DNA of 64,000 nt, from contig NZ_JAELXW010000035.1 in assembly GCF_016428645.1 (NCBI RefSeq), forward strand, positions 1 to 64,000, read 5' to 3'. The translations under genes and the position numbers were made by a program. Source of the DNA: Glycomyces salinus. GTDB lineage: Bacteria > Actinomycetota > Actinomycetes > Mycobacteriales > Micromonosporaceae. Numbering within the stretch: the stretch's first letter is position 1; each line of letters opens with the position of its first letter. The notes beneath the pieces were generated by a model. That model was given only the letters and a program-made list of their open reading frames with translations, was not told the origin of the DNA and made no database searches. This document shows positions 1 to 64,000 of the stretch, piece by piece.

Positions 1-101
1 CCTTGGACACGCTCGCCCCGTAGACCTCGGCCAGGTGCGCCTGGAGGTCGGCATAGGTCGCGTGCTGGCAGTACTGGGCGACCAGGTGGGGGCTTGATCC
101 C
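1..101 (-). pseudogene. IS256 (mutator)-like transposase remnant, cut by window edge and IS3 element
   Basis: Read on the minus strand, this stretch is open and contains HLVAQYC, YADLQAHLAEVYG and ASVSK. That order matches the early part of IS256-family transposases, where a segment like LYAKGMTT-EI-AHLAEIYG-VS precedes the helix-turn-helix. The frame runs off the window start, and its upstream side is replaced by the end of the IS3 element at about 102. No matching N-terminal half is obvious beyond the right end of the IS3 element, so this is probably a broken gene. Only about 33 residues are visible, so the family call is an inference from a short match. Confidence 0.5.
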
Positions 102-115
102 TTGGTGTTGACACC
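102..115 (+). repeat. left terminal inverted repeat of the IS3 element
   Basis: TTGGTGTTGACACC, exactly complementary to 1386-1399. Confidence 0.85.
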
Positions 116-159
116 CTGATCTCCCGGGCCGGTAGGGTCCGGGGTGCAAGGAGTGTTCA

Positions 160-495
160 GTGACTTCGAAGTATCACCGTCGGTTCCCTGAGGAGTTCAA
201 GGCCGAAGCGGTCAGGATGTACCTCGACGACCCCGCCACGACCTACGCCGCGGTCGCGAAAAATCTGGGCGTCTCATCCGAGACGTTGCGCAACTGGGTG
301 AAGCAGGCCCGCAAGCAGCAAGGCGAATCACCCCAGTACCAGGCGCCGAACAGCGAGAACGAGGGCCTCGTAGGCTACGACGCCGTGATCGCCGAAGAGA
401 ACCGCCGCCTCCGCGCCGAGCTGGACAAGGTCAAAGCCGAGCGGGACATCCTGCGCAAAGCCGCGAAATATTTCGCGGGCGAGACGAACTGGTGA
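160..495 (+). CDS. IS3-family transposase OrfA (DNA-binding subunit)
   Basis: The 111-residue protein begins MTSKYHRRFPEEFKAEAV, the classic start of OrfA proteins. A helix-turn-helix (about residues 10-55, YAAVAKNLGVSSETLRNWV) binds the IS ends. A leucine-zipper-like coil (about 75-105, EENRRLRAELDKVKAERDIL) is used for multimerisation. The last codon and stop overlap the orfB start as GTGA. Coupled translation therefore looks possible here, whereas the usual IS3 arrangement is a slippery A-rich frameshift site, and no such site is obvious at the junction. Functions are from family knowledge; the motifs are visible. Confidence 0.92.
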   Translation: MTSKYHRRFPEEFKAEAVRMYLDDPATTYAAVAKNLGVSSETLRNWVKQARKQQGESPQYQAPNSENEGLVGYDAVIAEENRRLRAELDKVKAERDILRKAAKYFAGETNW

Positions 496-1382
496 GCCGT
501 TTCCAGTTCGTCCACGAGCACCGCACGCGCTGGAGCGTCAAACGGCTCTGCGCTGCCCTGGAATTCTCCAGGCAGGGCTACTACCAGTGGAGGGACCGCG
601 CCCCGGCCAGGGCGGCGAAAACCGCCTCGGACGCGGCCGCGACAGTGCGGATCAAGGCGTTCCATGCCCGCAGCAAGGGCACGTACGGGTCGCCGCGGAT
701 CACCGTCGACCTGCGCGAGGCCGGCGAGAAGATCAACCGCAAACGGGTCGCCCGTTTGATGCGCCTCGCCGGAATCGAGGGCGTGCGCTTGCGCCGCAAG
801 CGCCCTGCCCCGCCACCCAAAGACGACGACGCAGCCGCCGTACCCGACCACATCAAACGCGAGTTCACCGCCGAGGAGCCCAACACGCGCTACGTCGGTG
901 ACATCACCTATCTCCCGATCGGGGACGGCTCGTTCCTATACCTGGCCACGGTCATCGACTTGTTCAGCCGCCGCCTGGTCGGGTGGGCGATCGCCGACCA
1001 TATGCGGACCGATCTGGTCGAGACCGCGCTGCGCCGTGCCCACGTCATCCGCGGCTCCATCAAGGGCGCGCTGATGCACACTGACCGCGGCTCGCAGTAC
1101 GTGTCCGTCCAGTTCGCCAAGTGCTGCAACGAACTCGGGGTGCTGCAGTCCCGGGCCCGGGTCGGCTCCTCGGCTGACAACGCCCTCGCGGAGTCGTTCA
1201 ACGCCAGCCTCAAACGCGAAGTCCTGCAAGGACGCCCGACCTTCACCAACGCTTTGGAGGCCCGCTTCCAGGTCGAAGCCTGGATCACCGACTACAACAC
1301 GATCCGGAGACACTCGTCTCTCGGCCAGATCTCACCCATCGACTACGAACAGCGGCACGCTAGCCTCGCTCTCGCCGCATAA
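492..1382 (+). CDS. IS3-family transposase OrfB (DDE integrase catalytic subunit)
   Basis: The 296-residue protein carries an HTH_21-type region (about 50-100, KGTYGSPRI) and an rve integrase core. The three catalytic acids are visible in order: Asp in YVGDITYLP, Asp in MHTDRGSQY, and Glu in NALAESFNASLK, followed by the terminal YNTIRRHSSLG motif typical of IS3. The length is normal for the family and no stop interrupts the frame, so it should be catalytically competent. It starts with GTG overlapping the orfA stop by four bases. It catalyses excision and insertion of the element. Confidence 0.95.
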   Translation: MSRFQFVHEHRTRWSVKRLCAALEFSRQGYYQWRDRAPARAAKTASDAAATVRIKAFHARSKGTYGSPRITVDLREAGEKINRKRVARLMRLAGIEGVRLRRKRPAPPPKDDDAAAVPDHIKREFTAEEPNTRYVGDITYLPIGDGSFLYLATVIDLFSRRLVGWAIADHMRTDLVETALRRAHVIRGSIKGALMHTDRGSQYVSVQFAKCCNELGVLQSRARVGSSADNALAESFNASLKREVLQGRPTFTNALEARFQVEAWITDYNTIRRHSSLGQISPIDYEQRHASLALAA

Positions 1383-1385
1383 GAC

Positions 1386-1399
1386 GGTGTCAACACCAA
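1386..1399 (-). repeat. right terminal inverted repeat of the IS3 element
   Basis: GGTGTCAACACCAA, exactly complementary to 102-115. It begins three bases after the orfB stop codon. Confidence 0.85.
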
Positions 1400-1830
1400 A
1401 GGTGTAAGCCCCGGTTCACCTTCCCTGCCATGCCCTGCACCTCCTCGGTTTCGATCGTCCGATCTGTTTCGGTCCGGTTGTTCTACATCAATGGTGGCAG
1501 CTGAACCGGGCTTTGCCATCACCCACAGGGTTGGAGAGTACTCATGTTCGGCGCCCGGTCGCCCTGCGTCTCAGGCGATACGGGCTCGGCGCCGTGCGTG
1601 CTTGACATGCGGCGAGCCGCATTCGCAGCAACCCGGGGTCACTTGGCCCGAGGACCGACGCCGACCTCGACCATCCACTCACCTCACCGTCGCCGCCCGC
1701 CTGAAGTAGGGTCCAGCTCGGCCCGGCCCCGGAATCAGATCCAGGAGTCATTCCGCCCCGTCTCCGCTCATCGGATGAACCGGCGCGGGCCGGTCACCAC
1801 CAGAGAAATGCCGCAGGAGGCAGAAGAGAA
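1400..1830. other. gene-free stretch right of the IS element
   Basis: No convincing gene, RNA or repeat is seen here. Short open frames on both strands lack a ribosome binding site and recognisable motifs. The stretch may be a relic of the locus disrupted by the mobile elements. Confidence 0.5.
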
Positions 1831-1864
1831 GGAGGTCCCCGGCCCAAACGGGCCGGGGACCTCC
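1831..1864 (-). terminator. strong terminator at the end of the ABC importer operon
   Basis: A perfect 15-bp stem (GGAGGTCCCCGGCCC, 1831-1845, with 1850-1864) closes a four-base AAAC loop. It lies 48 bases past the stop of the binding-protein gene read on the minus strand. The flanks are purine-rich on one side and pyrimidine-rich on the other (gaagagaa and ttcttc). Confidence 0.85.
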
Positions 1865-1912
1865 TTCTTCGCTGCCGCGCTCGACCCGCCTCGGTCATGC
1901 GCGGCTCGTCAT

Positions 1913-3697
1913 TCAGGCCGGTTCGATGTTGCCTTCCAGGATCTGGACCATGACCGGGTTGTCGAAGTAGATGTCGTTGAGCTCGTACTGGCCCGGGTCG
2001 ACCTCGCTCACTCGGACGCCTTCGATCGCGTAGCTGACGCGCTGGTTGAGGAACAGCGGCAGTCGCGGCAGGGTCTCGTTGAACACGATCCCGAGCTGCC
2101 GGTTGGCGTCGGCCTGCTCCTCCTCGGTGCCCTGCTGCGATTGCAGGTACAGGTCGTCGATGTTGACCGTGCCGAGCGCGTCCGACTCGTACTCGCCGGT
2201 CGGGACGCCCATGCCGGGGGCGTCCTCGGTGCCGCTGTTGTCGGTGAACCAGTTCATCTGCCACGAGCCCCAGGCGTAGGGCACGAACGGGTTCGCCCAC
2301 TGGCGGACGGCGATGTCGAAGTCTCCTGCGCCCCAGGCGCCCCACTGGTTGCCGTCGTCGGGCATGTTCCGGTAGGTGACGTTGATGCCGAACTCGGAGA
2401 GCTGGCTCGTTGCCTGCTCACCGGTCAGCGAGAAGTCCGTCCAGCCCTCGACCCCGACGATCTCGTACTCGGCCGGGTCGCCGTTCGGCTTGTGCCAGCC
2501 GTCGTCCTCATTGGTCCAGCCGGCCTCTTCCAGCAGGGTGGCCGCCTGGTCGTGGTCGGCCGTGAAGTACTCGAGGTCGGCGTCGTCGAACAGGCCCTCC
2601 GCGTGGGGGTCGGGCAGGCCCGAGTAGGTGGCCGGGACGTAGTAGCCGCCCGAGCCCTTGGCGATCTCCCCGATGATCTCGGTGTCGAAGATGTACATGA
2701 AGGCCCGCCTCACCCGCGGGTCGGCGAACTCCTCGAAGCGGTTCTGGTTGAGCATCAGGCCGATGCCGTCGAAACCGGGAGTGGAGATCTCCTTCAGCCC
2801 CTCGACGTCCGAGAGGGTCTCCCGGTCGGTCGCGCCCAGGACCTGCGTGGAGTAGTCGACCTCCTGGTTGAGCAGCATCTGCACGCTCTCGGGGTTGCCG
2901 CCCTGCTGGACCTCGATCGTGTCGAACCGGACCTGGTCGGCGAACAGGCCCTTGTCGTGGACGCTGAAGGTCACGACCGTCTCGCCGATCTCCTCGAACT
3001 TGTAGGCGCCGCAGGTGATGAAGTCCTCGTCGAGGAAGTCCTCGGCGGCGATCTGCTCGGAGAGCGAGGACTGCTCGTCGTCGCCCTGCACGACCCCGGC
3101 CGCGACCAGGTCGGCCGCCTGGTCCATCCAGTCGCCGTAGCGTGCCCGCGGCAGCACCTGCGTCTTCAGCGCGCCGTGCTCCACGCCGGGGAAGGTCGAG
3201 GAGTACTCCACGGTCACGGTCGTCTCGTCGGAGGCGGTGACGGCCGTCATCTGGTCCCAGCCGACCGTGCCCTGAGCGGCGTTGAGCTTCTGCAGCAGGA
3301 TCGAGCCGGCGACGTCCTCGGCGGTCACCGGGTTGCCGTCAGTCCACTCCAGGCCCCCGCGCAGCGCGATCGTGAGCATGTCCCCGTCCCAGTCGATCGA
3401 CTCGGCCAGCTGCGGGATCCACTCGTTGGTGGACCAGTCCAGGATCGCCGGGCGGGGGATGAACAGCTCCGCGACCGGCGCGGCCGTCAGCAGCGCGCCG
3501 TTGTTGATGGCGGCGTTGTAGGTCTCCGAGGTCGTGTCGAAGGGGTAGACGTAGACGAACTTGCCGTCCCCGCCCTCCCCTTCGGAGCTGTCGGCCTGGC
3601 AGGCGCCCAGCACTCCGGCGGCCGCGACGCCTCCGGCACCGATGCCGACGGTCTGCATGAGCCGGCGCCGGCTCAGCTCGAAATTGTGAGAGGTCAT
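1913..3697 (-). CDS. ABC transporter substrate-binding lipoprotein, family 5 (peptide/oligosaccharide type)
   Basis: The 594-residue protein is the extracellular binding component of the importer encoded upstream. It starts MTSHNFELSRRRLMQ: a twin-arginine motif (SRRRLM) is followed by a hydrophobic stretch and a lipobox ending at Cys (GVLGAC), so it is probably exported by Tat and lipidated. The remainder has the SBP_bac_5 layout (LRGGLEWTDGNPVTAEDV near residue 110, repeated DP-V-R-AFMY segments). I chose the start at 3697 because GGAAGAG lies just upstream. Its ATG overlaps the stop of the small membrane gene as ATGA. The ligand could be a di/oligopeptide or an oligosaccharide; sequence alone does not decide. 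Confidence 0.88.
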   Translation of the reverse strand: MTSHNFELSRRRLMQTVGIGAGGVAAAGVLGACQADSSEGEGGDGKFVYVYPFDTTSETYNAAINNGALLTAAPVAELFIPRPAILDWSTNEWIPQLAESIDWDGDMLTIALRGGLEWTDGNPVTAEDVAGSILLQKLNAAQGTVGWDQMTAVTASDETTVTVEYSSTFPGVEHGALKTQVLPRARYGDWMDQAADLVAAGVVQGDDEQSSLSEQIAAEDFLDEDFITCGAYKFEEIGETVVTFSVHDKGLFADQVRFDTIEVQQGGNPESVQMLLNQEVDYSTQVLGATDRETLSDVEGLKEISTPGFDGIGLMLNQNRFEEFADPRVRRAFMYIFDTEIIGEIAKGSGGYYVPATYSGLPDPHAEGLFDDADLEYFTADHDQAATLLEEAGWTNEDDGWHKPNGDPAEYEIVGVEGWTDFSLTGEQATSQLSEFGINVTYRNMPDDGNQWGAWGAGDFDIAVRQWANPFVPYAWGSWQMNWFTDNSGTEDAPGMGVPTGEYESDALGTVNIDDLYLQSQQGTEEEQADANRQLGIVFNETLPRLPLFLNQRVSYAIEGVRVSEVDPGQYELNDIYFDNPVMVQILEGNIEPA

Positions 3698-3882
3698 TGC
3701 CTCTTCCTTTCCGTGTAAAGGGCAACTAGAGAGATGAGCACGAGGAACACCGCGATCCCGGCCGTGAATACGGTCACGGCCGACTCGGCGCTCCCCGAGG
3801 GGAGGTAGAGCAGGAGCAGGACGGCGCTCAGACCCAGGAACACCCCGAACCCGAGACCGAACCTGGCCATCAGCCCGACCAT
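3694..3882 (-). CDS. small two-helix membrane protein coupled into the ABC importer operon
   Basis: This 62-residue frame begins MVGLMARFGLGFG. It has two hydrophobic helices (about residues 8-27 and 36-56) around a short polar turn (YLPSGSAESA), ending in a basic tail (YTERKRQ). Its start overlaps the end of the ATPase gene by 13 bases and its stop overlaps the binding-protein ATG as TGA/ATG. It is therefore wedged between two genes by translational coupling, which argues that it is real. I recognise no family. By position it may be an accessory subunit of the transporter or merely a coupling leader. Confidence 0.6.
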   Translation of the reverse strand: MVGLMARFGLGFGVFLGLSAVLLLLYLPSGSAESAVTVFTAGIAVFLVLISLVALYTERKRQ

Positions 3883-4922
3883 GAGGCCACCTGCCCGCCT
3901 CCGTCGCGGCGAGCCGGGACGCCGCGACCTCCGGTCCGGCCCTGGTCGCGGGCGACCACATGGCAGGCCAGACGCCGCCCGTGCAGCGGCTGGAGCGGCG
4001 GGAACCGGCCGTCGCACAGGCCCGGTTCGTACAGCGGGCAGCGCGGATGGAACGTGCAGCCGGACGGCAGGTCCGTCAGGCTGGGGATGTCGGCCTCCCG
4101 GAGCTCGTCCACGGCCCGGTTGGCTCTGGCCAGGTCGGGGTCGGGTTCGCAGACGGCGCCGATGAGCGCCTTGGTGTAGGGGTGCTGCGGGTCGCCGATG
4201 ACCTGCGGGGTCGGGCCGTGCTCGACGACCTTGCCCAGGTACATGACCGCGATCTCGCCCTCCCAGGCGAAGTACTTGGCCACCGCCAGGTCGTGGGTGA
4301 TGAACAGGAACCCGACGTCGAGTTCGTCGCGGAGCCGCCCGAGGGTGTTGAGCAGGCTGACCCGGATCGACACGTCCAGCATGGAGGTCGACTCGTCGCA
4401 GATGAGCACCTCGGGGGTCATCGCCAGGGAGCGGGCGACGTTGACCCGCTGGCGCTGCCCGCCGGAGAGCTGGTGCGGATACGAGTCCAGGTACGACTCC
4501 GGCGGCGTGAGGTCGACCAGCCGCAGCAGCTCGGCGGCCTTGTCCCGGGACTCGGCCTTGGAGGAGACCTTCCGGTGGCGCCGCAGTCCCGCCGTCAGCG
4601 TCGAGTAGACGGTGCGGGTCGGGTTGAGCGCCGCGTAGGGGTCCTGGTGGATGTACTGGACGGCCCGCCGGAACTCCTGGCGCTCGGCCGCGCTCATCGC
4701 GGCGGTGTCCTTGCCGCGGAAGGCGACCGTGCCGCCGGTGGGCCGGGTGAGTCCGGCGGCGGCGCGGGCGGTGGTGGTCTTGCCGCACCCGGACTCGCCG
4801 ACCAGGCACAGCACCTTGCCGGGGCCGACCTCGAGGTCGACGCCGCCGACGGCGGGCACCTTGCCCCTCTTGGTGTCGAAGACCTGCTCCAGGCCGGAGA
4901 GCTTGAGGATCGGATCAGACAT
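3870..4922 (-). CDS. ABC importer ATPase, DppF/OppF type
   Basis: The 350-residue cytoplasmic ATPase energises peptide/oligosaccharide uptake together with the neighbouring DppD-type subunit. Visible motifs are Walker A GESGCGKTT (about 38-46), the signature LSGGQRQRV, Walker B LICDEST (the usual catalytic Glu is present) and the switch His in FITHD. The C-terminal oligopeptide extension contains PSGCTFHPRCPL, normally seen in OppD/OppF. It starts at ATG 4922 and overlaps the upstream ATPase gene by eight bases. The last ~25 residues are low-complexity, rich in Gly and Arg, and overlap the following small gene. Confidence 0.92.
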   Translation of the reverse strand: MSDPILKLSGLEQVFDTKRGKVPAVGGVDLEVGPGKVLCLVGESGCGKTTTARAAAGLTRPTGGTVAFRGKDTAAMSAAERQEFRRAVQYIHQDPYAALNPTRTVYSTLTAGLRRHRKVSSKAESRDKAAELLRLVDLTPPESYLDSYPHQLSGGQRQRVNVARSLAMTPEVLICDESTSMLDVSIRVSLLNTLGRLRDELDVGFLFITHDLAVAKYFAWEGEIAVMYLGKVVEHGPTPQVIGDPQHPYTKALIGAVCEPDPDLARANRAVDELREADIPSLTDLPSGCTFHPRCPLYEPGLCDGRFPPLQPLHGRRLACHVVARDQGRTGGRGVPARRDGGGQVASWSG

Positions 4923-5979
4923 CGCTGGTCTCCTTCCCCGACTCGGGGGATCGCGCGGGCCGGGCCAGGCCGACCCGCTCGTGGTGGAGGCACGCCGCGG
5001 CGTGCGTCATGCCCTGGGGCCGTTCGGCCAGGACGTCGAGCGCGACCGGGTCGAGCTTGCATTCGGCGGTCGCGAATGCGCACCTGGGATGGAAGGCGCA
5101 GCCGCCCGGCATGGCCTTGAGGCTCGGCGGGTAGCCGGGGATCGACTCCAGGGCGGGCCGGTCGCCGGCCACGGGCATGACCGCGTTGATCAGCCCGGCC
5201 GTGTAGGGATGCTTCGGGCCCTTGAAGATGTCGCGGGCCGAGCCGGTCTCGACCACGCGCCCGGCGTACATCGTGGCGACCCGGTCGGCCAGCTCGGCGG
5301 CCAGGCCCAGGTCGTGGGTGATGAACACCATCGTGAAACCGAACCGCTGCCGCAGCTCGTGGAGCTGCTGGACGATCTGCCGCTGGGTCAGCAGGTCCAG
5401 GGCGGTGGTGGGCTCGTCGAGGACGAGCACCTGCGGGTCGAGCGCGATCGCCAGGGCGATCAGGGCGCGCTGCTTCATCCCGCCCGACAGCTCGTGCGGG
5501 AACGACGGCAGCACCCGGTCGGGGTCGAGCCTGACCGTCTCCAGCAGCTCGCCGGCCCTGGCCTCGACCGCGCGCTTGGTCCAGCGCTTGCCGTCGGCGT
5601 GGTCTCTGAGGGTGTCGGCGAAGTGGTCGACGATCCGGGCGACGGGGTTGAAGGCGTTCATCGCGCCCTGGAAGACCATGGCGGCCTCGTTCCAGCGGAA
5701 GCGCCGCAGCGGTTCCTTGCCCATGGTCAGCAGGTCGGCGTGGGTCCCGTCCTTGAGCCGGTACCGCAGGCTCCCGGAGGTGATCTCGCCGAGCTTCGGC
5801 AGCAGCCGCAGCAGGCCCAGGCCGAGGGTGGTCTTGCCGCAGCCGGACTCGCCGACCAGCGCCAGCGACTGGCCCTGGTACAGGTCGAGGTCCACTCCGG
5901 AGACGGCGGTGACCTTCTCCTTGCGGCCGGTGCGGTAGGCGATCTCGAGGTCGCGCACGCTGAGAATCGGGTCGGTCAC
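4915..5979 (-). CDS. ABC importer ATPase, DppD/OppD type
   Basis: This 354-residue ATPase pairs with the 4922-3870 product. Motifs are Walker A GESGCGKTT, signature LSGGMKQRA, Walker B VLVLDEPTTALD and the switch His in FITHDLG. It also carries the OppD-type C-terminal motif MPGGCAFHPRCAFA, whose cysteines in some homologues bind an iron-sulfur cluster (family knowledge). The start is GTG at 5979, four bases after the DppC-type stop, preceded by AAGGTGAG. The tight spacing shows it is cotranscribed with the permeases. Confidence 0.92.
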   Translation of the reverse strand: MTDPILSVRDLEIAYRTGRKEKVTAVSGVDLDLYQGQSLALVGESGCGKTTLGLGLLRLLPKLGEITSGSLRYRLKDGTHADLLTMGKEPLRRFRWNEAAMVFQGAMNAFNPVARIVDHFADTLRDHADGKRWTKRAVEARAGELLETVRLDPDRVLPSFPHELSGGMKQRALIALAIALDPQVLVLDEPTTALDLLTQRQIVQQLHELRQRFGFTMVFITHDLGLAAELADRVATMYAGRVVETGSARDIFKGPKHPYTAGLINAVMPVAGDRPALESIPGYPPSLKAMPGGCAFHPRCAFATAECKLDPVALDVLAERPQGMTHAAACLHHERVGLARPARSPESGKETSDV

Positions 5980-5983
5980 GGTC

Positions 5984-6862
5984 TCACCTTTCGCGGAGCC
6001 TGGGGTTGAGGGCCTGGTCGAGTCCGCGGCCCATGGTGACCAGTCCGATCGTGAACAGCACGATCATGATCAGCGGGGCCAGGACGTAGGGCAGGGCGTC
6101 GGAGTTGAGGTAGTAGTTCTCCTGCCAGGACTTGTGGATCATCAGGCCCCAGTTGGGGGTGCCCGAGGGCATCAGGCCCAGGACGTAGAGGCCGACGATG
6201 GCGTAGATGGCCTGGTTGACCGAGATGACGAAGTTGACGAAGATGAACCCGGCCATGTTCGGCAGGATCTCCCGGAGGACGATCCGGGGGGCCCCGAGGT
6301 CCTGGAGCCTGGCGGCCTCGACGAACTCGCGCTCCTTGAGGCTCATGACCTGGGCCCGGATGGACCGGAACAGGAAGGCCCACATGGTCGAGCCGACCAC
6401 GACGGCGATGCCCCAGGGCGGGATGTCCTCGAAGAAGGCCACGACGGCGAGCATGAGCAGGAACTGCGGGATGGTGACGGTGACGTCGGTGAGCTGCAGC
6501 AGGGCCGAGTCGAGGCGGCCGCGGAAGTAGCCGGCGGCCGAGCCGAGGGTCACGGCCACGATCACGGCCATGGAGGCGGCCAGGGCGCCCACCCAGATCG
6601 GTTCGGCCCCGGAGTTGACCAGGATCGTGAAGGTGTCCTTGCCCTCGTTCTGGGTGCCGAGCCAGTGCTCCGCCGATGGCGGCTGCCAGATCCGCGTGAT
6701 GTCGGTGGGGTTGTGCTGGTCGATCAGGAGCGGTCCGACGAAGGAGAACAGGACGATCGCCAGCACCAGGACGGTCCCGGCGAAGCCGGCGGGGGAGCGG
6801 GTCAGGCCGGTCCAGATCTGGGAGGCCAGTCCCTGGCCTCGGGCGGTGGTGGGTGCGGTCAT
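5984..6862 (-). CDS. ABC importer permease, DppC/OppC type
   Basis: The 292-residue inner-membrane permease has a short cytoplasmic N-terminus, a first helix near residues 28-50 (VLVLAIVLFSFVGPLL) and five more helices in a BPD_transp_1 core. The EAA loop that contacts the ATPase reads EFVEAARLQDLGAPRIVLREILPN (given here as a description of about residues 165-190; key residues EAA and G). The N-terminal OppC-type domain is present (HNPTDITRIWQPPSAEHWLGT region). It starts one base after the DppB-type stop. The length is normal for the family. Confidence 0.92.
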   Translation of the reverse strand: MTAPTTARGQGLASQIWTGLTRSPAGFAGTVLVLAIVLFSFVGPLLIDQHNPTDITRIWQPPSAEHWLGTQNEGKDTFTILVNSGAEPIWVGALAASMAVIVAVTLGSAAGYFRGRLDSALLQLTDVTVTIPQFLLMLAVVAFFEDIPPWGIAVVVGSTMWAFLFRSIRAQVMSLKEREFVEAARLQDLGAPRIVLREILPNMAGFIFVNFVISVNQAIYAIVGLYVLGLMPSGTPNWGLMIHKSWQENYYLNSDALPYVLAPLIMIVLFTIGLVTMGRGLDQALNPRLRER

Positions 6863-6863
6863 C

Positions 6864-7958
6864 TCAGGCCTCCTCGTCGGCGGACTTGATTCGGGGGTCG
6901 ACCTTGACCAGCACCAGGTCGACGATGAGGCTGGCGATGACCACCGAGGTCGCCAGGATCACCACGGCCGCCTGGACGACGGGGTAGTCCTGCTCGATGA
7001 TGGCCTTCATGAGCATCTGGCCGACGCCCGGATAGTTGAGGATCTGCTCGATGACGATCGAGCCGCCAACGAGGGTGCCCAGCTGGAGGGCGATCTGGGG
7101 GATGATCGGCAGCAGCGCGTTGCGGCCCACGTAGGCGCGGCTGATGCGGCCGGGCTTGAGGCCGCGGGCGCGGGCGACGGTCACGTAGTCCTCGGTGAGG
7201 ACTTCGGTGGTGGCGGCCTTCATGTTGAGCATGAACGAGCCGGTGGCGGTGAACGCGAAGGCGATGATCGGCAGGATCGCGTGGTAGAGGGCGTCTCCGA
7301 GGAAGACGAGGTTGAAGCCCGGCTCGACCCCGGCGGTGATGCGGCCGCGCATCTGGAGGAACGGCAGAACCGACAGGACGGTGTAGCCGATCACGACCAC
7401 GGCGGCGATGAGGATGTAGTTGGGGACGCCGGTCAGGAAGGAGCCGATCGAGGTCATGACGTGGTCGAAGGCCGATCCGCGGCGGTAGGCCATGATCATG
7501 CCGACCGACAGGCCGACGACGATGGCGATGGTGACTCCGGCGCCGACGGCGAACAGCGTCCAGGGCAGGTACTCCATGACGTGCTCGAAAACGGTCTTGC
7601 TGGGGTTGGTCAGGGAGTTGCCCAGGTCGAAGGTCACCAGTCCGCGCAGGTATTCGAGGTACTGGGACCACAGCGGCGCGTCGGGGTCGTAGCTGATGAT
7701 GCTCTCGGCGGTCGCCAGCGCCTGGGCGCGGGTCATACCCGCGCTCGAGAGGCGGCCGGCCATGATCTCGATCGGGTCGCCCGGCATGAACCGCATGAGC
7801 AGGAAGACGATGGTCGAGACCAGCCAGATCACGAACACCGACTGGCGGATGCGGCGGAAGGCGTAAGAAGTCCAGACCCGACCGAGCAGGCGAGTGCGGG
7901 TGGACTGGCTTCGGGCACCGCTCGCCGTCTCCGGAGGGGGAGAGGTGGACGTGCTCAC
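6864..7958 (-). CDS. ABC importer permease, DppB/OppB type
   Basis: This 364-residue permease is the first gene of the operon. After a Ser/Thr/Pro-rich N-terminus of about 35 residues, the first helix (FVIWLVSTIVFLLMRFMPGD) carries the conserved MPGDP motif of DppB proteins. The EAA-like loop is seen in DYVTVARARGLKPGRI. It starts with GTG at 7958, supported by GAGGAG seven bases upstream. The complete set (B, C, D, F, binding protein) in one direction with overlaps or tiny gaps indicates a single operon ending at the 1831-1864 hairpin. Confidence 0.92.
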   Translation of the reverse strand: MSTSTSPPPETASGARSQSTRTRLLGRVWTSYAFRRIRQSVFVIWLVSTIVFLLMRFMPGDPIEIMAGRLSSAGMTRAQALATAESIISYDPDAPLWSQYLEYLRGLVTFDLGNSLTNPSKTVFEHVMEYLPWTLFAVGAGVTIAIVVGLSVGMIMAYRRGSAFDHVMTSIGSFLTGVPNYILIAAVVVIGYTVLSVLPFLQMRGRITAGVEPGFNLVFLGDALYHAILPIIAFAFTATGSFMLNMKAATTEVLTEDYVTVARARGLKPGRISRAYVGRNALLPIIPQIALQLGTLVGGSIVIEQILNYPGVGQMLMKAIIEQDYPVVQAAVVILATSVVIASLIVDLVLVKVDPRIKSADEEA

Positions 7959-7974
7959 CTGGGGACTCCTCAGT

Positions 7975-7997
7975 AACTGGAAAGAATGTTTCTAGTT
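7975..7997. promoter_or_regulatory. operator-like palindrome upstream of the ABC importer operon
   Basis: AACTGGAAA, five bases, then TTTCTAGTT: an inverted repeat with 8 of 9 pairs, just upstream of the ribosome binding site of the first permease gene. The AT-rich sequence stands out from its surroundings. It could bind a regulator of the importer; the protein is not identified. Confidence 0.45.
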
Positions 7998-8132
7998 AAA
8001 GAACTTACCTGTGGCCGACATCGCATGCCAGCCCTGAGACGGAATCGTTATGCGTCGGGCCCGGCGCCCCGCCCGGCCACGGGTGCTGTGACGATCGCCT
8101 CCGGGTCCGGTCTGTCCGCGGCCGAGCTCACC

Positions 8133-8148
8133 CAGTACGCTCGTACTG
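8133..8148. promoter_or_regulatory. operator-like palindrome upstream of icd
   Basis: CAGTACG-CT-CGTACTG is a perfect 7+7 inverted repeat, 63 bases before the isocitrate dehydrogenase start. It may bind a regulator of icd; no known consensus is matched with confidence. Confidence 0.35.
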
Positions 8149-8210
8149 TTAGTGCGTTGAAGCCATCCGCAACCGGCGCCACGCGCGGCGCGAGGAGAGG
8201 TATCAGTCCC

Positions 8211-9434
8211 ATGGCCAAGATCAGAGTCCAGGGCCCGGTCGTCGAGCTCGACGGCGACGAGATGACCCGCATCATCTGGCAGAAGATCAAAGACGAACTC
8301 ATCCACCCCTACTTGGACGTGGACCTGAAGTACTACGACCTCTCCATCCAGCACCGCGACGCCACCGACGACCAGGTCACCGTCGACGCCGCGAACGCGA
8401 TCGCCGAGCACCACGTCGGCGTCAAGTGCGCCACCATCACCCCCGACGAGGCCCGCGTCGAGGAGTTCGGCCTCAAGAAGATGTGGCGCAGCCCCAACGG
8501 CACCATCCGAAACATCCTCGGCGGCGTGGTCTTCCGCGAGCCGATCATCATGGACAACGTCCCGCGCCTGGTCCCCGGCTGGACCAAGCCGATCATCATC
8601 GGCCGCCACGCCCACGGCGACCAGTACAAGGCCACCGACTTCAAGGTCGACCGCCCCGGCACGCTGACGGTCACCTTCACCCCCGAGGACGGCTCCGAGC
8701 CGATGGAGTTCGAGGTCGCCCGCTACCCCGAGGGCGGCGGCGTGGCCATGAGCATGTACAACTTCAAGAAGTCCATCGAGGACTTCGCCCGCGCCTCGTT
8801 CCGCTACGGCCTGAACCGGAACTACCCGGTCTACATGTCCACCAAGAACACCATCCTCAAAGCCTACGACGGGATGTTCAAGGACGTCTTCCAGGAGGTC
8901 TTCGACGCCGAGTTCAAGGCCGACTTCGAGGCCGCGGGCCTGACCTACGAGCACCGCCTCATCGACGACATGGTCGCCGCCGCGCTCAAGTGGGAGGGCG
9001 GCTACGTGTGGGCCTGCAAGAACTACGACGGCGACGTCCAGTCCGACACCGTCGCCCAGGGCTTCGGCTCCCTCGGCCTGATGACCTCGGTCCTGATGAC
9101 CCCCGACGGCAAGACCGTCGAGGCCGAGGCCGCCCACGGCACCGTCACCCGCCACTACCGCCAGCACCAGGCCGGCAAGCCGACCTCGACCAACCCGATC
9201 GCCTCGATCTTCGCCTGGACCCGGGGCCTGGCCCACCGCGGCAAGCTCGACTCGACCCCCGAGGTCACCGCCTTCGCCGACAGCCTGGAGAAGGTCGTCA
9301 TCGACACCGTCCAGGGCGGCCGGATGACCAAGGACCTGGCCCTGCTGGTCGGTCCCGAGCAGGAATGGCAGACCACCGACGAGTTCCTCGACACCCTCTC
9401 GGAGAACCTCGCCAAGAAGGTGGCCTCGTCCTGA
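8211..9434 (+). CDS. icd: NADP-dependent isocitrate dehydrogenase
   Basis: The 407-residue protein oxidises isocitrate to 2-oxoglutarate in the TCA cycle, giving NADPH and CO2. It belongs to the homodimeric type shared with eukaryotes: it starts [20 protein letters not shown] and has [19 protein letters not shown] (substrate-binding Ser and Asn) and the metal-binding Asp region [11 protein letters not shown]. It ends with [12 protein letters not shown] for cofactor contact. I chose ATG 8211, ten bases after GAGGAGAGG; an upstream in-frame extension lacks homology to the family. It is followed by a very strong hairpin terminator, so it is probably monocistronic. Length is normal. Confidence 0.95.
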
Positions 9435-9509
9435 AGCGGCCGTAACTCGACCGGGGGACGGTCGTTAAGCAGGTAGCGGTACGCGTAAGCGCACCGTCCC
9501 TTCCCAGTT

Positions 9510-9556
9510 GGAGGCCCCAGCCGACGTGCCACACGGCACACTCGGCCGGGGCCTCC
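9510..9556 (+). terminator. terminator after icd
   Basis: Nested stems: GGAGGCCCC (9510-9518) with 9548-9556, GCCGA with TCGGC inside, and an inner GTGCC/GGCAC stem around ACAC. It is followed by CCCCTT. It lies 75 bases past the icd stop. Confidence 0.8.
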
Positions 9557-9614
9557 CCCCTTGGAGGGCCTGTAAACTGGGCGCGCCAGCTGAGACGAGC
9601 GGAAGGCCAAGCCA

Positions 9615-10355
9615 GTGAGAGGTGTCATCCTCGCCGCCGGACAAGGGCAGCGCCTGCGCCCCGACACCGACGACCTGCCCAAGACCCTGCTGCCGCTGAA
9701 CGAGACCGAGACCATCCTCGACACCATCGTGTCCGGGCTCGCCGAGGTCGCCGTCACCGACATCGCCGTGACCGTCGGCCACGCCGCCGACCGCATCCGC
9801 GAGCGGGCCGGCGAGCTCGAGTCCCGCTACGGCGTCGACATCACGATCGTCGACAACGACCGCCCGCACTGGAACAACGCCTACTCCCTGTGGACGGCCC
9901 GTGACCACTACGCCGAGGGCGCCCTGCTGGTCAACGGCGACACTGTCCACCCGGCCGACGTCGAACGCAGCCTCCTGGCCGCCGCGGCCGAGACCTCGCG
10001 GCTCCTGCTCGCCCTCGACGACGCCAAGGAACTCACCGACGAGGCTATGAAGGTCCGCATCGGCGAGACCGGCGTCGAACGGATCCACAAAGAGCAGCCG
10101 GTCGAGACCGCCGCCGGGGAGTACATCGGCGTCAGCCTCATCCCCGAGGCCGTCGCGGACGACCTCACCAAGGCCCTCGAGGACACCTACGGGCGCGACC
10201 CGAACCTCTACTACGAGGACGCCTACCAGATCCTGGCCGAGCGCGGCCAGGTCGACTGCGTGTCCGTGGGCGGCGCGGTCTGGACCGAGGTCGACGACCA
10301 CGCCGACTGGGACGCGGCCAAGGCCATCGCCGCCGACCGGGACCAGGAGCGGTAG
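9615..10355 (+). CDS. NTP-transferase (LicC-like sugar/choline-phosphate nucleotidyltransferase)
   Basis: The 246-residue protein has the Rossmann-like nucleotidyltransferase fold. The N-terminal signature MRGVILAAGQGQRLRP holds the nucleotide phosphates. PKTLLPLNE supplies the usual Lys, and LLVNGDTVH supplies the metal-binding Asp region. Proteins of this group activate a phosphorylated small molecule as its CDP-, UDP- or TDP-ester. The start is GTG 9615 after GGAAGG. The next gene begins one base inside its stop codon. Pairing with a glycerol-1-phosphate-dehydrogenase-like gene and a polymer exporter suggests a CDP-activated polyol phosphate for a surface polymer; that step is inferred. 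Confidence 0.82.
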   Translation: MRGVILAAGQGQRLRPDTDDLPKTLLPLNETETILDTIVSGLAEVAVTDIAVTVGHAADRIRERAGELESRYGVDITIVDNDRPHWNNAYSLWTARDHYAEGALLVNGDTVHPADVERSLLAAAAETSRLLLALDDAKELTDEAMKVRIGETGVERIHKEQPVETAAGEYIGVSLIPEAVADDLTKALEDTYGRDPNLYYEDAYQILAERGQVDCVSVGGAVWTEVDDHADWDAAKAIAADRDQER

Positions 10356-11404
10356 TGCCGCTCCTCGCCCGCACCGTCCTGGCGCCCCTGGCCGTCGAAG
10401 TCGCCGCCGGGGCCCTCGGCCGGCTCCCCGAGCTGCTGTACGACACCCGCATCTCCTCGGGCGGGCGCGTCTCGGTGGCCCTCGGACCCGGCCTCGGCAC
10501 CGAGATCGCCACCCGGCTCTCCCTGCCCGACGCCACCGTCCACACCATCAAGCCCGGCACCCTCGCCAGCGCCCGCGACCTGGCCTCGCGCCTGCGAGAC
10601 GACCGCGTCGACGCCCTGGTCGGCATCGGCGGCGGCCGCCTGATCGACACCGCCAAGTACGCCGCGACCGAACTGGGCCTGCCCATGGTCGCCGTCGCCA
10701 CCAGCCTCGCCCACGACGGCCTGGCCTCCCCGGTGGCCTCCCTCGAACGCGAGGGCGCCAGCATCTCCTACGGCGTCCACACGCCCCTGGCCGTCCTCGC
10801 CGACCTCGACTACATCGCGCGCGCCCCCGCCGCGCAGCTGCGCTCGGGCGTCGGCGACGCCCTCACCAACCTCTCGGCCACCGCCGACTGGCAGCTGTCC
10901 CACGAGGTCAACGGCGAAGCGATCGACGGCCTGGCCCTGGCCATCGCCCGCACCGGCGCCGAAGCGGTGCTGCGTCACCCCGGCTCGATCGCCGACGAGG
11001 ACTTCCTGGCCACCCTCGCGAACGCGCTCGTCCAAGGCGGCCTGGCGATGGGCATGGCCGGGTCCTCCCGGCCCTGCTCGGGCGGGTGCCACGAGATCGC
11101 GCACGCCCTCCAGGCCCTCCACCCCGGCTCTGTCACGCACGGCGAGCAGGGCGCGTTCGGCGCCCTCGTCTGCACCTGGCTGCGCGGCGACCGGAGACTG
11201 TTCGGCGACCTGGCCGCGGCCATGGCCCGGCACGGCCTGCCGCGGACGGCCGAAGAGCTCGGTCTCGGCGTCCCCGAGCTCGTCAGGGCCGTCGACTACG
11301 CTCCGAGGACCCGGCCGGGCCGTTATACGATTCTCGAACATCGTGAACTGGATTCGGTGGCGATAGAACGCCACCTCACGGAGATGATGCATGAGCTCGA
11401 TTAG
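10355..11404 (+). CDS. glycerol-1-phosphate dehydrogenase-like (iron-type alcohol dehydrogenase family)
   Basis: The 349-residue protein has the two-domain dehydroquinate-synthase-like fold. An NAD(P)-binding half is marked by GIGGGRLIDTAKY (about residue 90). The metal-binding half is marked by ATSLAHDGLASPVA and by GCHEIAHALQ plus HPGSVTHGEQ, which supply the metal His ligands. Relatives such as AraM/EgsA reduce dihydroxyacetone phosphate to sn-glycerol-1-phosphate. The start GTG shares a base with the previous stop, and the downstream permease overlaps it by 14 bases, so the three genes are probably one operon. The exact substrate is not proven by sequence. Confidence 0.8.
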   Translation: MPLLARTVLAPLAVEVAAGALGRLPELLYDTRISSGGRVSVALGPGLGTEIATRLSLPDATVHTIKPGTLASARDLASRLRDDRVDALVGIGGGRLIDTAKYAATELGLPMVAVATSLAHDGLASPVASLEREGASISYGVHTPLAVLADLDYIARAPAAQLRSGVGDALTNLSATADWQLSHEVNGEAIDGLALAIARTGAEAVLRHPGSIADEDFLATLANALVQGGLAMGMAGSSRPCSGGCHEIAHALQALHPGSVTHGEQGAFGALVCTWLRGDRRLFGDLAAAMARHGLPRTAEELGLGVPELVRAVDYAPRTRPGRYTILEHRELDSVAIERHLTEMMHELD

Positions 11405-12833
11405 CCCGTACCCCGAGGGAGTCTCCGGAGGAAACCCCGGAGATCGAGACGGGGACCGACCGGAGGCCCCGAACCCGGCCGAATACGGCTCCGGGTCCAC
11501 CGGTTCCCCGGACGGCCACCCGCCGGGGGCCACGAGCTCAGGCTCGGCGGCGTTCGCCGCCCCGCCCCCGGGCGCGCAGCCGGCCTACGGCGGCCCCGCC
11601 CCGCAGCCCGGCCAGGCCGCCCCCGGATACGGCGCGCCGCCGCCGAACCCCGGCTACGGCCAGCCGAACCCCGGCTACGGGCAGCAGCCCCAGAGCCCGC
11701 CGCCCGGATACCCGCAGGCACCGCCGCCGCCAGCCCCCACGCCGCCGGCGGCACCCGCCGGACCGCCGTACCCGGGCCAGTCCCCCCAGCGGCCACCGCA
11801 GCCGCCGCAGGGCCCGCAGCAGCAGGTGCCGACCGCGCCGTACGCGTCCGGTCCCGAGCCGGTCCGCGACATGCCGATGGCCGGGCGCAGCCCGATCCGC
11901 CGCAACATCGACGACACCGCCGAACTCCCGGCGTTCCTCGACTCGGCGATGAGCGACGAGAGCCCGAACCGCGACCTCAAGGTGCCCGAGCGGAAGGGCG
12001 CGACCCGCAAGTTCCCCCTGACCACCGGCTTCACCGCGCTGCTGCGCCACCGCCACGCCATGTCGGTCCTGGTCCGCCGCGACCTGGCGGTGAAGTACCA
12101 GGCGACGGCCATGGGCTACCTGTGGTCGCTGATCGAGCCGCTGGGCCTGGCGCTGATCTACTGGCTGATCTTCGGCGTGATCTTCGGCCGCAGCTCCGAC
12201 CTCCCGCCCGGTGTCGGGTTCGCCCTCTACATCATCCCCGGCGTCTTCGCCTGGCAGTGGTTCTCCTCGGCCATGAACGAGGGCGCCAAGTCCCTGGGCG
12301 GGCAGTCCAGCCTCATCACGGTCATGAAGGTGCCCAGAGAGGTCTTCCCGCTCTCGAAGGTCTTCGCCCGCTTCGCCGAGTACGCCGCCGGCTTCCCGAT
12401 CGTGCTCCTGATCGCGATCCTGTTCGGCGGGACGTTCAACTGGAACCTGCTCTGGCTGTTCCCGACCATCCTGCTGCAGGCGGTCATGCTCACCGGCGTC
12501 GTATTCATGCTCTCGGCGGGGAACGTGCTCTACAAGGACGTGCAGCGGTTCCTGTCGCTGTTCATGCGAGTGCTGTTCTACAGCTCGGCCATCATCTACC
12601 CGCTGAGCCGAGTCTCCGACGCCATGGAGCACCACCACCTCGAATGGGTCTACACGGCCTTCACCTACAGCCCCCTGGTGGTGCTGTTCCAGCTGCACCG
12701 CGCGGTGTGGATCCCGGAACTCGCCCCCGGTTGGGACCAGATCGCCGGCGCGTTCGGATTCTCGATCATCCTGATGTTCTTCGGCCGCTGGATCTTCTAC
12801 CGGCTCGAACCGCGGGTCCTCAAGGCCCTCTAA
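11391..12833 (+). CDS. ABC-2 polysaccharide/teichoic acid exporter permease (TagG/Wzm-like) with long Pro-rich head
   Basis: The first ~165 of 480 residues are low complexity, rich in Pro, Gly, Gln and Tyr (repeated NPGYGQ units), and should lie in the cytoplasm. Residues about 195-480 form the ABC2_membrane domain with six helices: an amphipathic start (LLRHRHAMSVLVRRDLAVKYQ), GYLWSLIEPLG, a periplasm-facing loop and a C-terminal FYRLEPRVLKAL. Family members export undecaprenyl-linked glycans with a separate ATPase. No ATPase gene follows, and none is seen elsewhere in the window. Homologues usually lack the Pro-rich head. Confidence 0.87.
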   Translation: MSSISPYPEGVSGGNPGDRDGDRPEAPNPAEYGSGSTGSPDGHPPGATSSGSAAFAAPPPGAQPAYGGPAPQPGQAAPGYGAPPPNPGYGQPNPGYGQQPQSPPPGYPQAPPPPAPTPPAAPAGPPYPGQSPQRPPQPPQGPQQQVPTAPYASGPEPVRDMPMAGRSPIRRNIDDTAELPAFLDSAMSDESPNRDLKVPERKGATRKFPLTTGFTALLRHRHAMSVLVRRDLAVKYQATAMGYLWSLIEPLGLALIYWLIFGVIFGRSSDLPPGVGFALYIIPGVFAWQWFSSAMNEGAKSLGGQSSLITVMKVPREVFPLSKVFARFAEYAAGFPIVLLIAILFGGTFNWNLLWLFPTILLQAVMLTGVVFMLSAGNVLYKDVQRFLSLFMRVLFYSSAIIYPLSRVSDAMEHHHLEWVYTAFTYSPLVVLFQLHRAVWIPELAPGWDQIAGAFGFSIILMFFGRWIFYRLEPRVLKAL

Positions 12834-12855
12834 GGAACCGGGCCCACAAGGTGTC

Positions 12856-12898
12856 TCGGGCCATGGCGTCGCGGGCGAAGCGCGCCGTCGTGGCCCGA
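12856..12898 (+). terminator. hairpin after the exporter permease gene
   Basis: TCGGGCCA (12856-12863) pairs with TGGCCCGA (12891-12898), enclosing a GC-rich, partly paired interior. No T-run follows, so function as a terminator is only likely. Confidence 0.4.
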
Positions 12899-13043
12899 AC
12901 TCGGTACGATGGCAGACACGGCTCGACTTGCGGCTCAAGCTGCACCGCCGCCCCTCGGCGCGTGTACCGCGGGTCGGCGCCCGGCGCGACGCGGCAGGCC
13001 GCGCGCTCCTCCCGACGCCCCAGTTGATGGAGATAGTTGCTTT

Positions 13044-15299
13044 ATGACCGCCCCCGAGCCCCCGAGGCCCCGATCCAGGACCGCTTCGGGGACCGGCGTC
13101 GACGAGGAGACCCTGCACCTGCCCCTGGCCGCCCCGGGGGCCACCGCCAGGCCGACCGCGCCCAGCCCCTACCCGCCGCGCGCCCCGTTCCAGCCGCCCC
13201 CGGCGCCCTCGGCCGCGCCCCGCCCTCCCCGGCAGATGCTCGAACGCTGGGAGGGCACCGGGTTCCGGCCCGACATCCAGGGCCTGCGGGCCGTGGCCGT
13301 CATGCTGGTCCTGCTGTCCCACGCGGGCTTCGCGTTCGCCTCCGGCGGCTACGTCGGCGTCGACGTCTTCTTCGTCATCTCCGGCTTCCTCATCACCTCC
13401 CTGCTGGTCAAGGAGCTGTTCGACACCGGCAGGATCTCGCTGGCCGGGTTCTTCTCCCGCCGCGCCCGCCGCATCCTCCCGGCGGCCACCGTCGTCACCA
13501 TCGCCACCGTCGTCGGCGTGTGGCTGTGGTTCCCGATCACCCGCTTCGAAGAGGTCATGCGCGACGCGTTCACCGTCGTGACCTACGTGGTGAACTACCG
13601 GTTCGTCGTCGAGAGCAACGAGTACCTCAACGCCGACCAGATGCCCTCGCCGTTCCAGCAGTACTGGTCCCTGGCCGTCGAGGAGCAGTTCTACCTGATC
13701 TGGCCGCTGCTCCTGCTGGCCCTGCTGATCTGGTGCAAACGCGTCCCGCGCAAAGCCCTGAACGCCGCGATCGCGCTGACCGTCGCGGTCTTCGTGCTGT
13801 CCCTGATCGCCTCGGTCCTGGTCACCGAGTCCAGCCGCCCCACCGCCTATTACGCCACCCACACGCGCGCCTGGGAACTGGCCGGCGGCGCCCTCCTGGC
13901 ACTGACGCTGCCGACCTGGAAGAAGATCCCGCAGGCGGTAGCCTTTCTCCTCGGCCTCGCGGGACTGGCCGCGATCGCGGCGGCCGCCTACACCTACGAC
14001 GACCAGACCGCCTTCCCCGGTTACACCGCCCTGCTGCCGGTGGCCGGCACCATGCTGCTCATCGTCGCCGGCACGGGGAAGGGCGCCAACCACATCTCGG
14101 CCCTGCTGTCGACCGGCCCGTTCCAGTTCGTCGGCAAGCTCTCCTACAGCCTCTACCTGTGGCACTGGCCGGTCCTGATCCTCGCCCCCCTCGCCCTGGG
14201 CATCGAGTCGTCCCTACTGCTCAACGTGATCCTCCTGGCCGGCACCTTCGCCCTGGCCCAACTGTCCTACCAATACATAGAAACCCCGATCCGCACCGCG
14301 AAACCCCTGAAGACCAACCACTTCTGGGGCCTGGCCACCGGCGTAGCGTGCTCGCTCCTCGCCATCGCCACTGTCATCACCGTCACGGTCACCGTCTCCC
14401 GGTCCCCGGACGCGACCGGGCCGGTCGACCTTGCCGACGTCCAGGAGGCCGAGGACCTCTCCGCGATCGAACTGGCCTTGAGCGACGGGCTCGAAATCCA
14501 GAAGGTCCCGGACGACCTGACGCCGCCGCTGGCAGGCGTCGCGGACGATGTGCCGCGGATCTATTCGGACGGCTGCCATCTCGACTTCGGCGACGTCGAA
14601 CTATCGGACGGCTGCGTCTACGGCGACCCGGATTCCGAGACGGAAGTGGTGCTCGTCGGCGACTCGCACGCGGCGCAATGGTTCCCGGCCCTCGACACGA
14701 TCGCGTCCGAGCAGGGCTGGAAGCTCCTCAACTACACCAAGAGCGGGTGCACTCCGGTCTCCGTGCGCACCGACAACGATGACGGCAGCGGCGAATACAC
14801 CGAATGCTGGGAGTGGAAGCAGGTCGTCTTCGACGAGATCGACCGAATCCGTCCGGACCTAGTGGTCCTGAGCAGCTCCAACGCTTCAATCATCAGCGGG
14901 CTCGACAAAGACGAGGGGACGGACGAATGGCGGCGCGGTTGGGTCGACACGCTCGACCGCGTGAGCGCCAGGTCCGAGTCGGTGACCGTGCTGACCGACA
15001 CTCCGCGGGCCTCCGGCACCGGTGCTCCGGACTGCCTGGCGCTGAATCCGGACGACGTCCAACACTGTCTCGAGACCCACCCCTATACCGCCGAGCATGC
15101 TGAGCGGCGTCAGGCCGTCCTCAACGCGCTGGAGCAGACCGGAGTCGAGGCCGTCCGCACTTCCAAGTGGTTCTGCGTCGATGGAGGCTGTCCACTGATC
15201 GTGGACGACCTCCTGCTGTATCGGGACACCCATCACATCACGACGCCCTATGCCAGGTCGCTGTCGAATGTCCTGTTCGAGGCGTTGCCCGACATCTGA
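13044..15299 (+). CDS. OafA-like membrane O-acyltransferase with C-terminal SGNH domain
   Basis: This 751-residue protein has three parts. The cytoplasmic N-terminus (1-68) is Pro-rich. An Acyl_transf_3 membrane domain (about 70-440) opens with FRPDIQGLRAVAVMLVLLSHAG, where the RxxAxxxVxxxH pattern carries the catalytic His; YVGVDVFFVISGFL is also typical. A periplasmic SGNH-type domain (about 490-745) has GDSHAAQW at 539-546 and the DxxH pair Asp728/His731. Such enzymes move acetyl groups across the membrane onto surface glycans. The start at ATG 13044 is supported by GGAG. It is likely to modify the polymer handled by the neighbouring exporter. Confidence 0.9.
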   Translation: MTAPEPPRPRSRTASGTGVDEETLHLPLAAPGATARPTAPSPYPPRAPFQPPPAPSAAPRPPRQMLERWEGTGFRPDIQGLRAVAVMLVLLSHAGFAFASGGYVGVDVFFVISGFLITSLLVKELFDTGRISLAGFFSRRARRILPAATVVTIATVVGVWLWFPITRFEEVMRDAFTVVTYVVNYRFVVESNEYLNADQMPSPFQQYWSLAVEEQFYLIWPLLLLALLIWCKRVPRKALNAAIALTVAVFVLSLIASVLVTESSRPTAYYATHTRAWELAGGALLALTLPTWKKIPQAVAFLLGLAGLAAIAAAAYTYDDQTAFPGYTALLPVAGTMLLIVAGTGKGANHISALLSTGPFQFVGKLSYSLYLWHWPVLILAPLALGIESSLLLNVILLAGTFALAQLSYQYIETPIRTAKPLKTNHFWGLATGVACSLLAIATVITVTVTVSRSPDATGPVDLADVQEAEDLSAIELALSDGLEIQKVPDDLTPPLAGVADDVPRIYSDGCHLDFGDVELSDGCVYGDPDSETEVVLVGDSHAAQWFPALDTIASEQGWKLLNYTKSGCTPVSVRTDNDDGSGEYTECWEWKQVVFDEIDRIRPDLVVLSSSNASIISGLDKDEGTDEWRRGWVDTLDRVSARSESVTVLTDTPRASGTGAPDCLALNPDDVQHCLETHPYTAEHAERRQAVLNALEQTGVEAVRTSKWFCVDGGCPLIVDDLLLYRDTHHITTPYARSLSNVLFEALPDI

Positions 15300-15391
15300 G
15301 TTTCGCCTCCGATCCGAATCTGAGCGTTCCTCGCGACGTGTGGGGCGCTGCTAGTATGGGGCCCGTGCCCAAGTTGGAGAGGACCAGTCAG

Positions 15392-16027
15392 ATGCGATGG
15401 CTGACGACCATTGCCGCCGCCGTGCTCCTCGTCGGTGCCGCGTGCTCCAGCGGTGAAGAAGAGGGCTCGGTCGAGGGCGATGCCGCAGAGGAGACGACTG
15501 AGGTGGTCGAACCCGCTCCGAGTCCCACGGCACACCTGGCGGTCACCGAGCCCTTCGAACTGGCTCTTCAGCCGCCCGATGGGTTCACGGCCGACGATGC
15601 CGAACGCGATGTGCTCGTCGCCGACGAGCACATCACCTACAACTTCGCGCTCGATGACAGCCATGCCGACTCCAGGATCACCGTCACGTCCTACCTCCTC
15701 CCGGAAGAATCCGAAGCAGAGGACTACGAGGCCCAGGCGGCACTGATCGTCGAGTACGACAACCGCCGCGGAAACACCATCTCGGACGTCAAGCACACTC
15801 CGACTCTGGTCCACGGTTACTCAGGCCTGTACCGGTTCGCCAAGTACGAGGTCGATGGCGAGGAGATCAGCCAGCAGAACCACTACCTGTTCGCCGGTCA
15901 GCACCTCATCCAGATCACCTGCCAATGGAACTTCGACTTCGACCAGGTCTACCAGGGCTGCAAGGACCTCACCGAGGTGTTCCCGTATCCGGACGAATGG
16001 CCGCTGCCATACCGCACCGACGCCTGA
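15392..16027 (+). CDS. putative lipoprotein of unknown function
   Basis: The 211-residue protein begins MRWLTTIAAAVLLVGAACSS, a type II signal peptide with a lipobox before Cys, followed by an acidic linker (GEEEGSVEGDAAEETTE). The remainder is a soluble domain with mixed strands and helices, plus QITCQWNFDFDQ and a second Cys (YQGCKDL) that may form a disulfide. The layout resembles LpqN/LpqT-like secreted proteins, but I would not assign it to them. Start 15392 follows GGAGAGG by ten bases; GTG 15365 is a possible longer start. A TAGTAT -10-like box lies at 15352-15357. Confidence 0.72.
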   Translation: MRWLTTIAAAVLLVGAACSSGEEEGSVEGDAAEETTEVVEPAPSPTAHLAVTEPFELALQPPDGFTADDAERDVLVADEHITYNFALDDSHADSRITVTSYLLPEESEAEDYEAQAALIVEYDNRRGNTISDVKHTPTLVHGYSGLYRFAKYEVDGEEISQQNHYLFAGQHLIQITCQWNFDFDQVYQGCKDLTEVFPYPDEWPLPYRTDA

Positions 16028-16049
16028 CCACGACGGGGAGCACCCACCC

Positions 16050-17573
16050 TCACAAGGACAGACCTGCCGAACGCAGCCGTTCACAGTGGGCTTCGAACCC
16101 GAATCGCCGGTGCGCGGCCTCGATGCCCCTCTTCTGCTGAGTCAGGTAGGACTGTGGATCATCGGCGAGGCCGAGGATGACCTCCCGCACCATTTCGGGC
16201 TCGGCGTACACGGCGCCGTCTCCGAATACCGGTTCGAACACCGGAGGCAGCACGGTCGGGACTCCCGCAGCCATGGCTTCCGCCGGAGCCCGTCCGAACG
16301 CCTCCAGCAGTGTCGAGTTCGGGAAGTAGACATAGAAGTCCAATTCGGTGAGGAAGTCGTCGACGGCCAGCGAATCGAACTCAAGGGACCGCCAGTTCGA
16401 CGGCAGGCGGCCGAGGACTCGCGCCGCGGCTTTCGTCCCGCCCAACACCGAGATCTCGAACCTCGGGTCCTCCGGGTAGCAGCTTCGCAGGTCCGCAGCC
16501 AGTTCCGGCCATTTCGACAAGTGATCCCGCGAATGGCGCCCGATGCGGATCGGCGTTCCCGCAGGAGCGCTCGAACGGCGCGAGAGCCTGGAGAGATCGA
16601 GCGCCGGGTACCAGAACTCGTCAGCGAGGTCGACGGAGCCGAGCTCGTCGGCATGGTGGTCGAGGAGGGCCTGGCGCACCAACGGCCCGACCGCCGTCCA
16701 CCGGTGCTCGCCGATCCATCCGAAGAGGTTCTCGTGCACGGTAGTCACGTCCCAGGTCGGCTTGCGTCCCGCCACCGCGTCGTAATAGGTCATCGGGGCC
16801 TGGTTGATCACCAGAATCTTCTCGCCCGCCTCGATCGACGGCAGGTCCTCCCGCATCCGCATCGCGAACGGCGGGAACCGCATGATCATCAGATCGCACG
16901 AGACTCGCTCGCGGGGACGGATGAATCGCACGCACTCTCCGTCGACCAGTTCGGCGATCTTGCCGTTGACCGGCCGGGAGACGTTGGCGGAGTACAAGGG
17001 GTGATGGAGCAGGCCCACCGTGAGACCAGCCTTGGTCAGCAGCTGGATCTCGTTCGCATTGCTGCTGGTGGTACCTCCGGGCAGGTTGAGGTTCGACGCC
17101 AGTACCACGTCGAACCGCGTCCGGCCGGGCGCGGCATCGGCCGCGGGCGGACGGATCGAGCCCATCGTCTGCGCCGCGTATTCGCGGACGGAGGGCGCTA
17201 GTTCGGGGTCAGCGACGGTGCGTTCGAGTAGCTCCCGGGGACCGCTCACGAAGCCTTGCTCGATGCGGTCCGCGGCCTCTCGGACCGAGGCCATCTTCTG
17301 CTCGCGTCGCTCTCTCGGCCACTGGCCTTCGACCGATCGGCGCGGTAGCAGCACACGCGCGTTCCGGATGTCGTAGTCCCGGGCGCGGCGGCACAGCAGT
17401 AGGACGACGAGCGCCGACTGCCCGCACAAGATCAGCCCCATCGCGGGCAGGTAGACCCGCGGCGGGGCGGTGAGCGCCAGCAGCACCGCCGTCGCCGCGG
17501 CGACCGTGATGGCGGCATAGGCCAGCGTGAGCCTCGGCGAGGACTTCAGCATCTGCCGAAGGGAACGGATCAT
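16050..17573 (-). CDS. membrane-anchored GT4-like glycosyltransferase
   Basis: The 507-residue protein has two N-terminal membrane helices (about 13-35 and 39-60) with a short loop, then a basic linker. The GT-B type catalytic region starts near residue 150 (FDVVLASNLNLPGG). The GT4 C-terminal signature is visible as LLEAFGRAPAEAMAAGVPTV, containing the conserved E-x7-E pattern that binds the sugar nucleotide. The two-helix anchor puts the enzyme at the inner face of the membrane. Its ATG shares a base with the stop of the upstream GT2 gene, so the two are translationally linked. Donor and acceptor are unknown. Confidence 0.78.
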   Translation of the reverse strand: MIRSLRQMLKSSPRLTLAYAAITVAAATAVLLALTAPPRVYLPAMGLILCGQSALVVLLLCRRARDYDIRNARVLLPRRSVEGQWPRERREQKMASVREAADRIEQGFVSGPRELLERTVADPELAPSVREYAAQTMGSIRPPAADAAPGRTRFDVVLASNLNLPGGTTSSNANEIQLLTKAGLTVGLLHHPLYSANVSRPVNGKIAELVDGECVRFIRPRERVSCDLMIMRFPPFAMRMREDLPSIEAGEKILVINQAPMTYYDAVAGRKPTWDVTTVHENLFGWIGEHRWTAVGPLVRQALLDHHADELGSVDLADEFWYPALDLSRLSRRSSAPAGTPIRIGRHSRDHLSKWPELAADLRSCYPEDPRFEISVLGGTKAAARVLGRLPSNWRSLEFDSLAVDDFLTELDFYVYFPNSTLLEAFGRAPAEAMAAGVPTVLPPVFEPVFGDGAVYAEPEMVREVILGLADDPQSYLTQQKRGIEAAHRRFGFEAHCERLRSAGLSL

Positions 17574-19588
17574 CAAGCGGACTTTCTGTCGAGAGCGACC
17601 ATCAAGCGCCGATAGCCGCGCGAGGAGTACAGCAGACTGAGCCCCAGCAGGCTTGCATGGGCCAGTGCGAATATGGCGGCCGACGGGCCGATCAGTGCCC
17701 AGGAGACGGCCGCTAGCAGGGCCGCTGAGCCCGACAGCGCGGCCGCGGCACGCTTGCGGCGTCCGGGGAGGAAGCGCTTCAGCCTCTGCCGCGGCTCGAG
17801 GTGCGGAAGTCGCCGCGCGTTCGCTGCCGGTTCCGGAACGGTCGCGGGTTCGATACAGGGAACGGCGTCGACCTCGTCCGAAAGGATGTCGACCGAGCCG
17901 CTCACAGTGAGGCAGTACTCCGACTCCCGGCCTTCCCACAGCGACGCCTCCGCCACGGTCAGACGGTCGGTCTCGACCGGATCCAGGAGGGTCACGAATG
18001 CGATGCGGTGTTCCTGCAAGGCGTCGATGACAGCGGGGTGGATCGGACGGATCTCCGTGCACGGGCGGTGCAGCGACTCGAGATGCAGCAGCCCCACCGT
18101 TCGGCCGCCCGCAGCGGCGGCGGTGGCGCGATCGAGGATCGCCGTCAACCGTGCGGACTCGGCGCGGCAGTCGGCGACCAGGATTTCGTCGAACCGTCGC
18201 GGCGCCTCACCGTTGCCACGTACGAGCGCCGGAGCGAAGAACGGCCGTTCGGGGGCGGCGGCAGGCACGAACGGGTCGGTCTTCCTGGCCCGTATCCGTC
18301 GATGCCACTGCTTCTGAGCGGACTGGTACGCCCACCGTGAAGGGTGGAGCCAGCCCATGCCGAACTCAGACGACGTGAGCGTCTCCTCGGACAGGCGCAC
18401 CAGCGTGAGCGATTCGTCGCGGAGCCGTGCGATGGCCCGGTTGCCGAAGACCGCGGCGAATCGCATGCGGAACTCGGTGTCCGCGCCCTTGCGCACCGAG
18501 TCGAAGTACCCCATGCGCTTGCGCACGGGCCAGGCGCGGAACATGATCGACGTCGACCGTGGACCGGTCACCGACCTGGTCGATCTGGTGACCGTGAGGT
18601 CGGGGAGCACGCGAACCGCGTTCGACACTGACATCACCAGCGACTCGTCCCGCAGTAGCGGCTTCGACTGACGTTCGAGCCAGCGCGGATGCGCCCAGTC
18701 GTCGGAGTCGAGACCGGTGACGATCGATCCTGCGCATTCGGCGAGCGCCCGGTTGCGGGCACCGTAGGTGCCTACGTTTCGGGGAAGGATCAGCAGGCGG
18801 ACTCGGGGGTCGAGTGCGGTGACCTCGGCCAGCACGGGATGGAACTCCGGTTCCGAGCAGTCGTCGACCAGGAGAAGCTCCCAGTTGATCCAGCTCTGGG
18901 CGATCACGGAGCGGACGGCGGTTTCGAGTTCGGGGCCTGGGCGGTGGCAGGTCATGATGATCGAGATCTTCACGTTCGATTTCACGGGTCGGACCGGCCC
19001 GGCGGTGAGCCGGTCCAGGTACGCCCCCTCGGCCTCGCCGTCGAGTGCGAGGCCGGACATACCGGTCAACTCCGCGAACTTCGCCAGCCACGCCGAGGAG
19101 TCGCCTCCCAGACCGGGATGGGCCGCGTCCGCCTCGATCGCCAGCCGCTCGACCGGGGGGAGGCGGTGAAGTTCGTCGGCAAGCCGGTCCACGTTCCCGA
19201 CGCGTCTGAGTTCGCTGCGGGCGTACCAGGCCAGGTGCTCAGGATCCAGCGGCCCGGCGGCATGCCGGGCGGCCATGGCGTAGAGCGACCGGCAGGATTC
19301 GTGATCGCCGTGGGAGTGCAGCACCCCCGCTAGGGCGGAGGCGTAGTCGGGGTCGAATCCTTCGGGAGTATCTGTGCCGCCGCCGCGGGCCGCCGCTATC
19401 AGCTCCTCGACGCTGAGGCCGGGGGCGGCGATCCGGGCGATCGCCTCGACCGCCAGCGGGGAACACGTACGCAGCGCAGTCCGGAACGCGACGGTCGCGC
19501 CGCTCTGCCTCATGACGTCGACGAGCGAGTCTGGGCAGTGGCGATCCGCAGTGGCGGCGGTGTGCGCGAGTACGGTTTCCGGGGGCAT
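17573..19588 (-). CDS. GT2-family glycosyltransferase with C-terminal two-helix anchor
   Basis: The 671-residue protein has a helical N-terminal region (about 1-220, possibly TPR-like). It is followed by a GT-A domain from about 228: VKISIIMTCHRPGPELETAV, LLLVDDCSEP and GLDSDDWAHPRWL. The last of these holds the DxD metal site. A predicted soluble segment (about 450-600) follows, then two membrane helices near 615-655. The start is taken at ATG 19588, preceded by AAGGAAT; a longer form is possible. It shares the anchor design with the GT4-like protein downstream and the giant fusion at 21344. The glycan made is unknown. Confidence 0.75.
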   Translation of the reverse strand: MPPETVLAHTAATADRHCPDSLVDVMRQSGATVAFRTALRTCSPLAVEAIARIAAPGLSVEELIAAARGGGTDTPEGFDPDYASALAGVLHSHGDHESCRSLYAMAARHAAGPLDPEHLAWYARSELRRVGNVDRLADELHRLPPVERLAIEADAAHPGLGGDSSAWLAKFAELTGMSGLALDGEAEGAYLDRLTAGPVRPVKSNVKISIIMTCHRPGPELETAVRSVIAQSWINWELLLVDDCSEPEFHPVLAEVTALDPRVRLLILPRNVGTYGARNRALAECAGSIVTGLDSDDWAHPRWLERQSKPLLRDESLVMSVSNAVRVLPDLTVTRSTRSVTGPRSTSIMFRAWPVRKRMGYFDSVRKGADTEFRMRFAAVFGNRAIARLRDESLTLVRLSEETLTSSEFGMGWLHPSRWAYQSAQKQWHRRIRARKTDPFVPAAAPERPFFAPALVRGNGEAPRRFDEILVADCRAESARLTAILDRATAAAAGGRTVGLLHLESLHRPCTEIRPIHPAVIDALQEHRIAFVTLLDPVETDRLTVAEASLWEGRESEYCLTVSGSVDILSDEVDAVPCIEPATVPEPAANARRLPHLEPRQRLKRFLPGRRKRAAAALSGSAALLAAVSWALIGPSAAIFALAHASLLGLSLLYSSRGYRRLMVALDRKSA

Positions 19589-19859
19589 CCGGGATTCCTT
19601 GTCTTCGATCTTTGATTGGACGCGGCAGGTCCGCTTTCCTTCCAAAGGCATCGTCGACGATGCCCTGACGAGTTGCAACCGACCGGAGTGACCGCGCGAC
19701 GAGCGGCTGCGGCTCCTCGTGAGTCCTGGTCGAGCTCGCACCACCGGTGGGGAGGCGGACCGGGGAGCAGCGCCCGAAGCCAGGGCGGCCACTCATTCTA
19801 ACGCGAAGCAGCCAACCTGCAGATGCCTCAACCGGTGACGTGCGCCCAGGCGATGGCAC

Positions 19860-20978
19860 TCACTCTGATACACGTTCCTCGGACGGCCGGGGTTGCCCGG
19901 GCGAACGCACGATGACCCGGTGCAACTCCTTTCGCTCGGCGTGGAGTTCGGCGATCCGTTCGCGCATCCGGGAAGCCTCTTCATCATCGGTGTACGCGCG
20001 CCGCTTCAGCGCGCGGCGTAGCTCGACAATCTCTCGCTCCAGGTCCGAACCGCGGTCGGTCAAGTAGTGGGTGGTGTCGGCGGGTTCTGGTTCAGGCGTG
20101 TTCTTGAGAAGCTCGGCGCCTTCGAGTGAGATCCCGAACCGCTGCAGAAGAGCTTCATCGAACTCGAACGCGTGGGTGTGGGTGTACGCCCGGTTCCTTC
20201 GGTTGCTGCCTTCGCGGTGCTGGTCGGAGATCCACGTATGTGCGTACAGCCACCACATGGTGTCGTCGTCGATGGTCCGGATGCGCGCCCCGGTAGGGGC
20301 GAGCTGCGACGCCAGTTTCATATGATTCTTATCATAGACGGTTCTGAACTCGGAAGCCATCTCGAGCAGCGACAGGCCCATCGACGGGCTGGGATGGAAC
20401 GACCGGTAGCCCTTCAGTTCGGAGGGAACCCAATTGCAGCCGAGAACCGGCGCGAACACCGTATTGCGTTGCTCATCGAGATCGAGGACCGCCCGCGATT
20501 CCCGCTGCAGCTTCGCGATCATGTCGCGGTGAATCGCGTCATCATCGTCCAAGCGTGTGGTCAGCACCCATTTCGCGCCGCGTTTCGATGCCAGCTTTCC
20601 GACCCATTTCATGACTTCTCCCTTGAAGTCACGTTTCAATTCGACTTCGACCAGGCGAATGTACGACCGGTCGGCAATCATGTCGTCCAGGTGTTTTCTC
20701 GCCAGTTTCGGCATGTCGCGGTCGATCACGATCATCCACACGAAATTCTTCGAGGTCTGCGCATCAAGCGAGGCGAGCGTGACCCGTTCAAGCAGTAGTT
20801 GGCGGTACTCGAACCAGGCCTCATCGAACACCCCGATGCCATGCCGCGTCGCGACGACGTGCAGCAGCTCGGGGACCTCGTGCCGCGATACGTCTGCCGA
20901 GGAGGAGGACGCCGCCCGCGGCAGGCGCGCAGACCGGCGCCGGAGCAGTCGCGACGGAATGATTCGGGGCAAACGCAT
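19860..20978 (-). CDS. putative rhamnosyltransferase-like protein (PF11316 type) with coiled-coil tail
   Basis: The 372-residue protein has a basic N-terminus. Its core begins ELLHVVATRHGIGVFDEAWFEYR, the pattern of the putative rhamnosyl transferase family. It is followed by WMIVIDRDMP and WVLTTRLDDDDAIH, where the acidic run is the likely metal/nucleotide site. The last ~75 residues form a coiled coil (DLEREIVELRRALKRR). The C-terminal region of the giant protein encoded divergently at 21344 is a clear paralogue, including the coiled-coil tail. Start ATG 20978 follows GGAATCTC, closely like GGAATTTCG before the paralogue. Activity is inferred from the family. Confidence 0.72.
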   Translation of the reverse strand: MRLPRIIPSRLLRRRSARLPRAASSSSADVSRHEVPELLHVVATRHGIGVFDEAWFEYRQLLLERVTLASLDAQTSKNFVWMIVIDRDMPKLARKHLDDMIADRSYIRLVEVELKRDFKGEVMKWVGKLASKRGAKWVLTTRLDDDDAIHRDMIAKLQRESRAVLDLDEQRNTVFAPVLGCNWVPSELKGYRSFHPSPSMGLSLLEMASEFRTVYDKNHMKLASQLAPTGARIRTIDDDTMWWLYAHTWISDQHREGSNRRNRAYTHTHAFEFDEALLQRFGISLEGAELLKNTPEPEPADTTHYLTDRGSDLEREIVELRRALKRRAYTDDEEASRMRERIAELHAERKELHRVIVRSPGQPRPSEERVSE

Positions 20979-21343
20979 GAGATTCCATTCTCGGGCGGGG
21001 AGGCGGGGCGCTCCACGGCACTGGTGAACTCTGTGAGCGTAGGATACCGGGGATCCGAGGGAGGCCGCCGACCTACCGACCGGTCGCGGCCGTCGTGCGC
21101 GCCCCATGCGCGAATTCGTCGAGTCCACTGTCTTCCTGCGGAGCTGATACGATTTTCGGGCCCAGCGGCGCCGTGCTGATACCCCGTTTCGACGCAGTTC
21201 TGTCCAGGAGTCACCCACCCTGGCCGATCTGTGTCAGGCGTCGGGTTTCCGCCTACCGGGATAGCGACCGCGCCCGGAGTCCCCCGGTGCAGTGCCGTCA
21301 ACCATTCGCACAACGTACATATCTACCCTTGAACGGAATTTCG
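20979..21343. other. divergent promoter region between two paralogous glycosyltransferase genes
   Basis: No gene is seen in these 365 bases. The sequence must hold promoters for both directions. An AT-rich patch with TACATATCT at 21316-21324 could contain the -10 of the plus-strand gene, but no convincing -35 was found. Confidence 0.4.
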
Positions 21344-24300
21344 ATGAGCATCCCCCGGAGACTCATGTCAATGCGCCGGCGTGATTTCGCAGCGGTCTGG
21401 ACGATCGGCGCCGCGCTCCTCGCCGCAGCGGTCTGGGCTCTGCCGGCACGGTACGCCACGGCATTGGCTCTCTTCGCTGGGCTCCTGATGGTGCTGATGG
21501 TGTTCCTCGTCTTCGACCGGCGCCTTCGGCAGTCCGAGCGGACCGTGGTCGCGACGGACCCCAGGGTGCATCGCAGGCTCCGTACCATCCAGAGTGCGAT
21601 CTGGGGCCGCAAGAGGCAGCTGGTCAAGTTGGGTGAGCAAGTGCACCGTTTGAAACGGTCCCAGGAGCGAATGGAACGGCGACTCAAGAAGGTGGCACCT
21701 CCGCCCCGGGACGATGGGGCGCTCGACGAGCATTTCGCGGGTCTCACGCGGCGAATCGACACCGTCGACCAGCACCAGAGGATCCTTTCGCAGGAGGTCG
21801 TCGAGCTCGGGACGCGGTTGTGGGAACGGCTGAGCGCCCTCGAGGTGGACCGCAGGGCCGAACGGATCCGTCGTGAGTCCGGGCTTGAACTCGTGCCACT
21901 GGAGGCCGAGATCGCCCTCGTGCGGGACTCGATCCTGTTCGACGCGGAATGGTACGGCGCGCAGCTAGCCGAGACGGTTCCGGACGGTGCCACGCACTAT
22001 GTGACCGTCGGAGCCGCCCTCGGCCTGAGTCCCCACCCGCTGTTCGACCCCGACTGGTACCTCGAACGCAACCCGGCGGCACTGGTGCGGCACCGCTCTC
22101 CGCTCGGACACCTGCTCTCCGGGGCCGCCGATGTCGACCCCGACGTCCATCCCGCGTTCGACTCCGACTGGTATTCGACGACCTACCTCGACGGCGAGTC
22201 GGTGCCCGCGATCCTCCATTACCTTGAGACCGGAGACCGGGCCGGCCACGACCCGAACCGGCTGTTCGACACCGCCTGGTACCGTGCCACGCACGGCTGC
22301 GGGAACCGGAGTGCGCTCGCGCACTACCTGGCGGAGCGCGACGCGGGAGCGCTCAGGCCGCATCCGCTGTTCGACCCCGAAGTGATCGAGCAGGCGATCC
22401 CGAGTGGACGGCGCGATCTCCTCTCGCGGGCCGTGACCAGGCAGCGGGAGATGGAGTGCGCGGGCTGGCCGCAGCCGCGGCACCCCTCCGAGGAGGACTG
22501 GCAATGGTACAACCTGGCGACGGGGAAGTACCGGCAGCCGGACACGTTCGCCCTCTACCGGATCATCGGCAACGACCTGCCGCCCCGACACCGGGCCGAC
22601 CAGACGTTGTCGAACCTCGAGTTCGTGCTCAAGCACGAGCCGGACTTCGACGACTGCCGCAAGATCTGGGTGCTCAACCGCATCGTCGACGCCGAACAGG
22701 AGCGGCGCATCAAGAACCTGCTCGAACGGTACTCGGCCGACTACGAGGTCATTCCGTTCGACCTGGACGAGTATCGCCGCATCGGTTGGAACTTCGAACG
22801 GCTCGGTCCGGAGCCGATGTTCACCAAGCAGTTCCAGAATCGCTATACGGGGTCGGCGTACGAGAAGGCCGTCGAGCACGTCTACCACGACAAGAACCTC
22901 TATGTGATGAACAACAACGGGGCCAGGAACTTCGCCGTCCGCCACGGCCGCGGTACCGCGAAGTGGATACTGCCCTGGGACGGCAACTGCTTCCTGACCG
23001 CCGAAGCCTGGTCGGACCTGCGCCAGGCCGTCGCGGAGCGTTCGCACCTGCGCTACTTCGTCGTTCCTATGGCCCGTATGACTGAACCGAATCAGGCGCT
23101 GCTCGACGGCGGCGGCGACATCCAAGCCGTCGACGAACCACAGATCCTGTTCCGGGACGACGCCGGCGCCGAGTTCCATCCCGAGTTCCGCTACGGACAC
23201 CGGCCGAAGGTAGAGCTGCTGCGACGGCTCGGCATCCCGGGCGACTGGGACCGGTTCACGTCCATGCCATGGGATCTGCCCTTCACTCTCGACGAATCCG
23301 AACAGCACGCCTGGGGGCAGGCGTCGAAGGTCTACCGGCTCTATTCCGGATCAGTGGCCCAGGAGCTGAACAGCTCCGAGCGCCGTCGCAGCCGTCACGA
23401 GGCGATCCTGTCCTTCATCGACAGCATCGACGAGTGCGCCTCGCGGAAGCTGTTTCGGCACCAGGCCCCGATGTCGATCGACGAGACCACGCTGCGTGAG
23501 CAGATCCGGGCATACCAGGCGGGCGACCAGGCGCTGTCAGCGATCGTTGGCGAGCTCGTAGCGAGCGCTCAACGCGCGCTGGACGAACCGATCGCGACCG
23601 TCCTGGTGAAGTCGACCCTTCCGCCGAGCGGGGATCCGCACGACTACTGGGTGCCGGCGGACCATTGGTTCCCGGACCCGGGAAGCGACGACGGCCTGCC
23701 CTATGTCCTGGACGAGTCTCGGCACGTGCCCGGAGTCAGTCCCGAGGACCCCGAATGCGATCGGTACGACCGCGCGGCGCTTCACCGCATGATCGAGAAC
23801 GTGTACGTCTGCACGCTCGCCGGACTGTTCTCCGGCGAGGAACGCTTCGGCATACGCGCCGCCGAGCAGGTCCGGGCCTGGTTCCTGGTGCCCGAGACCA
23901 GAATGAACCCGCACCTCGACTATGCGCGGACGAGGCTTGGGCACAACGGTGACCTCGGCTACAGTCCGTCCATTCTCGAAACCAAGGGCTTCTATCACCT
24001 GCTCGACGCGATCCGACTGCTCACCGGCGATAACCACCTGGGCAGCGCCGATTCGGACGGTCTGGCCGAGTGGTTCGGGCGGTTCAGGACCTGGCTCGAG
24101 GATAGTCCGCAGGGGCGCAACGCGTGCGGCCGAGCCGATGAATGCGGACTGTGGTACGACGTCCAGGTCGCGGCGATCGACGCATACCTCAACGACGTCC
24201 CGGGACTCCAGGCGACGATGCGTCGCGCCTGCGAACGCGTCGGTCGGCAGTTCGCCCCTGAGAACGGTGCGATGTCGGCTGACCTTCGGAAGGACGGCGG

Positions 24301-25699
24301 CTTGCGGCAGTGCACCGAGAGCCTGGCGGGGTGGTCGGTCCTGAGCGGCATCGCCGCCCGCCTCGGCCTGGATCTGACAGGGTTCGAGCATCCATCCGGC
24401 GCGAGTCTCGCGGCAGGTATCGAATGGCTGCTCACCGGCCCTGGTCGGTCGCTGAAGTCCGTGCAGCGCGGCGAATCGGACTCGGATCGGCTCCGGGCGA
24501 TCGAGTACCGGTTCGGTCGACTCTCATTGGACGAGGCGGCGAAGGCGCGGCAGGTCTTCCAGATCGAGAGCGGACTGCGGCCGTACTGGGTGCTCGGGGA
24601 CCCGACTGTCGCCGCGATCCCCGCCACGGGAGTCGGCACCCTTTCGGCGGTCGGCCCTAGCGGCAGTTCGGCGGCCGAGCTCTCGGAGCAGAACGCCGCC
24701 GAGTTCGTGCACGTCATCGCCACCAGACACGGCATCGGCGTCTTCGACGAGGACTGGTTCGAATACCGCCAGCAGATGTTCGAAGCACTCACACTCGCCT
24801 CGATGAAGGCGCAGTCGAACCAGGGATTCGTCTGGCTGATCGGCATCGACCGCGACATGCCGGAACCGGCCAGGCGGCGTCTGGAGGCCCTAACCGCCGA
24901 CTGGTCGAACATCGAGTTGTTGGAAGTGGAACTGAAACGCGATTTCCGTCCCGAACTGGCCCGCTGGGTCCGGAAGGAAGCGCGCCGAAGAGGCGTCGAG
25001 TGGGCGATAACCACCCGGATCGACGACGATGACGTGATGCACGTCGACTTGATCGACAACCTGCAGCGAGAGGCGGAGAACTTCCTCGCCTCGGGAGGAG
25101 ACGGCCCGGCGGCTCTGGCGGCCGTGTCGGGATGCCGTTGGATACCCAGGGAACGCCTGGCTCGCCGGGTGTTCCACCACAGTCTCGGCCTAGGACTGTC
25201 CACGGTCGAACATGTCGACCGCATTTCGACTGTGTACAAGTACAACCATATGACCATAATGGGATCTATTGCCGATGAGGGTGGTTATGTCGGCTGCATC
25301 GGCGGCGACACTCCATGGTGGATGTACTCGATCTCCAGAATCTCGGACCAGCAGTCGGTCAACCCCGACCGGTACGGAAAGCTCGCCGAGCATCGGAAGG
25401 CGTTCGACGTCGACGACGGCCTTCTTCGGCTCTTCGGGGTGGAACCGCTCGCACTGGATTCGTTCGCGCGGGTGCCGGAACCGGTCCTGACCAGCATTCC
25501 TGAGCAACTGACCAAGCGCGGCCTCGAAATCGAAGAGGACATCCACCGGCTCCGCACCGAGTTGAAGCAGGACGAACCCCTTTCCGAGGAACAGCAGCTA
25601 CGGATCGGGGAGGAGATCACCAGGCTTCGAAGGCAGCGCCGGGAGATGCACCAGGGACTGGTGGAACTGAGTGACGGTCGTGCCGAGGCCGAGGACTGA
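21344..25699 (+). CDS. giant membrane-anchored fusion: FD-W-Y repeats, GT-like domain, alginate-lyase-like domain, rhamnosyltransferase-like domain
   Basis: This protein has 1451 residues. Two membrane helices lie near 16-33 and 39-58, then a coiled coil (about 75-175). About four repeats of the FDxxWY type follow (198-345: LFDAEWY, LFDPDWY, AFDSDWY, LFDTAWY). A region from 400 to 690 begins FALYRIIGNDLPPRH and contains CRKIWVLNR. An Alginate_lyase-like alpha/alpha domain spans about 755-1035 (NPHLDYAR, KGFYHLLDAIRLL, GLWYDVQVAA). A PF11316-like domain (about 1118-1390) has TTRIDDDDVMH, ending in a coiled coil. The lyase motif normally reading NNHGTWYD is altered here (ADECGLWYD), losing the catalytic Asn-His, so that domain probably binds glycan rather than cutting it. 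In-frame ATGs at 21365 and 21371 are alternative starts. Confidence 0.75.
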   Translation: MSIPRRLMSMRRRDFAAVWTIGAALLAAAVWALPARYATALALFAGLLMVLMVFLVFDRRLRQSERTVVATDPRVHRRLRTIQSAIWGRKRQLVKLGEQVHRLKRSQERMERRLKKVAPPPRDDGALDEHFAGLTRRIDTVDQHQRILSQEVVELGTRLWERLSALEVDRRAERIRRESGLELVPLEAEIALVRDSILFDAEWYGAQLAETVPDGATHYVTVGAALGLSPHPLFDPDWYLERNPAALVRHRSPLGHLLSGAADVDPDVHPAFDSDWYSTTYLDGESVPAILHYLETGDRAGHDPNRLFDTAWYRATHGCGNRSALAHYLAERDAGALRPHPLFDPEVIEQAIPSGRRDLLSRAVTRQREMECAGWPQPRHPSEEDWQWYNLATGKYRQPDTFALYRIIGNDLPPRHRADQTLSNLEFVLKHEPDFDDCRKIWVLNRIVDAEQERRIKNLLERYSADYEVIPFDLDEYRRIGWNFERLGPEPMFTKQFQNRYTGSAYEKAVEHVYHDKNLYVMNNNGARNFAVRHGRGTAKWILPWDGNCFLTAEAWSDLRQAVAERSHLRYFVVPMARMTEPNQALLDGGGDIQAVDEPQILFRDDAGAEFHPEFRYGHRPKVELLRRLGIPGDWDRFTSMPWDLPFTLDESEQHAWGQASKVYRLYSGSVAQELNSSERRRSRHEAILSFIDSIDECASRKLFRHQAPMSIDETTLREQIRAYQAGDQALSAIVGELVASAQRALDEPIATVLVKSTLPPSGDPHDYWVPADHWFPDPGSDDGLPYVLDESRHVPGVSPEDPECDRYDRAALHRMIENVYVCTLAGLFSGEERFGIRAAEQVRAWFLVPETRMNPHLDYARTRLGHNGDLGYSPSILETKGFYHLLDAIRLLTGDNHLGSADSDGLAEWFGRFRTWLEDSPQGRNACGRADECGLWYDVQVAAIDAYLNDVPGLQATMRRACERVGRQFAPENGAMSADLRKDGGLRQCTESLAGWSVLSGIAARLGLDLTGFEHPSGASLAAGIEWLLTGPGRSLKSVQRGESDSDRLRAIEYRFGRLSLDEAAKARQVFQIESGLRPYWVLGDPTVAAIPATGVGTLSAVGPSGSSAAELSEQNAAEFVHVIATRHGIGVFDEDWFEYRQQMFEALTLASMKAQSNQGFVWLIGIDRDMPEPARRRLEALTADWSNIELLEVELKRDFRPELARWVRKEARRRGVEWAITTRIDDDDVMHVDLIDNLQREAENFLASGGDGPAALAAVSGCRWIPRERLARRVFHHSLGLGLSTVEHVDRISTVYKYNHMTIMGSIADEGGYVGCIGGDTPWWMYSISRISDQQSVNPDRYGKLAEHRKAFDVDDGLLRLFGVEPLALDSFARVPEPVLTSIPEQLTKRGLEIEEDIHRLRTELKQDEPLSEEQQLRIGEEITRLRRQRREMHQGLVELSDGRAEAED

Positions 25700-25932
25700 C
25701 TCGGTGGCGGCGGCTCCCGCATCCGCAGCGCCTTCCGCGCCGACGGAGCGAGTCTCCGCATGTCCGCCCGAAATCCTCAGTCCAGGCCCCTGTTCTCCGG
25801 GGCCTGAGGGCGGCGATGGTCGGCCCGCGGCCATCGCGGTGTCGGTGGGGGTTCGGGGTGGTGGTGCGCGCTGGGTTCGGTCGGGATGTCCTGGTAGGGT
25901 CCTGGAGACTTTCTAATTCGGACCCTCTCTTG

Positions 25933-27462
25933 ATGGCAAATACCATGGAATCGCCCGTTTCGGTCATTCGCGACAATGACCACTCGACGCTCTCGCCGCC
26001 TCGCATCGGGGAGTGGGAGCCGCACTTGAGCGCCAGCGTGGTGATCCCCGCCCATGGCTCGCAAGACAAGCTCGATCTCGTCCTCGCGGCCCTTTCGGTC
26101 CAGAGCTATCCGGCCTCGCTCACCGAGGTCCTGGTGGTCGACGACGGCAGCAGCCCGCCGCTGCGCCTGCCCGAAATCCGCCCCGAGCACTGCCGCGTCC
26201 TCACCGTCGGCGACGGCGCCTGGGGCTCGGCCGCCGGCACCAACGCCGGAGCCGCGGCCGCAGACGGGGACGTGATCGTCCGGCTCGACGCCGACATGCT
26301 CGCCTGGCGCGAGCACCTCGAGTCCCAGATGCGCTGGCACCACCTCGCCGACTACCTGGTCGTCCTGGGGCACAAGCGCTTCGTCGACTACCGGCCGGAC
26401 CTGCTCACCACCGAGGGAGTCCGCGACACCGTCGCCGCCGGCAAGGCCGAGACCCTGTTCGACGCCGCCGAATCCAAGCCCCAGTGGATCGAGAAGGTCA
26501 TCGACGCCACCGACGGCCTCGCCGCCGCCCCCTGGCGCAGCGTCGCCAACGTCTTCGTCGGCGCCTCGGCCTCGGTCCACCGGAACCTGTTCGACCGCGC
26601 CGGCGGCTTCGACCAGACCATGCCGCTGGGCAGCGACACCGACTTCGGGCACCGCCTCGCCCAGCGCGGGGCCGCGTTCGTCCCCGACACCGGCAGCTCC
26701 AGCTGGCACCTCGGCCTCCCGCAGATCAAGACCCGCGCGACCGACGGCAACCGCTACCGCCGCGCGTTCTTCCTCCAGCGCCTGCCCGCGCACCGCAGCC
26801 GCCGCCAGAGCCCCCTCGCGCACTTCGAAGTGCCGTACGTCGACATCGCCGTCGACGTCGACCGCATCGACCTCGACCACATCGACTCACGGATCCGACC
26901 CCTCCTCGACGGCGCCCGCACCGACATCCGCATCACCCTCGTGGCGCCCTGGCCCGAACCGGACCTCCAACGCGCCGTGGTCGCCGACACCGAGCTCGAA
27001 GGCAAGATCGTCCAGGACTACTACGCCGGCGAGCCGCGCATCCGATTCGCCGCCACCGCGCCGACCCCCCACCCCTCCACCCCCTACCGTCTCGAACTCC
27101 CGCTCGACTACCCCGCGACCGCCGACACCGTCTCCCGGCTCCTCAAAGCCGCCGACCAGAACAACGCCGGCATGGTCGAACTGCCCGCGCCAGGCGCCAC
27201 CGCCCGGCTCGTGCGCATCGCGGCCGCCGCCCGCGCCGACCACCTCGGCGTCCCCGCCGACCAGGTCGCCGCGACCGTGCGGCTCGAACCCGAAGACCCC
27301 GCTGGCCCGCGACCTCGGCGCCACCCCGGCGAGGTGGCGCGCCTCGCCACCGCCCACAAGGAACGAGGGCGGCAATCCAAGCGCGCCGCCTCCCTGGCCC
27401 GCCACGCCCGATTCTCACCCACCTGGCTCCTCCACCGCCTCAAACGGATGATCCGAAGATGA
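25933..27462 (+). CDS. GT2-family glycosyltransferase (paralogue of the next gene's GT domain)
   Basis: The 509-residue protein has a GT-A domain from about residue 34: LSASVVIPAHGSQDKLDL, VLVVDDGSSPP and VIVRLDADMLAWREHL (DxD site), then GASASVHRNLFDRAGGF and an E/D-rich acceptor region (GSDTDFGHR). A second domain at about 300-410 (VPYVDIAVDVD to PYRLELPLDYP) recurs in the next protein and as a stand-alone protein at 32726-32031. The tail reads LARHARFSPTWLLHRLKR. The ATG at 25933 lacks a clear ribosome binding site; ATG 25945 is an alternative. Its stop overlaps the next start as ATGA. Confidence 0.82.
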   Translation: MANTMESPVSVIRDNDHSTLSPPRIGEWEPHLSASVVIPAHGSQDKLDLVLAALSVQSYPASLTEVLVVDDGSSPPLRLPEIRPEHCRVLTVGDGAWGSAAGTNAGAAAADGDVIVRLDADMLAWREHLESQMRWHHLADYLVVLGHKRFVDYRPDLLTTEGVRDTVAAGKAETLFDAAESKPQWIEKVIDATDGLAAAPWRSVANVFVGASASVHRNLFDRAGGFDQTMPLGSDTDFGHRLAQRGAAFVPDTGSSSWHLGLPQIKTRATDGNRYRRAFFLQRLPAHRSRRQSPLAHFEVPYVDIAVDVDRIDLDHIDSRIRPLLDGARTDIRITLVAPWPEPDLQRAVVADTELEGKIVQDYYAGEPRIRFAATAPTPHPSTPYRLELPLDYPATADTVSRLLKAADQNNAGMVELPAPGATARLVRIAAAARADHLGVPADQVAATVRLEPEDPAGPRPRRHPGEVARLATAHKERGRQSKRAASLARHARFSPTWLLHRLKRMIRR

Positions 27463-30416
27463 AGACCACTCTCACCGCACTCCCCGAGCCCGACGCCGTC
27501 ACCGTCCGATTCGAATTCGAACCCGAACCGGACGACCGCACCGAGATCCCCGGCGAGACGATGATCGGCCGTACCGCCGTCTTCCGACTCCCCGCCGAAT
27601 TCGACCTCACCGCCACCCACCCCGACATCCTCGCCCTGGCCGTCCTGCTGTCATGCCGGCCCTGGACCGGGCCCCGACTCGTCCTCGACCGGCCCGTCAG
27701 CCCCCGATTCGCCGCGGCCGTCGACGAACACCTGGGCATCGCCCTCGAACCGGTCGACCCCGACCTGGCCCCCCGCGCCCGCCCCGACGGCCCCCGCCCC
27801 GGCCTGGCCTACTCCGGCGGCGTCGACTCGGTCGCGGCCGCCGCGCTCCTGCCCGGCGAACCGCGCCTGTACTACCTCGACCGGACCCTCTCCGAAGACG
27901 GCCGGGCCGCCATCGACAAGACCGCGGCCCACCGCTCCTGCGACGACATCGAACAGCGCGGCCTGAGCGTCCGCCGCGTCCCCAGCGACGTCGAATACCT
28001 GCGCCGCCCCACCGGAGCGCCCGTCAACCTCCCCACCGACCTCGGCTTCGCGCTCCCGGCCGTGCTCTGCGCCGACCTCGACGGCCTCGACGCCCTGGTC
28101 ACCGGCATCCTCGCCTCGAGCGTCTTCGGCCTCAACGCGAGCCGCTTCACCGCGCCCGGCCCCGGCGGCGAACTGTCGCGCTGGCGGGAGGTCACCGCCG
28201 CCGCCTCGCTCCCGTTCCAGCCGGTCACGGCCGGACTCAGCGAGGCCGCCACGTCGCTCATCGCCGACCGGGCATGGGACGGCCGGGTCCTGGCCCAGTC
28301 CTGCCACATCGGCGGCGCCGGGACGCCCTGCTACGCGTGCCGCAACTGCTACCGCAAGACCATCGTCGAGGCCGCCCTCACCGGCGACTGGCCAGAACCC
28401 GAGCGGGTCGAGACCCTGCTGCGCAACGGCCAGGCCCTCGCCGACCTCACCGCCGTCCCCATCCCGCTCGAATGCTCCCTGGTGTTCGCGATGAGCCGCT
28501 ACGACGGCGACGACCCGCTCCTGCGCCTGCTGCGCGAGCGCGTGAGCCGCGACGGACTCGACGCCGACTGGATGACCAGCCACTACGGGCCCGCGCTCGA
28601 CCTGCTCGACGACCGCTACCGCGACGCGGTCGCCGAGCGGATATCCCGCCACGTCGAGCCGATGACCGAAGCGCAGGTGTCCGCCGTCGAGTCCTGGGAC
28701 CTCACCGGCGAGCGCGCCTTCCGCACCACCTGGCGCGAATCGGACGCGTTCATCGAGCGGCTCACCGCGACCGGGCCGGTGGTCGGGAAGCGCCGCGGCG
28801 TCAAGGGCGACTTCCGGCCCTACCGGCTCGGCCCGAAGACCGGGCGCGGCGGGGCCGAGTGCCGCCGCAACGACTGGTCCCCGCTGGAGCCTGCCGCGCT
28901 CGGGGAACTGGAGCCGCGACTGACGGCCTCGGTGGTCGTACCGGCCTACGGCGGCCAGGAGAAGCTCGACCTCGTGCTCGCCGCCCTGGCCGAGCAGTCC
29001 TATCCCTCCGAGCTGACCGAGGTCGTCGTCGTCGACGACCGGAGCGAGCCGCCCCTGCGCCTGCCCGAGCTGCGACCGGCCTCGACCAGGATCGTCCGGA
29101 CGGACGGCGCCGCCTGGGGCGCGGCCAACGCCGTCGCCGTAGGCGCGGCCGCCTCCGACGGCGAGGTCATCGTCCGACTCGACGCCGACACCGTCCCCTA
29201 CCGGCGCCACCTCGAGTCGCACATGCGCTGGCACCACCTGGCCGACAATCTGTTCATCCTGGGCCACAAGCGGTTCGTCGAATACGAGGCGGGAGCGCTC
29301 ACCCCCGAGCGGGTCGGCAGCGAAGTCGCCGCCGACCGCGCCGAGGGCCTGTTCGACCCCGCCACCGCCCAGGAGGCCAAGAACGTCAAGTTCCTGGCGA
29401 GCACGAAGAGGCTCCGCACCGCCCACTGGAGCCGACTGCACTCGGTCATGGAGGGCATCACCGTCTCCACCGACCGCAGCCTGTTCACCGCCGCCGGAGG
29501 CATGGACCCCGACATGGTCCGCGGCCAGGACGTCGAGTTCGCCTACCGGGTCGGCCTGGCCGGCGGCGTGTTCATCCCCGACGACGGGGCCTCGGCCTGG
29601 CACCTGGGCATACCCGAGGGCTGGCGGAACCCCGGCAACGGCAAGCGGGTCCGCAAGGCCCTCAACGGCCAGCGCATCCCCGAGTCGATCCACCGCGACG
29701 GCGGCCGGGGCCGGTCGTGGGCGGTGCCGCTGGTCGACGTCGTCGTCGACGTCGAGGACGCCTCCTACGAAGAGGTAATGGACGCGGTCATGCCGCTGCT
29801 GGACGGCTTCTGCCGGGACATCCGGGTGACCCTGGTCGGCGGATGGTCCGGCCCGAGCCTCGGCCGCGAGCCCACGCTGGACCACCCCCGTCTCGACCTC
29901 AAACTCGTGCACGAGACCCTTCGCGCCGATCCCCGGGTGCGCTTCACCACTTGGGAGTACCGGCGCGCCGACCCGTCGGTGCCGTGGCGGCTGGTGCTGT
30001 CCCCCCGCTTCCCGACCACGCCCTACACCATTGAGTCCCTGCTGGAGATCGCCGACCGCGAACAGGCCGGACTGGTGGTGGCGCGCCACGAGAAGGAGCG
30101 GATCCGCCTGGAGCGCCGCTCGATGTTCGCGCGGGCGGTGTGGCTCGGCGCCAAGAGCAACGACATCGACAAGACGGTCGAGCGGCTCTCGAAGGCGGTC
30201 CGCTTCCCTGCGCCGCCGTCGATGGTGCTGGGGCCCGACACCCCGAGACCGGCCTCGCGCGGTGTCTGGCGGGCGCGGGAAGCGCTCCTGGAACTGGCCG
30301 ACCCGGCCAAGGCCAGGGCCGACCAGTTGGCCTGGCACGCCAGGTTCTCCCCGACGTGGTGGCTCGCCCGCGTCCGGCGGCGGCTGCGCCGAGTGCTCAC
30401 GGCTCGTCGATCGTGA
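27459..30416 (+). CDS. QueC-like PP-loop enzyme fused to GT2 glycosyltransferase
   Basis: This is a 985-residue fusion. The N-terminal half (about 1-430) has the ATP-pyrophosphatase loop SGGVDS at 119-124. A four-cysteine zinc site (Cys282, 291, 294, 297; spacing C-x8-C-x2-C-x2-C) closely resembles that of QueC 7-cyano-7-deazaguanine synthase; it resembles DUF6395-type proteins. From about 486 a GT-A domain follows (LTASVVVPAYGG, VVVVDDRSEPP, VRLDADTVPYRRHL), then the same accessory domain and tail (HARFSPTWWLARVRRR) as the preceding protein. QueC-like enzymes adenylate a carboxylate; here this could activate an acid for transfer to a glycan, which is inference. The 3' end overlaps the convergent gene by 20 bases. 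Confidence 0.78.
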   Translation: MKTTLTALPEPDAVTVRFEFEPEPDDRTEIPGETMIGRTAVFRLPAEFDLTATHPDILALAVLLSCRPWTGPRLVLDRPVSPRFAAAVDEHLGIALEPVDPDLAPRARPDGPRPGLAYSGGVDSVAAAALLPGEPRLYYLDRTLSEDGRAAIDKTAAHRSCDDIEQRGLSVRRVPSDVEYLRRPTGAPVNLPTDLGFALPAVLCADLDGLDALVTGILASSVFGLNASRFTAPGPGGELSRWREVTAAASLPFQPVTAGLSEAATSLIADRAWDGRVLAQSCHIGGAGTPCYACRNCYRKTIVEAALTGDWPEPERVETLLRNGQALADLTAVPIPLECSLVFAMSRYDGDDPLLRLLRERVSRDGLDADWMTSHYGPALDLLDDRYRDAVAERISRHVEPMTEAQVSAVESWDLTGERAFRTTWRESDAFIERLTATGPVVGKRRGVKGDFRPYRLGPKTGRGGAECRRNDWSPLEPAALGELEPRLTASVVVPAYGGQEKLDLVLAALAEQSYPSELTEVVVVDDRSEPPLRLPELRPASTRIVRTDGAAWGAANAVAVGAAASDGEVIVRLDADTVPYRRHLESHMRWHHLADNLFILGHKRFVEYEAGALTPERVGSEVAADRAEGLFDPATAQEAKNVKFLASTKRLRTAHWSRLHSVMEGITVSTDRSLFTAAGGMDPDMVRGQDVEFAYRVGLAGGVFIPDDGASAWHLGIPEGWRNPGNGKRVRKALNGQRIPESIHRDGGRGRSWAVPLVDVVVDVEDASYEEVMDAVMPLLDGFCRDIRVTLVGGWSGPSLGREPTLDHPRLDLKLVHETLRADPRVRFTTWEYRRADPSVPWRLVLSPRFPTTPYTIESLLEIADREQAGLVVARHEKERIRLERRSMFARAVWLGAKSNDIDKTVERLSKAVRFPAPPSMVLGPDTPRPASRGVWRAREALLELADPAKARADQLAWHARFSPTWWLARVRRRLRRVLTARRS

Positions 30417-32034
30417 GCCGATCCTGGTGCCGCTCAAGCCAGTGCCCGAACAGTCCCGCCCACGACAGCGTGCGCATCCCGCCCATGCCGGAGGCCAGCA
30501 GCGCCAGCGCGTCGGGGTCCTTGACCGCCCGCCGCGCCGTCGGCGTCAACAGCGCCATCAGCGGTTCCGCCGCTCGCACATAGGACGCGACCGTCCGCAG
30601 GCTCTCCGGGCTGGTCTGGCGGCGTCCGCGCCGTGCGCCGAGGCGGGCGCCGTCGTTGGTCGACGGCAGGGCGGCCACATCGGGGTCGGCCGCGTACAGC
30701 ATGCGCCGGTAGAAGACGCCGCCGAGCTTCTCGGCGGTCGGCACCCGGATCGCCAGGCGCAGCACCTCGGGGTGGGCGAACGGGAACCGGACGTCCAGTT
30801 CGGGTCCGAGCAGCCACCGGCCGGAGGCGGCCACCGCCCGCGCGGTGCGCACGTGGAGCACGCCCAGCATCGCTCCGGCCCGGTGGCCGATGAACGGGGC
30901 CACCGCCTCGCCCAGTCTGGACCGGGCGGCCTCGGCGAACCGGTCTCGGACCGCCGGCAGCAGCATCCGGTCGGTCCTCAGGCGGCGCTGTTCGAGGGCC
31001 TTCCACAGCAGGTACTCGCGGCGGGCCCCGTCGGTCTCGTCGGCGAGCTTCCCACCGACCAGTGAGCTTTTGAACATCACGTCGCCGGCCAGCCCGTCGA
31101 CGAGGGTCCGCTCGTGTCGGTGGAGGTTACGGGCCAGCGGCATCATCCAGGTGTGCAGGCCGGTCTGGAACTCCATGCGGTCCCGCACGGCCGCGTGCTC
31201 CTCGACCCAGGCATCAGGGCCCGGGACGAGGGTGCGGTGTTTCACGCCGAGCGCCTCGGCCACGGGACCGGCGTACCGCATGTCGCGGTCGTGGCCGTCG
31301 TCGCCGCTGGTCGTCCAGGCCCTGACCTGGTCGATCCGTTGTTTCGCCAAGATGCCGAGCAGCCGTGAGTCCCAGCCGCCGCTGAGCGTCACGGCCCCCT
31401 CGGGGGCGGCCGGGATCGCCTCGGCCACGGCGGCCGCCACCTCGCCCGGGGAGGGCTCGCCGTCGCCTGCGTCGGCGAGCCAGGCCGGTTCGAACGACTC
31501 GCTCGCCACACGGCCGTCGTCGACGACGAGCGCGCCGGCCGCGCGCAGCCGTTTGACCTCGCGGAACGGCGTGTCGTCGGCGGCGGGCGCGTGGAAGGCC
31601 AGGGTCGCCGCCCAGGCGTCCCAACCGATGTGCAGCGGCGCGTCGTCGAGGCCGAGCAGGCCCCCGATGCGGGAGGCGAAGTAGACCGCGCCGTCGAGTT
31701 CGCGGTAGTACACGTCGTTCAGGCCGAGCGCGTCGGTGTGCAGCAGGGGGACCGGTTCGGTCTGGAGTCCGGCGGCCAGGCGCCGCTCGGCGGCGTCCTG
31801 CCAGGCGGTCGGGCCCGAGCCCGGCGCGAGGGGGCTCCAATGCAGTCCCCGGCGCGGGCCCGCCTCCCAGGTCTCGGCCGCGCCGGTGGTGTAGAGGACG
31901 GCGCCGGGGCCTTCGAACGCGGCGGACAGGCCCTCCGGGGCGTCGGCGAGGAGCCGCCTGATCCGCTCGGGGTCGGCCGGGCCGAGGGCGCCGCAGCAGT
32001 AGGGCCTGGCACGGTAGTCGATCGGCTCGTTCAC
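30397..32034 (-). CDS. asparagine-synthetase-like PP-loop protein, glutaminase site missing
   Basis: The 545-residue protein has an N-terminal Ntn-like region (to about 190) that lacks the Cys2 nucleophile of class II glutaminase domains. It is followed by an AsnB-type synthetase domain with PP-loop LSGGWDSR (217-224). Further motifs of the AMP-forming fold include GLAGDVMFKSS. Without the glutaminase Cys it would need free ammonia or another nucleophile, like beta-lactam synthetase-type or lasso-peptide cyclase relatives (family knowledge). It starts with GTG 32034, overlapping the upstream gene as GTGA. Placed in a glycosyltransferase island, it may amidate or link an amino acid to a glycan, but the substrate is unknown. 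Confidence 0.78.
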   Translation of the reverse strand: MNEPIDYRARPYCCGALGPADPERIRRLLADAPEGLSAAFEGPGAVLYTTGAAETWEAGPRRGLHWSPLAPGSGPTAWQDAAERRLAAGLQTEPVPLLHTDALGLNDVYYRELDGAVYFASRIGGLLGLDDAPLHIGWDAWAATLAFHAPAADDTPFREVKRLRAAGALVVDDGRVASESFEPAWLADAGDGEPSPGEVAAAVAEAIPAAPEGAVTLSGGWDSRLLGILAKQRIDQVRAWTTSGDDGHDRDMRYAGPVAEALGVKHRTLVPGPDAWVEEHAAVRDRMEFQTGLHTWMMPLARNLHRHERTLVDGLAGDVMFKSSLVGGKLADETDGARREYLLWKALEQRRLRTDRMLLPAVRDRFAEAARSRLGEAVAPFIGHRAGAMLGVLHVRTARAVAASGRWLLGPELDVRFPFAHPEVLRLAIRVPTAEKLGGVFYRRMLYAADPDVAALPSTNDGARLGARRGRRQTSPESLRTVASYVRAAEPLMALLTPTARRAVKDPDALALLASGMGGMRTLSWAGLFGHWLERHQDRLTIDEP

Positions 32035-32726
32035 CGCGGACCTCCTCCGGTGAGGCGCCGCAGGCGCCGCTTGAGAGTGCGCATCGCTCGGTCTCGCACC
32101 GGCTCCTCGGCCAGTCGCCGCCAGTGCCGGGCCCGCTCCTGCGCGTGCGCGAGCCGCCCTTCCAGGTCGTGGACGGCCAGGCGCAGTGACGCCAGTTCGC
32201 GGTGGAGGCCGGTGACGTCCGGCCGCTCGACCCAGTCGAAGGCCCAGTCGGTCCCGTCGATCCAGCGGGTGCCCTCGCGCCGGTCGACGGCGTCGAAGAG
32301 TTCCTCGCCGTCCCGCAGGTCCCCGGCGGCGGCGTCGAGGGCGTCGAGGCGCTCCAGCCGGGCGAAGTGCATGTCGCTGTTCTTGACGCAGGCCAGGAAC
32401 AGGATGCCGAGGCGGTCGCGTTCGGCCTCGCGGATCAGGCGGTCGAGGGCGCCGACGCGGAGCATCAACTCCGGCGGCTGGTGCAGGCGGTACGGCGGGG
32501 TGGGGTCGGGCGGCGAGTCGCCGAACGCGACCCGCCGGTCGTCGGCGAAGGCGCGGCGCAGCCGCTCGCCGCGCGGCCCGTCGGGCGGCGCCACGGCCAC
32601 CCGGACCGGTGCCTTGGAAGCGCCGAGGGCGCTGTATACGGACGGTTTCACCTTGGTCGGCGGCGAGCGGTCGAAGTCGATGACGACCTCGACGACGGCC
32701 GATCCGTTTCCGAGGGGGCTGGACAC
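32031..32726 (-). CDS. stand-alone accessory domain shared with the neighbouring GT2 proteins, plus coiled coil
   Basis: The 231-residue protein has no catalytic motif I recognise. Residues about 9-150 (VVEVVIDFDRSPP, VRVAVAPPDGP, PPYRLHQPPELMLRVGAL, ERDRLGILFLACV) align by eye with the post-GT domain of the 25933 and 27459 products, including VDxxVDV, the RVxF segment, PYRL/PWRL and a helix with xLLxxADxxxxG. The C-terminal third is a basic coiled coil (LHRELASLRLAVHDLEGRL) ending RTLKRRLRR. It starts with GTG 32726 and is coupled to the AsnB-like gene. It could be an adaptor that docks these proteins together; that is inference. Confidence 0.62.
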   Translation of the reverse strand: MSSPLGNGSAVVEVVIDFDRSPPTKVKPSVYSALGASKAPVRVAVAPPDGPRGERLRRAFADDRRVAFGDSPPDPTPPYRLHQPPELMLRVGALDRLIREAERDRLGILFLACVKNSDMHFARLERLDALDAAAGDLRDGEELFDAVDRREGTRWIDGTDWAFDWVERPDVTGLHRELASLRLAVHDLEGRLAHAQERARHWRRLAEEPVRDRAMRTLKRRLRRLTGGGPR

Positions 32727-32765
32727 GGTTCCGATCGTAACGCCCGGGTCCGTCCTCTCAGAACG

Positions 32766-32797
32766 GCGGGCGGGACGCCGTCCGGCGTCCCGCCCGC
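32766..32797 (-). terminator. terminator after glutamine synthetase II
   Basis: A perfect 14-bp GC-rich stem (32766-32779 with 32784-32797) around a GTCC loop, 26 bases beyond the glnII stop in the minus direction. Confidence 0.8.
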
Positions 32798-32822
32798 TCG
32801 CGATGTCCGGTGCTGTCGGCTG

Positions 32823-33839
32823 CTAGACCAGGCCCTTGTTCTCCAGGGCTTCGCACACGGTGGAGACCATGAGCCCGGCGACGACGTAGGGGTCGCAGTT
32901 CGCGTTCGGGCGGCGGTCCTCCAGGTAGCCCTTCTTGTCGCGCTCGACCTGCCACGGGATGCGGATCGAGGCGCCGCGGTCGGAGACGCCGTAGGAGAAC
33001 TCGGTGTAGTGGGCGGTCTCGTGCTGGCCGGTGAGGCGCTCGTCGATGCCGTGGCCGTAGCCGGCGATGTGCTCGTCGGTCTTGGTGCCCAGGGCCTCGC
33101 AGGCGGCGATGATCGGCTCGTAGTCGTCGCGCATGGCCTTGGTGGAGAAGTTGGTGTGGCACCCGGCGCCGTTCCAGTCGCCCTTGGCGGGCTTGGCTTC
33201 GAGGGTGGCGGCGACGCCGAACTCCTCGGCGGTGCGGTACAGCAGCCAGCGGGCCAGCCACAGCGAGTCGGCGACGTCCAGCGTCGAGGCCGGGCCGACC
33301 TGGAACTCCCATTGGCCGGGCATGACCTCGGCGTTGATGCCCGACAGCGGCAGACCCGCGGCCAGGCAGTTGTCGAGGTGCTTCTCCACGATCTCGCGGC
33401 CGAAGATCTCGTCGGCGCCCACGCCGCAGTAGTAGCCGCCCTGCGGGGCCGGGTAGCCGCCCTCGGGGAAGCCGAGCGGGCGCGAGCCGACCATGAAGGT
33501 GTACTCCTGCTCGAGGCCGAACAGGGGCTCCTGCGAGGCGTACTTCTCGGCGACCTCGGCCGCGGCCGCGCGCGTGTTGGTCGGGTGCGGGGTGAAGTCG
33601 GTGTCGAGGACCTCGCACAGCACCAGCAGGTTCTCGCCCCCGCGGATGGGGTCGGGCACGATCTTGACCGGGCGCAGCACGCAGTCAGAGGAGTTGCCCT
33701 CGGCCTGGTTCGTGCTGGAGCCGTCGAAGCCCCAGATCGGCGGCTCCGCCGTTCCGTCGGTGAGGATCTTGGTCTTGGAACGCAGCTTGGCGGTCGGCTC
33801 GGTGCCGTCGAGCCAGATGTACTCGGCCTTGATTGCCAT
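32823..33839 (-). CDS. glnII: glutamine synthetase, type II
   Basis: The 338-residue protein makes glutamine from glutamate, ammonia and ATP in the cytoplasm. It is the shorter eukaryote-like GSII form found in some actinobacteria beside GSI. Visible features are YIWLDGT at the N-terminus and IWGFDGSSTNQAEG. It also has EQEYTFM (metal-binding Glu), WEFQVGP, GAGCHTNFSTKAMR (ATP/ammonia region) and RGASIRIP. The length is typical of GSII. A hairpin follows it. The 5' region holds an AT-rich inverted repeat at 33920-33936 that could serve nitrogen regulation. Confidence 0.95.
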   Translation of the reverse strand: MAIKAEYIWLDGTEPTAKLRSKTKILTDGTAEPPIWGFDGSSTNQAEGNSSDCVLRPVKIVPDPIRGGENLLVLCEVLDTDFTPHPTNTRAAAAEVAEKYASQEPLFGLEQEYTFMVGSRPLGFPEGGYPAPQGGYYCGVGADEIFGREIVEKHLDNCLAAGLPLSGINAEVMPGQWEFQVGPASTLDVADSLWLARWLLYRTAEEFGVAATLEAKPAKGDWNGAGCHTNFSTKAMRDDYEPIIAACEALGTKTDEHIAGYGHGIDERLTGQHETAHYTEFSYGVSDRGASIRIPWQVERDKKGYLEDRRPNANCDPYVVAGLMVSTVCEALENKGLV

Positions 33840-33919
33840 CAGCTAGGAGCCCTCTCTCGTGGTGCCGTGTCAATGGCTGCCACGCTCCCAAGGACCCGTT
33901 GCCCGCTCGTTGAGCGTCT

Positions 33920-33936
33920 GTAAACACTCTGTTAAC
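33920..33936. promoter_or_regulatory. AT-rich inverted repeat upstream of glnII
   Basis: GTAAAC-ACTCT-GTTAAC, with 5 of 6 pairs, about 80 bases upstream of the glnII start. It has the general look of a nitrogen-regulator site but does not fit the GlnR consensus spacing well. Confidence 0.3.
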
Positions 33937-34104
33937 CGCGCCCGCGGGCCGGCGGCGGCGTCGCCGCTGCGGACGCGAGTCCCCATCGTCCATTTTCCGG
34001 GCAGAAAATCTGGTTCACCCCGTATCCCCGATTCCGACAGTTTCGTTCTTCTAGGTGCGAGCGGCCATCCGCTCGCGATCAGGTTCAGAGCGTTGGAGGA
34101 GACG

Positions 34105-35106
34105 ATGGGACTCATCATGCGGGGCGGCGACATCGTTCGCCGGCTCGGCGTGCCCCGGCTCCTCCTCGGCGCCGCGCTCGGCGTGTTCGGCCTCCTGTTC
34201 TTGGGGGCCTGGGGCACGGCGACCGCGGCCTGGGCGCAAGACGAGACCGCCGAGGCGGAGGGCCTTGCCGCGTTGACCGATCCGCTCACCGCAGAGGTGT
34301 CCGACATGTCGCGCCTGGCCGCGCGACTCGTCCCGCACAACCAGTTGGGACAGGGGACATCCGCGGACGAGGGGACGGCTTCGGGGCTGGTGTCGGGCCT
34401 GACCGAACCGGTGGCCGAGTTGACCGCCGAGCCCGCGGAGATCGTGCCGCTGAGCGACGCCGCAGCCGGCCTAGTGAACGGCGAGTCTGTAGGAGACAGT
34501 GCCGCTGGAGTAGTGACACCGCTGGTAACCCTGGCCGACCGGACGGTTTCGGCCGCCCAGAGTCCGGCCGACGCGGTGTCCGGTGTCTATGAGACCGTCG
34601 CGCCCGCGACCGACGAGGTCGAAGTGGTGGCGCGGCTGGTGACCGATGGCCTCGGGACGTGGAGCGACGAGACGACGCCCGGGAGCGTCCTCGCCCACGG
34701 CCTAGGACAGCCGAGCTTCACCGCCCTCCAGACGGACACGGTCCCCACCGAAGTGGCGGCGGCACTCCCCGGAGTGCGAAACGACCGGTCGGCCGCCCAC
34801 TTCGAGTGCTCCGCCGCCGAAATCGGCGCGCGGGGGACCGACGAGCCGGAAGCGGCCGGGCGGTACGCGCCGGTCGACGGCGCCGCGCGGCATTGGCCCC
34901 CGAAGGGGCCGAAGCTGCCTGACCTGAACCTCATCCCCGGTGGAGCCACAGGCTCTTCCGCCGGTATCAGTGTGGACGGCGGACAATCCGCCGTCGACGT
35001 CTCCCCGTTCACGGCGGCCGAGCAGGTGTCGCTCGCCCGTGCACTGGCCGGGGAAGTGGGGCGGCCGTTGGACCGCACCGCCGAGCTGTCCGTCGCCCCT
35101 GACTAG
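34105..35106 (+). CDS. secreted alanine/valine-rich protein of unknown function
   Basis: The 333-residue protein starts at ATG 34105 behind GGAGGA. A signal peptide (basic MRGGDIVRRLG, hydrophobic LLLGAALGVFGLLFLGAW, cleavage near TATAAWAQ) directs export. The mature part is rich in Ala, Val, Gly and acidic residues, with short irregular repeats such as GLVSGLTEPVAELTAEP. It has a single Cys and no recognisable domain. Low-complexity secreted proteins like this occur beside surface-layer protein genes in mycelial actinomycetes (general knowledge). Its position just before the HWQICGQN-repeat genes suggests a shared cell-surface role, which is inference. Confidence 0.65.
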   Translation: MGLIMRGGDIVRRLGVPRLLLGAALGVFGLLFLGAWGTATAAWAQDETAEAEGLAALTDPLTAEVSDMSRLAARLVPHNQLGQGTSADEGTASGLVSGLTEPVAELTAEPAEIVPLSDAAAGLVNGESVGDSAAGVVTPLVTLADRTVSAAQSPADAVSGVYETVAPATDEVEVVARLVTDGLGTWSDETTPGSVLAHGLGQPSFTALQTDTVPTEVAAALPGVRNDRSAAHFECSAAEIGARGTDEPEAAGRYAPVDGAARHWPPKGPKLPDLNLIPGGATGSSAGISVDGGQSAVDVSPFTAAEQVSLARALAGEVGRPLDRTAELSVAPD

Positions 35107-35312
35107 AGCCTCCGCGCGTCGGCGCGGGGAACGCGGGCGCACAGCGCCCAGATCCCACCGGTTGCAGTGCCCGAGGCACGTCCTCGGCCATGCCCGAAGC
35201 GCCGGCGCGCGGCCGGGCCCACACCGGCCGGGCCTGTCAAGCCGGGCCGAATCAAGAGGAAATCCGCCCGAAACCCTCGGGCGCAAACAACCAGAAGGAA
35301 ACGATTCGCATC

Positions 35313-35693
35313 ATGCGCAAGGTTCTCACCGTCGCCGCTGCCGCCGCGGGCGTCGCCGCTCTCGGCGCCGCCTCCCCGGCCCTCGCCTCCGGCAACAACT
35401 CCGGCGTCACCGCCGGAGCGGTCAGCCTGCTCAACATCGACGCCTCCAGCGCGGCGCACTGGCAGATCTGCGGCCAGAACGTCTTCGCCCAGTCGTTCGA
35501 CCAGAACTGCGACAACCGCGACCACATCGGCCCCGGCCCGCAGTCGGGCGTGACCGCCGGTGACGTCTCCGGCGGCAACCTGGACATCTCGAGCGCGGCG
35601 CACTGGCAGATCTGCGGACAGAACATCGCCGTCTCGCCGTCGCTGAACCAGATGTGCAAGAACTACGACCACCTGTCCGAAGACGCGCAGTAA
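35313..35693 (+). CDS. secreted HWQICGQN-repeat protein, two repeats
   Basis: The 126-residue protein has a signal peptide (MRKVLTVAAAAAGVAALG, cleavage near ALAS). Two 48-residue repeats follow from residue 30. Each begins SGVTAG, runs through a V/L-rich strand (NIDASSAAHWQICGQN) and a second half (FAQSFDQNCDNRDH), and ends GPGPQ. The last unit is shortened and variant (IAVSPSLNQMCKNYDH). Each unit has two Cys about 17 residues apart, perhaps a disulfide. No domain family is recognised. The AAGGAA site lies 12 bases before ATG. It is first of four related neighbouring genes. Confidence 0.8.
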   Translation: MRKVLTVAAAAAGVAALGAASPALASGNNSGVTAGAVSLLNIDASSAAHWQICGQNVFAQSFDQNCDNRDHIGPGPQSGVTAGDVSGGNLDISSAAHWQICGQNIAVSPSLNQMCKNYDHLSEDAQ

Positions 35694-35703
35694 CGAACGC
35701 TAC

Positions 35704-35736
35704 GGGGGCGGGGCCGCCCTGACGGCTCCCGTCCCC
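35704..35736 (+). terminator. imperfect hairpin between the first two repeat-protein genes
   Basis: A GC-rich stem of about 13 pairs with one bulge and one G-U pair, directly after the stop at 35693. It may be a weak terminator or an mRNA stabiliser. Confidence 0.4.
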
Positions 35737-35762
35737 ACCATCGAATCAGAAACGGGGAATCC

Positions 35763-36431
35763 ATGAAGAAGGCAACTTCCGTCGCGTTCGCGGCCGCCGC
35801 CGGCGTCGCCGCCCTCGGCGCCGCCGCCGCTCCGGCCATGGCCGAGAGCTCGGGCGTCCAGGCCGGCGACCTGTCGCTGGTCAACATCGACGCCTCCCGC
35901 GCGGCGCACTGGCAGATCTGCGGCCAGAACGTCTGCGCCCAGTCGTTCAACCAGAACTGCGACAACCGCGACCACCTCGGCAAGGGCCCCCAGTCGGGCA
36001 TCGACGCCGGCGACCTGTCCCTGGGCAACCTGGACATCTCGGACGCGGCCCACTGGCAGATCTGCGGCCAGAACGTCTTCGCCCAGTCGTTCAACCAGAA
36101 CTGCGACAACCGCGACCACATCGGCAAGGGCCCCCAGTCGGGCATCGACGCCGGCGACCTGTCCCTGGGCAACCTGGACATCTCGGACGCGGCCCACTGG
36201 CAGATCTGCGGCCAGAACGTCTTCGCCCAGTCGTTCGACCAGAACTGCGACAACCGCGACCACATCGGCCAGGGCCCCCAGTCGGGCATCGACGCCGGCG
36301 ACCTGTCCCTGGGCAACCTGGACATCTCGGACGCGGCCCACTGGCAGATCTGCGGCCAGAACGTCGGCGTCGCGCCGTCGCTCGCCCAGCAGTGCCTCAA
36401 CTACGACCACATGCCCAACACCGCCCAGTAG
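35763..36431 (+). CDS. secreted HWQICGQN-repeat protein, four repeats
   Basis: The 222-residue protein has a signal peptide (MKKATSVAFAAAAGVAALG, cleavage near APAMAE). Four repeats of 48 residues start at residue 30. Repeats 2-4 share GDLSLGNLDISDAAHWQICG almost without change, also at the DNA level. The final unit diverges after the first half (VGVAPSLAQQCLNYDH), exactly as in the sister proteins. The repeat is acidic and Asn/Gln-rich with two Cys per unit. GGGGAA precedes the ATG. Regular alternation suggests a stacked beta-type fibre or solenoid; a structural role at the cell surface is inference. Confidence 0.82.
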   Translation: MKKATSVAFAAAAGVAALGAAAAPAMAESSGVQAGDLSLVNIDASRAAHWQICGQNVCAQSFNQNCDNRDHLGKGPQSGIDAGDLSLGNLDISDAAHWQICGQNVFAQSFNQNCDNRDHIGKGPQSGIDAGDLSLGNLDISDAAHWQICGQNVFAQSFDQNCDNRDHIGQGPQSGIDAGDLSLGNLDISDAAHWQICGQNVGVAPSLAQQCLNYDHMPNTAQ

Positions 36432-36439
36432 GCGGCCCG

Positions 36440-36470
36440 GGGCGGGCCGACCCGCGCGGACGGCCCGCCC
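36440..36470 (+). terminator. hairpin after the second repeat-protein gene
   Basis: A perfect 10-bp stem (GGGCGGGCCG, 36440-36449, with 36461-36470), nine bases past the stop codon. Confidence 0.55.
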
Positions 36471-36505
36471 ACGCACATTCATTCCAGAAGGGGACTAGAG
36501 GACTC

Positions 36506-37210
36506 ATGCACAAGACCACTGCCGCCGCCGCGCTCGCCGCGGCCGGCGTCGCCGCCCTCGGAGCAGCCGCTCCGGCCATGGCCCAGAACTCCGGCGTCCA
36601 GGCCGGCGACCTGTCGCTGGTCAACATCGACGCCTCGGACGCGCTGCACTGGCAGATCTGCGGCCAGAACGTCTTCGCCCACTCGTTCGACCAGAACTGC
36701 GACAACCGCGACCACATCGGCACCGGCCCCCAGTCGGGCATCGACGCCGGCGACCTGTCGCTGGTCAACATCGACGCCTCGGACGCGCTGCACTGGCAGA
36801 TCTGCGGCCAGAACGTCTTCGCCCAATCGTTCGACCAGAACTGCGACAACCGCGACCACATCGGCCCCGGCCCGCAGTCCGGCGTGACCGCCGGCGACGT
36901 CTCCGGCGGCAACCTGGACATCTCCAGCTTCGCCCACTGGCAGATCTGCGGCCAGAACGTCTTCGCCCACTCGTTCGACCAGAACTGCGACAACCGCGAC
37001 CACATCGGCCCCGGCCCGCAGTCCGGCGAGACCGCCGGCGACGTCTCCGGCGGTAACCTGGACATCTCCAGCTTCGCCCACTGGCAGATCTGCGGCCAGA
37101 ACGTGGCCGTGGCGCCGTCGCTGAACCAGATGTGCCAGAACCAGGACCACATCAACGAGCCCGGCAACGGGACCGTGCCGCCCAAGGGCGTCGACCAGGG
37201 CGACTACTGA
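36506..37210 (+). CDS. secreted HWQICGQN-repeat protein, four repeats with acidic tail
   Basis: The 234-residue protein has a signal peptide (MHKTTAAAALAAAGVAALG, cleavage near APAMAQ). Four 48-residue repeats start at residue 29. Units 1-2 resemble those of the second protein (DLSLVNIDASDALHWQICG), and units 3-4 resemble those of the first (DVSGGNLDISSFAHWQICG), as if the gene were assembled by exchange between its neighbours. The fourth unit again ends in the variant VAVAPSLNQMC. An extra hydrophilic tail (EPGNGTVPPKGVDQGDY) is unique to this member. GAGG lies upstream of the start. Confidence 0.82.
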   Translation: MHKTTAAAALAAAGVAALGAAAPAMAQNSGVQAGDLSLVNIDASDALHWQICGQNVFAHSFDQNCDNRDHIGTGPQSGIDAGDLSLVNIDASDALHWQICGQNVFAQSFDQNCDNRDHIGPGPQSGVTAGDVSGGNLDISSFAHWQICGQNVFAHSFDQNCDNRDHIGPGPQSGETAGDVSGGNLDISSFAHWQICGQNVAVAPSLNQMCQNQDHINEPGNGTVPPKGVDQGDY

Positions 37211-37250
37211 GACCGACGGGTTTCGGTCACGCACCGAAGGTAAACCAGTA

Positions 37251-37745
37251 ATGCGACACACGAAGATTCTCGCGGCCTCTGCCGCGGCCGCCGCCGCAGC
37301 GGTCATCCCGAGCGGAGCGGCCGCGGCCTCCACACCGGACTGGCTGACGCTCGCCAACATCGAGTCCGACCAGCCCTCGCTGCTGCCGATGGTGTGCGGC
37401 GAGGACGACTCCGGGACCGTGCTCGATCCGGCCTGCGAGGGCCTGCTCGGCACCGAGCAGGACCGGGCCGCGGCCGATCTCGGAGAGCAGCTGCCGGACG
37501 CACCCGGAGGATACGGCCGGACGCTGGCCAACGTCGACCTGCGCGACTTCGCCAAATGGCAGGTCTGCGGGATCGCGGTCGGCGCGACCGGTGAAGGCTA
37601 CGACTGCGACAACTCCATCACCGGAGAACGCGAGCCGGCTGGCCCCGGCGACGCGTACTCGCTGGTCAACGCCGACACCACCGGCTCCTTCGATTGGCGC
37701 GTCTGCGGCGTCTCCGCGTTCGAGGAGGCCAGCGGGTCCTGCTGA
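37251..37745 (+). CDS. degenerate relative of the HWQICGQN-repeat proteins, secreted
   Basis: The 164-residue protein has a signal peptide (MRHTKILAASAAAAAAAV, cleavage near AAAAS). Three spaced copies of a reduced core remain: TLANIESDQPSLLPMVCGED, TLANVDLRDFAKWQVCGIAV and SLVNADTTGSFDWRVCGVSA. All keep the Asn, the aromatic or hydrophobic position and the CG pair of the HWQICGQN core. The second Cys is present in each half (DPACEG, YDCDNS, SGSC). It lacks the NQNCDNRDH segment in exact form. It follows the third repeat gene by 40 bases, so it is probably coexpressed. Function is unknown. Confidence 0.75.
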   Translation: MRHTKILAASAAAAAAAVIPSGAAAASTPDWLTLANIESDQPSLLPMVCGEDDSGTVLDPACEGLLGTEQDRAAADLGEQLPDAPGGYGRTLANVDLRDFAKWQVCGIAVGATGEGYDCDNSITGEREPAGPGDAYSLVNADTTGSFDWRVCGVSAFEEASGSC

Positions 37746-37771
37746 CCCGAACGGTTTCCGTTCATACCCAA

Positions 37772-37801
37772 CGGCCGGGACCTCCCACGAGGTCCCGGCC
37801 G
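37772..37801. terminator. bidirectional terminator between convergent genes
   Basis: A perfect 13-bp stem (CGGCCGGGACCTC, 37772-37784, with 37789-37801) around CCAC, lying between the stop codons of the repeat-relative gene and the GH95 gene. Confidence 0.85.
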
Positions 37802-37810
37802 CCCCTGCGT

Positions 37811-40087
37811 CTACAGCCGCCACACCTCGCCGGCGCGCAGCGCCACCCGGTCGCCCGCGGGCCGATCCGGTTCGGCGACCCACACCTCGGTGTCGGCCGC
37901 GGCCTCCAGCTCCAGCCGCTCCAATTGCCCCTCGCGCCAGCTCAAGCGCTTGACGGTGACCGCCCCGCGGCAGCGCAGCCCCGACACCTCGCCGTCCGGC
38001 CAGGCCGCCGGCAGGGACGGCAGCGGCTCGATCAGCGGCACCCCCTCGAAGACCCGGTGCGACTGCACCAGCATCTCGGCGACCGCGGCCGTGGTGCCGA
38101 AGTTCCCGTCGATCTGGAACGGCGGGTGCGCGCACAGCAGCGAGGCGTACACCCCGCCGTCCGCGTACGTCGCCTCCGCGTCCCTGCGGCGGAAGCCCAC
38201 CGGCGTGAGGAACTCGCCCAGCAGCCGGTGCGCGCGGTCCCCGTCGCGCAGCCGCGCCCACAGCGCGGTCTTCCACGCCAGCGACCAGCCGGTGCCCGCG
38301 TCGCCGCGGACCTCCAGGGACCGCTCCGCGGCCTCGAGCAGCTCCGGCGAACCGGTCAGCGAATCACCGGGGAAGACCCCGTACAGGTGCGAGACGTGCC
38401 GGTGGTCGACCTCGGCCTCCTCGCGCTCGACCGCCCACTCCAAGATCCGGCCGTCCGAGCCGATCCTCACCTCCGACAGACGCGGCAGCGCCTCCTTGAC
38501 CTCGCTGACGACGGCCAGTTCGGGACCGTGGACGGTCTCGGCGACCACATCGGCGGCCTCCAGGACGAACTCGAACAGCTCGCGCACCAGCGTCGCGTCC
38601 ATGGCGGTGGTCTCGTCGGCAGCCGCGGTGCCCTCGGGCGTGACGAACTGGTTCTCCGGGCTCGTGGCCGGGCTGGTCACCAGGCGCCCGTCCGAGCCCT
38701 CCGAGAGCCGGTCGAGCACGAAACGGGCCGCGCCCAGCACGATCGGGAAGCGGTCGGCCAGGAACTCCTCGTCGCGGGAGAACCGCCAGTGCTCGGCCAG
38801 GTGCATGCACAGCCACACCCCGCCCATCGGCCAGTTCTGCCACTGCGTCTCGAAGTCGCACGGCGTGGTCAGCCGCCAGAAGTCGGTGTTGTGGTGGCAG
38901 CACCAGCCGCGCGCCCCGTAGAGGGCCCGGGCGGTCTCGACCCCGGACTCGGCCAGGTCGGACACCAGGTCGAACAGCGGCTCGCCGAACTCCGGCATCC
39001 CGCAGGTCTCGGCCGGCCAGTAGTTCATCTCGACGTTGATGTTGGTGGTGTAGTCGCAGCTCCACGGCGGCTGGACCTGGTCGTTCCAGATCCCCTGGAG
39101 GTTCGCCGGCTGCGTGCCCGGACGCGAGGACGCCGCCAGCAGGTAGCGGCCGAACTGGAAGGCCAGCACCGGCAGGTGCTCGTCGCCCTCCCCGGCCGCG
39201 CGCCGGTGCAGCCGCTCGTCGAGCGTCCCCTCCGGGGCCCGGCCGAGCCGCAGGTCCACCCGGTCCATGACCTCGCGGTGGGAGGCGACGTGCTCGTCCC
39301 GGATCGCCTCCCAGCCGGCCTCGGCCGCCCGGTCCGATTCGCGCTCCACATCCTCGGCCAGGCCGTCGAGGCCGGCACCGGAGCGCATCGCCACGAAGAC
39401 GGTGACCTCGCGGCAGCCGGAGAAGCGGTGCCCGTCCCCGGACCGGGCCAGGTCGCCGTCGCAGCGCAGCCGGGCCCGCATCGCCAGGGCCCGCACGCCC
39501 TCGGTCGTGGAGTAGTCCGGCTCGTCGATCGGGTTGCTCCGCGAGGGCAGCCCCGCCGGGGCGTGCCCGGTGAGGGCCAGCTCCTCGGCTCCCGCCCGGA
39601 GGGCGCCGCCCTCGTGCGGCCAGTCGAAGGCCAACGTCAGAGCGAACGGGTCGGCCGCGCTCCACCGCAGCGCGATCACCCCGTAGCGGACCGAGACCAC
39701 CGCTTCCATGGTGACCGGACCGCGGCGGACGGCCGCGGTGCCGTCGCGCAGGTCCAGTTCGCCGGAGACGAAGTCGTCGTCGCCGGTGTGGGAGAAACGC
39801 AGCGTCCCGGCAGGCTGGTACGCCTTGGTGCTCTCGCCCTGCATGGCCCGCAGCATCCGGTCGGCCGCGTGCAGCTCGCCGCGCCGTATCGCCTCGGCCG
39901 CTTCGGCGGCGACGGCGCCGACACCCTGGGGGACCTGCCAGTCGCCCGTGCCCGCCCAGAACCCGTCCTCGTTCAGGCCGATCTCTCGGTCGCCGATCAT
40001 CGCGCCGACGCGCCCGTTGCCCAACGGCATCCCCTCGTGCCAGGCCCGCGGGGGGCGGCGGGAGACCAGTTTCAGCTCTTCCGACAT
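37811..40087 (-). CDS. GH95-family glycoside hydrolase (alpha-L-fucosidase/galactosidase type)
   Basis: The 758-residue protein has the GH95 plan: an N-terminal beta-sandwich (WHEGMPLGNGRVGAMI), then an (alpha/alpha)6 barrel with RYLLAASSRPGTQPANLQGIWN. NINVEMNYWPAE supplies the Asn pair used in catalysis. SPENQF supplies the general acid Glu, and IDGNFG supplies the Asp near the C-terminal end. It inverts and releases alpha-1,2-linked L-fucose or L-galactose from plant glycans (family knowledge). No signal peptide is seen, so it probably works in the cytoplasm on imported oligosaccharides. It stands alone and is convergent with the repeat genes. Confidence 0.92.
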   Translation of the reverse strand: MSEELKLVSRRPPRAWHEGMPLGNGRVGAMIGDREIGLNEDGFWAGTGDWQVPQGVGAVAAEAAEAIRRGELHAADRMLRAMQGESTKAYQPAGTLRFSHTGDDDFVSGELDLRDGTAAVRRGPVTMEAVVSVRYGVIALRWSAADPFALTLAFDWPHEGGALRAGAEELALTGHAPAGLPSRSNPIDEPDYSTTEGVRALAMRARLRCDGDLARSGDGHRFSGCREVTVFVAMRSGAGLDGLAEDVERESDRAAEAGWEAIRDEHVASHREVMDRVDLRLGRAPEGTLDERLHRRAAGEGDEHLPVLAFQFGRYLLAASSRPGTQPANLQGIWNDQVQPPWSCDYTTNINVEMNYWPAETCGMPEFGEPLFDLVSDLAESGVETARALYGARGWCCHHNTDFWRLTTPCDFETQWQNWPMGGVWLCMHLAEHWRFSRDEEFLADRFPIVLGAARFVLDRLSEGSDGRLVTSPATSPENQFVTPEGTAAADETTAMDATLVRELFEFVLEAADVVAETVHGPELAVVSEVKEALPRLSEVRIGSDGRILEWAVEREEAEVDHRHVSHLYGVFPGDSLTGSPELLEAAERSLEVRGDAGTGWSLAWKTALWARLRDGDRAHRLLGEFLTPVGFRRRDAEATYADGGVYASLLCAHPPFQIDGNFGTTAAVAEMLVQSHRVFEGVPLIEPLPSLPAAWPDGEVSGLRCRGAVTVKRLSWREGQLERLELEAAADTEVWVAEPDRPAGDRVALRAGEVWRL

Positions 40088-40244
40088 GCGTCCAGGATTC
40101 CATCCGGGGCGCCCCGGGCACGGCGGACCCGACCGTTACCCGATCGCAATGCAACTTCGCCGCCGGCTCGCGCGTTGAGGTACTGCCCGAAGACGAATCC
40201 GGCTCGTTCGTCGCTCAGATCCCAGAAGACGGAGTAGCAAGCAA

Positions 40245-40952
40245 GTGGAACTCAAGCAACACTTCACCAGGCTCGGCGCCCTGGCCGCGGCAGGAGCGGT
40301 CGGCACTGCGGCGGCTCTTGCCTTCGCGACTTCGGCGCAAGCTGCCGCCCAGACCATCGAGATCAACGACGGCAACGTCCCCACCACGGCCGGAGGCTAC
40401 GAAGACCAGTCTTGCGACCAGGTTCCCGGCGGTCCGCTGGACGGCCAGGACGGCTGGGTGTTCGTCCTCCCGGCGTCGGCCGGAGCCGAAGGCAACTTCA
40501 TTTCGGTCACCGCCACGTTCACCGACGGAGACGGCGCGGAGCAGATCCTCACCACCGATGGCGTCGACGGCGATGTGGTCGACGGCCAAGGCGACAACAA
40601 GGCCTACATCATCACCCCGGCCGGCTGGGAGCTCATCCACGCCGAAGCCGAAGTCGAGGACCCGAACGAAGGCGCCTTCTTCAATCTGACCCACGCCTGC
40701 CCGGGCGAGGAGCCCGACGACCAGACCACGCCTCCGGGCGACGAGACCACCACACCGGGCGAGGAGACCACCTCCCCCGGCGGTGACGAGACCAGCCCCG
40801 GCGAGACCTCGACCTCCCCGGCCGGCGGCGACACGCTGCCGACCACCGGTGCTCCGCTGACGATCGCGCTGGTCACGGCCGCCGCGCTCGCCGCCGCGGG
40901 CGCCGCGGTCTTCGTCCTGATGCACCGCCGCCGGGCCGCTCAAGACTGGTAG
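40245..40952 (+). CDS. sortase-anchored (LPXTG) surface protein
   Basis: The 235-residue protein has a signal peptide (to about residue 34, TSAQAAAQ). A beta-rich domain of about 115 residues has two Cys (CDQVP, HACPG). It is followed by a Thr/Pro/Gly/Glu-rich wall-spanning stretch with repeated TTPPGDE-like units, then LPTTG at 198-202, a hydrophobic helix and a basic tail (HRRRAAQDW). It should be cut by a class-E/F-type sortase and joined to peptidoglycan. No sortase gene lies nearby. The start is GTG 40245 behind GGAG. The role of the domain is unknown. Confidence 0.85.
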   Translation: MELKQHFTRLGALAAAGAVGTAAALAFATSAQAAAQTIEINDGNVPTTAGGYEDQSCDQVPGGPLDGQDGWVFVLPASAGAEGNFISVTATFTDGDGAEQILTTDGVDGDVVDGQGDNKAYIITPAGWELIHAEAEVEDPNEGAFFNLTHACPGEEPDDQTTPPGDETTTPGEETTSPGGDETSPGETSTSPAGGDTLPTTGAPLTIALVTAAALAAAGAAVFVLMHRRRAAQDW

Positions 40953-41112
40953 CCCCACCGGGTCCCGGCCGTTATCTAAACGTTATGCAACCGCTAGAAG
41001 CGCTCCCGCGTTTAGCAGTTGTCCCGAGCCGGGACCCGACGACTACCGCCCGCTGCTTGACGGTGCGGTCCTCGCCGCGCCCCTGGAATCCTGCCACCGG
41101 GGGCGCGGCCCC

Positions 41113-41149
41113 GACGCCCCGGAACCGTCCCCCTTGGTTCCGGGGCGTC
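41113..41149 (+). terminator. terminator after the LPXTG gene
   Basis: A perfect 14-bp stem (GACGCCCCGGAACC, 41113-41126, with 41136-41149) around a nine-base loop, in the 349-base gap between the LPXTG gene and the purine permease. No other feature was seen in that gap apart from an AT-rich TAAATT near 41213 that might be a -10 element. Confidence 0.7.
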
Positions 41150-41301
41150 ATACTGCGCACACCCCGCGCCCGCCTTCCTTCGCCATTCCGCCTCCGGCAC
41201 GGTAAATTACCCGCAGGTTCAGCGCCGAATCCGAACCCTTGAGTCCGCGAGGTGCCAGCTGCCCGGCATCCGAGCACCGTATCCATGGAGATGCCCACCA
41301 C

Positions 41302-42633
41302 ATGGCAACTGAAGAAAAAGCCCGACCCGCCGCGGGCGCCTTCGACCGGTTCTTCCACCTCAGTGAGAACCGCACCACCTGGAAACGCGAGATCCTCGCG
41401 GGCACCACCACGTTCCTGGCGATGGCCTACATCCTGGCGGTCAACCCGATCATCCTCGGCGACGCCGGTATGCCCGCCGGCGGCGTCTTCGCGGCCACCG
41501 CCGTCGCCGCCGCCACCGGATGCCTGGTCATGGGCCTGTGGGCGCGGTACCCGATCGCCCAGGCCCCCGGCATGGGCCTCAACGCCTTCTTCGCCTACAC
41601 CGTCGTGCTCACCATGGGCATCGACTGGCAGGTCGCCCTCGCCGGCACCTTCATCTCCGGCGCGCTGTTCTTCGTCCTGGCCGTCACCGGCGTCCGCGAG
41701 ATGATCGTCAACGCCATCCCCAACCAGATGAAACTCGCCACCGGCGCCGGCATCGGCCTGTTCATCGCCTTCATCGGCCTCCAGAAAGCCGGCATCGTCA
41801 CAGACGACACGGCCACCCTGGTCACCCTCGGCGACTTCCGCTCAGGCCCCACCCTCCTGGCCCTGTTCGGCCTGGTCGCGACCGTCGTCTTCCTCGTCCT
41901 CGGCTGGAAGGGCGCGGTCTTCTACGGATTGATCGCCACCACCGCGCTCGGCGTCGCCACCGGCGTCACCAACGAGGCCGCCGACCTGACCCCCGACTTC
42001 GCCTCCACGTTCGGCCAGGGCATCACGCACCTGCCCGAGGCATTCACCGGCCAGATGATCGTGGTCATCCTGACCATGCTCTTCGTCGACTTCTTCGACA
42101 CCTCCGGCACCCTGTTCGCCGTCGCCGGACAGGCCGGAATGCTCAAGGACGGGAAACTGCCGCGCGCCGGACGCGCCATGGCCTCCGACTCGATCGCCAC
42201 GATGGCCGGGGCCGTGTTCGGCACCTCGACGACCACCTCCTACATCGAGTCGTCCTCCGGTGTGGCCGTGGGCGGCCGGACGGGCCTGACCGCGGTGACC
42301 ACCGGGGCGTGGTTCCTGATCTCCCTGGTGGCCTTCCCCGTGGTGGCCATCGTCGCCGGCACCGACGCGATCATCGCCCCGGCCCTGATCGTGGTCGGCG
42401 TGCTCATGGCCAAGCAGCTCGGCGGCATCGAATGGGACCGGCTCGAGTTCGCCGTCCCGGCGTTCCTGACCCTCGTCGCGATGCCGCTGACCTATTCGAT
42501 CGCCAACGGCATCGCCCTGGGCCTGGTGTTCTACCCCCTGGTCATGATCACCAAGGGACGCTGGCGGGAAGTCCACCCGATCATGTACGGGCTGCTTCTG
42601 GTCTTCGTCGGCTACTTCTTCTTCCTCCACTAG
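41302..42633 (+). CDS. NCS2-family guanine/hypoxanthine permease
   Basis: The 443-residue, multi-helix membrane protein is of the AzgA/PbuG branch. Typical motifs are an N-terminal TTWKREILAGTTTFLAMAYI, QAPGMGLNAFFAYTVV, and VDFFDTSGTLFAVAGQAGML. A further one is GTSTTTSYIESSSGVAVGGRTGLTAV, given by its key residues TSYIES and GGRTGL at about residues 300-325. It imports purine bases using the proton gradient. ATG 41302 follows a GGAG by 11 bases. It appears monocistronic, with no purine genes nearby. Length is normal for the family. Confidence 0.92.
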   Translation: MATEEKARPAAGAFDRFFHLSENRTTWKREILAGTTTFLAMAYILAVNPIILGDAGMPAGGVFAATAVAAATGCLVMGLWARYPIAQAPGMGLNAFFAYTVVLTMGIDWQVALAGTFISGALFFVLAVTGVREMIVNAIPNQMKLATGAGIGLFIAFIGLQKAGIVTDDTATLVTLGDFRSGPTLLALFGLVATVVFLVLGWKGAVFYGLIATTALGVATGVTNEAADLTPDFASTFGQGITHLPEAFTGQMIVVILTMLFVDFFDTSGTLFAVAGQAGMLKDGKLPRAGRAMASDSIATMAGAVFGTSTTTSYIESSSGVAVGGRTGLTAVTTGAWFLISLVAFPVVAIVAGTDAIIAPALIVVGVLMAKQLGGIEWDRLEFAVPAFLTLVAMPLTYSIANGIALGLVFYPLVMITKGRWREVHPIMYGLLLVFVGYFFFLH

Positions 42634-42675
42634 CGGCCGAGGCCGGGCCGGCGCCACCGCGCCGGCCCGGCCCGT

Positions 42676-43833
42676 TCACCTCCGGCGGCCGGGCGAGGCG
42701 AGCCGGGCCCGCGAATCGCGGGCATGCAGCTGCCCGCACGCGGCGTCGACGTCTGCACCGCCCTGCCTGCGCCGCATCGCCCGCACGCCCCGATCCCGCA
42801 GGCCGCGCACGAACGCGCGCGTCCGCTCCTCGGTCGGGGACCGGAAACGCGGGTCGGCGCCGAAGGCCCGGTTGTACGGGATGACGCTGACCGGCACCAG
42901 GTCGGGGCGCGGCCGCTCGGCCACCAGGCGGGCCAGCGCCTCGACGTGCCCGCGGGTGTCGTTGACGCCGTCGATGAGCGCGTACGCCAGGAACACCCGC
43001 CGTCCCGAGGCGGCCACGTGCCGGTCGACCACGGCCAGGTTCTCGCCGAGGCTGAACCGCCGCTCCAACGGCACCAGTTCGGCGCGCTGGTCGGGGAACG
43101 GCGAATGCACCGACAAGGTGATCGTCACCTCCGGGTGCTCGGCGACCAGCCGGGCCAGGTTCGGGGCGAACCCGACTGTGGAGACGGTGATCCGCCGCGG
43201 CGACAGGCCCCCGATCGCCGGGTCGGCCAGCATGCCGAGGCCCGCGAACAGGTGCGGGTTGGCCAGGGCCTCGCCCATGCCCATGAACGCGATGCTGCGC
43301 ACCGGCGGCGCCCCGGGCCCGCGCCAGCGTCCGTCGAAGACCTGCCCGAGGATCTCGTCGGCGGTCAGGTTGCGCTCCAGACCCATCGCGCCGGTGGCGC
43401 AGAAGGTGCAGCCCAGCCCGCAACCGGCCTGGGAGGACACGCACAGCGAGGCCCAGCCGTCCCGGTAGCGGGCCCGGACGGTCTCGAACCGGACTGATCC
43501 GGTCGTCTCGAACAGGACCTTGTCGACCGCTTCGCCGCCGGACGCGGCGACCGGTTCGAGCCCGAACAGGGACGGGCCGAGCTCGTCGGCCAGCCTGCGC
43601 CGCAGGCCGGCCGGCAGCTGGTGCATGTGCTCGAAGCGGGTGCGTCCGCGCTCGCGGACGCCGTGGAGGATCGCGGTCAGCCGCCAGGGCGGCTCACCGG
43701 ACTGCTCGATGAGGCGGGCGACCGCCTCGATGCGGGTGCCGGGCGGAGGGTTGGCCAGGCCGACCGGGCTCCGGCGCCTGCGGGCCGGGGCGGGGTTCTC
43801 GGGTGCTCGACCGCGATGTTGTCGACGCGTCAA
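42676..43833 (-). CDS. Cfr-like radical-SAM 23S rRNA adenine methyltransferase
   Basis: The 385-residue protein carries the radical-SAM cluster Cys138-x3-Cys142-x2-Cys145 and the two catalytic Cys, Cys131 (LCVSSQ) and Cys366 (AACGQL), shared by RlmN and Cfr. Several motifs match Cfr rather than housekeeping RlmN: SIAFMGMGEALAN (RlmN has MGEPLLN), LSPRRITVSTVGF, SVHSPF and RRVFLAYALIDGVND. Cfr methylates A2503 at C8 of 23S rRNA and blocks several peptidyl-transferase antibiotics. The start is TTG 43833, supported by GGAAGGA seven bases upstream. It could be an intrinsic self-protection or resistance gene; C8 versus C2 activity is unproven. Confidence 0.8.
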   Translation of the reverse strand: MTRRQHRGRAPENPAPARRRRSPVGLANPPPGTRIEAVARLIEQSGEPPWRLTAILHGVRERGRTRFEHMHQLPAGLRRRLADELGPSLFGLEPVAASGGEAVDKVLFETTGSVRFETVRARYRDGWASLCVSSQAGCGLGCTFCATGAMGLERNLTADEILGQVFDGRWRGPGAPPVRSIAFMGMGEALANPHLFAGLGMLADPAIGGLSPRRITVSTVGFAPNLARLVAEHPEVTITLSVHSPFPDQRAELVPLERRFSLGENLAVVDRHVAASGRRVFLAYALIDGVNDTRGHVEALARLVAERPRPDLVPVSVIPYNRAFGADPRFRSPTEERTRAFVRGLRDRGVRAMRRRQGGADVDAACGQLHARDSRARLASPGRRR

Positions 43834-44147
43834 TGTTCTGTCCTTCCAGGTGGTTCGTTGCGGTGAAATATGCAGCGACCGGAAGGATCGATGGAGTCGT
43901 CTGAGGCGCGCGGGGCACGGCCGTGCCGAAGGGCGGACGGCGAGCGTGCCCGGGTTGCGTCAGAGCGTGGCCGAAACGGCGCGAAGGAAGGCAGGGCTGC
44001 CTAGAGTGCCGGGCCCGCGGCCCGGAGCCGAACGCGTCCGCACAGCCGGATCCACCGATCCGAACGGTGGCTCAGGCTCTAGACGCTTCAATGCCCGCCA
44101 TGGCGACGACGATAGCACCGGGCCGCCTCGCCGTCCGACTCCGCCGG
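43834..44147. other. gene-free stretch upstream of the Cfr-like gene
   Basis: No convincing gene is present. Open frames here have no ribosome binding site or family match. The stretch must include the promoter of the Cfr-like gene, but no clear -35/-10 pair or leader peptide was recognised. Confidence 0.4.
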
Positions 44148-44199
44148 GGTCTGACAGGGATGGCCGGGAGCGCGCGCTCGCGGCCATCCCTGTCAGACC
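44148..44199 (-). terminator. exceptionally long hairpin after the NatAB-like exporter operon
   Basis: A perfect 19-bp stem (44148-44166 with 44181-44199) has a loop that is itself a palindrome (GAGCGCGCGCTC, 44168-44179). It lies 55 bases beyond the exporter permease stop on the minus strand, and TTCGAAC follows on the plus side. Confidence 0.75.
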
Positions 44200-44253
44200 T
44201 TCGAACTACTCTTTCAACAAGGGGGCCCTCAGGGACCACCTGCTTCGGCGTTC

Positions 44254-45438
44254 CTAGGCGGCCCGGCGCAGCGCCTCGGTGAGCTTGAGGCGCGAACCGG
44301 TGTAGAGCACACTGCGGCTGTAGAGCTTGGCGCCCAGGGCCAGCGCCCCGGCGGCCGCGGCCAGCAGCAGCGCGATCGCCACGGCGATCTCCCAGAACGG
44401 CACCGGTTCGATCGCCATGCGGGTCGGCATCGCGATCGCCGAGAACGGCGGCACGATCGACAGCACCTGCGCGAACGTGGTGCCCGGGGCGTTCAGCAGG
44501 AAGATCGACCCGACGTAGCTGAGCGTCAGCGACATCACCAGCGGGGTGAGCACCGACCCGGCGTCCTCCTGCCTCGAGACCAGCGAGCCCACGCCGCCGG
44601 CGAGCGTGCCGAACAGCGCGAACGCGATCAGCCACCACCCGATGGAGGACAGCGCGGCCGAGGTCGTGCCCTCGGGCAGGTCCGGCAGCAGCCCGGTCGC
44701 CGCCGCCACGCCCAGGCCGACCGCGACGATCGCGACCAGGTTCACCAGCGCGACCGCGCCCAGGCCGACGACCTTGCCGCCCAGCAACTGCCACGGCTTG
44801 AGGCTGGTCAGCAGGATCTCGACGATCCGGCTCGACTTCTCCTCGACCACGCCCATCGCGATGTACTGCACCGGCATCATCAGCATCATGAACATCAGGA
44901 TCGAGATGATCAGGCCCGTGAAGTAGCCGATCACGGAGTCCGACTCGCTGTCGGAGAGGTTGACCGTCTCCAACGGCCGGGTCGTCAGCGCCTGTTGGAT
45001 CTCGGTGTCGCTCAGCCCGGCGTCGGACAGGTTGCCGTGGACCGCGGCGGCCTGCCAGGCCGATTCGAGCACCGTCTGCAGCTCGGTGCCGACCCGCCCG
45101 TCGACGTAGAGGTCGCCGTCGGCCACCGCGGCCTCGACGTCGCCGTCCTCGACGGCCTGCTCGGCATCGGCGGCCGAGTCGAAGACGGTTACCTCGTAGC
45201 CGCCGATCGCCTCGAGCTGCCCCTCCATGGTGGAGGCGGCGGCACCGGCCAGGCCGACCTCGGTGTCCGAGTCGCCGCCGTCGAGGATGGTCGGCAGCGC
45301 CGCCAGCACACCGGCTATGACGACGGTGATGGCCAGGCTGATGAGATTGGACTTGGAGAGCCCGCGCACGCGGATCTCGCGGCCGGCCACCAGGAGCAGG
45401 CCGCGCATTCTCGAACTCTCAGGGGACCGGGCGCTCAT
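44254..45438 (-). CDS. ABC-2 exporter permease (NatB-like)
   Basis: The 394-residue membrane protein has one N-terminal helix (LISLAITVVIAGVLAALP) and a large extracytoplasmic domain of about 120 acidic residues (about 50-170). Five more helices follow from 175 onward, with the conserved VVEEKSSRIVEILLTSLKP motif between helices, typical of NatB/YhaP exporters. It pairs with the ATPase encoded just upstream (ATGA overlap at 45435-45438). The start is ATG 45438. Such pumps extrude sodium or drugs, but the substrate here is unknown. The operon ends at the long hairpin. Confidence 0.88.
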   Translation of the reverse strand: MSARSPESSRMRGLLLVAGREIRVRGLSKSNLISLAITVVIAGVLAALPTILDGGDSDTEVGLAGAAASTMEGQLEAIGGYEVTVFDSAADAEQAVEDGDVEAAVADGDLYVDGRVGTELQTVLESAWQAAAVHGNLSDAGLSDTEIQQALTTRPLETVNLSDSESDSVIGYFTGLIISILMFMMLMMPVQYIAMGVVEEKSSRIVEILLTSLKPWQLLGGKVVGLGAVALVNLVAIVAVGLGVAAATGLLPDLPEGTTSAALSSIGWWLIAFALFGTLAGGVGSLVSRQEDAGSVLTPLVMSLTLSYVGSIFLLNAPGTTFAQVLSIVPPFSAIAMPTRMAIEPVPFWEIAVAIALLLAAAAGALALGAKLYSRSVLYTGSRLKLTEALRRAA

Positions 45439-46304
45439 TGGGCGACCGCCTCTCGGAAGATCTCGGCGATGGTCGGCTGGTCGTAGGCGAAGTGGGCGAC
45501 GCGCCCGGCGCTCATGGCGACGTGGAGCACCGCCTGGTCGTCGGCGTCCTCGACCAGGTAGTCGTCGCCGTCGCGGGTGACTGTCCCCGGCAGGTCGGCG
45601 ATCAGGTCCCGCGGGGCGTCGACCCGGACGCGCAGCCGCTTGGTCTCGCGGGCCTTGAGCTCCTCCACGCCTCCGGCGGCGATGACCGTACCGGCGGCGA
45701 TGATCACCACCGAGTCGCAGAGCCGCTCGATCAGGTCGAGCTGGTGGCTGGAGAAGATCACCGGCACGCCCCGGGCGGCGCGCTCCTTGAGCGCGGTGCC
45801 CATGACGTCGACGGCGATCGGGTCGAGCCCTGAGAACGGCTCGTCGAGGACCATCGCCTCGGGGTCGTGCACGAGCGAGACGGCCAACTGGACGCGCTGC
45901 TGGTTGCCCAGCGACAGGTCCTGGACGTGGTCGCCGGCCCGGTCGGTCAGGGCCAGCTGCTCCAGCAGCTCGCCGGTGGCGCGCTTGGCCGCGGCGCGGT
46001 CCATGCCGTGCAGCTCTCCGAAGTAGGCGATCTGCTCGGCGACCTTCATCTTCGGGTACAGGCCCCGCTCCTCGGGCATGTAGCCGAAGCGGTTGCGCTG
46101 GGCGGCACCGAGGGGCGAGCCCTGGTAGAGGACCTCGCCGGAGTCGGAGGCGAGGACGCCCATCGCGATGCGCATCGTGGTCGTCTTGCCCGCGCCGTTG
46201 GCGCCGACGAACCCCACCACCTCGCCCGGTTGAGCAGACAGGGACACCCCGTCGAGGGCGACCTTGTCTCCGAACCGTTTGCGGAGCTCCTTGATTTCAA
46301 GCAT
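45435..46304 (-). CDS. ABC exporter ATPase (NatA-like)
   Basis: The 289-residue ATPase has Walker A GANGAGKTT, the signature LSLGNQQRV (a variant of LSGGQ, as is common in NatA/YhaQ), Walker B AMVLDEPFSGLDP and the switch His in FSSHQ. A C-terminal ~80-residue extension (LRVRVDAPRDLIADLPG) with a DUF4162-like fold is usual for drug-export ATPases. It starts at ATG 46304 and is the first gene of a two-gene operon. It is divergent from the sugar ABC operon, with 307 bases between them. Confidence 0.92.
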   Translation of the reverse strand: MLEIKELRKRFGDKVALDGVSLSAQPGEVVGFVGANGAGKTTTMRIAMGVLASDSGEVLYQGSPLGAAQRNRFGYMPEERGLYPKMKVAEQIAYFGELHGMDRAAAKRATGELLEQLALTDRAGDHVQDLSLGNQQRVQLAVSLVHDPEAMVLDEPFSGLDPIAVDVMGTALKERAARGVPVIFSSHQLDLIERLCDSVVIIAAGTVIAAGGVEELKARETKRLRVRVDAPRDLIADLPGTVTRDGDDYLVEDADDQAVLHVAMSAGRVAHFAYDQPTIAEIFREAVAQ

Positions 46305-46477
46305 GTGTTCACCCTAAAGCGGGAACCGGTCGCGCACGTCCCCCGCCCGGATGATCAGGGGACCGACCGGATCCTTCGCGGGTACGACTCACGTCTCGTC
46401 CGGGTCGGCGCGGTGGCCGGGGGCCGAGACCGGACCGGTCGCATTCCGTGATCGAACTGTGAGCGAACCCGGCTGGT

Positions 46478-46513
46478 AAGCGCTTGACAGGTTACTTATC
46501 ACACTGATAGAAA
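46478..46513 (+). promoter_or_regulatory. promoter with two operator-like palindromes, sugar ABC operon
   Basis: The perfect -35 box TTGACA (46484-46489) is followed after 18 bases by TAGAAA. A palindrome AAGCGCTT (46478-46485) overlaps the -35, like LacI-family operator cores. A second, TATCA-CAC-TGATA (46497-46509), sits in the spacer and would block polymerase. The ROK regulator encoded at the end of the operon is a candidate binder. The rest of the 307-base gap shows nothing recognisable. Confidence 0.6.
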
Positions 46514-46611
46514 AGTAGCTCACAACACAAACCGGCCGCTCAAACACCCGCAAGTGCCCGCGGGCGAGCGGCCGTTCACTATCCGACCCCAGACCCTGAG
46601 AAGAGACGACC

Positions 46612-47868
46612 ATGAAACGACGACTGATCCTCGCCGCCGGATCGGCGGTGGTGCCCCTGAGCGCCTGCGGCGTCCTCGGAGGCGACGACGGCTCCGACGA
46701 CGACACCCTGCGCTTCTGGCTCTCCGGCGACGCCAACCAAGGCGGCGGCTTCCAGCACATGGCCGACAAGTACGAAGAGGAGACGGGGATCAAAGTCGAG
46801 ATCGACGACGTCCCCTACGACGACTTCAACACCCGGCTGCGCAACGCCGCCCAGGCCGACGGACTGCCCGACCTGGCCCGCGTCACCGCGATCGACCCGA
46901 TCTGGATGAACCAGCTCCAAGACCTCTCCGGGATCGCCTCCGAACACGGCATCATGGACAACCTCCTGGTCGAGAACGCCGACGGCGAAATCCCCACCCT
47001 GCCGACCGACCTCACCGCCGTCGGACTGTTCATCAACAAGAGCCTGTTCGACTCCGCCGGCGTGGCCTACCCGACCAGCCCCGACCAGATCTGGACCTGG
47101 GACGAATTCATCGACGCCCTCAGGCAGGTCCAAGACGACACCGGAGCCCGCTACGGCCTGGTCATGGACGGCTCCTCCCACCGCCTGCGCGCCATGATGT
47201 ACCAGTTCGGCAGCGACGGCTACCTCCTCGACGACGACTGCGCGTACACCACCGACGAGGCGGCCACCACCGCCGCCATGGAACTCTTCCACGACATCAA
47301 CGACGACCAGGTCATGCCCCGCTCGGTGTGGGTCTCCGGCGACGACCCGAACGCCCTGTTCAAGAGCGGCCAGGTCGCCGCCTACTACTCCGGCTCCTGG
47401 CAGGTCGCCGACTTCCAGGAGAACATCGCCGACTTCGAATGGGCCTCGGTCTACATGCCCGCCCAAGAACGCCGCGCCACCAACCTCGGCGGCGGCCTCA
47501 TGGTCGTCTACAAAGGATCCAAGGCCGAACGGGCATACGACTTCGTCAACTGGCTCTACACCCCCGAGAACTACACCGAGATCTCCGAAGTCTCCGGCTT
47601 CCTGCCCGTGATGACGGGCCTCGACATCGACTACGGCGACTCCCAGACGAGCTTCGACCTCTACAACGACGAGATCGCCGCCTCCGATCCCATCTCGGGC
47701 CACCAGATCACCTCCCAGCTCGAGATGGTCTACGCCGAGCAGACCCAGTCCTCCGACAGCGACCCCATCGCCGACGAGGCCAAGAAGCTCGCCAACGACG
47801 AACAGGACGTCCCCGCGACGATCCAGAACACCCTCGACCTGCTCAACGAAGCCACCAGCTGCGAGTAA
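46612..47868 (+). CDS. carbohydrate ABC transporter binding lipoprotein (family 1)
   Basis: The 418-residue protein starts MKRRLILAAGSAVVPLSACG, a short lipoprotein signal with Cys at 19. The SBP_bac_1 fold is evident: LRFWLSGDANQGG, FNTRLRNAAQADGLPDLARV, GLFINKSLFDSAGV, and a C-terminal Trp/Tyr-rich ligand face (YYSGSWQVADFQ). It captures an oligosaccharide at the membrane surface for the two permeases encoded next. The ATPase is not encoded here, so it probably uses a shared MsiK-type ATPase as in other actinomycetes (family knowledge). The ligand is unknown but may be a xylan- or uronate-derived oligosaccharide given the neighbours. Confidence 0.9.
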   Translation: MKRRLILAAGSAVVPLSACGVLGGDDGSDDDTLRFWLSGDANQGGGFQHMADKYEEETGIKVEIDDVPYDDFNTRLRNAAQADGLPDLARVTAIDPIWMNQLQDLSGIASEHGIMDNLLVENADGEIPTLPTDLTAVGLFINKSLFDSAGVAYPTSPDQIWTWDEFIDALRQVQDDTGARYGLVMDGSSHRLRAMMYQFGSDGYLLDDDCAYTTDEAATTAAMELFHDINDDQVMPRSVWVSGDDPNALFKSGQVAAYYSGSWQVADFQENIADFEWASVYMPAQERRATNLGGGLMVVYKGSKAERAYDFVNWLYTPENYTEISEVSGFLPVMTGLDIDYGDSQTSFDLYNDEIAASDPISGHQITSQLEMVYAEQTQSSDSDPIADEAKKLANDEQDVPATIQNTLDLLNEATSCE

Positions 47869-47871
47869 ACC

Positions 47872-48813
47872 TTGACCGTCACCACCGCCGCGAACGACGA
47901 GCGCCGCACCGAGCCCCCCGCCCCGAGGCGGCGCGGTGCGGCCTCCAGGCGAGTCCAGTACCGCGCCGCACCGCTCATCCTCGGCGGCACCAGCATCGTC
48001 CTGTTCCTCGTATTCTTCGTCTGGCCCGGCAGCCTGGGCCTGATCTACTCCTTCACCGACTACACCGGCATCGGCGACTTCCAATTCGTCGGCACCGAAA
48101 ACTACGAGAAACTCTTCAGCGACCCCACCTTCTACCAGGCCCTGACCCGCACCCTCCTGTTCGCCGCACTCAGCGTCCCGCTGATGTACGTCGTCTCCCT
48201 GACCATCGCCACACTCCTGGTCAGCAACTACACCAAAGGCAAGACCGCCGCCAAGATCATCTTCTTCTTCCCGTGGCTGATCTCCCCGATCGTCGCCGGC
48301 GTCATCTGGCGGTGGATGTTCGGCGAAAGCTTCGGCTTCGTCAACTACGTCATCACCACACTCGGCGCCGACCCCCTCGCCTGGCAGACCGACGCCGACC
48401 TCGCCCTCATGGTCGTCGTCATGGCCGCCACCTGGGGCGGGACCGCATTCAACATGCTGCTGTTCATCGCCGCGCTCAAGAACGTCCCGCGCTCCTACTA
48501 CGAGGCCGCCGAAATCGACGGCGCGGGCGGCTGGCAGCGGTTCCGCCACATCACCCTCCCGTCGATCGCGCCGACCTCCTTCATGGTCGTCCTCCTCTCC
48601 TCCCTCGGCGCGATGAAGGAGTTCGCAATGGTCCAATCCCTCAACGGCGGCGGACCCGGGACCTCCAACACGTTCCTCATCCAGTACATCTACGAGACCG
48701 GCTTCGAACGGGCCGACATCGGCTACGCCAGCGCCGTCTCCATGATCCTGCTGGTCATCCTGATGTCCATCGCGCTGCTCCAGCTGTGGATCAACCGGAG
48801 GCGAACCGCATGA
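47872..48813 (+). CDS. carbohydrate ABC transporter permease (MalF/UgpA type)
   Basis: The 313-residue permease has six helices. The cytoplasmic N-terminus (about 32 residues) is Arg/Pro-rich. The EAA loop reads YYEAAEIDGAGGWQRFRHITL (key residues EAA and G at about 222-230). The start is taken as TTG 47872, three bases after the binding-protein stop; no better start with a good site is seen before the first helix. The next gene overlaps its end as ATGA. It forms the import channel with the MalG-type partner. Confidence 0.9.
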   Translation: MTVTTAANDERRTEPPAPRRRGAASRRVQYRAAPLILGGTSIVLFLVFFVWPGSLGLIYSFTDYTGIGDFQFVGTENYEKLFSDPTFYQALTRTLLFAALSVPLMYVVSLTIATLLVSNYTKGKTAAKIIFFFPWLISPIVAGVIWRWMFGESFGFVNYVITTLGADPLAWQTDADLALMVVVMAATWGGTAFNMLLFIAALKNVPRSYYEAAEIDGAGGWQRFRHITLPSIAPTSFMVVLLSSLGAMKEFAMVQSLNGGGPGTSNTFLIQYIYETGFERADIGYASAVSMILLVILMSIALLQLWINRRRTA

Positions 48814-49697
48814 GCGCCCTGACCAAGACGCGCCCGGGCGCGGCGGCCCCCAAGTCCCGCAGAGCCCGCAAGATCCAGAACTCCGCCAGCATCGTCCCCA
48901 TGTCCACCTTCATGTGGGCCCTGGCCGCGCTGTACGCGTTCCCGCTGGTGTGGTTCCTGCTCAGCTCCTTCAAACCCGGCAGCGAACTGTTCCGGTACCC
49001 GCTGACGATCCTGCCCGAGAACCCCACCGTCGCCGGATTCGAGCAGGCATGGGACCGGTTCGACTTCCTCCTGTACTTCTCCAACACCCTGATCGTGGCC
49101 GTCTCCACCACCGTCCTGACCGTCATCGCCAGCGCCATGACCGGCTACGCGCTGGCGAAATACCAGCAGTACCGGTGGGTGAAGATCTTCTTCATCTGCA
49201 TCCTGGCCACCACCATGCTGCCCACCGAGGTGATCCTGTCGCCGACGTTCATCGTCATCCGCGACCTCGGCCTCTACAACTCCCTGGCCGGCCTGGTCGT
49301 GCCCTCGATCCTCACCGCCACCGGCGTGTTCATGTTCCGGCAGTACTTCGTGTCCATCCCCGACGACATCATCGAGGCCGCCCGCATCGACGGCGCCCGC
49401 GAAGTCGGCATCTTCTTCCGGATCATGCTGCCGATGTCCAGGCCGATCATCATGACCCTGGCCATCTTCTCGTTCCAATGGCGCTGGAACGACTACATCT
49501 GGCCGCTCATCGTCGTCGGCGACGAAAGCAAGTTCACCCTCCAGATCGCGCTGCGCAGCATCGTCGGGGCCGAGAACATCGACTGGCCCCTCCTGCTGGC
49601 CGCGTCCGCGATGTCCCTGCTGCCGCTGATCCTGCTGTTCGTGGTCTTCCAGCGGTACGTCATGAACGAGGATCTCAATGCCGGACTCAAGGACTGA
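48810..49697 (+). CDS. carbohydrate ABC transporter permease (MalG/UgpE type)
   Basis: The 295-residue permease begins with about 30 basic residues and six helices. Typical motifs are YAFPLVWFLLSSFKP near the start, and the EAA loop IIEAARIDGAREVGIF. QWRWNDYIWPL is the usual near-final signature of the MalG group. ATG 48810 overlaps the previous stop by four bases, and its own 3' end overlaps the next gene by 20 bases. It is thus embedded in a five-gene operon. Confidence 0.92.
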   Translation: MSALTKTRPGAAAPKSRRARKIQNSASIVPMSTFMWALAALYAFPLVWFLLSSFKPGSELFRYPLTILPENPTVAGFEQAWDRFDFLLYFSNTLIVAVSTTVLTVIASAMTGYALAKYQQYRWVKIFFICILATTMLPTEVILSPTFIVIRDLGLYNSLAGLVVPSILTATGVFMFRQYFVSIPDDIIEAARIDGAREVGIFFRIMLPMSRPIIMTLAIFSFQWRWNDYIWPLIVVGDESKFTLQIALRSIVGAENIDWPLLLAASAMSLLPLILLFVVFQRYVMNEDLNAGLKD

Positions 49698-51333
49698 CCG
49701 ACGATTCACCGCGCTGGTCACCGAAGCGGCGGACGACCGAGCCGACCAGGTGCTCGACGGCATCGAGGAGCTGACCGCCCCCGCGGTGCACCACCGCACG
49801 GTCATGGCCGCGGCCAAGGCGCTCATCGCCTGCCGCGGCCACGAGCGGTCGAGGCACCACGGCTCGATCGAGGCCGCCTCGGGCGCGCTGCGGCTGATCG
49901 ACCACCTGGCCTCCATGCAAGGGGCCGACGGCCTCTTCGACGGCGAGAACCTCGCCTCCCCGCCCGACACGGCCTTCACGATCAACGACCTGTGCGACGC
50001 CTACGGCCTCCTCGAACAGTCCGGGGAGTCCGCGGCGGCCGCGAAGCGGCTCGAGCGGATAGCGGCATCCGCCAAAGAGTCCCTGCTGCGCGGCGGCGTC
50101 CACACCCCCAACCACCGCTGGGAACTGAGCGCCGCCCTGGCCCGCATGCACCGGCACTGGCCCGACCAGCGCCTGGTGGAACGGGTCGACCAATGGCTGG
50201 CCGAGGGCATCGACATCGCCCCCGACGGCATGTACTCCGAACGCAGCGCCAACTACGCGCTGCACGTCTCCAACCCGTCCCTGACCGCCATCGGCACCGC
50301 ACTCGACCGCCCCGAACTGCTCGACGACGTCGTCCGCAACCTGGAAGCGATCGCCGCGACGACCCTGCCCGACGGCACCGTCGAAACCGTCCACTCCAGG
50401 CGGCAGGACCAGCGCGGCACGATCGACCTGGCCGGATTCCTCATGCAGTTCCGGCGCTTCGCGATCCGGCGCGACCGCGGCGACTTCGCCGGAATCGTCG
50501 CCGAGATCCTGACCGGGCCCCTGGCCGACCCGACCGGCGCCCTCACCGAGATCCTGCTCGAACCGGCCCTGGCCGCACCCCTGCCGCCGCCCGAACCGCG
50601 GAAGCCGGTACGCAGGCTGTTCCCGTCCGCGGGCCTGGCCGTGGCGCGCGAGGACCGCTTCTACGCCTGCGTCTACGGCGGCTCGGACTACGCCGAACAC
50701 GGCCGCATCCGCTCCGGCCTGGCGACCAACCCGACCTTCCTGCGGCTGGCCGGGGGAGCGGCCGTACTCGAATCGGCCCGACTTACCAGGGACTTCTTCG
50801 GCCTCGGCCCGTTCCGCGCCGACGGCCTGACCGAAGAGGACGGTGCGTACACGCTGCGCGAACGGGTGAGCGCGGCCTACTACCAGCCGCTGGGGCCCGA
50901 ACACCGCCGCGCCGACGGCCGCTACGCGCTGACCGACGAGGGCCGCTTCTCGGCCGCGATGGACTTCGACCACCGCCCGACCACGGAGGTCGCGCTCGAC
51001 ACCGAGCTGCGGATCGAACTGGGCCGCCACTCGGCCCGGATCGAATGCGAATCCGACGGCCGCGTCAGCCAGGCGATCGAACTGACCTTCCGCCCCGGCG
51101 GCCGCCTGGCCGACGACGGCCGCTCCTACCGCCACGGCGGCGACGCGATCGAGATCGATACCTCCGGTTCCGAACCCCGCCCGGCCGGCCCCGGCGCCTA
51201 CCATCCGGGTGAGGACTACACGCACCTGTCCGGGACCGACGCAGTCGACGGGCCCAAGGTCCGCATTCCACTGAGCCCGAGCGGGCGTACCGTGGTGACG
51301 CTGCGTCATACAGAACGGAGAGAACGTGACTGA
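49678..51333 (+). CDS. heparinase/polysaccharide-lyase-like protein (alpha/alpha toroid plus beta-sandwich)
   Basis: The 551-residue protein has no signal peptide, so it should act in the cytoplasm on imported oligosaccharide. Residues about 20-270 look like an alpha/alpha toroid with TPNHRWELSAAL, DGMYSERSANYALHVSNPSL and SRRQDQRGTIDL. The Asn-His and Tyr residues in these motifs resemble catalytic residues of heparinase-II/PL-type lyases. From about 310 to the end the protein is strand-rich, like the lyase beta-sandwich. I cannot assign a CAZy family with certainty. Overlap with the permease gene and the ROK gene ties it to one transport-and-use operon. Confidence 0.6.
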   Translation: MPDSRTDRRFTALVTEAADDRADQVLDGIEELTAPAVHHRTVMAAAKALIACRGHERSRHHGSIEAASGALRLIDHLASMQGADGLFDGENLASPPDTAFTINDLCDAYGLLEQSGESAAAAKRLERIAASAKESLLRGGVHTPNHRWELSAALARMHRHWPDQRLVERVDQWLAEGIDIAPDGMYSERSANYALHVSNPSLTAIGTALDRPELLDDVVRNLEAIAATTLPDGTVETVHSRRQDQRGTIDLAGFLMQFRRFAIRRDRGDFAGIVAEILTGPLADPTGALTEILLEPALAAPLPPPEPRKPVRRLFPSAGLAVAREDRFYACVYGGSDYAEHGRIRSGLATNPTFLRLAGGAAVLESARLTRDFFGLGPFRADGLTEEDGAYTLRERVSAAYYQPLGPEHRRADGRYALTDEGRFSAAMDFDHRPTTEVALDTELRIELGRHSARIECESDGRVSQAIELTFRPGGRLADDGRSYRHGGDAIEIDTSGSEPRPAGPGAYHPGEDYTHLSGTDAVDGPKVRIPLSPSGRTVVTLRHTERRERD

Positions 51334-52498
51334 GCGGCGGACCGCCACCACCAACATGGTCTCGCAGGTCAACCTCGCGGCGATCACCGAGACCCTGCTG
51401 GAGCGGGGTCCGCTGTCCCGCAAGCAGATCGGCGAGTTCACCGGCCTCAGTCCCGCCACCGTCAACCGGCTCACCGCCCAACTCCTCGAACACGGGGTCA
51501 TCGTCCGCGCCGGGCTCGAACCGTCCGACGGCGGACGGCCCTCCCACCTGCTGCGCTACGCCGGCGAGACCAGGCTCGCCGGGGCCGTGAAAGTCAACGC
51601 CACCACCGTGACCGGCATCCTCATGGACCTCACCGGGCGAATCCTCCACCGCCGCACCGCCGAAACCGGCCCTCGAGGCGAAGACCGCCTCGAAGCCTGC
51701 CTGGCCGCGGCCGAGGAACTCCCGGCCGAGGCCGCACGACGCGGCAAACCGTTCCTGGCCCTCGGCGCATCGATCCCCGGCTTCGTCCGGGCTACCGACG
51801 GCGCGGTCCTGCAGGCCGCCGAACTCGGATGGAACGACATCCCGCTCGGCCGCCTCATGGCCGACCGCCTGAACGCGCCGGTCCTCGTCGAGAACGACGC
51901 CAACGCGATCGCCTACGCCGAATGGGCCCGAGGCGCCGGCCAGGGCAGCAAGACCTTGGCCGCCATCGAACTGGGCGCCGGCATAGGCGCCGGAATCGTC
52001 TCCGAAGGCCGCCTCCACCGCGGCGCCCGCTCAGTGGCCGGAGAAATCGGATTCCTGCTGACCGGCAGATCCTCACTGTCGCTCGAATTCGGTGACGTGG
52101 GCGACCTCGAATCCCAACTGGGCGCGCGCACCCTCGAAGACCGCGCCGCCCGCTGCGGATGGACCCTCGAGTCCGGCCCGGTGTGCCCCTGGATCATCCG
52201 CCAGGCCCGCACCGAGCCCGAAGCGGCCGTGAAGCAACTGGCCCACGACCTGTTCGACATGGTGGCGCTGGGGATCGCTGCTCTGTCCAGTGTGCTCGAT
52301 CCGGACCTGGTGGTGCTGTGCGGCGGACTGAGTGCCGAACCGGATTTCGTCCACGGGCAATTGAACGAGCGCCTGACCGGCAGGGTGCCGCTGCTGCCGC
52401 GGCTCGCGACGACCGCGCTCGGTGATGACGCCGCGTTGGTCGGCGCGGCCGAGTTGGCGGTGCGGCATTCGCAAGGGTTCGCCTACGCACCGGGCTGA
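51326..52498 (+). CDS. ROK-family transcriptional regulator
   Basis: The 390-residue protein has an N-terminal winged helix (about 15-75, LSRKQIGEFTGLSPATVNRLTAQLLEHG) and a sugar-kinase-like domain (about 85-380). VENDANAIAYAEW holds the usual catalytic Asp and VAGEIGF is present. The zinc-binding Cys cluster that normally follows GEIGH is missing, and the DxGxT phosphate motif at the start is weak. It therefore probably senses a sugar without phosphorylating it. The start is GTG 51326, eight bases inside the preceding gene. It probably controls this operon through the palindromes at 46478-46509. Confidence 0.88.
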   Translation: MTERRTATTNMVSQVNLAAITETLLERGPLSRKQIGEFTGLSPATVNRLTAQLLEHGVIVRAGLEPSDGGRPSHLLRYAGETRLAGAVKVNATTVTGILMDLTGRILHRRTAETGPRGEDRLEACLAAAEELPAEAARRGKPFLALGASIPGFVRATDGAVLQAAELGWNDIPLGRLMADRLNAPVLVENDANAIAYAEWARGAGQGSKTLAAIELGAGIGAGIVSEGRLHRGARSVAGEIGFLLTGRSSLSLEFGDVGDLESQLGARTLEDRAARCGWTLESGPVCPWIIRQARTEPEAAVKQLAHDLFDMVALGIAALSSVLDPDLVVLCGGLSAEPDFVHGQLNERLTGRVPLLPRLATTALGDDAALVGAAELAVRHSQGFAYAPG

Positions 52499-52516
52499 TC
52501 CGATGATCGTGAGGGT

Positions 52517-52547
52517 GCGGGCGGGCGGCTGGGTGCCGCCCGCCCGC
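52517..52547 (+). terminator. terminator after the sugar operon
   Basis: A perfect 13-bp stem (GCGGGCGGGCGGC, 52517-52529, with 52535-52547) around TGGGT, 18 bases past the ROK stop. Confidence 0.75.
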
Positions 52548-52574
52548 GATCTACCCGCGGGTCCCTCGCAGGAG

Positions 52575-52600
52575 CCGCGCGCGGGGCGCCCCGCGCGCGG
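52575..52600. repeat. 26-bp perfect palindrome
   Basis: The left half CCGCGCGCGGGGC (52575-52587) is exactly complementary to 52588-52600 with no loop. It lies between the terminator and the DnaA-box-like cluster. Confidence 0.8.
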
Positions 52601-52756
52601 ACTTGTGATGGTGGCTCCCGGGACATCTCCTCCGTCCTCGCCACCGATCCTGCGAGAGGGCAATTCAGCTCGTGTGCCAGGACCGAACCAACTTGCCGTT
52701 TTTTCCATATGACATTGACACGCACCACGCAAGCCCGCAAGAGAAACTTCTGCGCC

Positions 52757-52807
52757 TGTGGATAACTGGTGAGGTCCACTCGCGACTGTGGATCGGCCTG
52801 TGGACAA
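52757..52807 (-). promoter_or_regulatory. cluster of three DnaA-box-like sequences
   Basis: Read on the minus strand: TTGTCCACA (52807-52799), CGATCCACA (52795-52787) and TTATCCACA (52765-52757). The first and third are exact DnaA-box consensus forms, and all share one orientation. They sit in a gene-free gap just beyond the 3' end of the GH30 gene, next to a relatively AT-rich patch (52690-52720). No replication-origin genes are near, so it is not the chromosomal origin as usually organised. It may titrate DnaA or regulate transcription. Confidence 0.55.
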
Positions 52808-52847
52808 CTTGCGGCTGCGGGGAGGAGAAGGTAATCTGCGCGGCCGG

Positions 52848-54425
52848 TCAGCAGTCGAATTCGAAGCTCACTGCCGGTCCGGAGGCGATGAATCCGAAGA
52901 CCTCGCGGCTCTGGCCCGCCTCTATTCGGCCGTTCCAGCCCGCGTCCGAGGCGTTCACAGTCGAACCCGACTGCGACCACTCCGCATTCCACAAGCTGCT
53001 GATCTGCTGGCTTCCCGGCCAGTCCCAGCTCACGTCCCAGCCGTCGATGGCCTGGCTGCCCGCGGTCAGCGTGACGCTCCCCTGCCAGCCCGAGCCCCAG
53101 TCGTTGGCCACGTCGACTCGGCCCCGGCACTCGCCGCTGCCGTCATCGTCGCCGTTCTGGTCGGTCACGAAGGTGGTGATGCTCTGTCCGGGCAGGGTGG
53201 CGGTGAACGAGCCGTCGGCGAGGTCGATCGGGGCCTGGGGTTGGAGGTTCTGGTTCGCGTCGGTCAGCCAGGGGCGCACGATGGAGGCGGTGGAGTCCTG
53301 GATGGTGAACGGCAGGTTCGCCGACGAGGACCCCTTGTTGACCGCGACGATGGTGATCGCGGTGTCCTCACCCTGGTAGGCCGAGGTGTAGACGTTCGAC
53401 AGCGGGTTGGCGGTCGCGGCGATTCGGACGGCTCCGGGGCGGATGAACTTGGAGAAGTGGGCCATGTTCGCTCCGCGCTTGCTGATCTGCCCGTCCTCGC
53501 GCATCGGGCCGTAGTAGCGGCGGATGTACCACCACACATAAGCCTGGAACTGGCCGTCGACCAGCGCGCGGTGGAGGTGCTCGCCCACATCGAGCGCCTG
53601 GGGCCACAGGTCGGCGTCGTCGCTTGAGTTGGGGTGGTAGACCTCGGTCATCCACAGCTCTTTGCCGCCGCCGTTCTGCTCGAACAGCGGGTAGTCGAAG
53701 TCGGAGAACTGGGTGCCGTAGAGGTGGGCCCCGAGGATGTCGAGGTTGGCCAGCGCGGCCGGGTCGTTGAGTATCGGGTCGGAGATGTTCTTGCGGTACT
53801 GGAACGATTCGGGTGCGATGACCCTGGTGTTGATCGATCCGGCGTTCTCGCGCATGAACCGGAGCATCTCCTCGGGCGTCCACCACGTCCAGTCGTGCGC
53901 GTAGTCGGGCTCGTTCTGCACCGAGATGCCGTACAGGTTGACCGCGTTGTCGGCCATGTGGTCGGTGAAGTCGTTGAGGTGCCGGGCGTAGGCGTCGTAC
54001 TGGTCGTACCGGAGCCGCCGGTCGCCGCCGACGGTTTCGACCATGCCGTCGGGGGGATTCCACGGCGAGGCGATGACCTTGGCGCCCAGCTCTCCGGCTC
54101 GCTGGGCCGTGGCCACCTCGCCGCTCCAGCGGGAGGGGTCCTCGTGGACGGGCAGGCGCAGGATCGAGAAGCCCAGTTGGCCGTCGTCGTTGCCGAAGGC
54201 GGTCTCGCGTTGGGCGGCGGTGAGGTCGCCGATCCAGACGGTGTGGTTCATGCCCCCGAAGCCCTGGATCGTCTGCCGCCGCGCTCCCGGATCGACGACC
54301 ACACCCGACTGCGCCGACGCCGGCGCGGCGACCGCGATGGCGGGCAGCGCGCTCAGTGCCAGGAAGGACCGCCGACTGAGCGCCCCTCTGCCGGTCGCCT
54401 TGGGCTCGTTCCGTTGTGGCGTCAT
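52848..54425 (-). CDS. secreted GH30 glucuronoxylanase with C-terminal CBM2
   Basis: The 525-residue protein has a Tat signal (LSRRSFLALSALPAIAVAAP, cleavage near ASAQ). The GH30 (beta/alpha)8 plus side beta domain (about 40-415) includes TIQGFGGMNH. The acid/base Glu172 is in SVQNEPDY and the nucleophile Glu261 in WMTEVYHP. The segment VWWYIRRYYGP fits the subfamily that recognises methylglucuronic acid on xylan. A linker (GDDDGSGE) leads to a CBM2 (about 430-525) with terminal Cys pair and surface Trp (WGSGWQG, WSQSG, AGWNG). It cuts glucuronoxylan outside the cell. Start 54425 is supported by GGAAGGG, and the signal peptide argues against the longer form. Confidence 0.92.
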   Translation of the reverse strand: MTPQRNEPKATGRGALSRRSFLALSALPAIAVAAPASAQSGVVVDPGARRQTIQGFGGMNHTVWIGDLTAAQRETAFGNDDGQLGFSILRLPVHEDPSRWSGEVATAQRAGELGAKVIASPWNPPDGMVETVGGDRRLRYDQYDAYARHLNDFTDHMADNAVNLYGISVQNEPDYAHDWTWWTPEEMLRFMRENAGSINTRVIAPESFQYRKNISDPILNDPAALANLDILGAHLYGTQFSDFDYPLFEQNGGGKELWMTEVYHPNSSDDADLWPQALDVGEHLHRALVDGQFQAYVWWYIRRYYGPMREDGQISKRGANMAHFSKFIRPGAVRIAATANPLSNVYTSAYQGEDTAITIVAVNKGSSSANLPFTIQDSTASIVRPWLTDANQNLQPQAPIDLADGSFTATLPGQSITTFVTDQNGDDDGSGECRGRVDVANDWGSGWQGSVTLTAGSQAIDGWDVSWDWPGSQQISSLWNAEWSQSGSTVNASDAGWNGRIEAGQSREVFGFIASGPAVSFEFDC

Positions 54426-54538
54426 GGTCTCGCTTGCCCTTCCTGTCGAGTGCCGGTCGTACAGGGATCGGAACGCCCGAAAACGCTGCGTGACGTTCAG
54501 GAGCTCTCCGGTGGATTCACGAAAGTCAGTCAACGGGA

Positions 54539-54567
54539 ACTATAGACATCTATCAATACATAGTCAA
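54539..54567 (-). promoter_or_regulatory. consensus promoter of the GH30 xylanase gene with overlapping inverted repeats
   Basis: On the minus strand, -35 TTGACT (54567-54562), a 17-base spacer and -10 TATAGT (54544-54539) form a near-ideal housekeeping promoter, about 115 bases upstream of the ATG. The spacer holds ATAGA-CA-TCTAT (54542-54553) and CTAT-N6-ATAG (54550-54563), likely operator half-sites. The AT-richness is striking in this genome. Confidence 0.7.
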
Positions 54568-54597
54568 CTTTTCGATACGCTGAGCCGACTCGTGGAT

Positions 54598-54633
54598 CCG
54601 CCCCCTGCCCTCGGTTTTCAGGGCAGAGGGCGG
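54598..54633. other. hairpin in the gap between the GH30 and regX3 genes
   Basis: A 14-bp stem with one mismatch (54598-54611 with 54620-54633) around GGTTTTC. It could end regX3 transcription, though it is about 215 bases from that stop. The rest of the gap to 54847 shows no gene or clear signal. Confidence 0.4.
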
Positions 54634-54847
54634 GCATCGATCGGTGGTGCCTTTGGCCGTGTTCGCGGACGGCCGAGCGGCGGTCGACCCGGTCGGCTGC
54701 GGCTTGAGGCGGTCGGTCCGGGCTCGCCTCGGGGCGTGCCACGGTCTCAGGGGCGGCGGGAGTTCAGGCCGCCGTGGGCGCGCTGAGGTCAGTGGTCGTG
54801 AGGGCCGTTCGTTGCCGTATGCGTCATGCGGGCGGCTTGGCCTCGCC

Positions 54848-55534
54848 TCAGGCGTGCGGGTCGAATTTGTATCCCAGGCCGCGGACGGTGACCAGGTGGC
54901 GCGGCTTGCCCGGCTCCGGCTCGATCTTGGAGCGCAGCCGCTTGACGTGGACGTCGAGGGTCTTGGTGTCGCCGACGTAGTTGGCCCCCCAGACCCGGTC
55001 GATGAGCTGGCCGCGGGTCAGCACGCGCCCGGCGTTGCGCAGGAGCATCTCGAGCAGCTCGAACTCTTTGAGCGGGAGCTGGACGTCGCCGCCGCCGACG
55101 GTCACGGTGTGCCGGTCGACGTCCATGCGCACCGGGCCGGCCTCCAGCACGGTGACGATCGGGTCGTCGGGCTCGGCCGAGCGGCGCAGGACCGCGCGGA
55201 TGCGGGCCACGAGCTCGCGCGAGGAGTAGGGCTTGGTGATGTAGTCGTCGGCCCCCAGTTCGAGGCCCACCACCTTGTCGACCTCGGAGTCGCGGGCGGT
55301 CACCATGATGATCGGGACGCCTGAGTTGGCCCGCAGCTCCCGGCAGACCTCGGTCCCGGACTTCTCGGGCAGCATGAGGTCGAGCAGGACCACGTCGGCT
55401 CCGGCGCGCTCGTACTCCTTGAGAGCGGCGTTGCCGTCGGCGGCGACGGCCACTTCGAACCCTTCCTTGCGGAGCATGTAGGACAGGGCGTCGGAGAACG
55501 ACTCCTCGTCTTCAACTACGAGAACGCGGGTCAC
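54848..55534 (-). CDS. regX3: OmpR-family response regulator RegX3
   Basis: The 228-residue protein has a receiver domain (1-118) with the acidic pocket VVEDEES, phospho-acceptor Asp52 in VLLDLMLPEKSG and Lys in YITKPYS. A winged-helix DNA-binding domain (about 130-226) follows, with GRVLTRGQLIDRVWG and TLDVHVKRLRSKIE. Nearly every block matches mycobacterial RegX3, the phosphate-starvation regulator. It lies 13 bases after the sensor kinase gene, in the same order as in mycobacteria. It should activate phosphate-scavenging genes when phosphorylated by SenX3. Confidence 0.93.
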   Translation of the reverse strand: MTRVLVVEDEESFSDALSYMLRKEGFEVAVAADGNAALKEYERAGADVVLLDLMLPEKSGTEVCRELRANSGVPIIMVTARDSEVDKVVGLELGADDYITKPYSSRELVARIRAVLRRSAEPDDPIVTVLEAGPVRMDVDRHTVTVGGGDVQLPLKEFELLEMLLRNAGRVLTRGQLIDRVWGANYVGDTKTLDVHVKRLRSKIEPEPGKPRHLVTVRGLGYKFDPHA

Positions 55535-55547
55535 GGATCAACCTTCC

Positions 55548-56786
55548 CTAGCACACGGCGTCTTCGGCTGCCTCGATTTCATCCGAGCCCGGTGCCCTGG
55601 TGTCGGACGGAATGGAACGAGCAGGCAACATCAAGGTAAACACTGATCCAGATTCGGGCATACTAGTCACTTCTACGCGTCCGCCATGATTCACCGCGAC
55701 ATGTTTGACGATAGCCAATCCCAGGCCGGTCCCGCCGGTGGCCCGGGAACGGGCCGCGTCCACCCGGTAGAACCGCTCGAAGATTCGGTCCAGTTCCTCT
55801 GGGGGGATACCGATCCCCTCGTCTCGGACGCCGATGCAGACCGTCAGCGAGCGGGCCACCGGGCCGTTCGGTTTGCACACGGAAGTGGACACCTCGACGG
55901 TCGTGTCCTCAGGTGAATACGCGATGGCGTTGCCGACGAGGTTCTTGACGGCGGTCACGAGTTGGGACTCGGTGCCGAGCACCTCCAGGCCCGTCACGCC
56001 GGTGGACTTGAGCACGATGCCGTGCTCCTCGGCGGCGATGCGGGTCTGGTCGAACGCCTCGGCGACGATCCGGTCGACCGAGACCGGCTCGGGGTCGGGC
56101 AGTTTCTCGGCCCCTTGAAGCCGGGAGAGCTCCAGCAGGTCGGTGACCAGGTGGTTCATGCGCGCCGACTCGTCCTGGATGCGGTCGGCGAAGCGGGCGG
56201 AGGCGTCCGGGTCCTCGGCGGCGTCCTTGAGGGCCTCGGCCAGGATCTGCATCGCCCCGACCGGGGTCTTGAGCTCGTGGCTGATATTGGCCACGAAGTC
56301 GCGCCTGACCCGTTCGACGCGGTGCAGCTCGGAGATGTCCTGGAGTTCGACCACGGCCACGCCCTCGGGCAGGGGGGTGATGCGGGCCCGGACGGCGGTC
56401 GGCTCGCCTACGGCCGGGCTCGGGACCTCCAGTTCGGCGTCGCGGAAGCGGCCCGAGCGGCGGGCCTGCGCCAGCAGGGCGCGCAGGGTCAGCGAGGTGA
56501 TCTCGGTGTCGTCGACCAGGCCGAGCGCACGCGAGGCGGCGTTGGAGTACAGGACCCGGTTGGCGTCGTCGACCAGGCACACGCCGGTGCGCAGCAGGTC
56601 GATCGCGGCCGCCCAGGGGCGGCGGTCCGGGGCCAGCGGAGTGGGGCGGGCGGGGTCGCGGCGGCCTCGGGCGAGCGCGAACGCGGCGGAGGCGCCGAAC
56701 GCGGCGCCCGCGGCGATCCCCGCGAGCGCGCGGCCGGCGGCGAGCGCCAGCCTCGGGCGGACGGAAGCGGTGTCTTTCTTCGGCAC
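55548..56786 (-). CDS. senX3: sensor histidine kinase SenX3-like
   Basis: The 412-residue kinase has an N-terminal hydrophobic stretch of about 28 residues (11-39), then a PAS-like domain (about 60-150, LLRTGVCLVDDANRVLYSN). The HisKA dimerisation domain has His170 in FVANISHELKTPVG. An HATPase_c domain follows with NLVGNAIAYSPE, VRDEGIGIPPEEL and GTGLGLAIVKHV. Mycobacterial SenX3 has two helices; here I see only one clear one. The start is taken as GTG 56786 because the upstream in-frame sequence is encoded by intergenic 32-bp repeats; GGAG is only two bases away, so the start is uncertain. Confidence 0.9.
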   Translation of the reverse strand: MPKKDTASVRPRLALAAGRALAGIAAGAAFGASAAFALARGRRDPARPTPLAPDRRPWAAAIDLLRTGVCLVDDANRVLYSNAASRALGLVDDTEITSLTLRALLAQARRSGRFRDAELEVPSPAVGEPTAVRARITPLPEGVAVVELQDISELHRVERVRRDFVANISHELKTPVGAMQILAEALKDAAEDPDASARFADRIQDESARMNHLVTDLLELSRLQGAEKLPDPEPVSVDRIVAEAFDQTRIAAEEHGIVLKSTGVTGLEVLGTESQLVTAVKNLVGNAIAYSPEDTTVEVSTSVCKPNGPVARSLTVCIGVRDEGIGIPPEELDRIFERFYRVDAARSRATGGTGLGLAIVKHVAVNHGGRVEVTSMPESGSVFTLMLPARSIPSDTRAPGSDEIEAAEDAVC

Positions 56787-56837
56787 GTCTCCAGCGTAAG
56801 CGCGGAATGACCCGCCGTCGAGCGGAGAGGCAATCCG

Positions 56838-56950
56838 GCGAAGCTTGCGAGCCGGACATGAGCACGGGGGCGAAGCTTGCGAGCCGGACATGAGCACAGC
56901 GGCGAAGCTTGCGAGCCGGACATGAGCACGGCGGCGAAGCTTGCGAGCCG
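56838..56950. repeat. 32-bp tandem repeat between gpm and senX3
   Basis: Units begin at 56838, 56870, 56902 and 56934, each starting GCGAAGCTTGCGAGCCGGAC. Three are full length and the fourth is cut after 17 bases. They are almost identical, with no spacers between units. They lie upstream of senX3 on the side facing gpm. Confidence 0.9.
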
Positions 56951-56962
56951 CGGAACGGCCCG

Positions 56963-57002
56963 GTCCCGCCGCCCCCGGTCGTGCTTCGAGGGCGGCGGGG
57001 AC
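56963..57002 (-). terminator. terminator after phosphoglycerate mutase
   Basis: GTCCCGCCGCCC (56963-56974) pairs with 56990-57002 with one bulged base, immediately past the gpm stop on the minus strand. Confidence 0.7.
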
Positions 57003-57005
57003 GTC

Positions 57006-57758
57006 TTACTTCTTGCCCTGGGCGGCCACGGCCGCGGCGGCCTCGGCGGCGGCCTCGGGGTCGAGGTACTGCCCGCCGGGGACGGTCGGCTTGAGCGTCT
57101 CGGCGTCCAGCTCGTAGCGCAGCGGCATGCCGGTGGGGATGTTCAGGCCGGTGATCGCCTCGTCGGAGATCCCGTCGAGGTGCTTGACCAGGGCTCGCAG
57201 CGAGTTGCCGTGGGCGGCGACGATGACGGACTTCCCGGCCTTGAGGTCGGGGACGATGCCGTCGTACCAGTAGGGGAGCATCCGCTCCAGGACGTCCTTG
57301 AGGCACTCGGTGGCCGGGCGGATCTCGGGGGCCAGGTCGGCGTAGCGCGGGTCGGCCTCCTGGGAGTACTCGGAGCCGGGCTCGATCGCCGGCGGCGGCG
57401 TGTCGTAGGAGCGGCGCCAGGTCATGAACTGCTCCTCGCCGAACTCGGCGAGGGTCTCGGCCTTGTCCTTGCCTTGGAGGGCGCCGTAGTGGCGCTCGTT
57501 GAGGCGCCAGGAGCGCTTGACGGGGATCCAGGAGCGCTCGGCCTCGGACAGGGCGATCTCGGCGGTGTTGATGGCGCGGCGCAGCAGGGAGGTGTGGACG
57601 ACGTCGGGCAGCAGCCCGGCCTCGGCCAGCAGGCGCCCGCCGCGGACGGCCTCTTCCTCGCCGGTGGCCGACAGTTTGACGTCGACCCAGCCGGTGAACA
57701 GGTTCTTGGCGTTCCATTCGCTTTCGCCGTGGCGAAGCAGCACGAGAGTAGCGGTCAT
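57006..57758 (-). CDS. gpmA: 2,3-bisphosphoglycerate-dependent phosphoglycerate mutase
   Basis: The 250-residue enzyme interconverts 3- and 2-phosphoglycerate in glycolysis. The catalytic His lies in [12 protein letters not shown] near the start. Further signatures are [38 protein letters not shown] and [17 protein letters not shown] (second His). An Ala-rich tail ([15 protein letters not shown]) replaces the usual end. The start is ATG 57758; a longer in-frame start adds residues outside the family. The order next to senX3/regX3 and mshA is conserved across actinobacteria. Confidence 0.95.
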
Positions 57759-57858
57759 GCCCCCTATCCTGCCGCGCCCCGGATCCTGTCGCACTCCGGT
57801 CGACCGGGTGATGTGGCCGAGGTCGCCTTCACGGCCGTCTCGATTCCGGGGCCGCCGG

Positions 57859-58335
57859 TCACCGCTCGGGTCTGAGGTGCTCGAAGGCGGACAGGTTCCG
57901 GGTGGACTCGCCTCGGTCCAGGCGCCAGCGCCATTCTTCTCGGATCGAGGTGGCGAAGCCGAGTTCGAGGATCGCGTTGAAGGCGTCGTCGGCCGCCTCC
58001 AGGACCGCGCCGAGGACCCGGTCGAGTTCGGCGGCGTTGATCGAGGCGTGCGGCAGCCGCCCCACCAGGTGGATGTCGCCGGCGTCGTCGATCGCGAACG
58101 TGACCGCGTACAGGCGGCCGTTGCGCCGCAGCAGCTCGGCCCAGACGGCCTCGGCGTTCTCCTCGGGGCGGCGGGCGACGAACGCCTCGACCCGCAGCGC
58201 GTGGTCCTCGACGATCAGCGAGCACGGTGTGGACAGCTTGCGTTCGCCGGGCAGCGACAGCGTCACCGACCTGGCGTCGGCGGTGGCGAAGGCCACGCCG
58301 AGCTCGTCGAGTGCGGCGGTGAGTTCATCGATCAC
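57859..58335 (-). CDS. YbjN-domain protein of unknown function
   Basis: The 158-residue soluble protein has the YbjN/T3SS-chaperone-like fold: [45 protein letters not shown] and a helical C-terminal half with [17 protein letters not shown]. It corresponds in position to Rv0487, which lies between mshA and gpm1 in mycobacteria. Its 26-base gap to mshA suggests cotranscription. No enzymatic motif is present; roles proposed for the family are as chaperone-like or stress proteins. Start ATG 58335. Confidence 0.85.
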
Positions 58336-58361
58336 CGCTCAAGGGTAAGGGCCGGACCGGC

Positions 58362-59666
58362 CTAGCGGACCGCGCGCGAGATGCGGCGCATCCGGGCATC
58401 GGCGGCGCGGAGGTAGGCGGCGCGGATGCCTGCGGCCGTGGCCTCCCACGAGAACGACCGGGCGTGGTCCCGGGCGCCGGCGGCGAGCCGGTCGCGCAGG
58501 TGCCGGTTGCCGAAGAGGGTGCGCAGCGCCGCGGCCCAGTCGTCGGCCGAGTGGGTGTCGACCAGCAGTCCCGAGCGGCCCTCGGCGACCGCCGTCGGCA
58601 GGCCGCCGACGCGGGCGGCCAGGACCGGGGTGCCGGCCGCCTGCGCCTCCAGGGCCACCAGGCCGAACGACTCGTTGTAGCTGGGGACGGCGACCGCGTC
58701 GGCGGCGCGGTAGACCTCGGCCAGCGCCTCGCCCGAGCGGGGGGCGCGCCACTGCACCTGGTCGGCCAGGCCCAGTTCGGCCGCGAGCTTGGGCAGCCAG
58801 TACAGGTCGGTGTTGGACGGGCCGCCGACGAACAGCGGCACGATGCGGCGCGCCAGTTCGGGGTCGGTGTGCCGCAGCCGGGCCAGGCCCCGCAGCAGCA
58901 CGTCGGGGGCCTTGGCCGGCTGGACGCGGCCGACGAAGGCCACCACCATCGACTCGGGCGGCAGGTGCAGGGACTCGCGGGCGGCCCTGCGGTCGCCGGG
59001 GGAGAAGGTGGCCAGGTCGACGCCGGGGTGGACGATGTCGACCCGTCCGGTGTCGGCCCGGTAGAAGTCGCGCAGCTCGGCGGCCTCGGCGGCGGTGTTG
59101 GCGATCAGGAGGTCGGCCTCGGAGGCGACCTGCTCCTCGCCGAACACGCGGGTGTAGGGCTCGGGCCGGTCGCCGTCGGCCAGGCGCGCGTTCTTGACCT
59201 TGGCGAGGGTGTGGAAGGTCTGGACCAGCGGCACGCCCCAGCGTTCGGAGGCGACCGAGGCGGCCTGGCCGGACAGCCAGTAGTGGGCGTGGATGAGGTC
59301 GTAGTGCCCGGCGGGGTTGTGGGCCTCGGCGCGCAGCAGCCCTCCGGTGAAGGCGCACAGCTGGCCGGGCAGATCGTTCTTGGACAGGCCCTCGAAGGGG
59401 CCGGCCGGGACGTGGTGGACGAGCACGCCGGGGGCGGCCTCGGCGGTGGGAGGCTCCTCGGAGCTGGTGGCGCGGGTGAAGATCTCGACCTCGATGCCGC
59501 CGCGGGCCAGCTCGCGGGCGGTGTTGAGGACGTAGACGTTCATGCCTCCGGCGTCTCCGGTCCCCGGTTGGGCGAGCGGGGAGGTGTGGACCGATACCAT
59601 CGCGACCCGCCTGATGCCGCGGGGGCGGCATCGGGCGCGGAATGCCGGACTGCGCCGATTCTTCAC
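58362..59666 (-). CDS. mshA: D-inositol-3-phosphate glycosyltransferase (mycothiol synthesis)
   Basis: The 434-residue GT4 enzyme transfers GlcNAc from UDP-GlcNAc to 1L-myo-inositol-1-phosphate, the first step of mycothiol. MshA hallmarks are [23 protein letters not shown] at the start (described by key residues HTSP and GGMNVYV, about 24-46), [24 protein letters not shown] and the C-terminal [21 protein letters not shown] with the E-x7-E pair. The start is GTG 59666 behind GAGAGGA. Its presence shows that the organism uses mycothiol as its main thiol. Confidence 0.95.
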
Positions 59667-59898
59667 GTTATCGTCCTCTCGTGCGGTGTCGTCCTCTGAA
59701 CAACGCGCAAAACCCTCGCAATACTTCCGCCGCGAGTCGCGGTCGGCAACGCGGCCGCCTCACGAGTGACGAAATCCGCACGCCCCCGGGCGGGTGAGAA
59801 GCCAGAAATTCCTTCGCGACACGGGCCGGAATGGGCCTCAAATCAGGGCAAGTCGTCCATGATGGGGATACTTGTCATCACTAGGGGGGAGACACACC

Positions 59899-60570
59899 AT
59901 GAGCACTGCTACTGTGCCCGCAGTACGGCAACCCACCATGTCGCCGGCGCCCAAGCTCGGAAGCGCGCACTCGCTGCGCCGCCTGCCAGTCCAGGAGCGG
60001 AGCGCCGCCCGGGTCCGCCGTATGCTCGACGCCGCCGCAGACCTGATCGAGGAGGTCGGCTACGACCGGCTCTCGACGACCGCCATCGCCCAGCGTGCCG
60101 ATGTCGCCATAGGATCGGTCTACCAGTTCTTCGGCGACAAGCGGTCACTGGCAGAGGCGCTGAGCCAGCGCTACATCGACATGTACATCGAGCGGCTCAC
60201 CGCCCGCTTCGACGCCGAACCGCCCGCGGACTGGAACGCCGGGGTCGGGGCCGCGATCGAGGAGTACGTGCACATGTACCGCACCGCGCCCGGATTCCGC
60301 GTCCTGCACCTGGCCGACGCGATCGACCCCGGTCGCGGCGAGCGCATCGCCACCGGCGGCGACGCCATCGCCGCCCAGATCCTGTCCGGGGTCGAGCAGC
60401 GGTTCGGGATCAAACCCGACCGGAACCTCACCGAGGCGGTCACCGTCGCGGTCGAGACCGGGCAGGCCCTGGTCCGCCTCGCCTTCCGCCGCGATCCCGA
60501 CGGCGAGACCGCCGCGATCGCCGAGGCCGGGCGGGTCGTCGGCGACTACCTCGCGCGCCGCCTGTCGTAG
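59899..60570 (+). CDS. TetR-family transcriptional regulator
   Basis: The 223-residue protein has a helix-turn-helix domain (about 32-85) with RRMLDAAADLIEEVGYDRLSTTAIA, then ADVAIGSVYQFFGDKRSLAEAL. A helical ligand/dimer domain follows. An Ala/Pro-rich leader of about 30 residues precedes the domain. ATG 59899 follows a GGGGGGAGA stretch. It is cut off from the downstream MFS-tmk gene by a large hairpin, so the two may not be cotranscribed. Its target and ligand are unknown. Confidence 0.9.
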   Translation: MSTATVPAVRQPTMSPAPKLGSAHSLRRLPVQERSAARVRRMLDAAADLIEEVGYDRLSTTAIAQRADVAIGSVYQFFGDKRSLAEALSQRYIDMYIERLTARFDAEPPADWNAGVGAAIEEYVHMYRTAPGFRVLHLADAIDPGRGERIATGGDAIAAQILSGVEQRFGIKPDRNLTEAVTVAVETGQALVRLAFRRDPDGETAAIAEAGRVVGDYLARRLS

Positions 60571-60598
60571 AGGACTCACACCCGCTGCGCCGAGAGGC

Positions 60599-60646
60599 GG
60601 GACCGCACCGGGCCGACTAGTCTCGTAGTCGACCCGGTGCGGTCCC
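60599..60646 (+). other. 48-base hairpin just upstream of the MFS-tmk start
   Basis: A perfect 14-bp stem (60599-60612 with 60633-60646) continues after one mismatch for six more pairs around GTCTCG. It ends eight bases before the GAGGAG ribosome binding site of the next gene. It could be the tetR terminator, or an attenuator or mRNA-stability element if transcription crosses it. Confidence 0.65.
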
Positions 60647-60664
60647 GGAAACCAGAGGAGTGCC

Positions 60665-62788
60665 ATGGCGAACACCACCGCCGACATCAAGACGGTGCTG
60701 AAGATCCGCCCCTTCCGACGCCTGTGGACCGTGCTCGGTCTCGCCTCCTTCGGAGACTGGCTGTCGCTGTTCGCCACCGCCGGGTTCGCGCAGTCCCTGT
60801 TCGACAACCTCGCCGCCAAGGGCTTCGCCTTCTCCGGCGTCATCGTCCTGCGGCTGCTGCCCTCGCTGCTGTTCGGCCCCATCGCCGGCGTCTTCGCCGA
60901 CCGGTTCGACCGCCGCAAGACCATGGCCGTGTGCGACCTGATCCGCTTCACCCTCATCGCCTCGGTCCCCACCGTCTACATCGTCACCTCCTCGACGGCC
61001 ATCACCGTCATCTGGCTGGCCGTGGCCCAGATCCTCATCGAGATCACCGTCCTGATCTGGACCCCCACCAAGGAAGCGGCCGTCCCCAACCTGCTGCCGC
61101 GCGACAAGTACGAGGCCGCCAACCAGCTCAACCTCGCCACCACCTACGGCATCGCCCCGCCCATGGCGTTCCTGGTCCTGGCCGCCCTCGAACGCGGCTC
61201 GGGCCTGTGGGGCGACGTCGGCATCTGGGCCCAGCCGATGGTCATCGCCCTCTACATCGACGCCGCGATGTTCCTGACCCTGGCGATCACCGTCTACTTC
61301 TTCATCCCCCAGATCTCCGGCCGCGACGGCAGGAGCGGCACCGACCTCGCCGGCCAGGGCAGCGTGTGGGGCCAGTTCCTCGACGGCTGGCGGTACGTGC
61401 GGGTCAACGAGAAGGTCCGCGGCCTCATCTACGGCATGCTCGGCGCCTTCAGCGGCGCCGGCATCCTCATCGGCGCCGGCACGATCTACGCGGGCACCCT
61501 CGGCGCCGGCGAGGCGGCCTTCTACATCCTCGCGGTCTTCCTGTTCCTGGGCCTGGGCACCGGCATCGCGGTCGGCCCCAAACTCATCGGCGAGCTCTCC
61601 CGGCTCCGCTGGTTCGGCATGAGCATCGTCCTGGCCGGGGCAGGGCTCGCCCTCGACTCGGTCGCCCCCTGGCTGTGGGTGGCCCTGTTCGGCGCGGTCG
61701 TCATCGGCCTCGGCGCGGGCATGGCGTTCCTGGCCGGCATCACCCTCCTCCAGCGCGAAGTCGAAGACGAGGTCCGCGGCCGCATCTTCGGGTTCATCGC
61801 CGTCAGCGCCCGCGTCGTGCTGATGCTGTCGATGACCGTCACCTCGCCCCTGGCCGGCTGGCACGCCGCCCGCCAACTCGACCTCGGCGTGACCACCGTC
61901 GAGATCTCCATGAGCCGCGTCCTGCTGTTCGCCGCCGCCGTCCTGGTGGTCTGGCTGGGCGTGACCGCCTTCCGCCGCATGGACGACAAACGCGGCGTCC
62001 CCGTCCTGGCCGACCTGTGGTCCTCACTGCGCGGCCGCCCCCTCTCCAGAGCCGTCCCCACCGCCTCCACCGGCTTCTTCGTCGTCTTCGAGGGCGGCGA
62101 GGGCGCCGGCAAGTCCACCCAGGCGGTCAAACTGTCCGCCTGGCTCAAACTGCGCGGCTACGAGACGGTCCTGACCCGCGAGCCCGGCGCCACCGACATC
62201 GGCGCGCGCATCCGCGCCCTGGTGCTCGACTCCGGCACCGAGACCGCCCCCGGCCCGCGCTCGGAGGCCCTGCTGTACGCCGCCGACCGCGCCCAGCACG
62301 TCGACAAGGTCATCCGGCCCGCGCTCGAACGCGGCGCCGTGGTCGTCTCCGACCGCTACATCGACTCCTCCATCGCCTACCAGGGCTCGGGCCGCAGCCT
62401 CGGCAAGGACGAGGTCGCCTGGGTCTCGGCGTGGGCGACCGGCGGCCTCAAACCCGACCTGACCGTCGTCCTCGACGTCGACCCGGCCACCGGCGTCGGC
62501 CGCGCCACGGCCGGCGGCGAGGGCGACCGCCTCGAACGCGAGCAGCTCGACTTCCACGAGCGGGTCCGCCGCACCTTCCTCGACCTGGCCGCCGACGACC
62601 CGAAACGCTACCTCGTCATCGAGGCCGGCGGCACCCCCGACGAGGTCGCCGCGGCCGTCCGCGACGCGGTAGCCGAACGGCTCGACATCCGCACCGAGAC
62701 CCCCCGCGCCGACTCCGCCTGGCCCGACCTCGACCACGAGGGCGAAGGCCGGTGGAACTCCGTCGCCGAGGAGGCCGGCAGGCCGTGA
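60665..62788 (+). CDS. tmk: fusion of MFS transporter-like domain and thymidylate kinase
   Basis: The 707-residue fusion has about ten to twelve membrane helices in residues 15-440, with the MFS loop signature GVFADRFDRRKTMAV. A complete dTMP kinase domain runs from about 470. The P-loop is GGEGAGKST (477-485), followed by LTREPGATDIG, SDRYIDSSIAYQG and a LID region (ATAGGEGDRLE). The kinase phosphorylates dTMP to dTDP for DNA synthesis. Such MFS-tmk fusions are known in actinobacteria; the role of the membrane part is unclear. GAGGAG five bases upstream fixes the start. holB overlaps its stop as GTGA. Confidence 0.92.
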   Translation: MANTTADIKTVLKIRPFRRLWTVLGLASFGDWLSLFATAGFAQSLFDNLAAKGFAFSGVIVLRLLPSLLFGPIAGVFADRFDRRKTMAVCDLIRFTLIASVPTVYIVTSSTAITVIWLAVAQILIEITVLIWTPTKEAAVPNLLPRDKYEAANQLNLATTYGIAPPMAFLVLAALERGSGLWGDVGIWAQPMVIALYIDAAMFLTLAITVYFFIPQISGRDGRSGTDLAGQGSVWGQFLDGWRYVRVNEKVRGLIYGMLGAFSGAGILIGAGTIYAGTLGAGEAAFYILAVFLFLGLGTGIAVGPKLIGELSRLRWFGMSIVLAGAGLALDSVAPWLWVALFGAVVIGLGAGMAFLAGITLLQREVEDEVRGRIFGFIAVSARVVLMLSMTVTSPLAGWHAARQLDLGVTTVEISMSRVLLFAAAVLVVWLGVTAFRRMDDKRGVPVLADLWSSLRGRPLSRAVPTASTGFFVVFEGGEGAGKSTQAVKLSAWLKLRGYETVLTREPGATDIGARIRALVLDSGTETAPGPRSEALLYAADRAQHVDKVIRPALERGAVVVSDRYIDSSIAYQGSGRSLGKDEVAWVSAWATGGLKPDLTVVLDVDPATGVGRATAGGEGDRLEREQLDFHERVRRTFLDLAADDPKRYLVIEAGGTPDEVAAAVRDAVAERLDIRTETPRADSAWPDLDHEGEGRWNSVAEEAGRP

Positions 62789-63933
62789 GCGTGTTCGACG
62801 AGCTGGTCGGCCAGGGCGAGGCGCAACGCGTCCTCGCCGCCGCCGCGCGCGGGGACGGCATGACGCACGCGTGGCTGTTCACCGGGCCTCCCGGGTCCGG
62901 CCGCTCGACCGCCGCGGTCGCCTTCGCCGCGGCCCTGCAATGCGAGACCGGCGGCTGCGGGCAGTGCCACGCGTGCCGCACGAGCCTGGCCGGCACCCAC
63001 CCCGACGTCACGCGCGTCATCCCCGAGGGCCTGTCGCTCGGGGTCGACCAGGTCCGCGGCCTCATCCTCGACGCCTCCCGCGCCCCCACCTCGGGGCGCT
63101 GGCAGATCCTCATCATCGAAGACGCCGACCGCCTCACCGAAGCGGCCGCGAACGCGCTGCTCAAAGCCGTCGAAGAGCCGCCGGAGCGGACCGCGTTCCT
63201 GCTGTGCGCGCCCTCGACCAACCCCGCCGAGATCGCGGTGACGATCCGCTCCCGGTGCCGGGTGCTGGTGCTGCGGCAGCCCGAAGCGGCCGCGATCGCC
63301 GACCTGCTGGTGCAACGCGACGGCCTCGACCGGCGCGAGGCCGAACTGTTCGCCGCGGCCGCCCAGGGCCACGTCGGCCGGGCCAGGCGGCTGGCTACCG
63401 ACCCCGAGGCGCGCGCCAAACGGCACGACGTCCTCCAGATACCCCGGCGCCTGACCGGACTGGGCGCCTGCTTCACCGCCGCGGTCGAACTGATCGAGGC
63501 CGCCGAGGCCGAAGCGGCCGGGACCTACACCGACCAGTCCGCGGCCGAGAAGGAGGCCCTGGAGACCGCGCTCGGCAAGGGCGGCACCGGCAAGGGCGCC
63601 ACCAAGGCCGCGCGCGGCTCGGCCGCGGCCCTCAAAGAGCTCGAGAAGCGCCAGAAGACCCGCGACACCCGCGCCCAACGCGACTCCCTGGACCGGGCCC
63701 TGGTCGACCTGGCCGCCTTCTACCGCGACGCCCTCGCCGCCGGGTTCGGCGCCAGAGTCGCCGTGATCCACCCCGACGCGGCCGAGACCTCCCGCGCCGC
63801 GGCCGCCCGCCTCAGCGCCGAGTCGCTCCTGCGCCGCATCGACGCGATCCTGGCCTGCCGCAAGGCCATCGAGTCGAACGTGCGCCCCCGCATCGCCGTC
63901 GAGGCGATGATGCTCTCCCTGTGGCGGGCCTAG
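62785..63933 (+). CDS. holB: DNA polymerase III delta-prime subunit
   Basis: The 382-residue clamp-loader subunit has an AAA-like domain (1-170). It includes AWLFTGPPGSGRSTAA (the Walker A Lys is replaced by Arg, as expected in non-hydrolysing delta-prime). A zinc module follows (CETGGCGQCHAC, with the further Cys upstream), then DVTRVIPEG and EAAANALLKAVEEPPERT. Domain III is helical, with an Ala/Gly/Lys-rich insertion near 265-310. The start is GTG 62785 overlapping the tmk stop. Pairing of tmk and holB is common in bacteria. Confidence 0.93.
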   Translation: MSVFDELVGQGEAQRVLAAAARGDGMTHAWLFTGPPGSGRSTAAVAFAAALQCETGGCGQCHACRTSLAGTHPDVTRVIPEGLSLGVDQVRGLILDASRAPTSGRWQILIIEDADRLTEAAANALLKAVEEPPERTAFLLCAPSTNPAEIAVTIRSRCRVLVLRQPEAAAIADLLVQRDGLDRREAELFAAAAQGHVGRARRLATDPEARAKRHDVLQIPRRLTGLGACFTAAVELIEAAEAEAAGTYTDQSAAEKEALETALGKGGTGKGATKAARGSAAALKELEKRQKTRDTRAQRDSLDRALVDLAAFYRDALAAGFGARVAVIHPDAAETSRAAAARLSAESLLRRIDAILACRKAIESNVRPRIAVEAMMLSLWRA

Positions 63934-64000
63934 GGAGTGCATTCGGTGGATCCGAACGGGTCAGATGCAGACCGTTTGGGACCACCACACATCCCCTCAC

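What the first reader, a model, noticed from the sequence alone, without database searches (positions are those of the whole stretch)
35313..37210. New family of secreted proteins built from 48-residue HWQICGQN repeats
Three consecutive genes encode signal peptides followed only by these repeats (2, 4 and 4 units), each with two Cys and an Asn/Gln/Asp-rich half (NQNCDNRDH), always closed by a variant last unit. The regular period, secretion and Asn/Gln content suggest a self-assembling surface layer or fibre, functionally comparable to rodlins/chaplins but not matching their sequence by eye.
Basis: partly seen in the sequence, partly recalled or inferred. Interest (0 to 1): 0.85.

Follow-up and report, generated by a model that had tools for sequence, protein, structure and literature searches.

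The report
New secreted repeat-protein operon in Glycomyces
A soil actinobacterium and its relatives carry a small cluster of secreted proteins built from a 48-residue repeat that no protein library searched recognises, preceded by an elaborately folded RNA; it may be part of the coat of the aerial filaments or spores, but this has not been tested.

Summary
Genes at 35313-35693, 35763-36431 and 36506-37210 (+) encode a signal-peptide-like stretch plus 2, 4 and 4 units of 48 residues.

No Pfam, NCBIfam or PDB match reaches a cut-off. The family occurs in 21 of 22 genomes of the genus, Glycomyces, and in 25 of 200 of the GTDB family; class-wide draws of 394 and 296 genomes gave no convincing match beyond the window's own. 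Library tests for chaplin and rodlin fail, with working positive controls. Composition is rodlin-like. All 22 genus genomes have chaplins; the rodlin model hit one genus of 91, not this one.

The leader folds into a three-way junction plus two hairpins in 21 of 21 Glycomyces genomes examined (mean z -4.35; coding control -0.80), with compensatory changes and no Rfam match. Its model hits once per genome in 21 of 200 genomes, each time beside this cluster.

A rodlin-like surface role is inference, about 0.4.

The parts
34105..35106 (+). upstream partner gene: predicted exported protein, 333 aa, N-terminal RR plus hydrophobic stretch, ends in ...APD
   Evidence: present in 20 of 20 Glycomyces loci that extend this far; R12 R13 and C-terminal APD invariant in 8 of 8 aligned, including two other genera at 28-29% identity; export, possibly by Tat, is inference
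35112..35212 (+). leader RNA, domain P1-P3: long-range stem P1 (arms 35112-35125 / 35199-35212) enclosing hairpins P2 and P3
   Evidence: covariance model hits here and once per genome in 21 of 22 same-genus genomes
35213..35264 (+). leader RNA, hairpin P4 region (exact pairs ambiguous in the window, clearer in relatives)
   Evidence: pairs with changes on both sides in helices 3 and 4
35265..35283 (+). leader RNA, hairpin P5 (CGCCCG...CGGGCG) about 10 nt upstream of the ribosome-binding site
   Evidence: 20 of 21 Glycomyces leaders by the regular expression; the 21st (L101) also folds a hairpin there; helix 5
35293..35299 (+). likely ribosome-binding site AGAAGGA of gene 1
   Evidence: AGAAGGAA invariant in 20 of 20 aligned leaders
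35313..35693 (+). gene 1: signal peptide + 2 units of the 48-residue repeat
35763..36431 (+). gene 2: signal peptide + 4 units; units 2 and 3 are 98% identical in DNA (recent duplication or conversion)
36506..37210 (+). gene 3: signal peptide + 4 units + tail with KGxDQGDY
   Evidence: tail KGxDQGDx in 20 proteins of relatives
37251..37745 (+). gene 4: divergent paralogue, signal peptide + Cys-pair units (two recognisable by sequence, a third by Cys spacing), few Asn/Gln
   Evidence: E 2.5e-8 to gene 3; 6 Cys in 16 of 16 relatives counted (one contig- or frame-cut row, L097, dropped)

Best explanation
A lineage-specific operon for an extracellular coat of the mycelium or spores. Genes 1-3 are exported and processed; each 48-residue module is closed by one disulphide (inferred from two Cys per unit), and modules are strung as internal units plus a distinct terminal unit or a KGxDQGDY tail. 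The Asn/Gln/Asp-rich, acidic, mildly hydrophilic chains would assemble at the hyphal surface next to the chaplins that every family-bearing genome tested has, filling the place that rodlins fill in Streptomyces. Gene 4 and the upstream protein are accessories. The folded leader between the upstream gene and gene 1 would protect or process the message, so that the structural proteins are made in excess over the upstream partner. Shown here: gene content, conservation, synteny, sequence architecture, leader structure. Inferred: export, disulphides, assembly, surface location, developmental role, leader function.
For: Signal-peptide-like N-termini and no LPXTG/LAXTG motif in the four window proteins. 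Cys count equals twice the unit count in 61 of 61 uncut relatives. Positional rule of internal versus terminal units. Composition of mature core proteins: Asn+Gln 17.6%, GRAVY -0.35, pI 4.3; twelve rodlins in the same script: 18.3%, -0.19, 4.3. All 22 same-genus genomes and the four genomes of other genera with the family have PF03777 chaplins, but the rodlin model finds nothing in the window's genome and hits one genus of 91; a review says obvious rodlins are found only in streptomycetes (PMC4255298, passage). Conserved block of partner, leader and genes 1 to 4. Intercistronic structured leader with covariation.
Against: No expression, localisation or biochemical data. AlphaFold models are unusable, so no assembly interface can be named. 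Sequence comparison with chaplins and rodlins gives at best a faint signal near shuffled controls. The chaplin gene lies on another contig (C79, not C141), whereas chaplin units lie inside at least 16 of the 30 short loci fetched for rodlins. One same-genus genome, G160 (3.3 Mb, 360 contigs, 92% complete), has chaplins but neither family nor leader. 175 of 200 genomes of the GTDB family lack the genes; how many of those form aerial hyphae was not tested. G014 keeps the partner without the repeat genes, G013 the repeats without the partner.
Confidence: 0.4

Rival explanations
1. A general extracellular matrix or adhesion protein set (biofilm, pellet formation, attachment to surfaces) without a special role in aerial development.
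For: Same facts: secreted-looking, repetitive, Cys-paired, no anchor motif. Nothing in the calls ties the genes to aerial growth. Some chaplins also act in attachment (PMC4255298, passage).
Against: Genus-wide conservation of the whole block with a dedicated leader suggests a specific role; still compatible.
Confidence: 0.25
2. The units are extremely diverged chaplin domains: both show G-V-x-x-G ... V/I-C-G-x-x-V ... C-x-N.
For: hhalign pairs the C-G...C cores in register; gene-4-type units against Glycomyces-type chaplins score 21.4, with 0 of 150 column permutations and 2 of 150 CG-preserving permutations as high; core units against Streptomyces-type chaplins 2 and 0 of 150. In the gene-4 HMM search 10 of the 14 best targets were chaplins although 2415 of 2530 targets were decoys; the chaplins are not independent of each other.
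Against: hhalign probabilities run from 0.9 to 46%; across the 12 chaplin tests permutations as high range from 0 to 45 of 150; best chaplin bit score 10.8 versus 10.2 for the best decoy; no PF03777 match in the window proteins; opposite hydropathy.
Confidence: 0.12
3. Secreted ligand- or metal-binding, inhibitory or antimicrobial proteins: His-Trp..Cys and Cys-Asp-Asn..Asp-His could bind a metal or sugar.
For: His before the Trp in 128 of 155 units; Asp and Asn after the second Cys position in about two thirds.
Against: His is replaced by Lys, Gln or others in gene 4 and in several species, so only the Cys pair is general. No immunity or resistance gene was seen among the eleven neighbours traced.
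Confidence: 0.13
4. The leader is only a strong transcription terminator of the upstream gene plus a separate promoter region of gene 1, with no regulatory role.
For: P1 starts about 5 nt after the stop codon of the upstream gene; GC-rich actinobacteria often use hairpins without U-tracts (recalled).
Against: A three-way junction plus two further hairpins kept in 21 of 21 genomes up to the ribosome-binding site is more than a terminator needs.
Confidence: 0.3

Closest known systems
Rodlins RdlA/RdlB (NCBIfam NF041022)
   Same: Small secreted proteins of actinomycetes, several paralogues, Asn/Gln about 18%, pI about 4.3, slightly negative GRAVY; occur in genomes that also have chaplins
   Different: No match to NF041022, with a working positive control; rodlins are single non-repeated domains with about 2 Cys and almost no Trp, these are tandem 48-residue modules with 2 Cys and, in nearly all, one Trp each; not beside the chaplin gene
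Chaplins (Pfam PF03777, ChpA-C)
   Same: Secreted domains of 40-50 residues with a C-G ... C pair and often Asn near the second Cys; some proteins carry several domains, as the four-domain one of this genome
   Different: No PF03777 match (control 3.1e-28); chaplin domains are hydrophobic (GRAVY +0.29 and +0.45), these are not; profile comparison mostly within shuffled controls
Structured leader RNAs and intercistronic stabilising hairpins (general kind, recalled)
   Same: Conserved stems between two co-directional genes, ahead of the ribosome-binding site
   Different: No Rfam family matches; found in one genus and at one locus in the 200 genomes searched

Membership tests
Chaplin (PF03777) | Match to the PF03777 profile over its cut-off | tested here: not met
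   Six window proteins scanned at E up to 10: no PF03777 hit; positive control, the chaplin of the same genome, hits at 3.1e-28
Chaplin (PF03777) | Hydrophobic domain | tested here: not met
   GRAVY -0.35 for core mature proteins versus +0.45 and +0.29 for chaplin domains
Chaplin (PF03777) | Two Cys per domain in C-G ... C arrangement | tested here: met
   C-G and second C of both units invariant in 34 of 34 aligned proteins; Cys = 2 x units in 61 of 61 uncut relatives; gene 2 of the window has one extra Cys
Chaplin (PF03777) | Amyloid fibres and surface activity | not testable with these tools
   needs purified protein
Rodlin (NF041022) | Match to the rodlin_AB profile over its cut-off | tested here: not met
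   No hit at E up to 10 for the window proteins; a recalled RdlB sequence hits at 1.3e-51; no match in the window's genome. One relative, L025, hits at E 0.32 and 11 bits over residues 1-30, its signal peptide
Rodlin (NF041022) | Profile similarity outside the signal peptide | tested here: inconclusive
   Whole proteins: hhalign 72% but only over the signal peptides. Units against mature rodlins: 2, 6 and 7 of 150 permutations as high; best HMM score 9.8 against 9.4 for decoys
Rodlin (NF041022) | Composition of the mature protein | tested here: met
   Asn+Gln, pI and GRAVY close to 12 rodlins; this is analogy, not homology
Rodlin (NF041022) | Genes next to chaplin genes | tested here: not met
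   Chaplin gene on contig C79, this cluster on C141; chaplin units lie inside at least 16 of 30 loci fetched for rodlins
Rodlin (NF041022) | Needed for the rodlet layer on aerial hyphae | not testable with these tools
   needs mutants and electron microscopy
Known structured RNA families (Rfam 15) | Match to any family | tested here: not met
   0 matches in window 34900-37900 at E up to 0.1 and 0 at gathering cut-offs in four of the relatives' loci

The most novel reading that the evidence does not exclude
Glycomyces built its own aerial-coat system: a modular, disulphide-stapled fibre protein with internal and cap units that takes the place of rodlins alongside ordinary chaplins, delivered with a dedicated partner protein and set in abundance by a previously undescribed three-way-junction leader RNA found once per genome and only at this locus.
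Probability: 0.3. Interest if true: 0.8.

Novelty: new variant of a known kind. Interest (0 to 1): 0.58.

Why it matters
A review found obvious rodlins only in streptomycetes (PMC4255298, passage), yet other genera raise aerial filaments. A conserved, secreted, repeat-built protein set in a chaplin-bearing genus in whose sampled genome no rodlin was found is a concrete candidate for how another lineage textures or stiffens its surface, and a natural modular building block for materials work. The leader is a second, independent finding: a covarying RNA structure tied to one operon, useful for asking how a bacterium sets the ratio between neighbouring genes.

Tried and rejected
Chaplin or rodlin homology: profile-profile comparison, permutation controls and HMM searches with decoys gave a faint shared C-G...C pattern but no clear separation from shuffles; not claimed. 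Of the 72 of 300 genomes matched, those outside the genus and the four other genera have E of 5.1e-4 or worse; I did not read them one by one. Of the 19 non-own genomes I read eight places, which look like chance. The own-genome hits include units that were rows of the profile and prove nothing. AlphaFold on genes 1 and 3: unusable, so no fold search was run. Operator hypothesis for the inverted repeat upstream of gene 1: set aside in favour of RNA, because the exact pair occurs once per genome in 18 of 22 genomes, arms change in compensation in single sequences, and the leader folds better than shuffles. Results against or limiting the RNA reading: three A-C and two U-U mismatches inside P1; 12 of 21 loci also match the model, always more weakly, on the minus strand because P1 is nearly symmetrical, so the strand rests on gene orientation and the higher plus-strand scores; for two of 21 leaders one of 60 shuffles folded as well, and 8 of 42 coding controls had z below -2 (lowest -3.8); the number of further pair types was reached by 11 of 500 shuffles, and the structure came from the same alignment. 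A check on the CM alignment gave 94.2% pairing against 90.7% in shuffles. Plasmid and phage collections: no match. Literature: no paper held contains the string HWQICGQN; the rows listed for Glycomyces with aerial, chaplin, spore surface, rodlet or RNA terms showed nothing on this cluster (listings only). The search for rodlins beyond Streptomyces added nothing to the review already named (listing).
Full report
WHAT IS THERE. Three adjacent plus-strand genes, 35313-35693, 35763-36431 and 36506-37210, encode N-terminal signal-peptide-like stretches followed by 2, 4 and 4 copies of a 48-residue unit. DNA repeats inside a gene are spaced 144 nt apart. Unit core: S-L-V-N-x-D-x-S-x-A-x-H-W-Q-I-C-G-Q-N-V, then 8-10 variable residues, then C-D-N-R-D-H. 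In an alignment of 34 proteins the W-Q-x-C-G and the second Cys of both units are invariant. The unit counts (155 of 180 units, those of full length) were made with a pattern that itself asks for the first Cys, so its '155 of 155' for that Cys is by construction. The third gene also has a C-terminal tail with KGVDQGDY. A fourth gene at 37251-37745 is a divergent paralogue (E 2.5e-8): its units read FAKWQVCG...CDN and FDWRVCG...C, and 16 of 16 relatives counted have exactly six Cys (one cut row dropped).

HOW FAR IT GOES. The window lies in a 5.37-Mb assembly in 211 contigs. Named relatives are almost all Glycomyces: 24 loci, 22 of them Glycomyces, one Actinorhabdospora filicis, one Phytomonospora endophytica. 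In whole genomes, 25 of 200 of the same GTDB family match: 21 of 22 of the genus plus one genome in each of four other genera. The exception in the genus, G160, is a 3.3-Mb, 360-contig, 92% complete genome, so absence is not certain. Class-wide, the two-unit profile found only the window's own genome among 394, and a looser one-unit profile found nothing convincing outside it among 296 (19 other genomes at E 0.001-0.05; eight places read). The first-look candidates were only partly scored in these searches and the draws held no other Glycomyces, so very weak relatives may be missed. The most distant clear relative, G062, has a gene with two degenerate units that lack the Trp. Pfam, NCBIfam and PDB give no match over a cut-off and none that looks relevant at E up to 10; the best NCBIfam line is a flagellar FlgG model at E 0.0024, 17 bits against a cut-off of 350, which I treat as chance.

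ARCHITECTURE RULES. In relatives the usual number of units is two (genes 1 and 2) or two to three (gene 3); four units in the window's genes 2 and 3 is a local expansion, and gene 2 units 2 and 3 are 98% identical in DNA. In 62 proteins, 71 of 71 non-last units are of the internal type. 47 of 62 last units are of the terminal type (V-x-P-S-L...Q-C-x-N); of the other 15, nine are followed by the KGxDQGDx tail and one is cut by a contig end. The classes were set by my own regular expression after reading the sequences. Cys number is exactly two per unit in 61 of 61 uncut relatives, which suggests one disulphide per module; the window's gene 2 breaks this with one extra Cys. dN/dS is below 1 in all ten comparisons made.

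NEIGHBOURS. In Glycomyces the block is glutamine synthetase (minus), partner gene (plus), repeat genes and gene 4 (plus), a GH95-like gene (minus), usually one to three stretches like the LPXTG-type surface protein (plus; none found in L081), an NCS2-type permease (plus). The glutamine synthetase, GH95 and NCS2 names are mine from reading the translations; LPXTG rests on a Pfam hit. The partner gene is found in 20 of 20 Glycomyces loci that extend to it, glutamine synthetase in 19 of 20, and the GH95-like gene in 20 of 20. The partner also stands in the same place in Actinorhabdospora and Phytomonospora at 28-29% identity, with invariant R12 R13 and the ending APD. In a 150-genome search it was found in 20 (one of them, G041, weak at 1.9e-4), including G014, which has the partner but no repeat genes. 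G013 has repeat genes with the permease nearby but no partner. So the partner is the usual, not an obligatory, companion.

THE LEADER RNA. The about 200 nt between the partner's stop codon and gene 1 hold an inverted repeat CCGCGCGTCG ... CGACGCGCGG. The exact pair occurs once per genome in 18 of 22 same-genus genomes; the other four are the window's own genome and G099 (variant second arm), G151 (both arms changed in step, CGCATCG with CGATGCG) and G160 (none). Free folding of the Glycomyces leaders, read by eye, gives the same plan in all 21 (the window and 20 named genomes; two loci, L090 and L096, do not reach the leader): stem P1 closing a three-way junction with hairpins P2 and P3, then P4, then P5 about 10 nt before the ribosome-binding site. 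z-scores run from -2.8 to -6.1 (mean -4.35), against -0.80 on average in 42 coding stretches of the upstream gene, 8 of which were also below -2 (lowest -3.8). The dedicated tool gives -3.5 for the window, -5.1 and -5.2 for two relatives, with 0 of 200 shuffles as stable. On a sequence-only alignment, 95.7% of cells pair (93.6% in shuffles), 9 pairs have changes on both sides against 2.8 expected, and 0 of 500 shuffles reach these values or the covariation score; the count of further pair types was reached by 11 of 500. Sliding the partner by 1-3 columns drops pairing to 31-51%. That structure was taken from the same alignment, which favours it. A covariance model of P1-P3 built from 13 genomes finds one copy per genome in 21 of 200 genomes of the GTDB family, each at this locus, including 8 genomes not used to build it, and none in the other 179, with the stricter search filters. 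The seed and non-seed leaders share the P1 sequence, so sequence as well as structure carries those hits. Rfam has no match. In Actinorhabdospora and Phytomonospora the intergenic region is shorter and not specially structured (z -0.9, -1.3).

WHAT IT IS NOT, BY TEST. Chaplin: fails PF03777 and hydropathy, meets the Cys arrangement. Rodlin: fails NF041022, gene neighbourhood and domain plan, meets composition. Both library tests had positive controls. Profile-profile comparison puts the C-G...C cores of unit and chaplin in register; across 12 tests 0 to 45 of 150 permutations score as high, lowest for gene-4-type units against Glycomyces-type chaplins and for core units against Streptomyces-type ones. 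Against mature rodlins 2, 6 and 7 of 150 do, and a 72% whole-protein hhalign match lies in the signal peptides only. HMM scores of chaplins (10.8) and rodlins (9.8) barely exceed the best decoys of the same searches (10.2, 9.4). A common origin with chaplins is possible, not shown.

HOW IT LIKELY WORKS. Composition is the strongest functional hint: core mature proteins have Asn+Gln 17.6%, pI 4.3, GRAVY -0.35; twelve rodlins 18.3%, 4.3, -0.19; chaplin domains GRAVY +0.29 and +0.45 (with a crude signal-peptide rule that cuts the window's gene 1 too far in). All 22 same-genus genomes and the four genomes of other genera with the family have chaplin domains, as do the four rodlin-bearing genomes added as reference (30 of 30), while the rodlin model hit 13 of 197 genomes, all in one genus of 91, and not the window's genome. 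A review reports obvious rodlins only in streptomycetes, with very low-scoring hits in two other genera, one of them Stackebrandtia (PMC4255298, passages). The paper on RdlB states that both rodlins are indispensable for rodlets and that RdlB readily forms amyloid (PMC5314377, passages). Natronoglycomyces, of the same family as Glycomyces, forms aerial hyphae and short spore chains (PMC8289206, passages), and Stackebrandtia forms aerial mycelium on some media without sporulating (PMC3035245, passages). From this I infer that the proteins are rodlin-like partners of chaplins on aerial surfaces, at about 0.4; a general matrix or adhesion role is the main rival. Nothing here shows assembly, and both structure predictions failed.

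VERDICT. The family is new to the public libraries searched and narrow in range. The cluster is larger than reported, with a partner gene, a fourth paralogue and a well-supported structured leader RNA. I file it as a new variant of a known kind (actinomycete surface proteins), because how it works is inferred by analogy. On checking against the calls I corrected several counts and disclosures; the odds did not change.

Noticed in passing
35112-35283 (+): Intergenic leader that folds into a three-way junction plus two hairpins in 21 of 21 Glycomyces genomes examined, without an Rfam match; its model hits one copy per genome, at this locus, in 21 of 200 genomes.
   Followed up: yes
   Followed up: partly
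40245-40952 (+): LPXTG-type secreted surface protein; one to three similar stretches lie at the same place in most Glycomyces loci.
   Followed up: no
35763-36431 (+): Gene 2 unit 1 has a third Cys (VCAQSF), giving an odd number of Cys in this protein; units 2 and 3 are 98% identical in DNA.
   Followed up: no
genome G000, contig C79 125025-125651: The four chaplin domains of this genome over the cut-off lie in one open frame, on a contig other than the window's.
   Followed up: partly
   Followed up: partly
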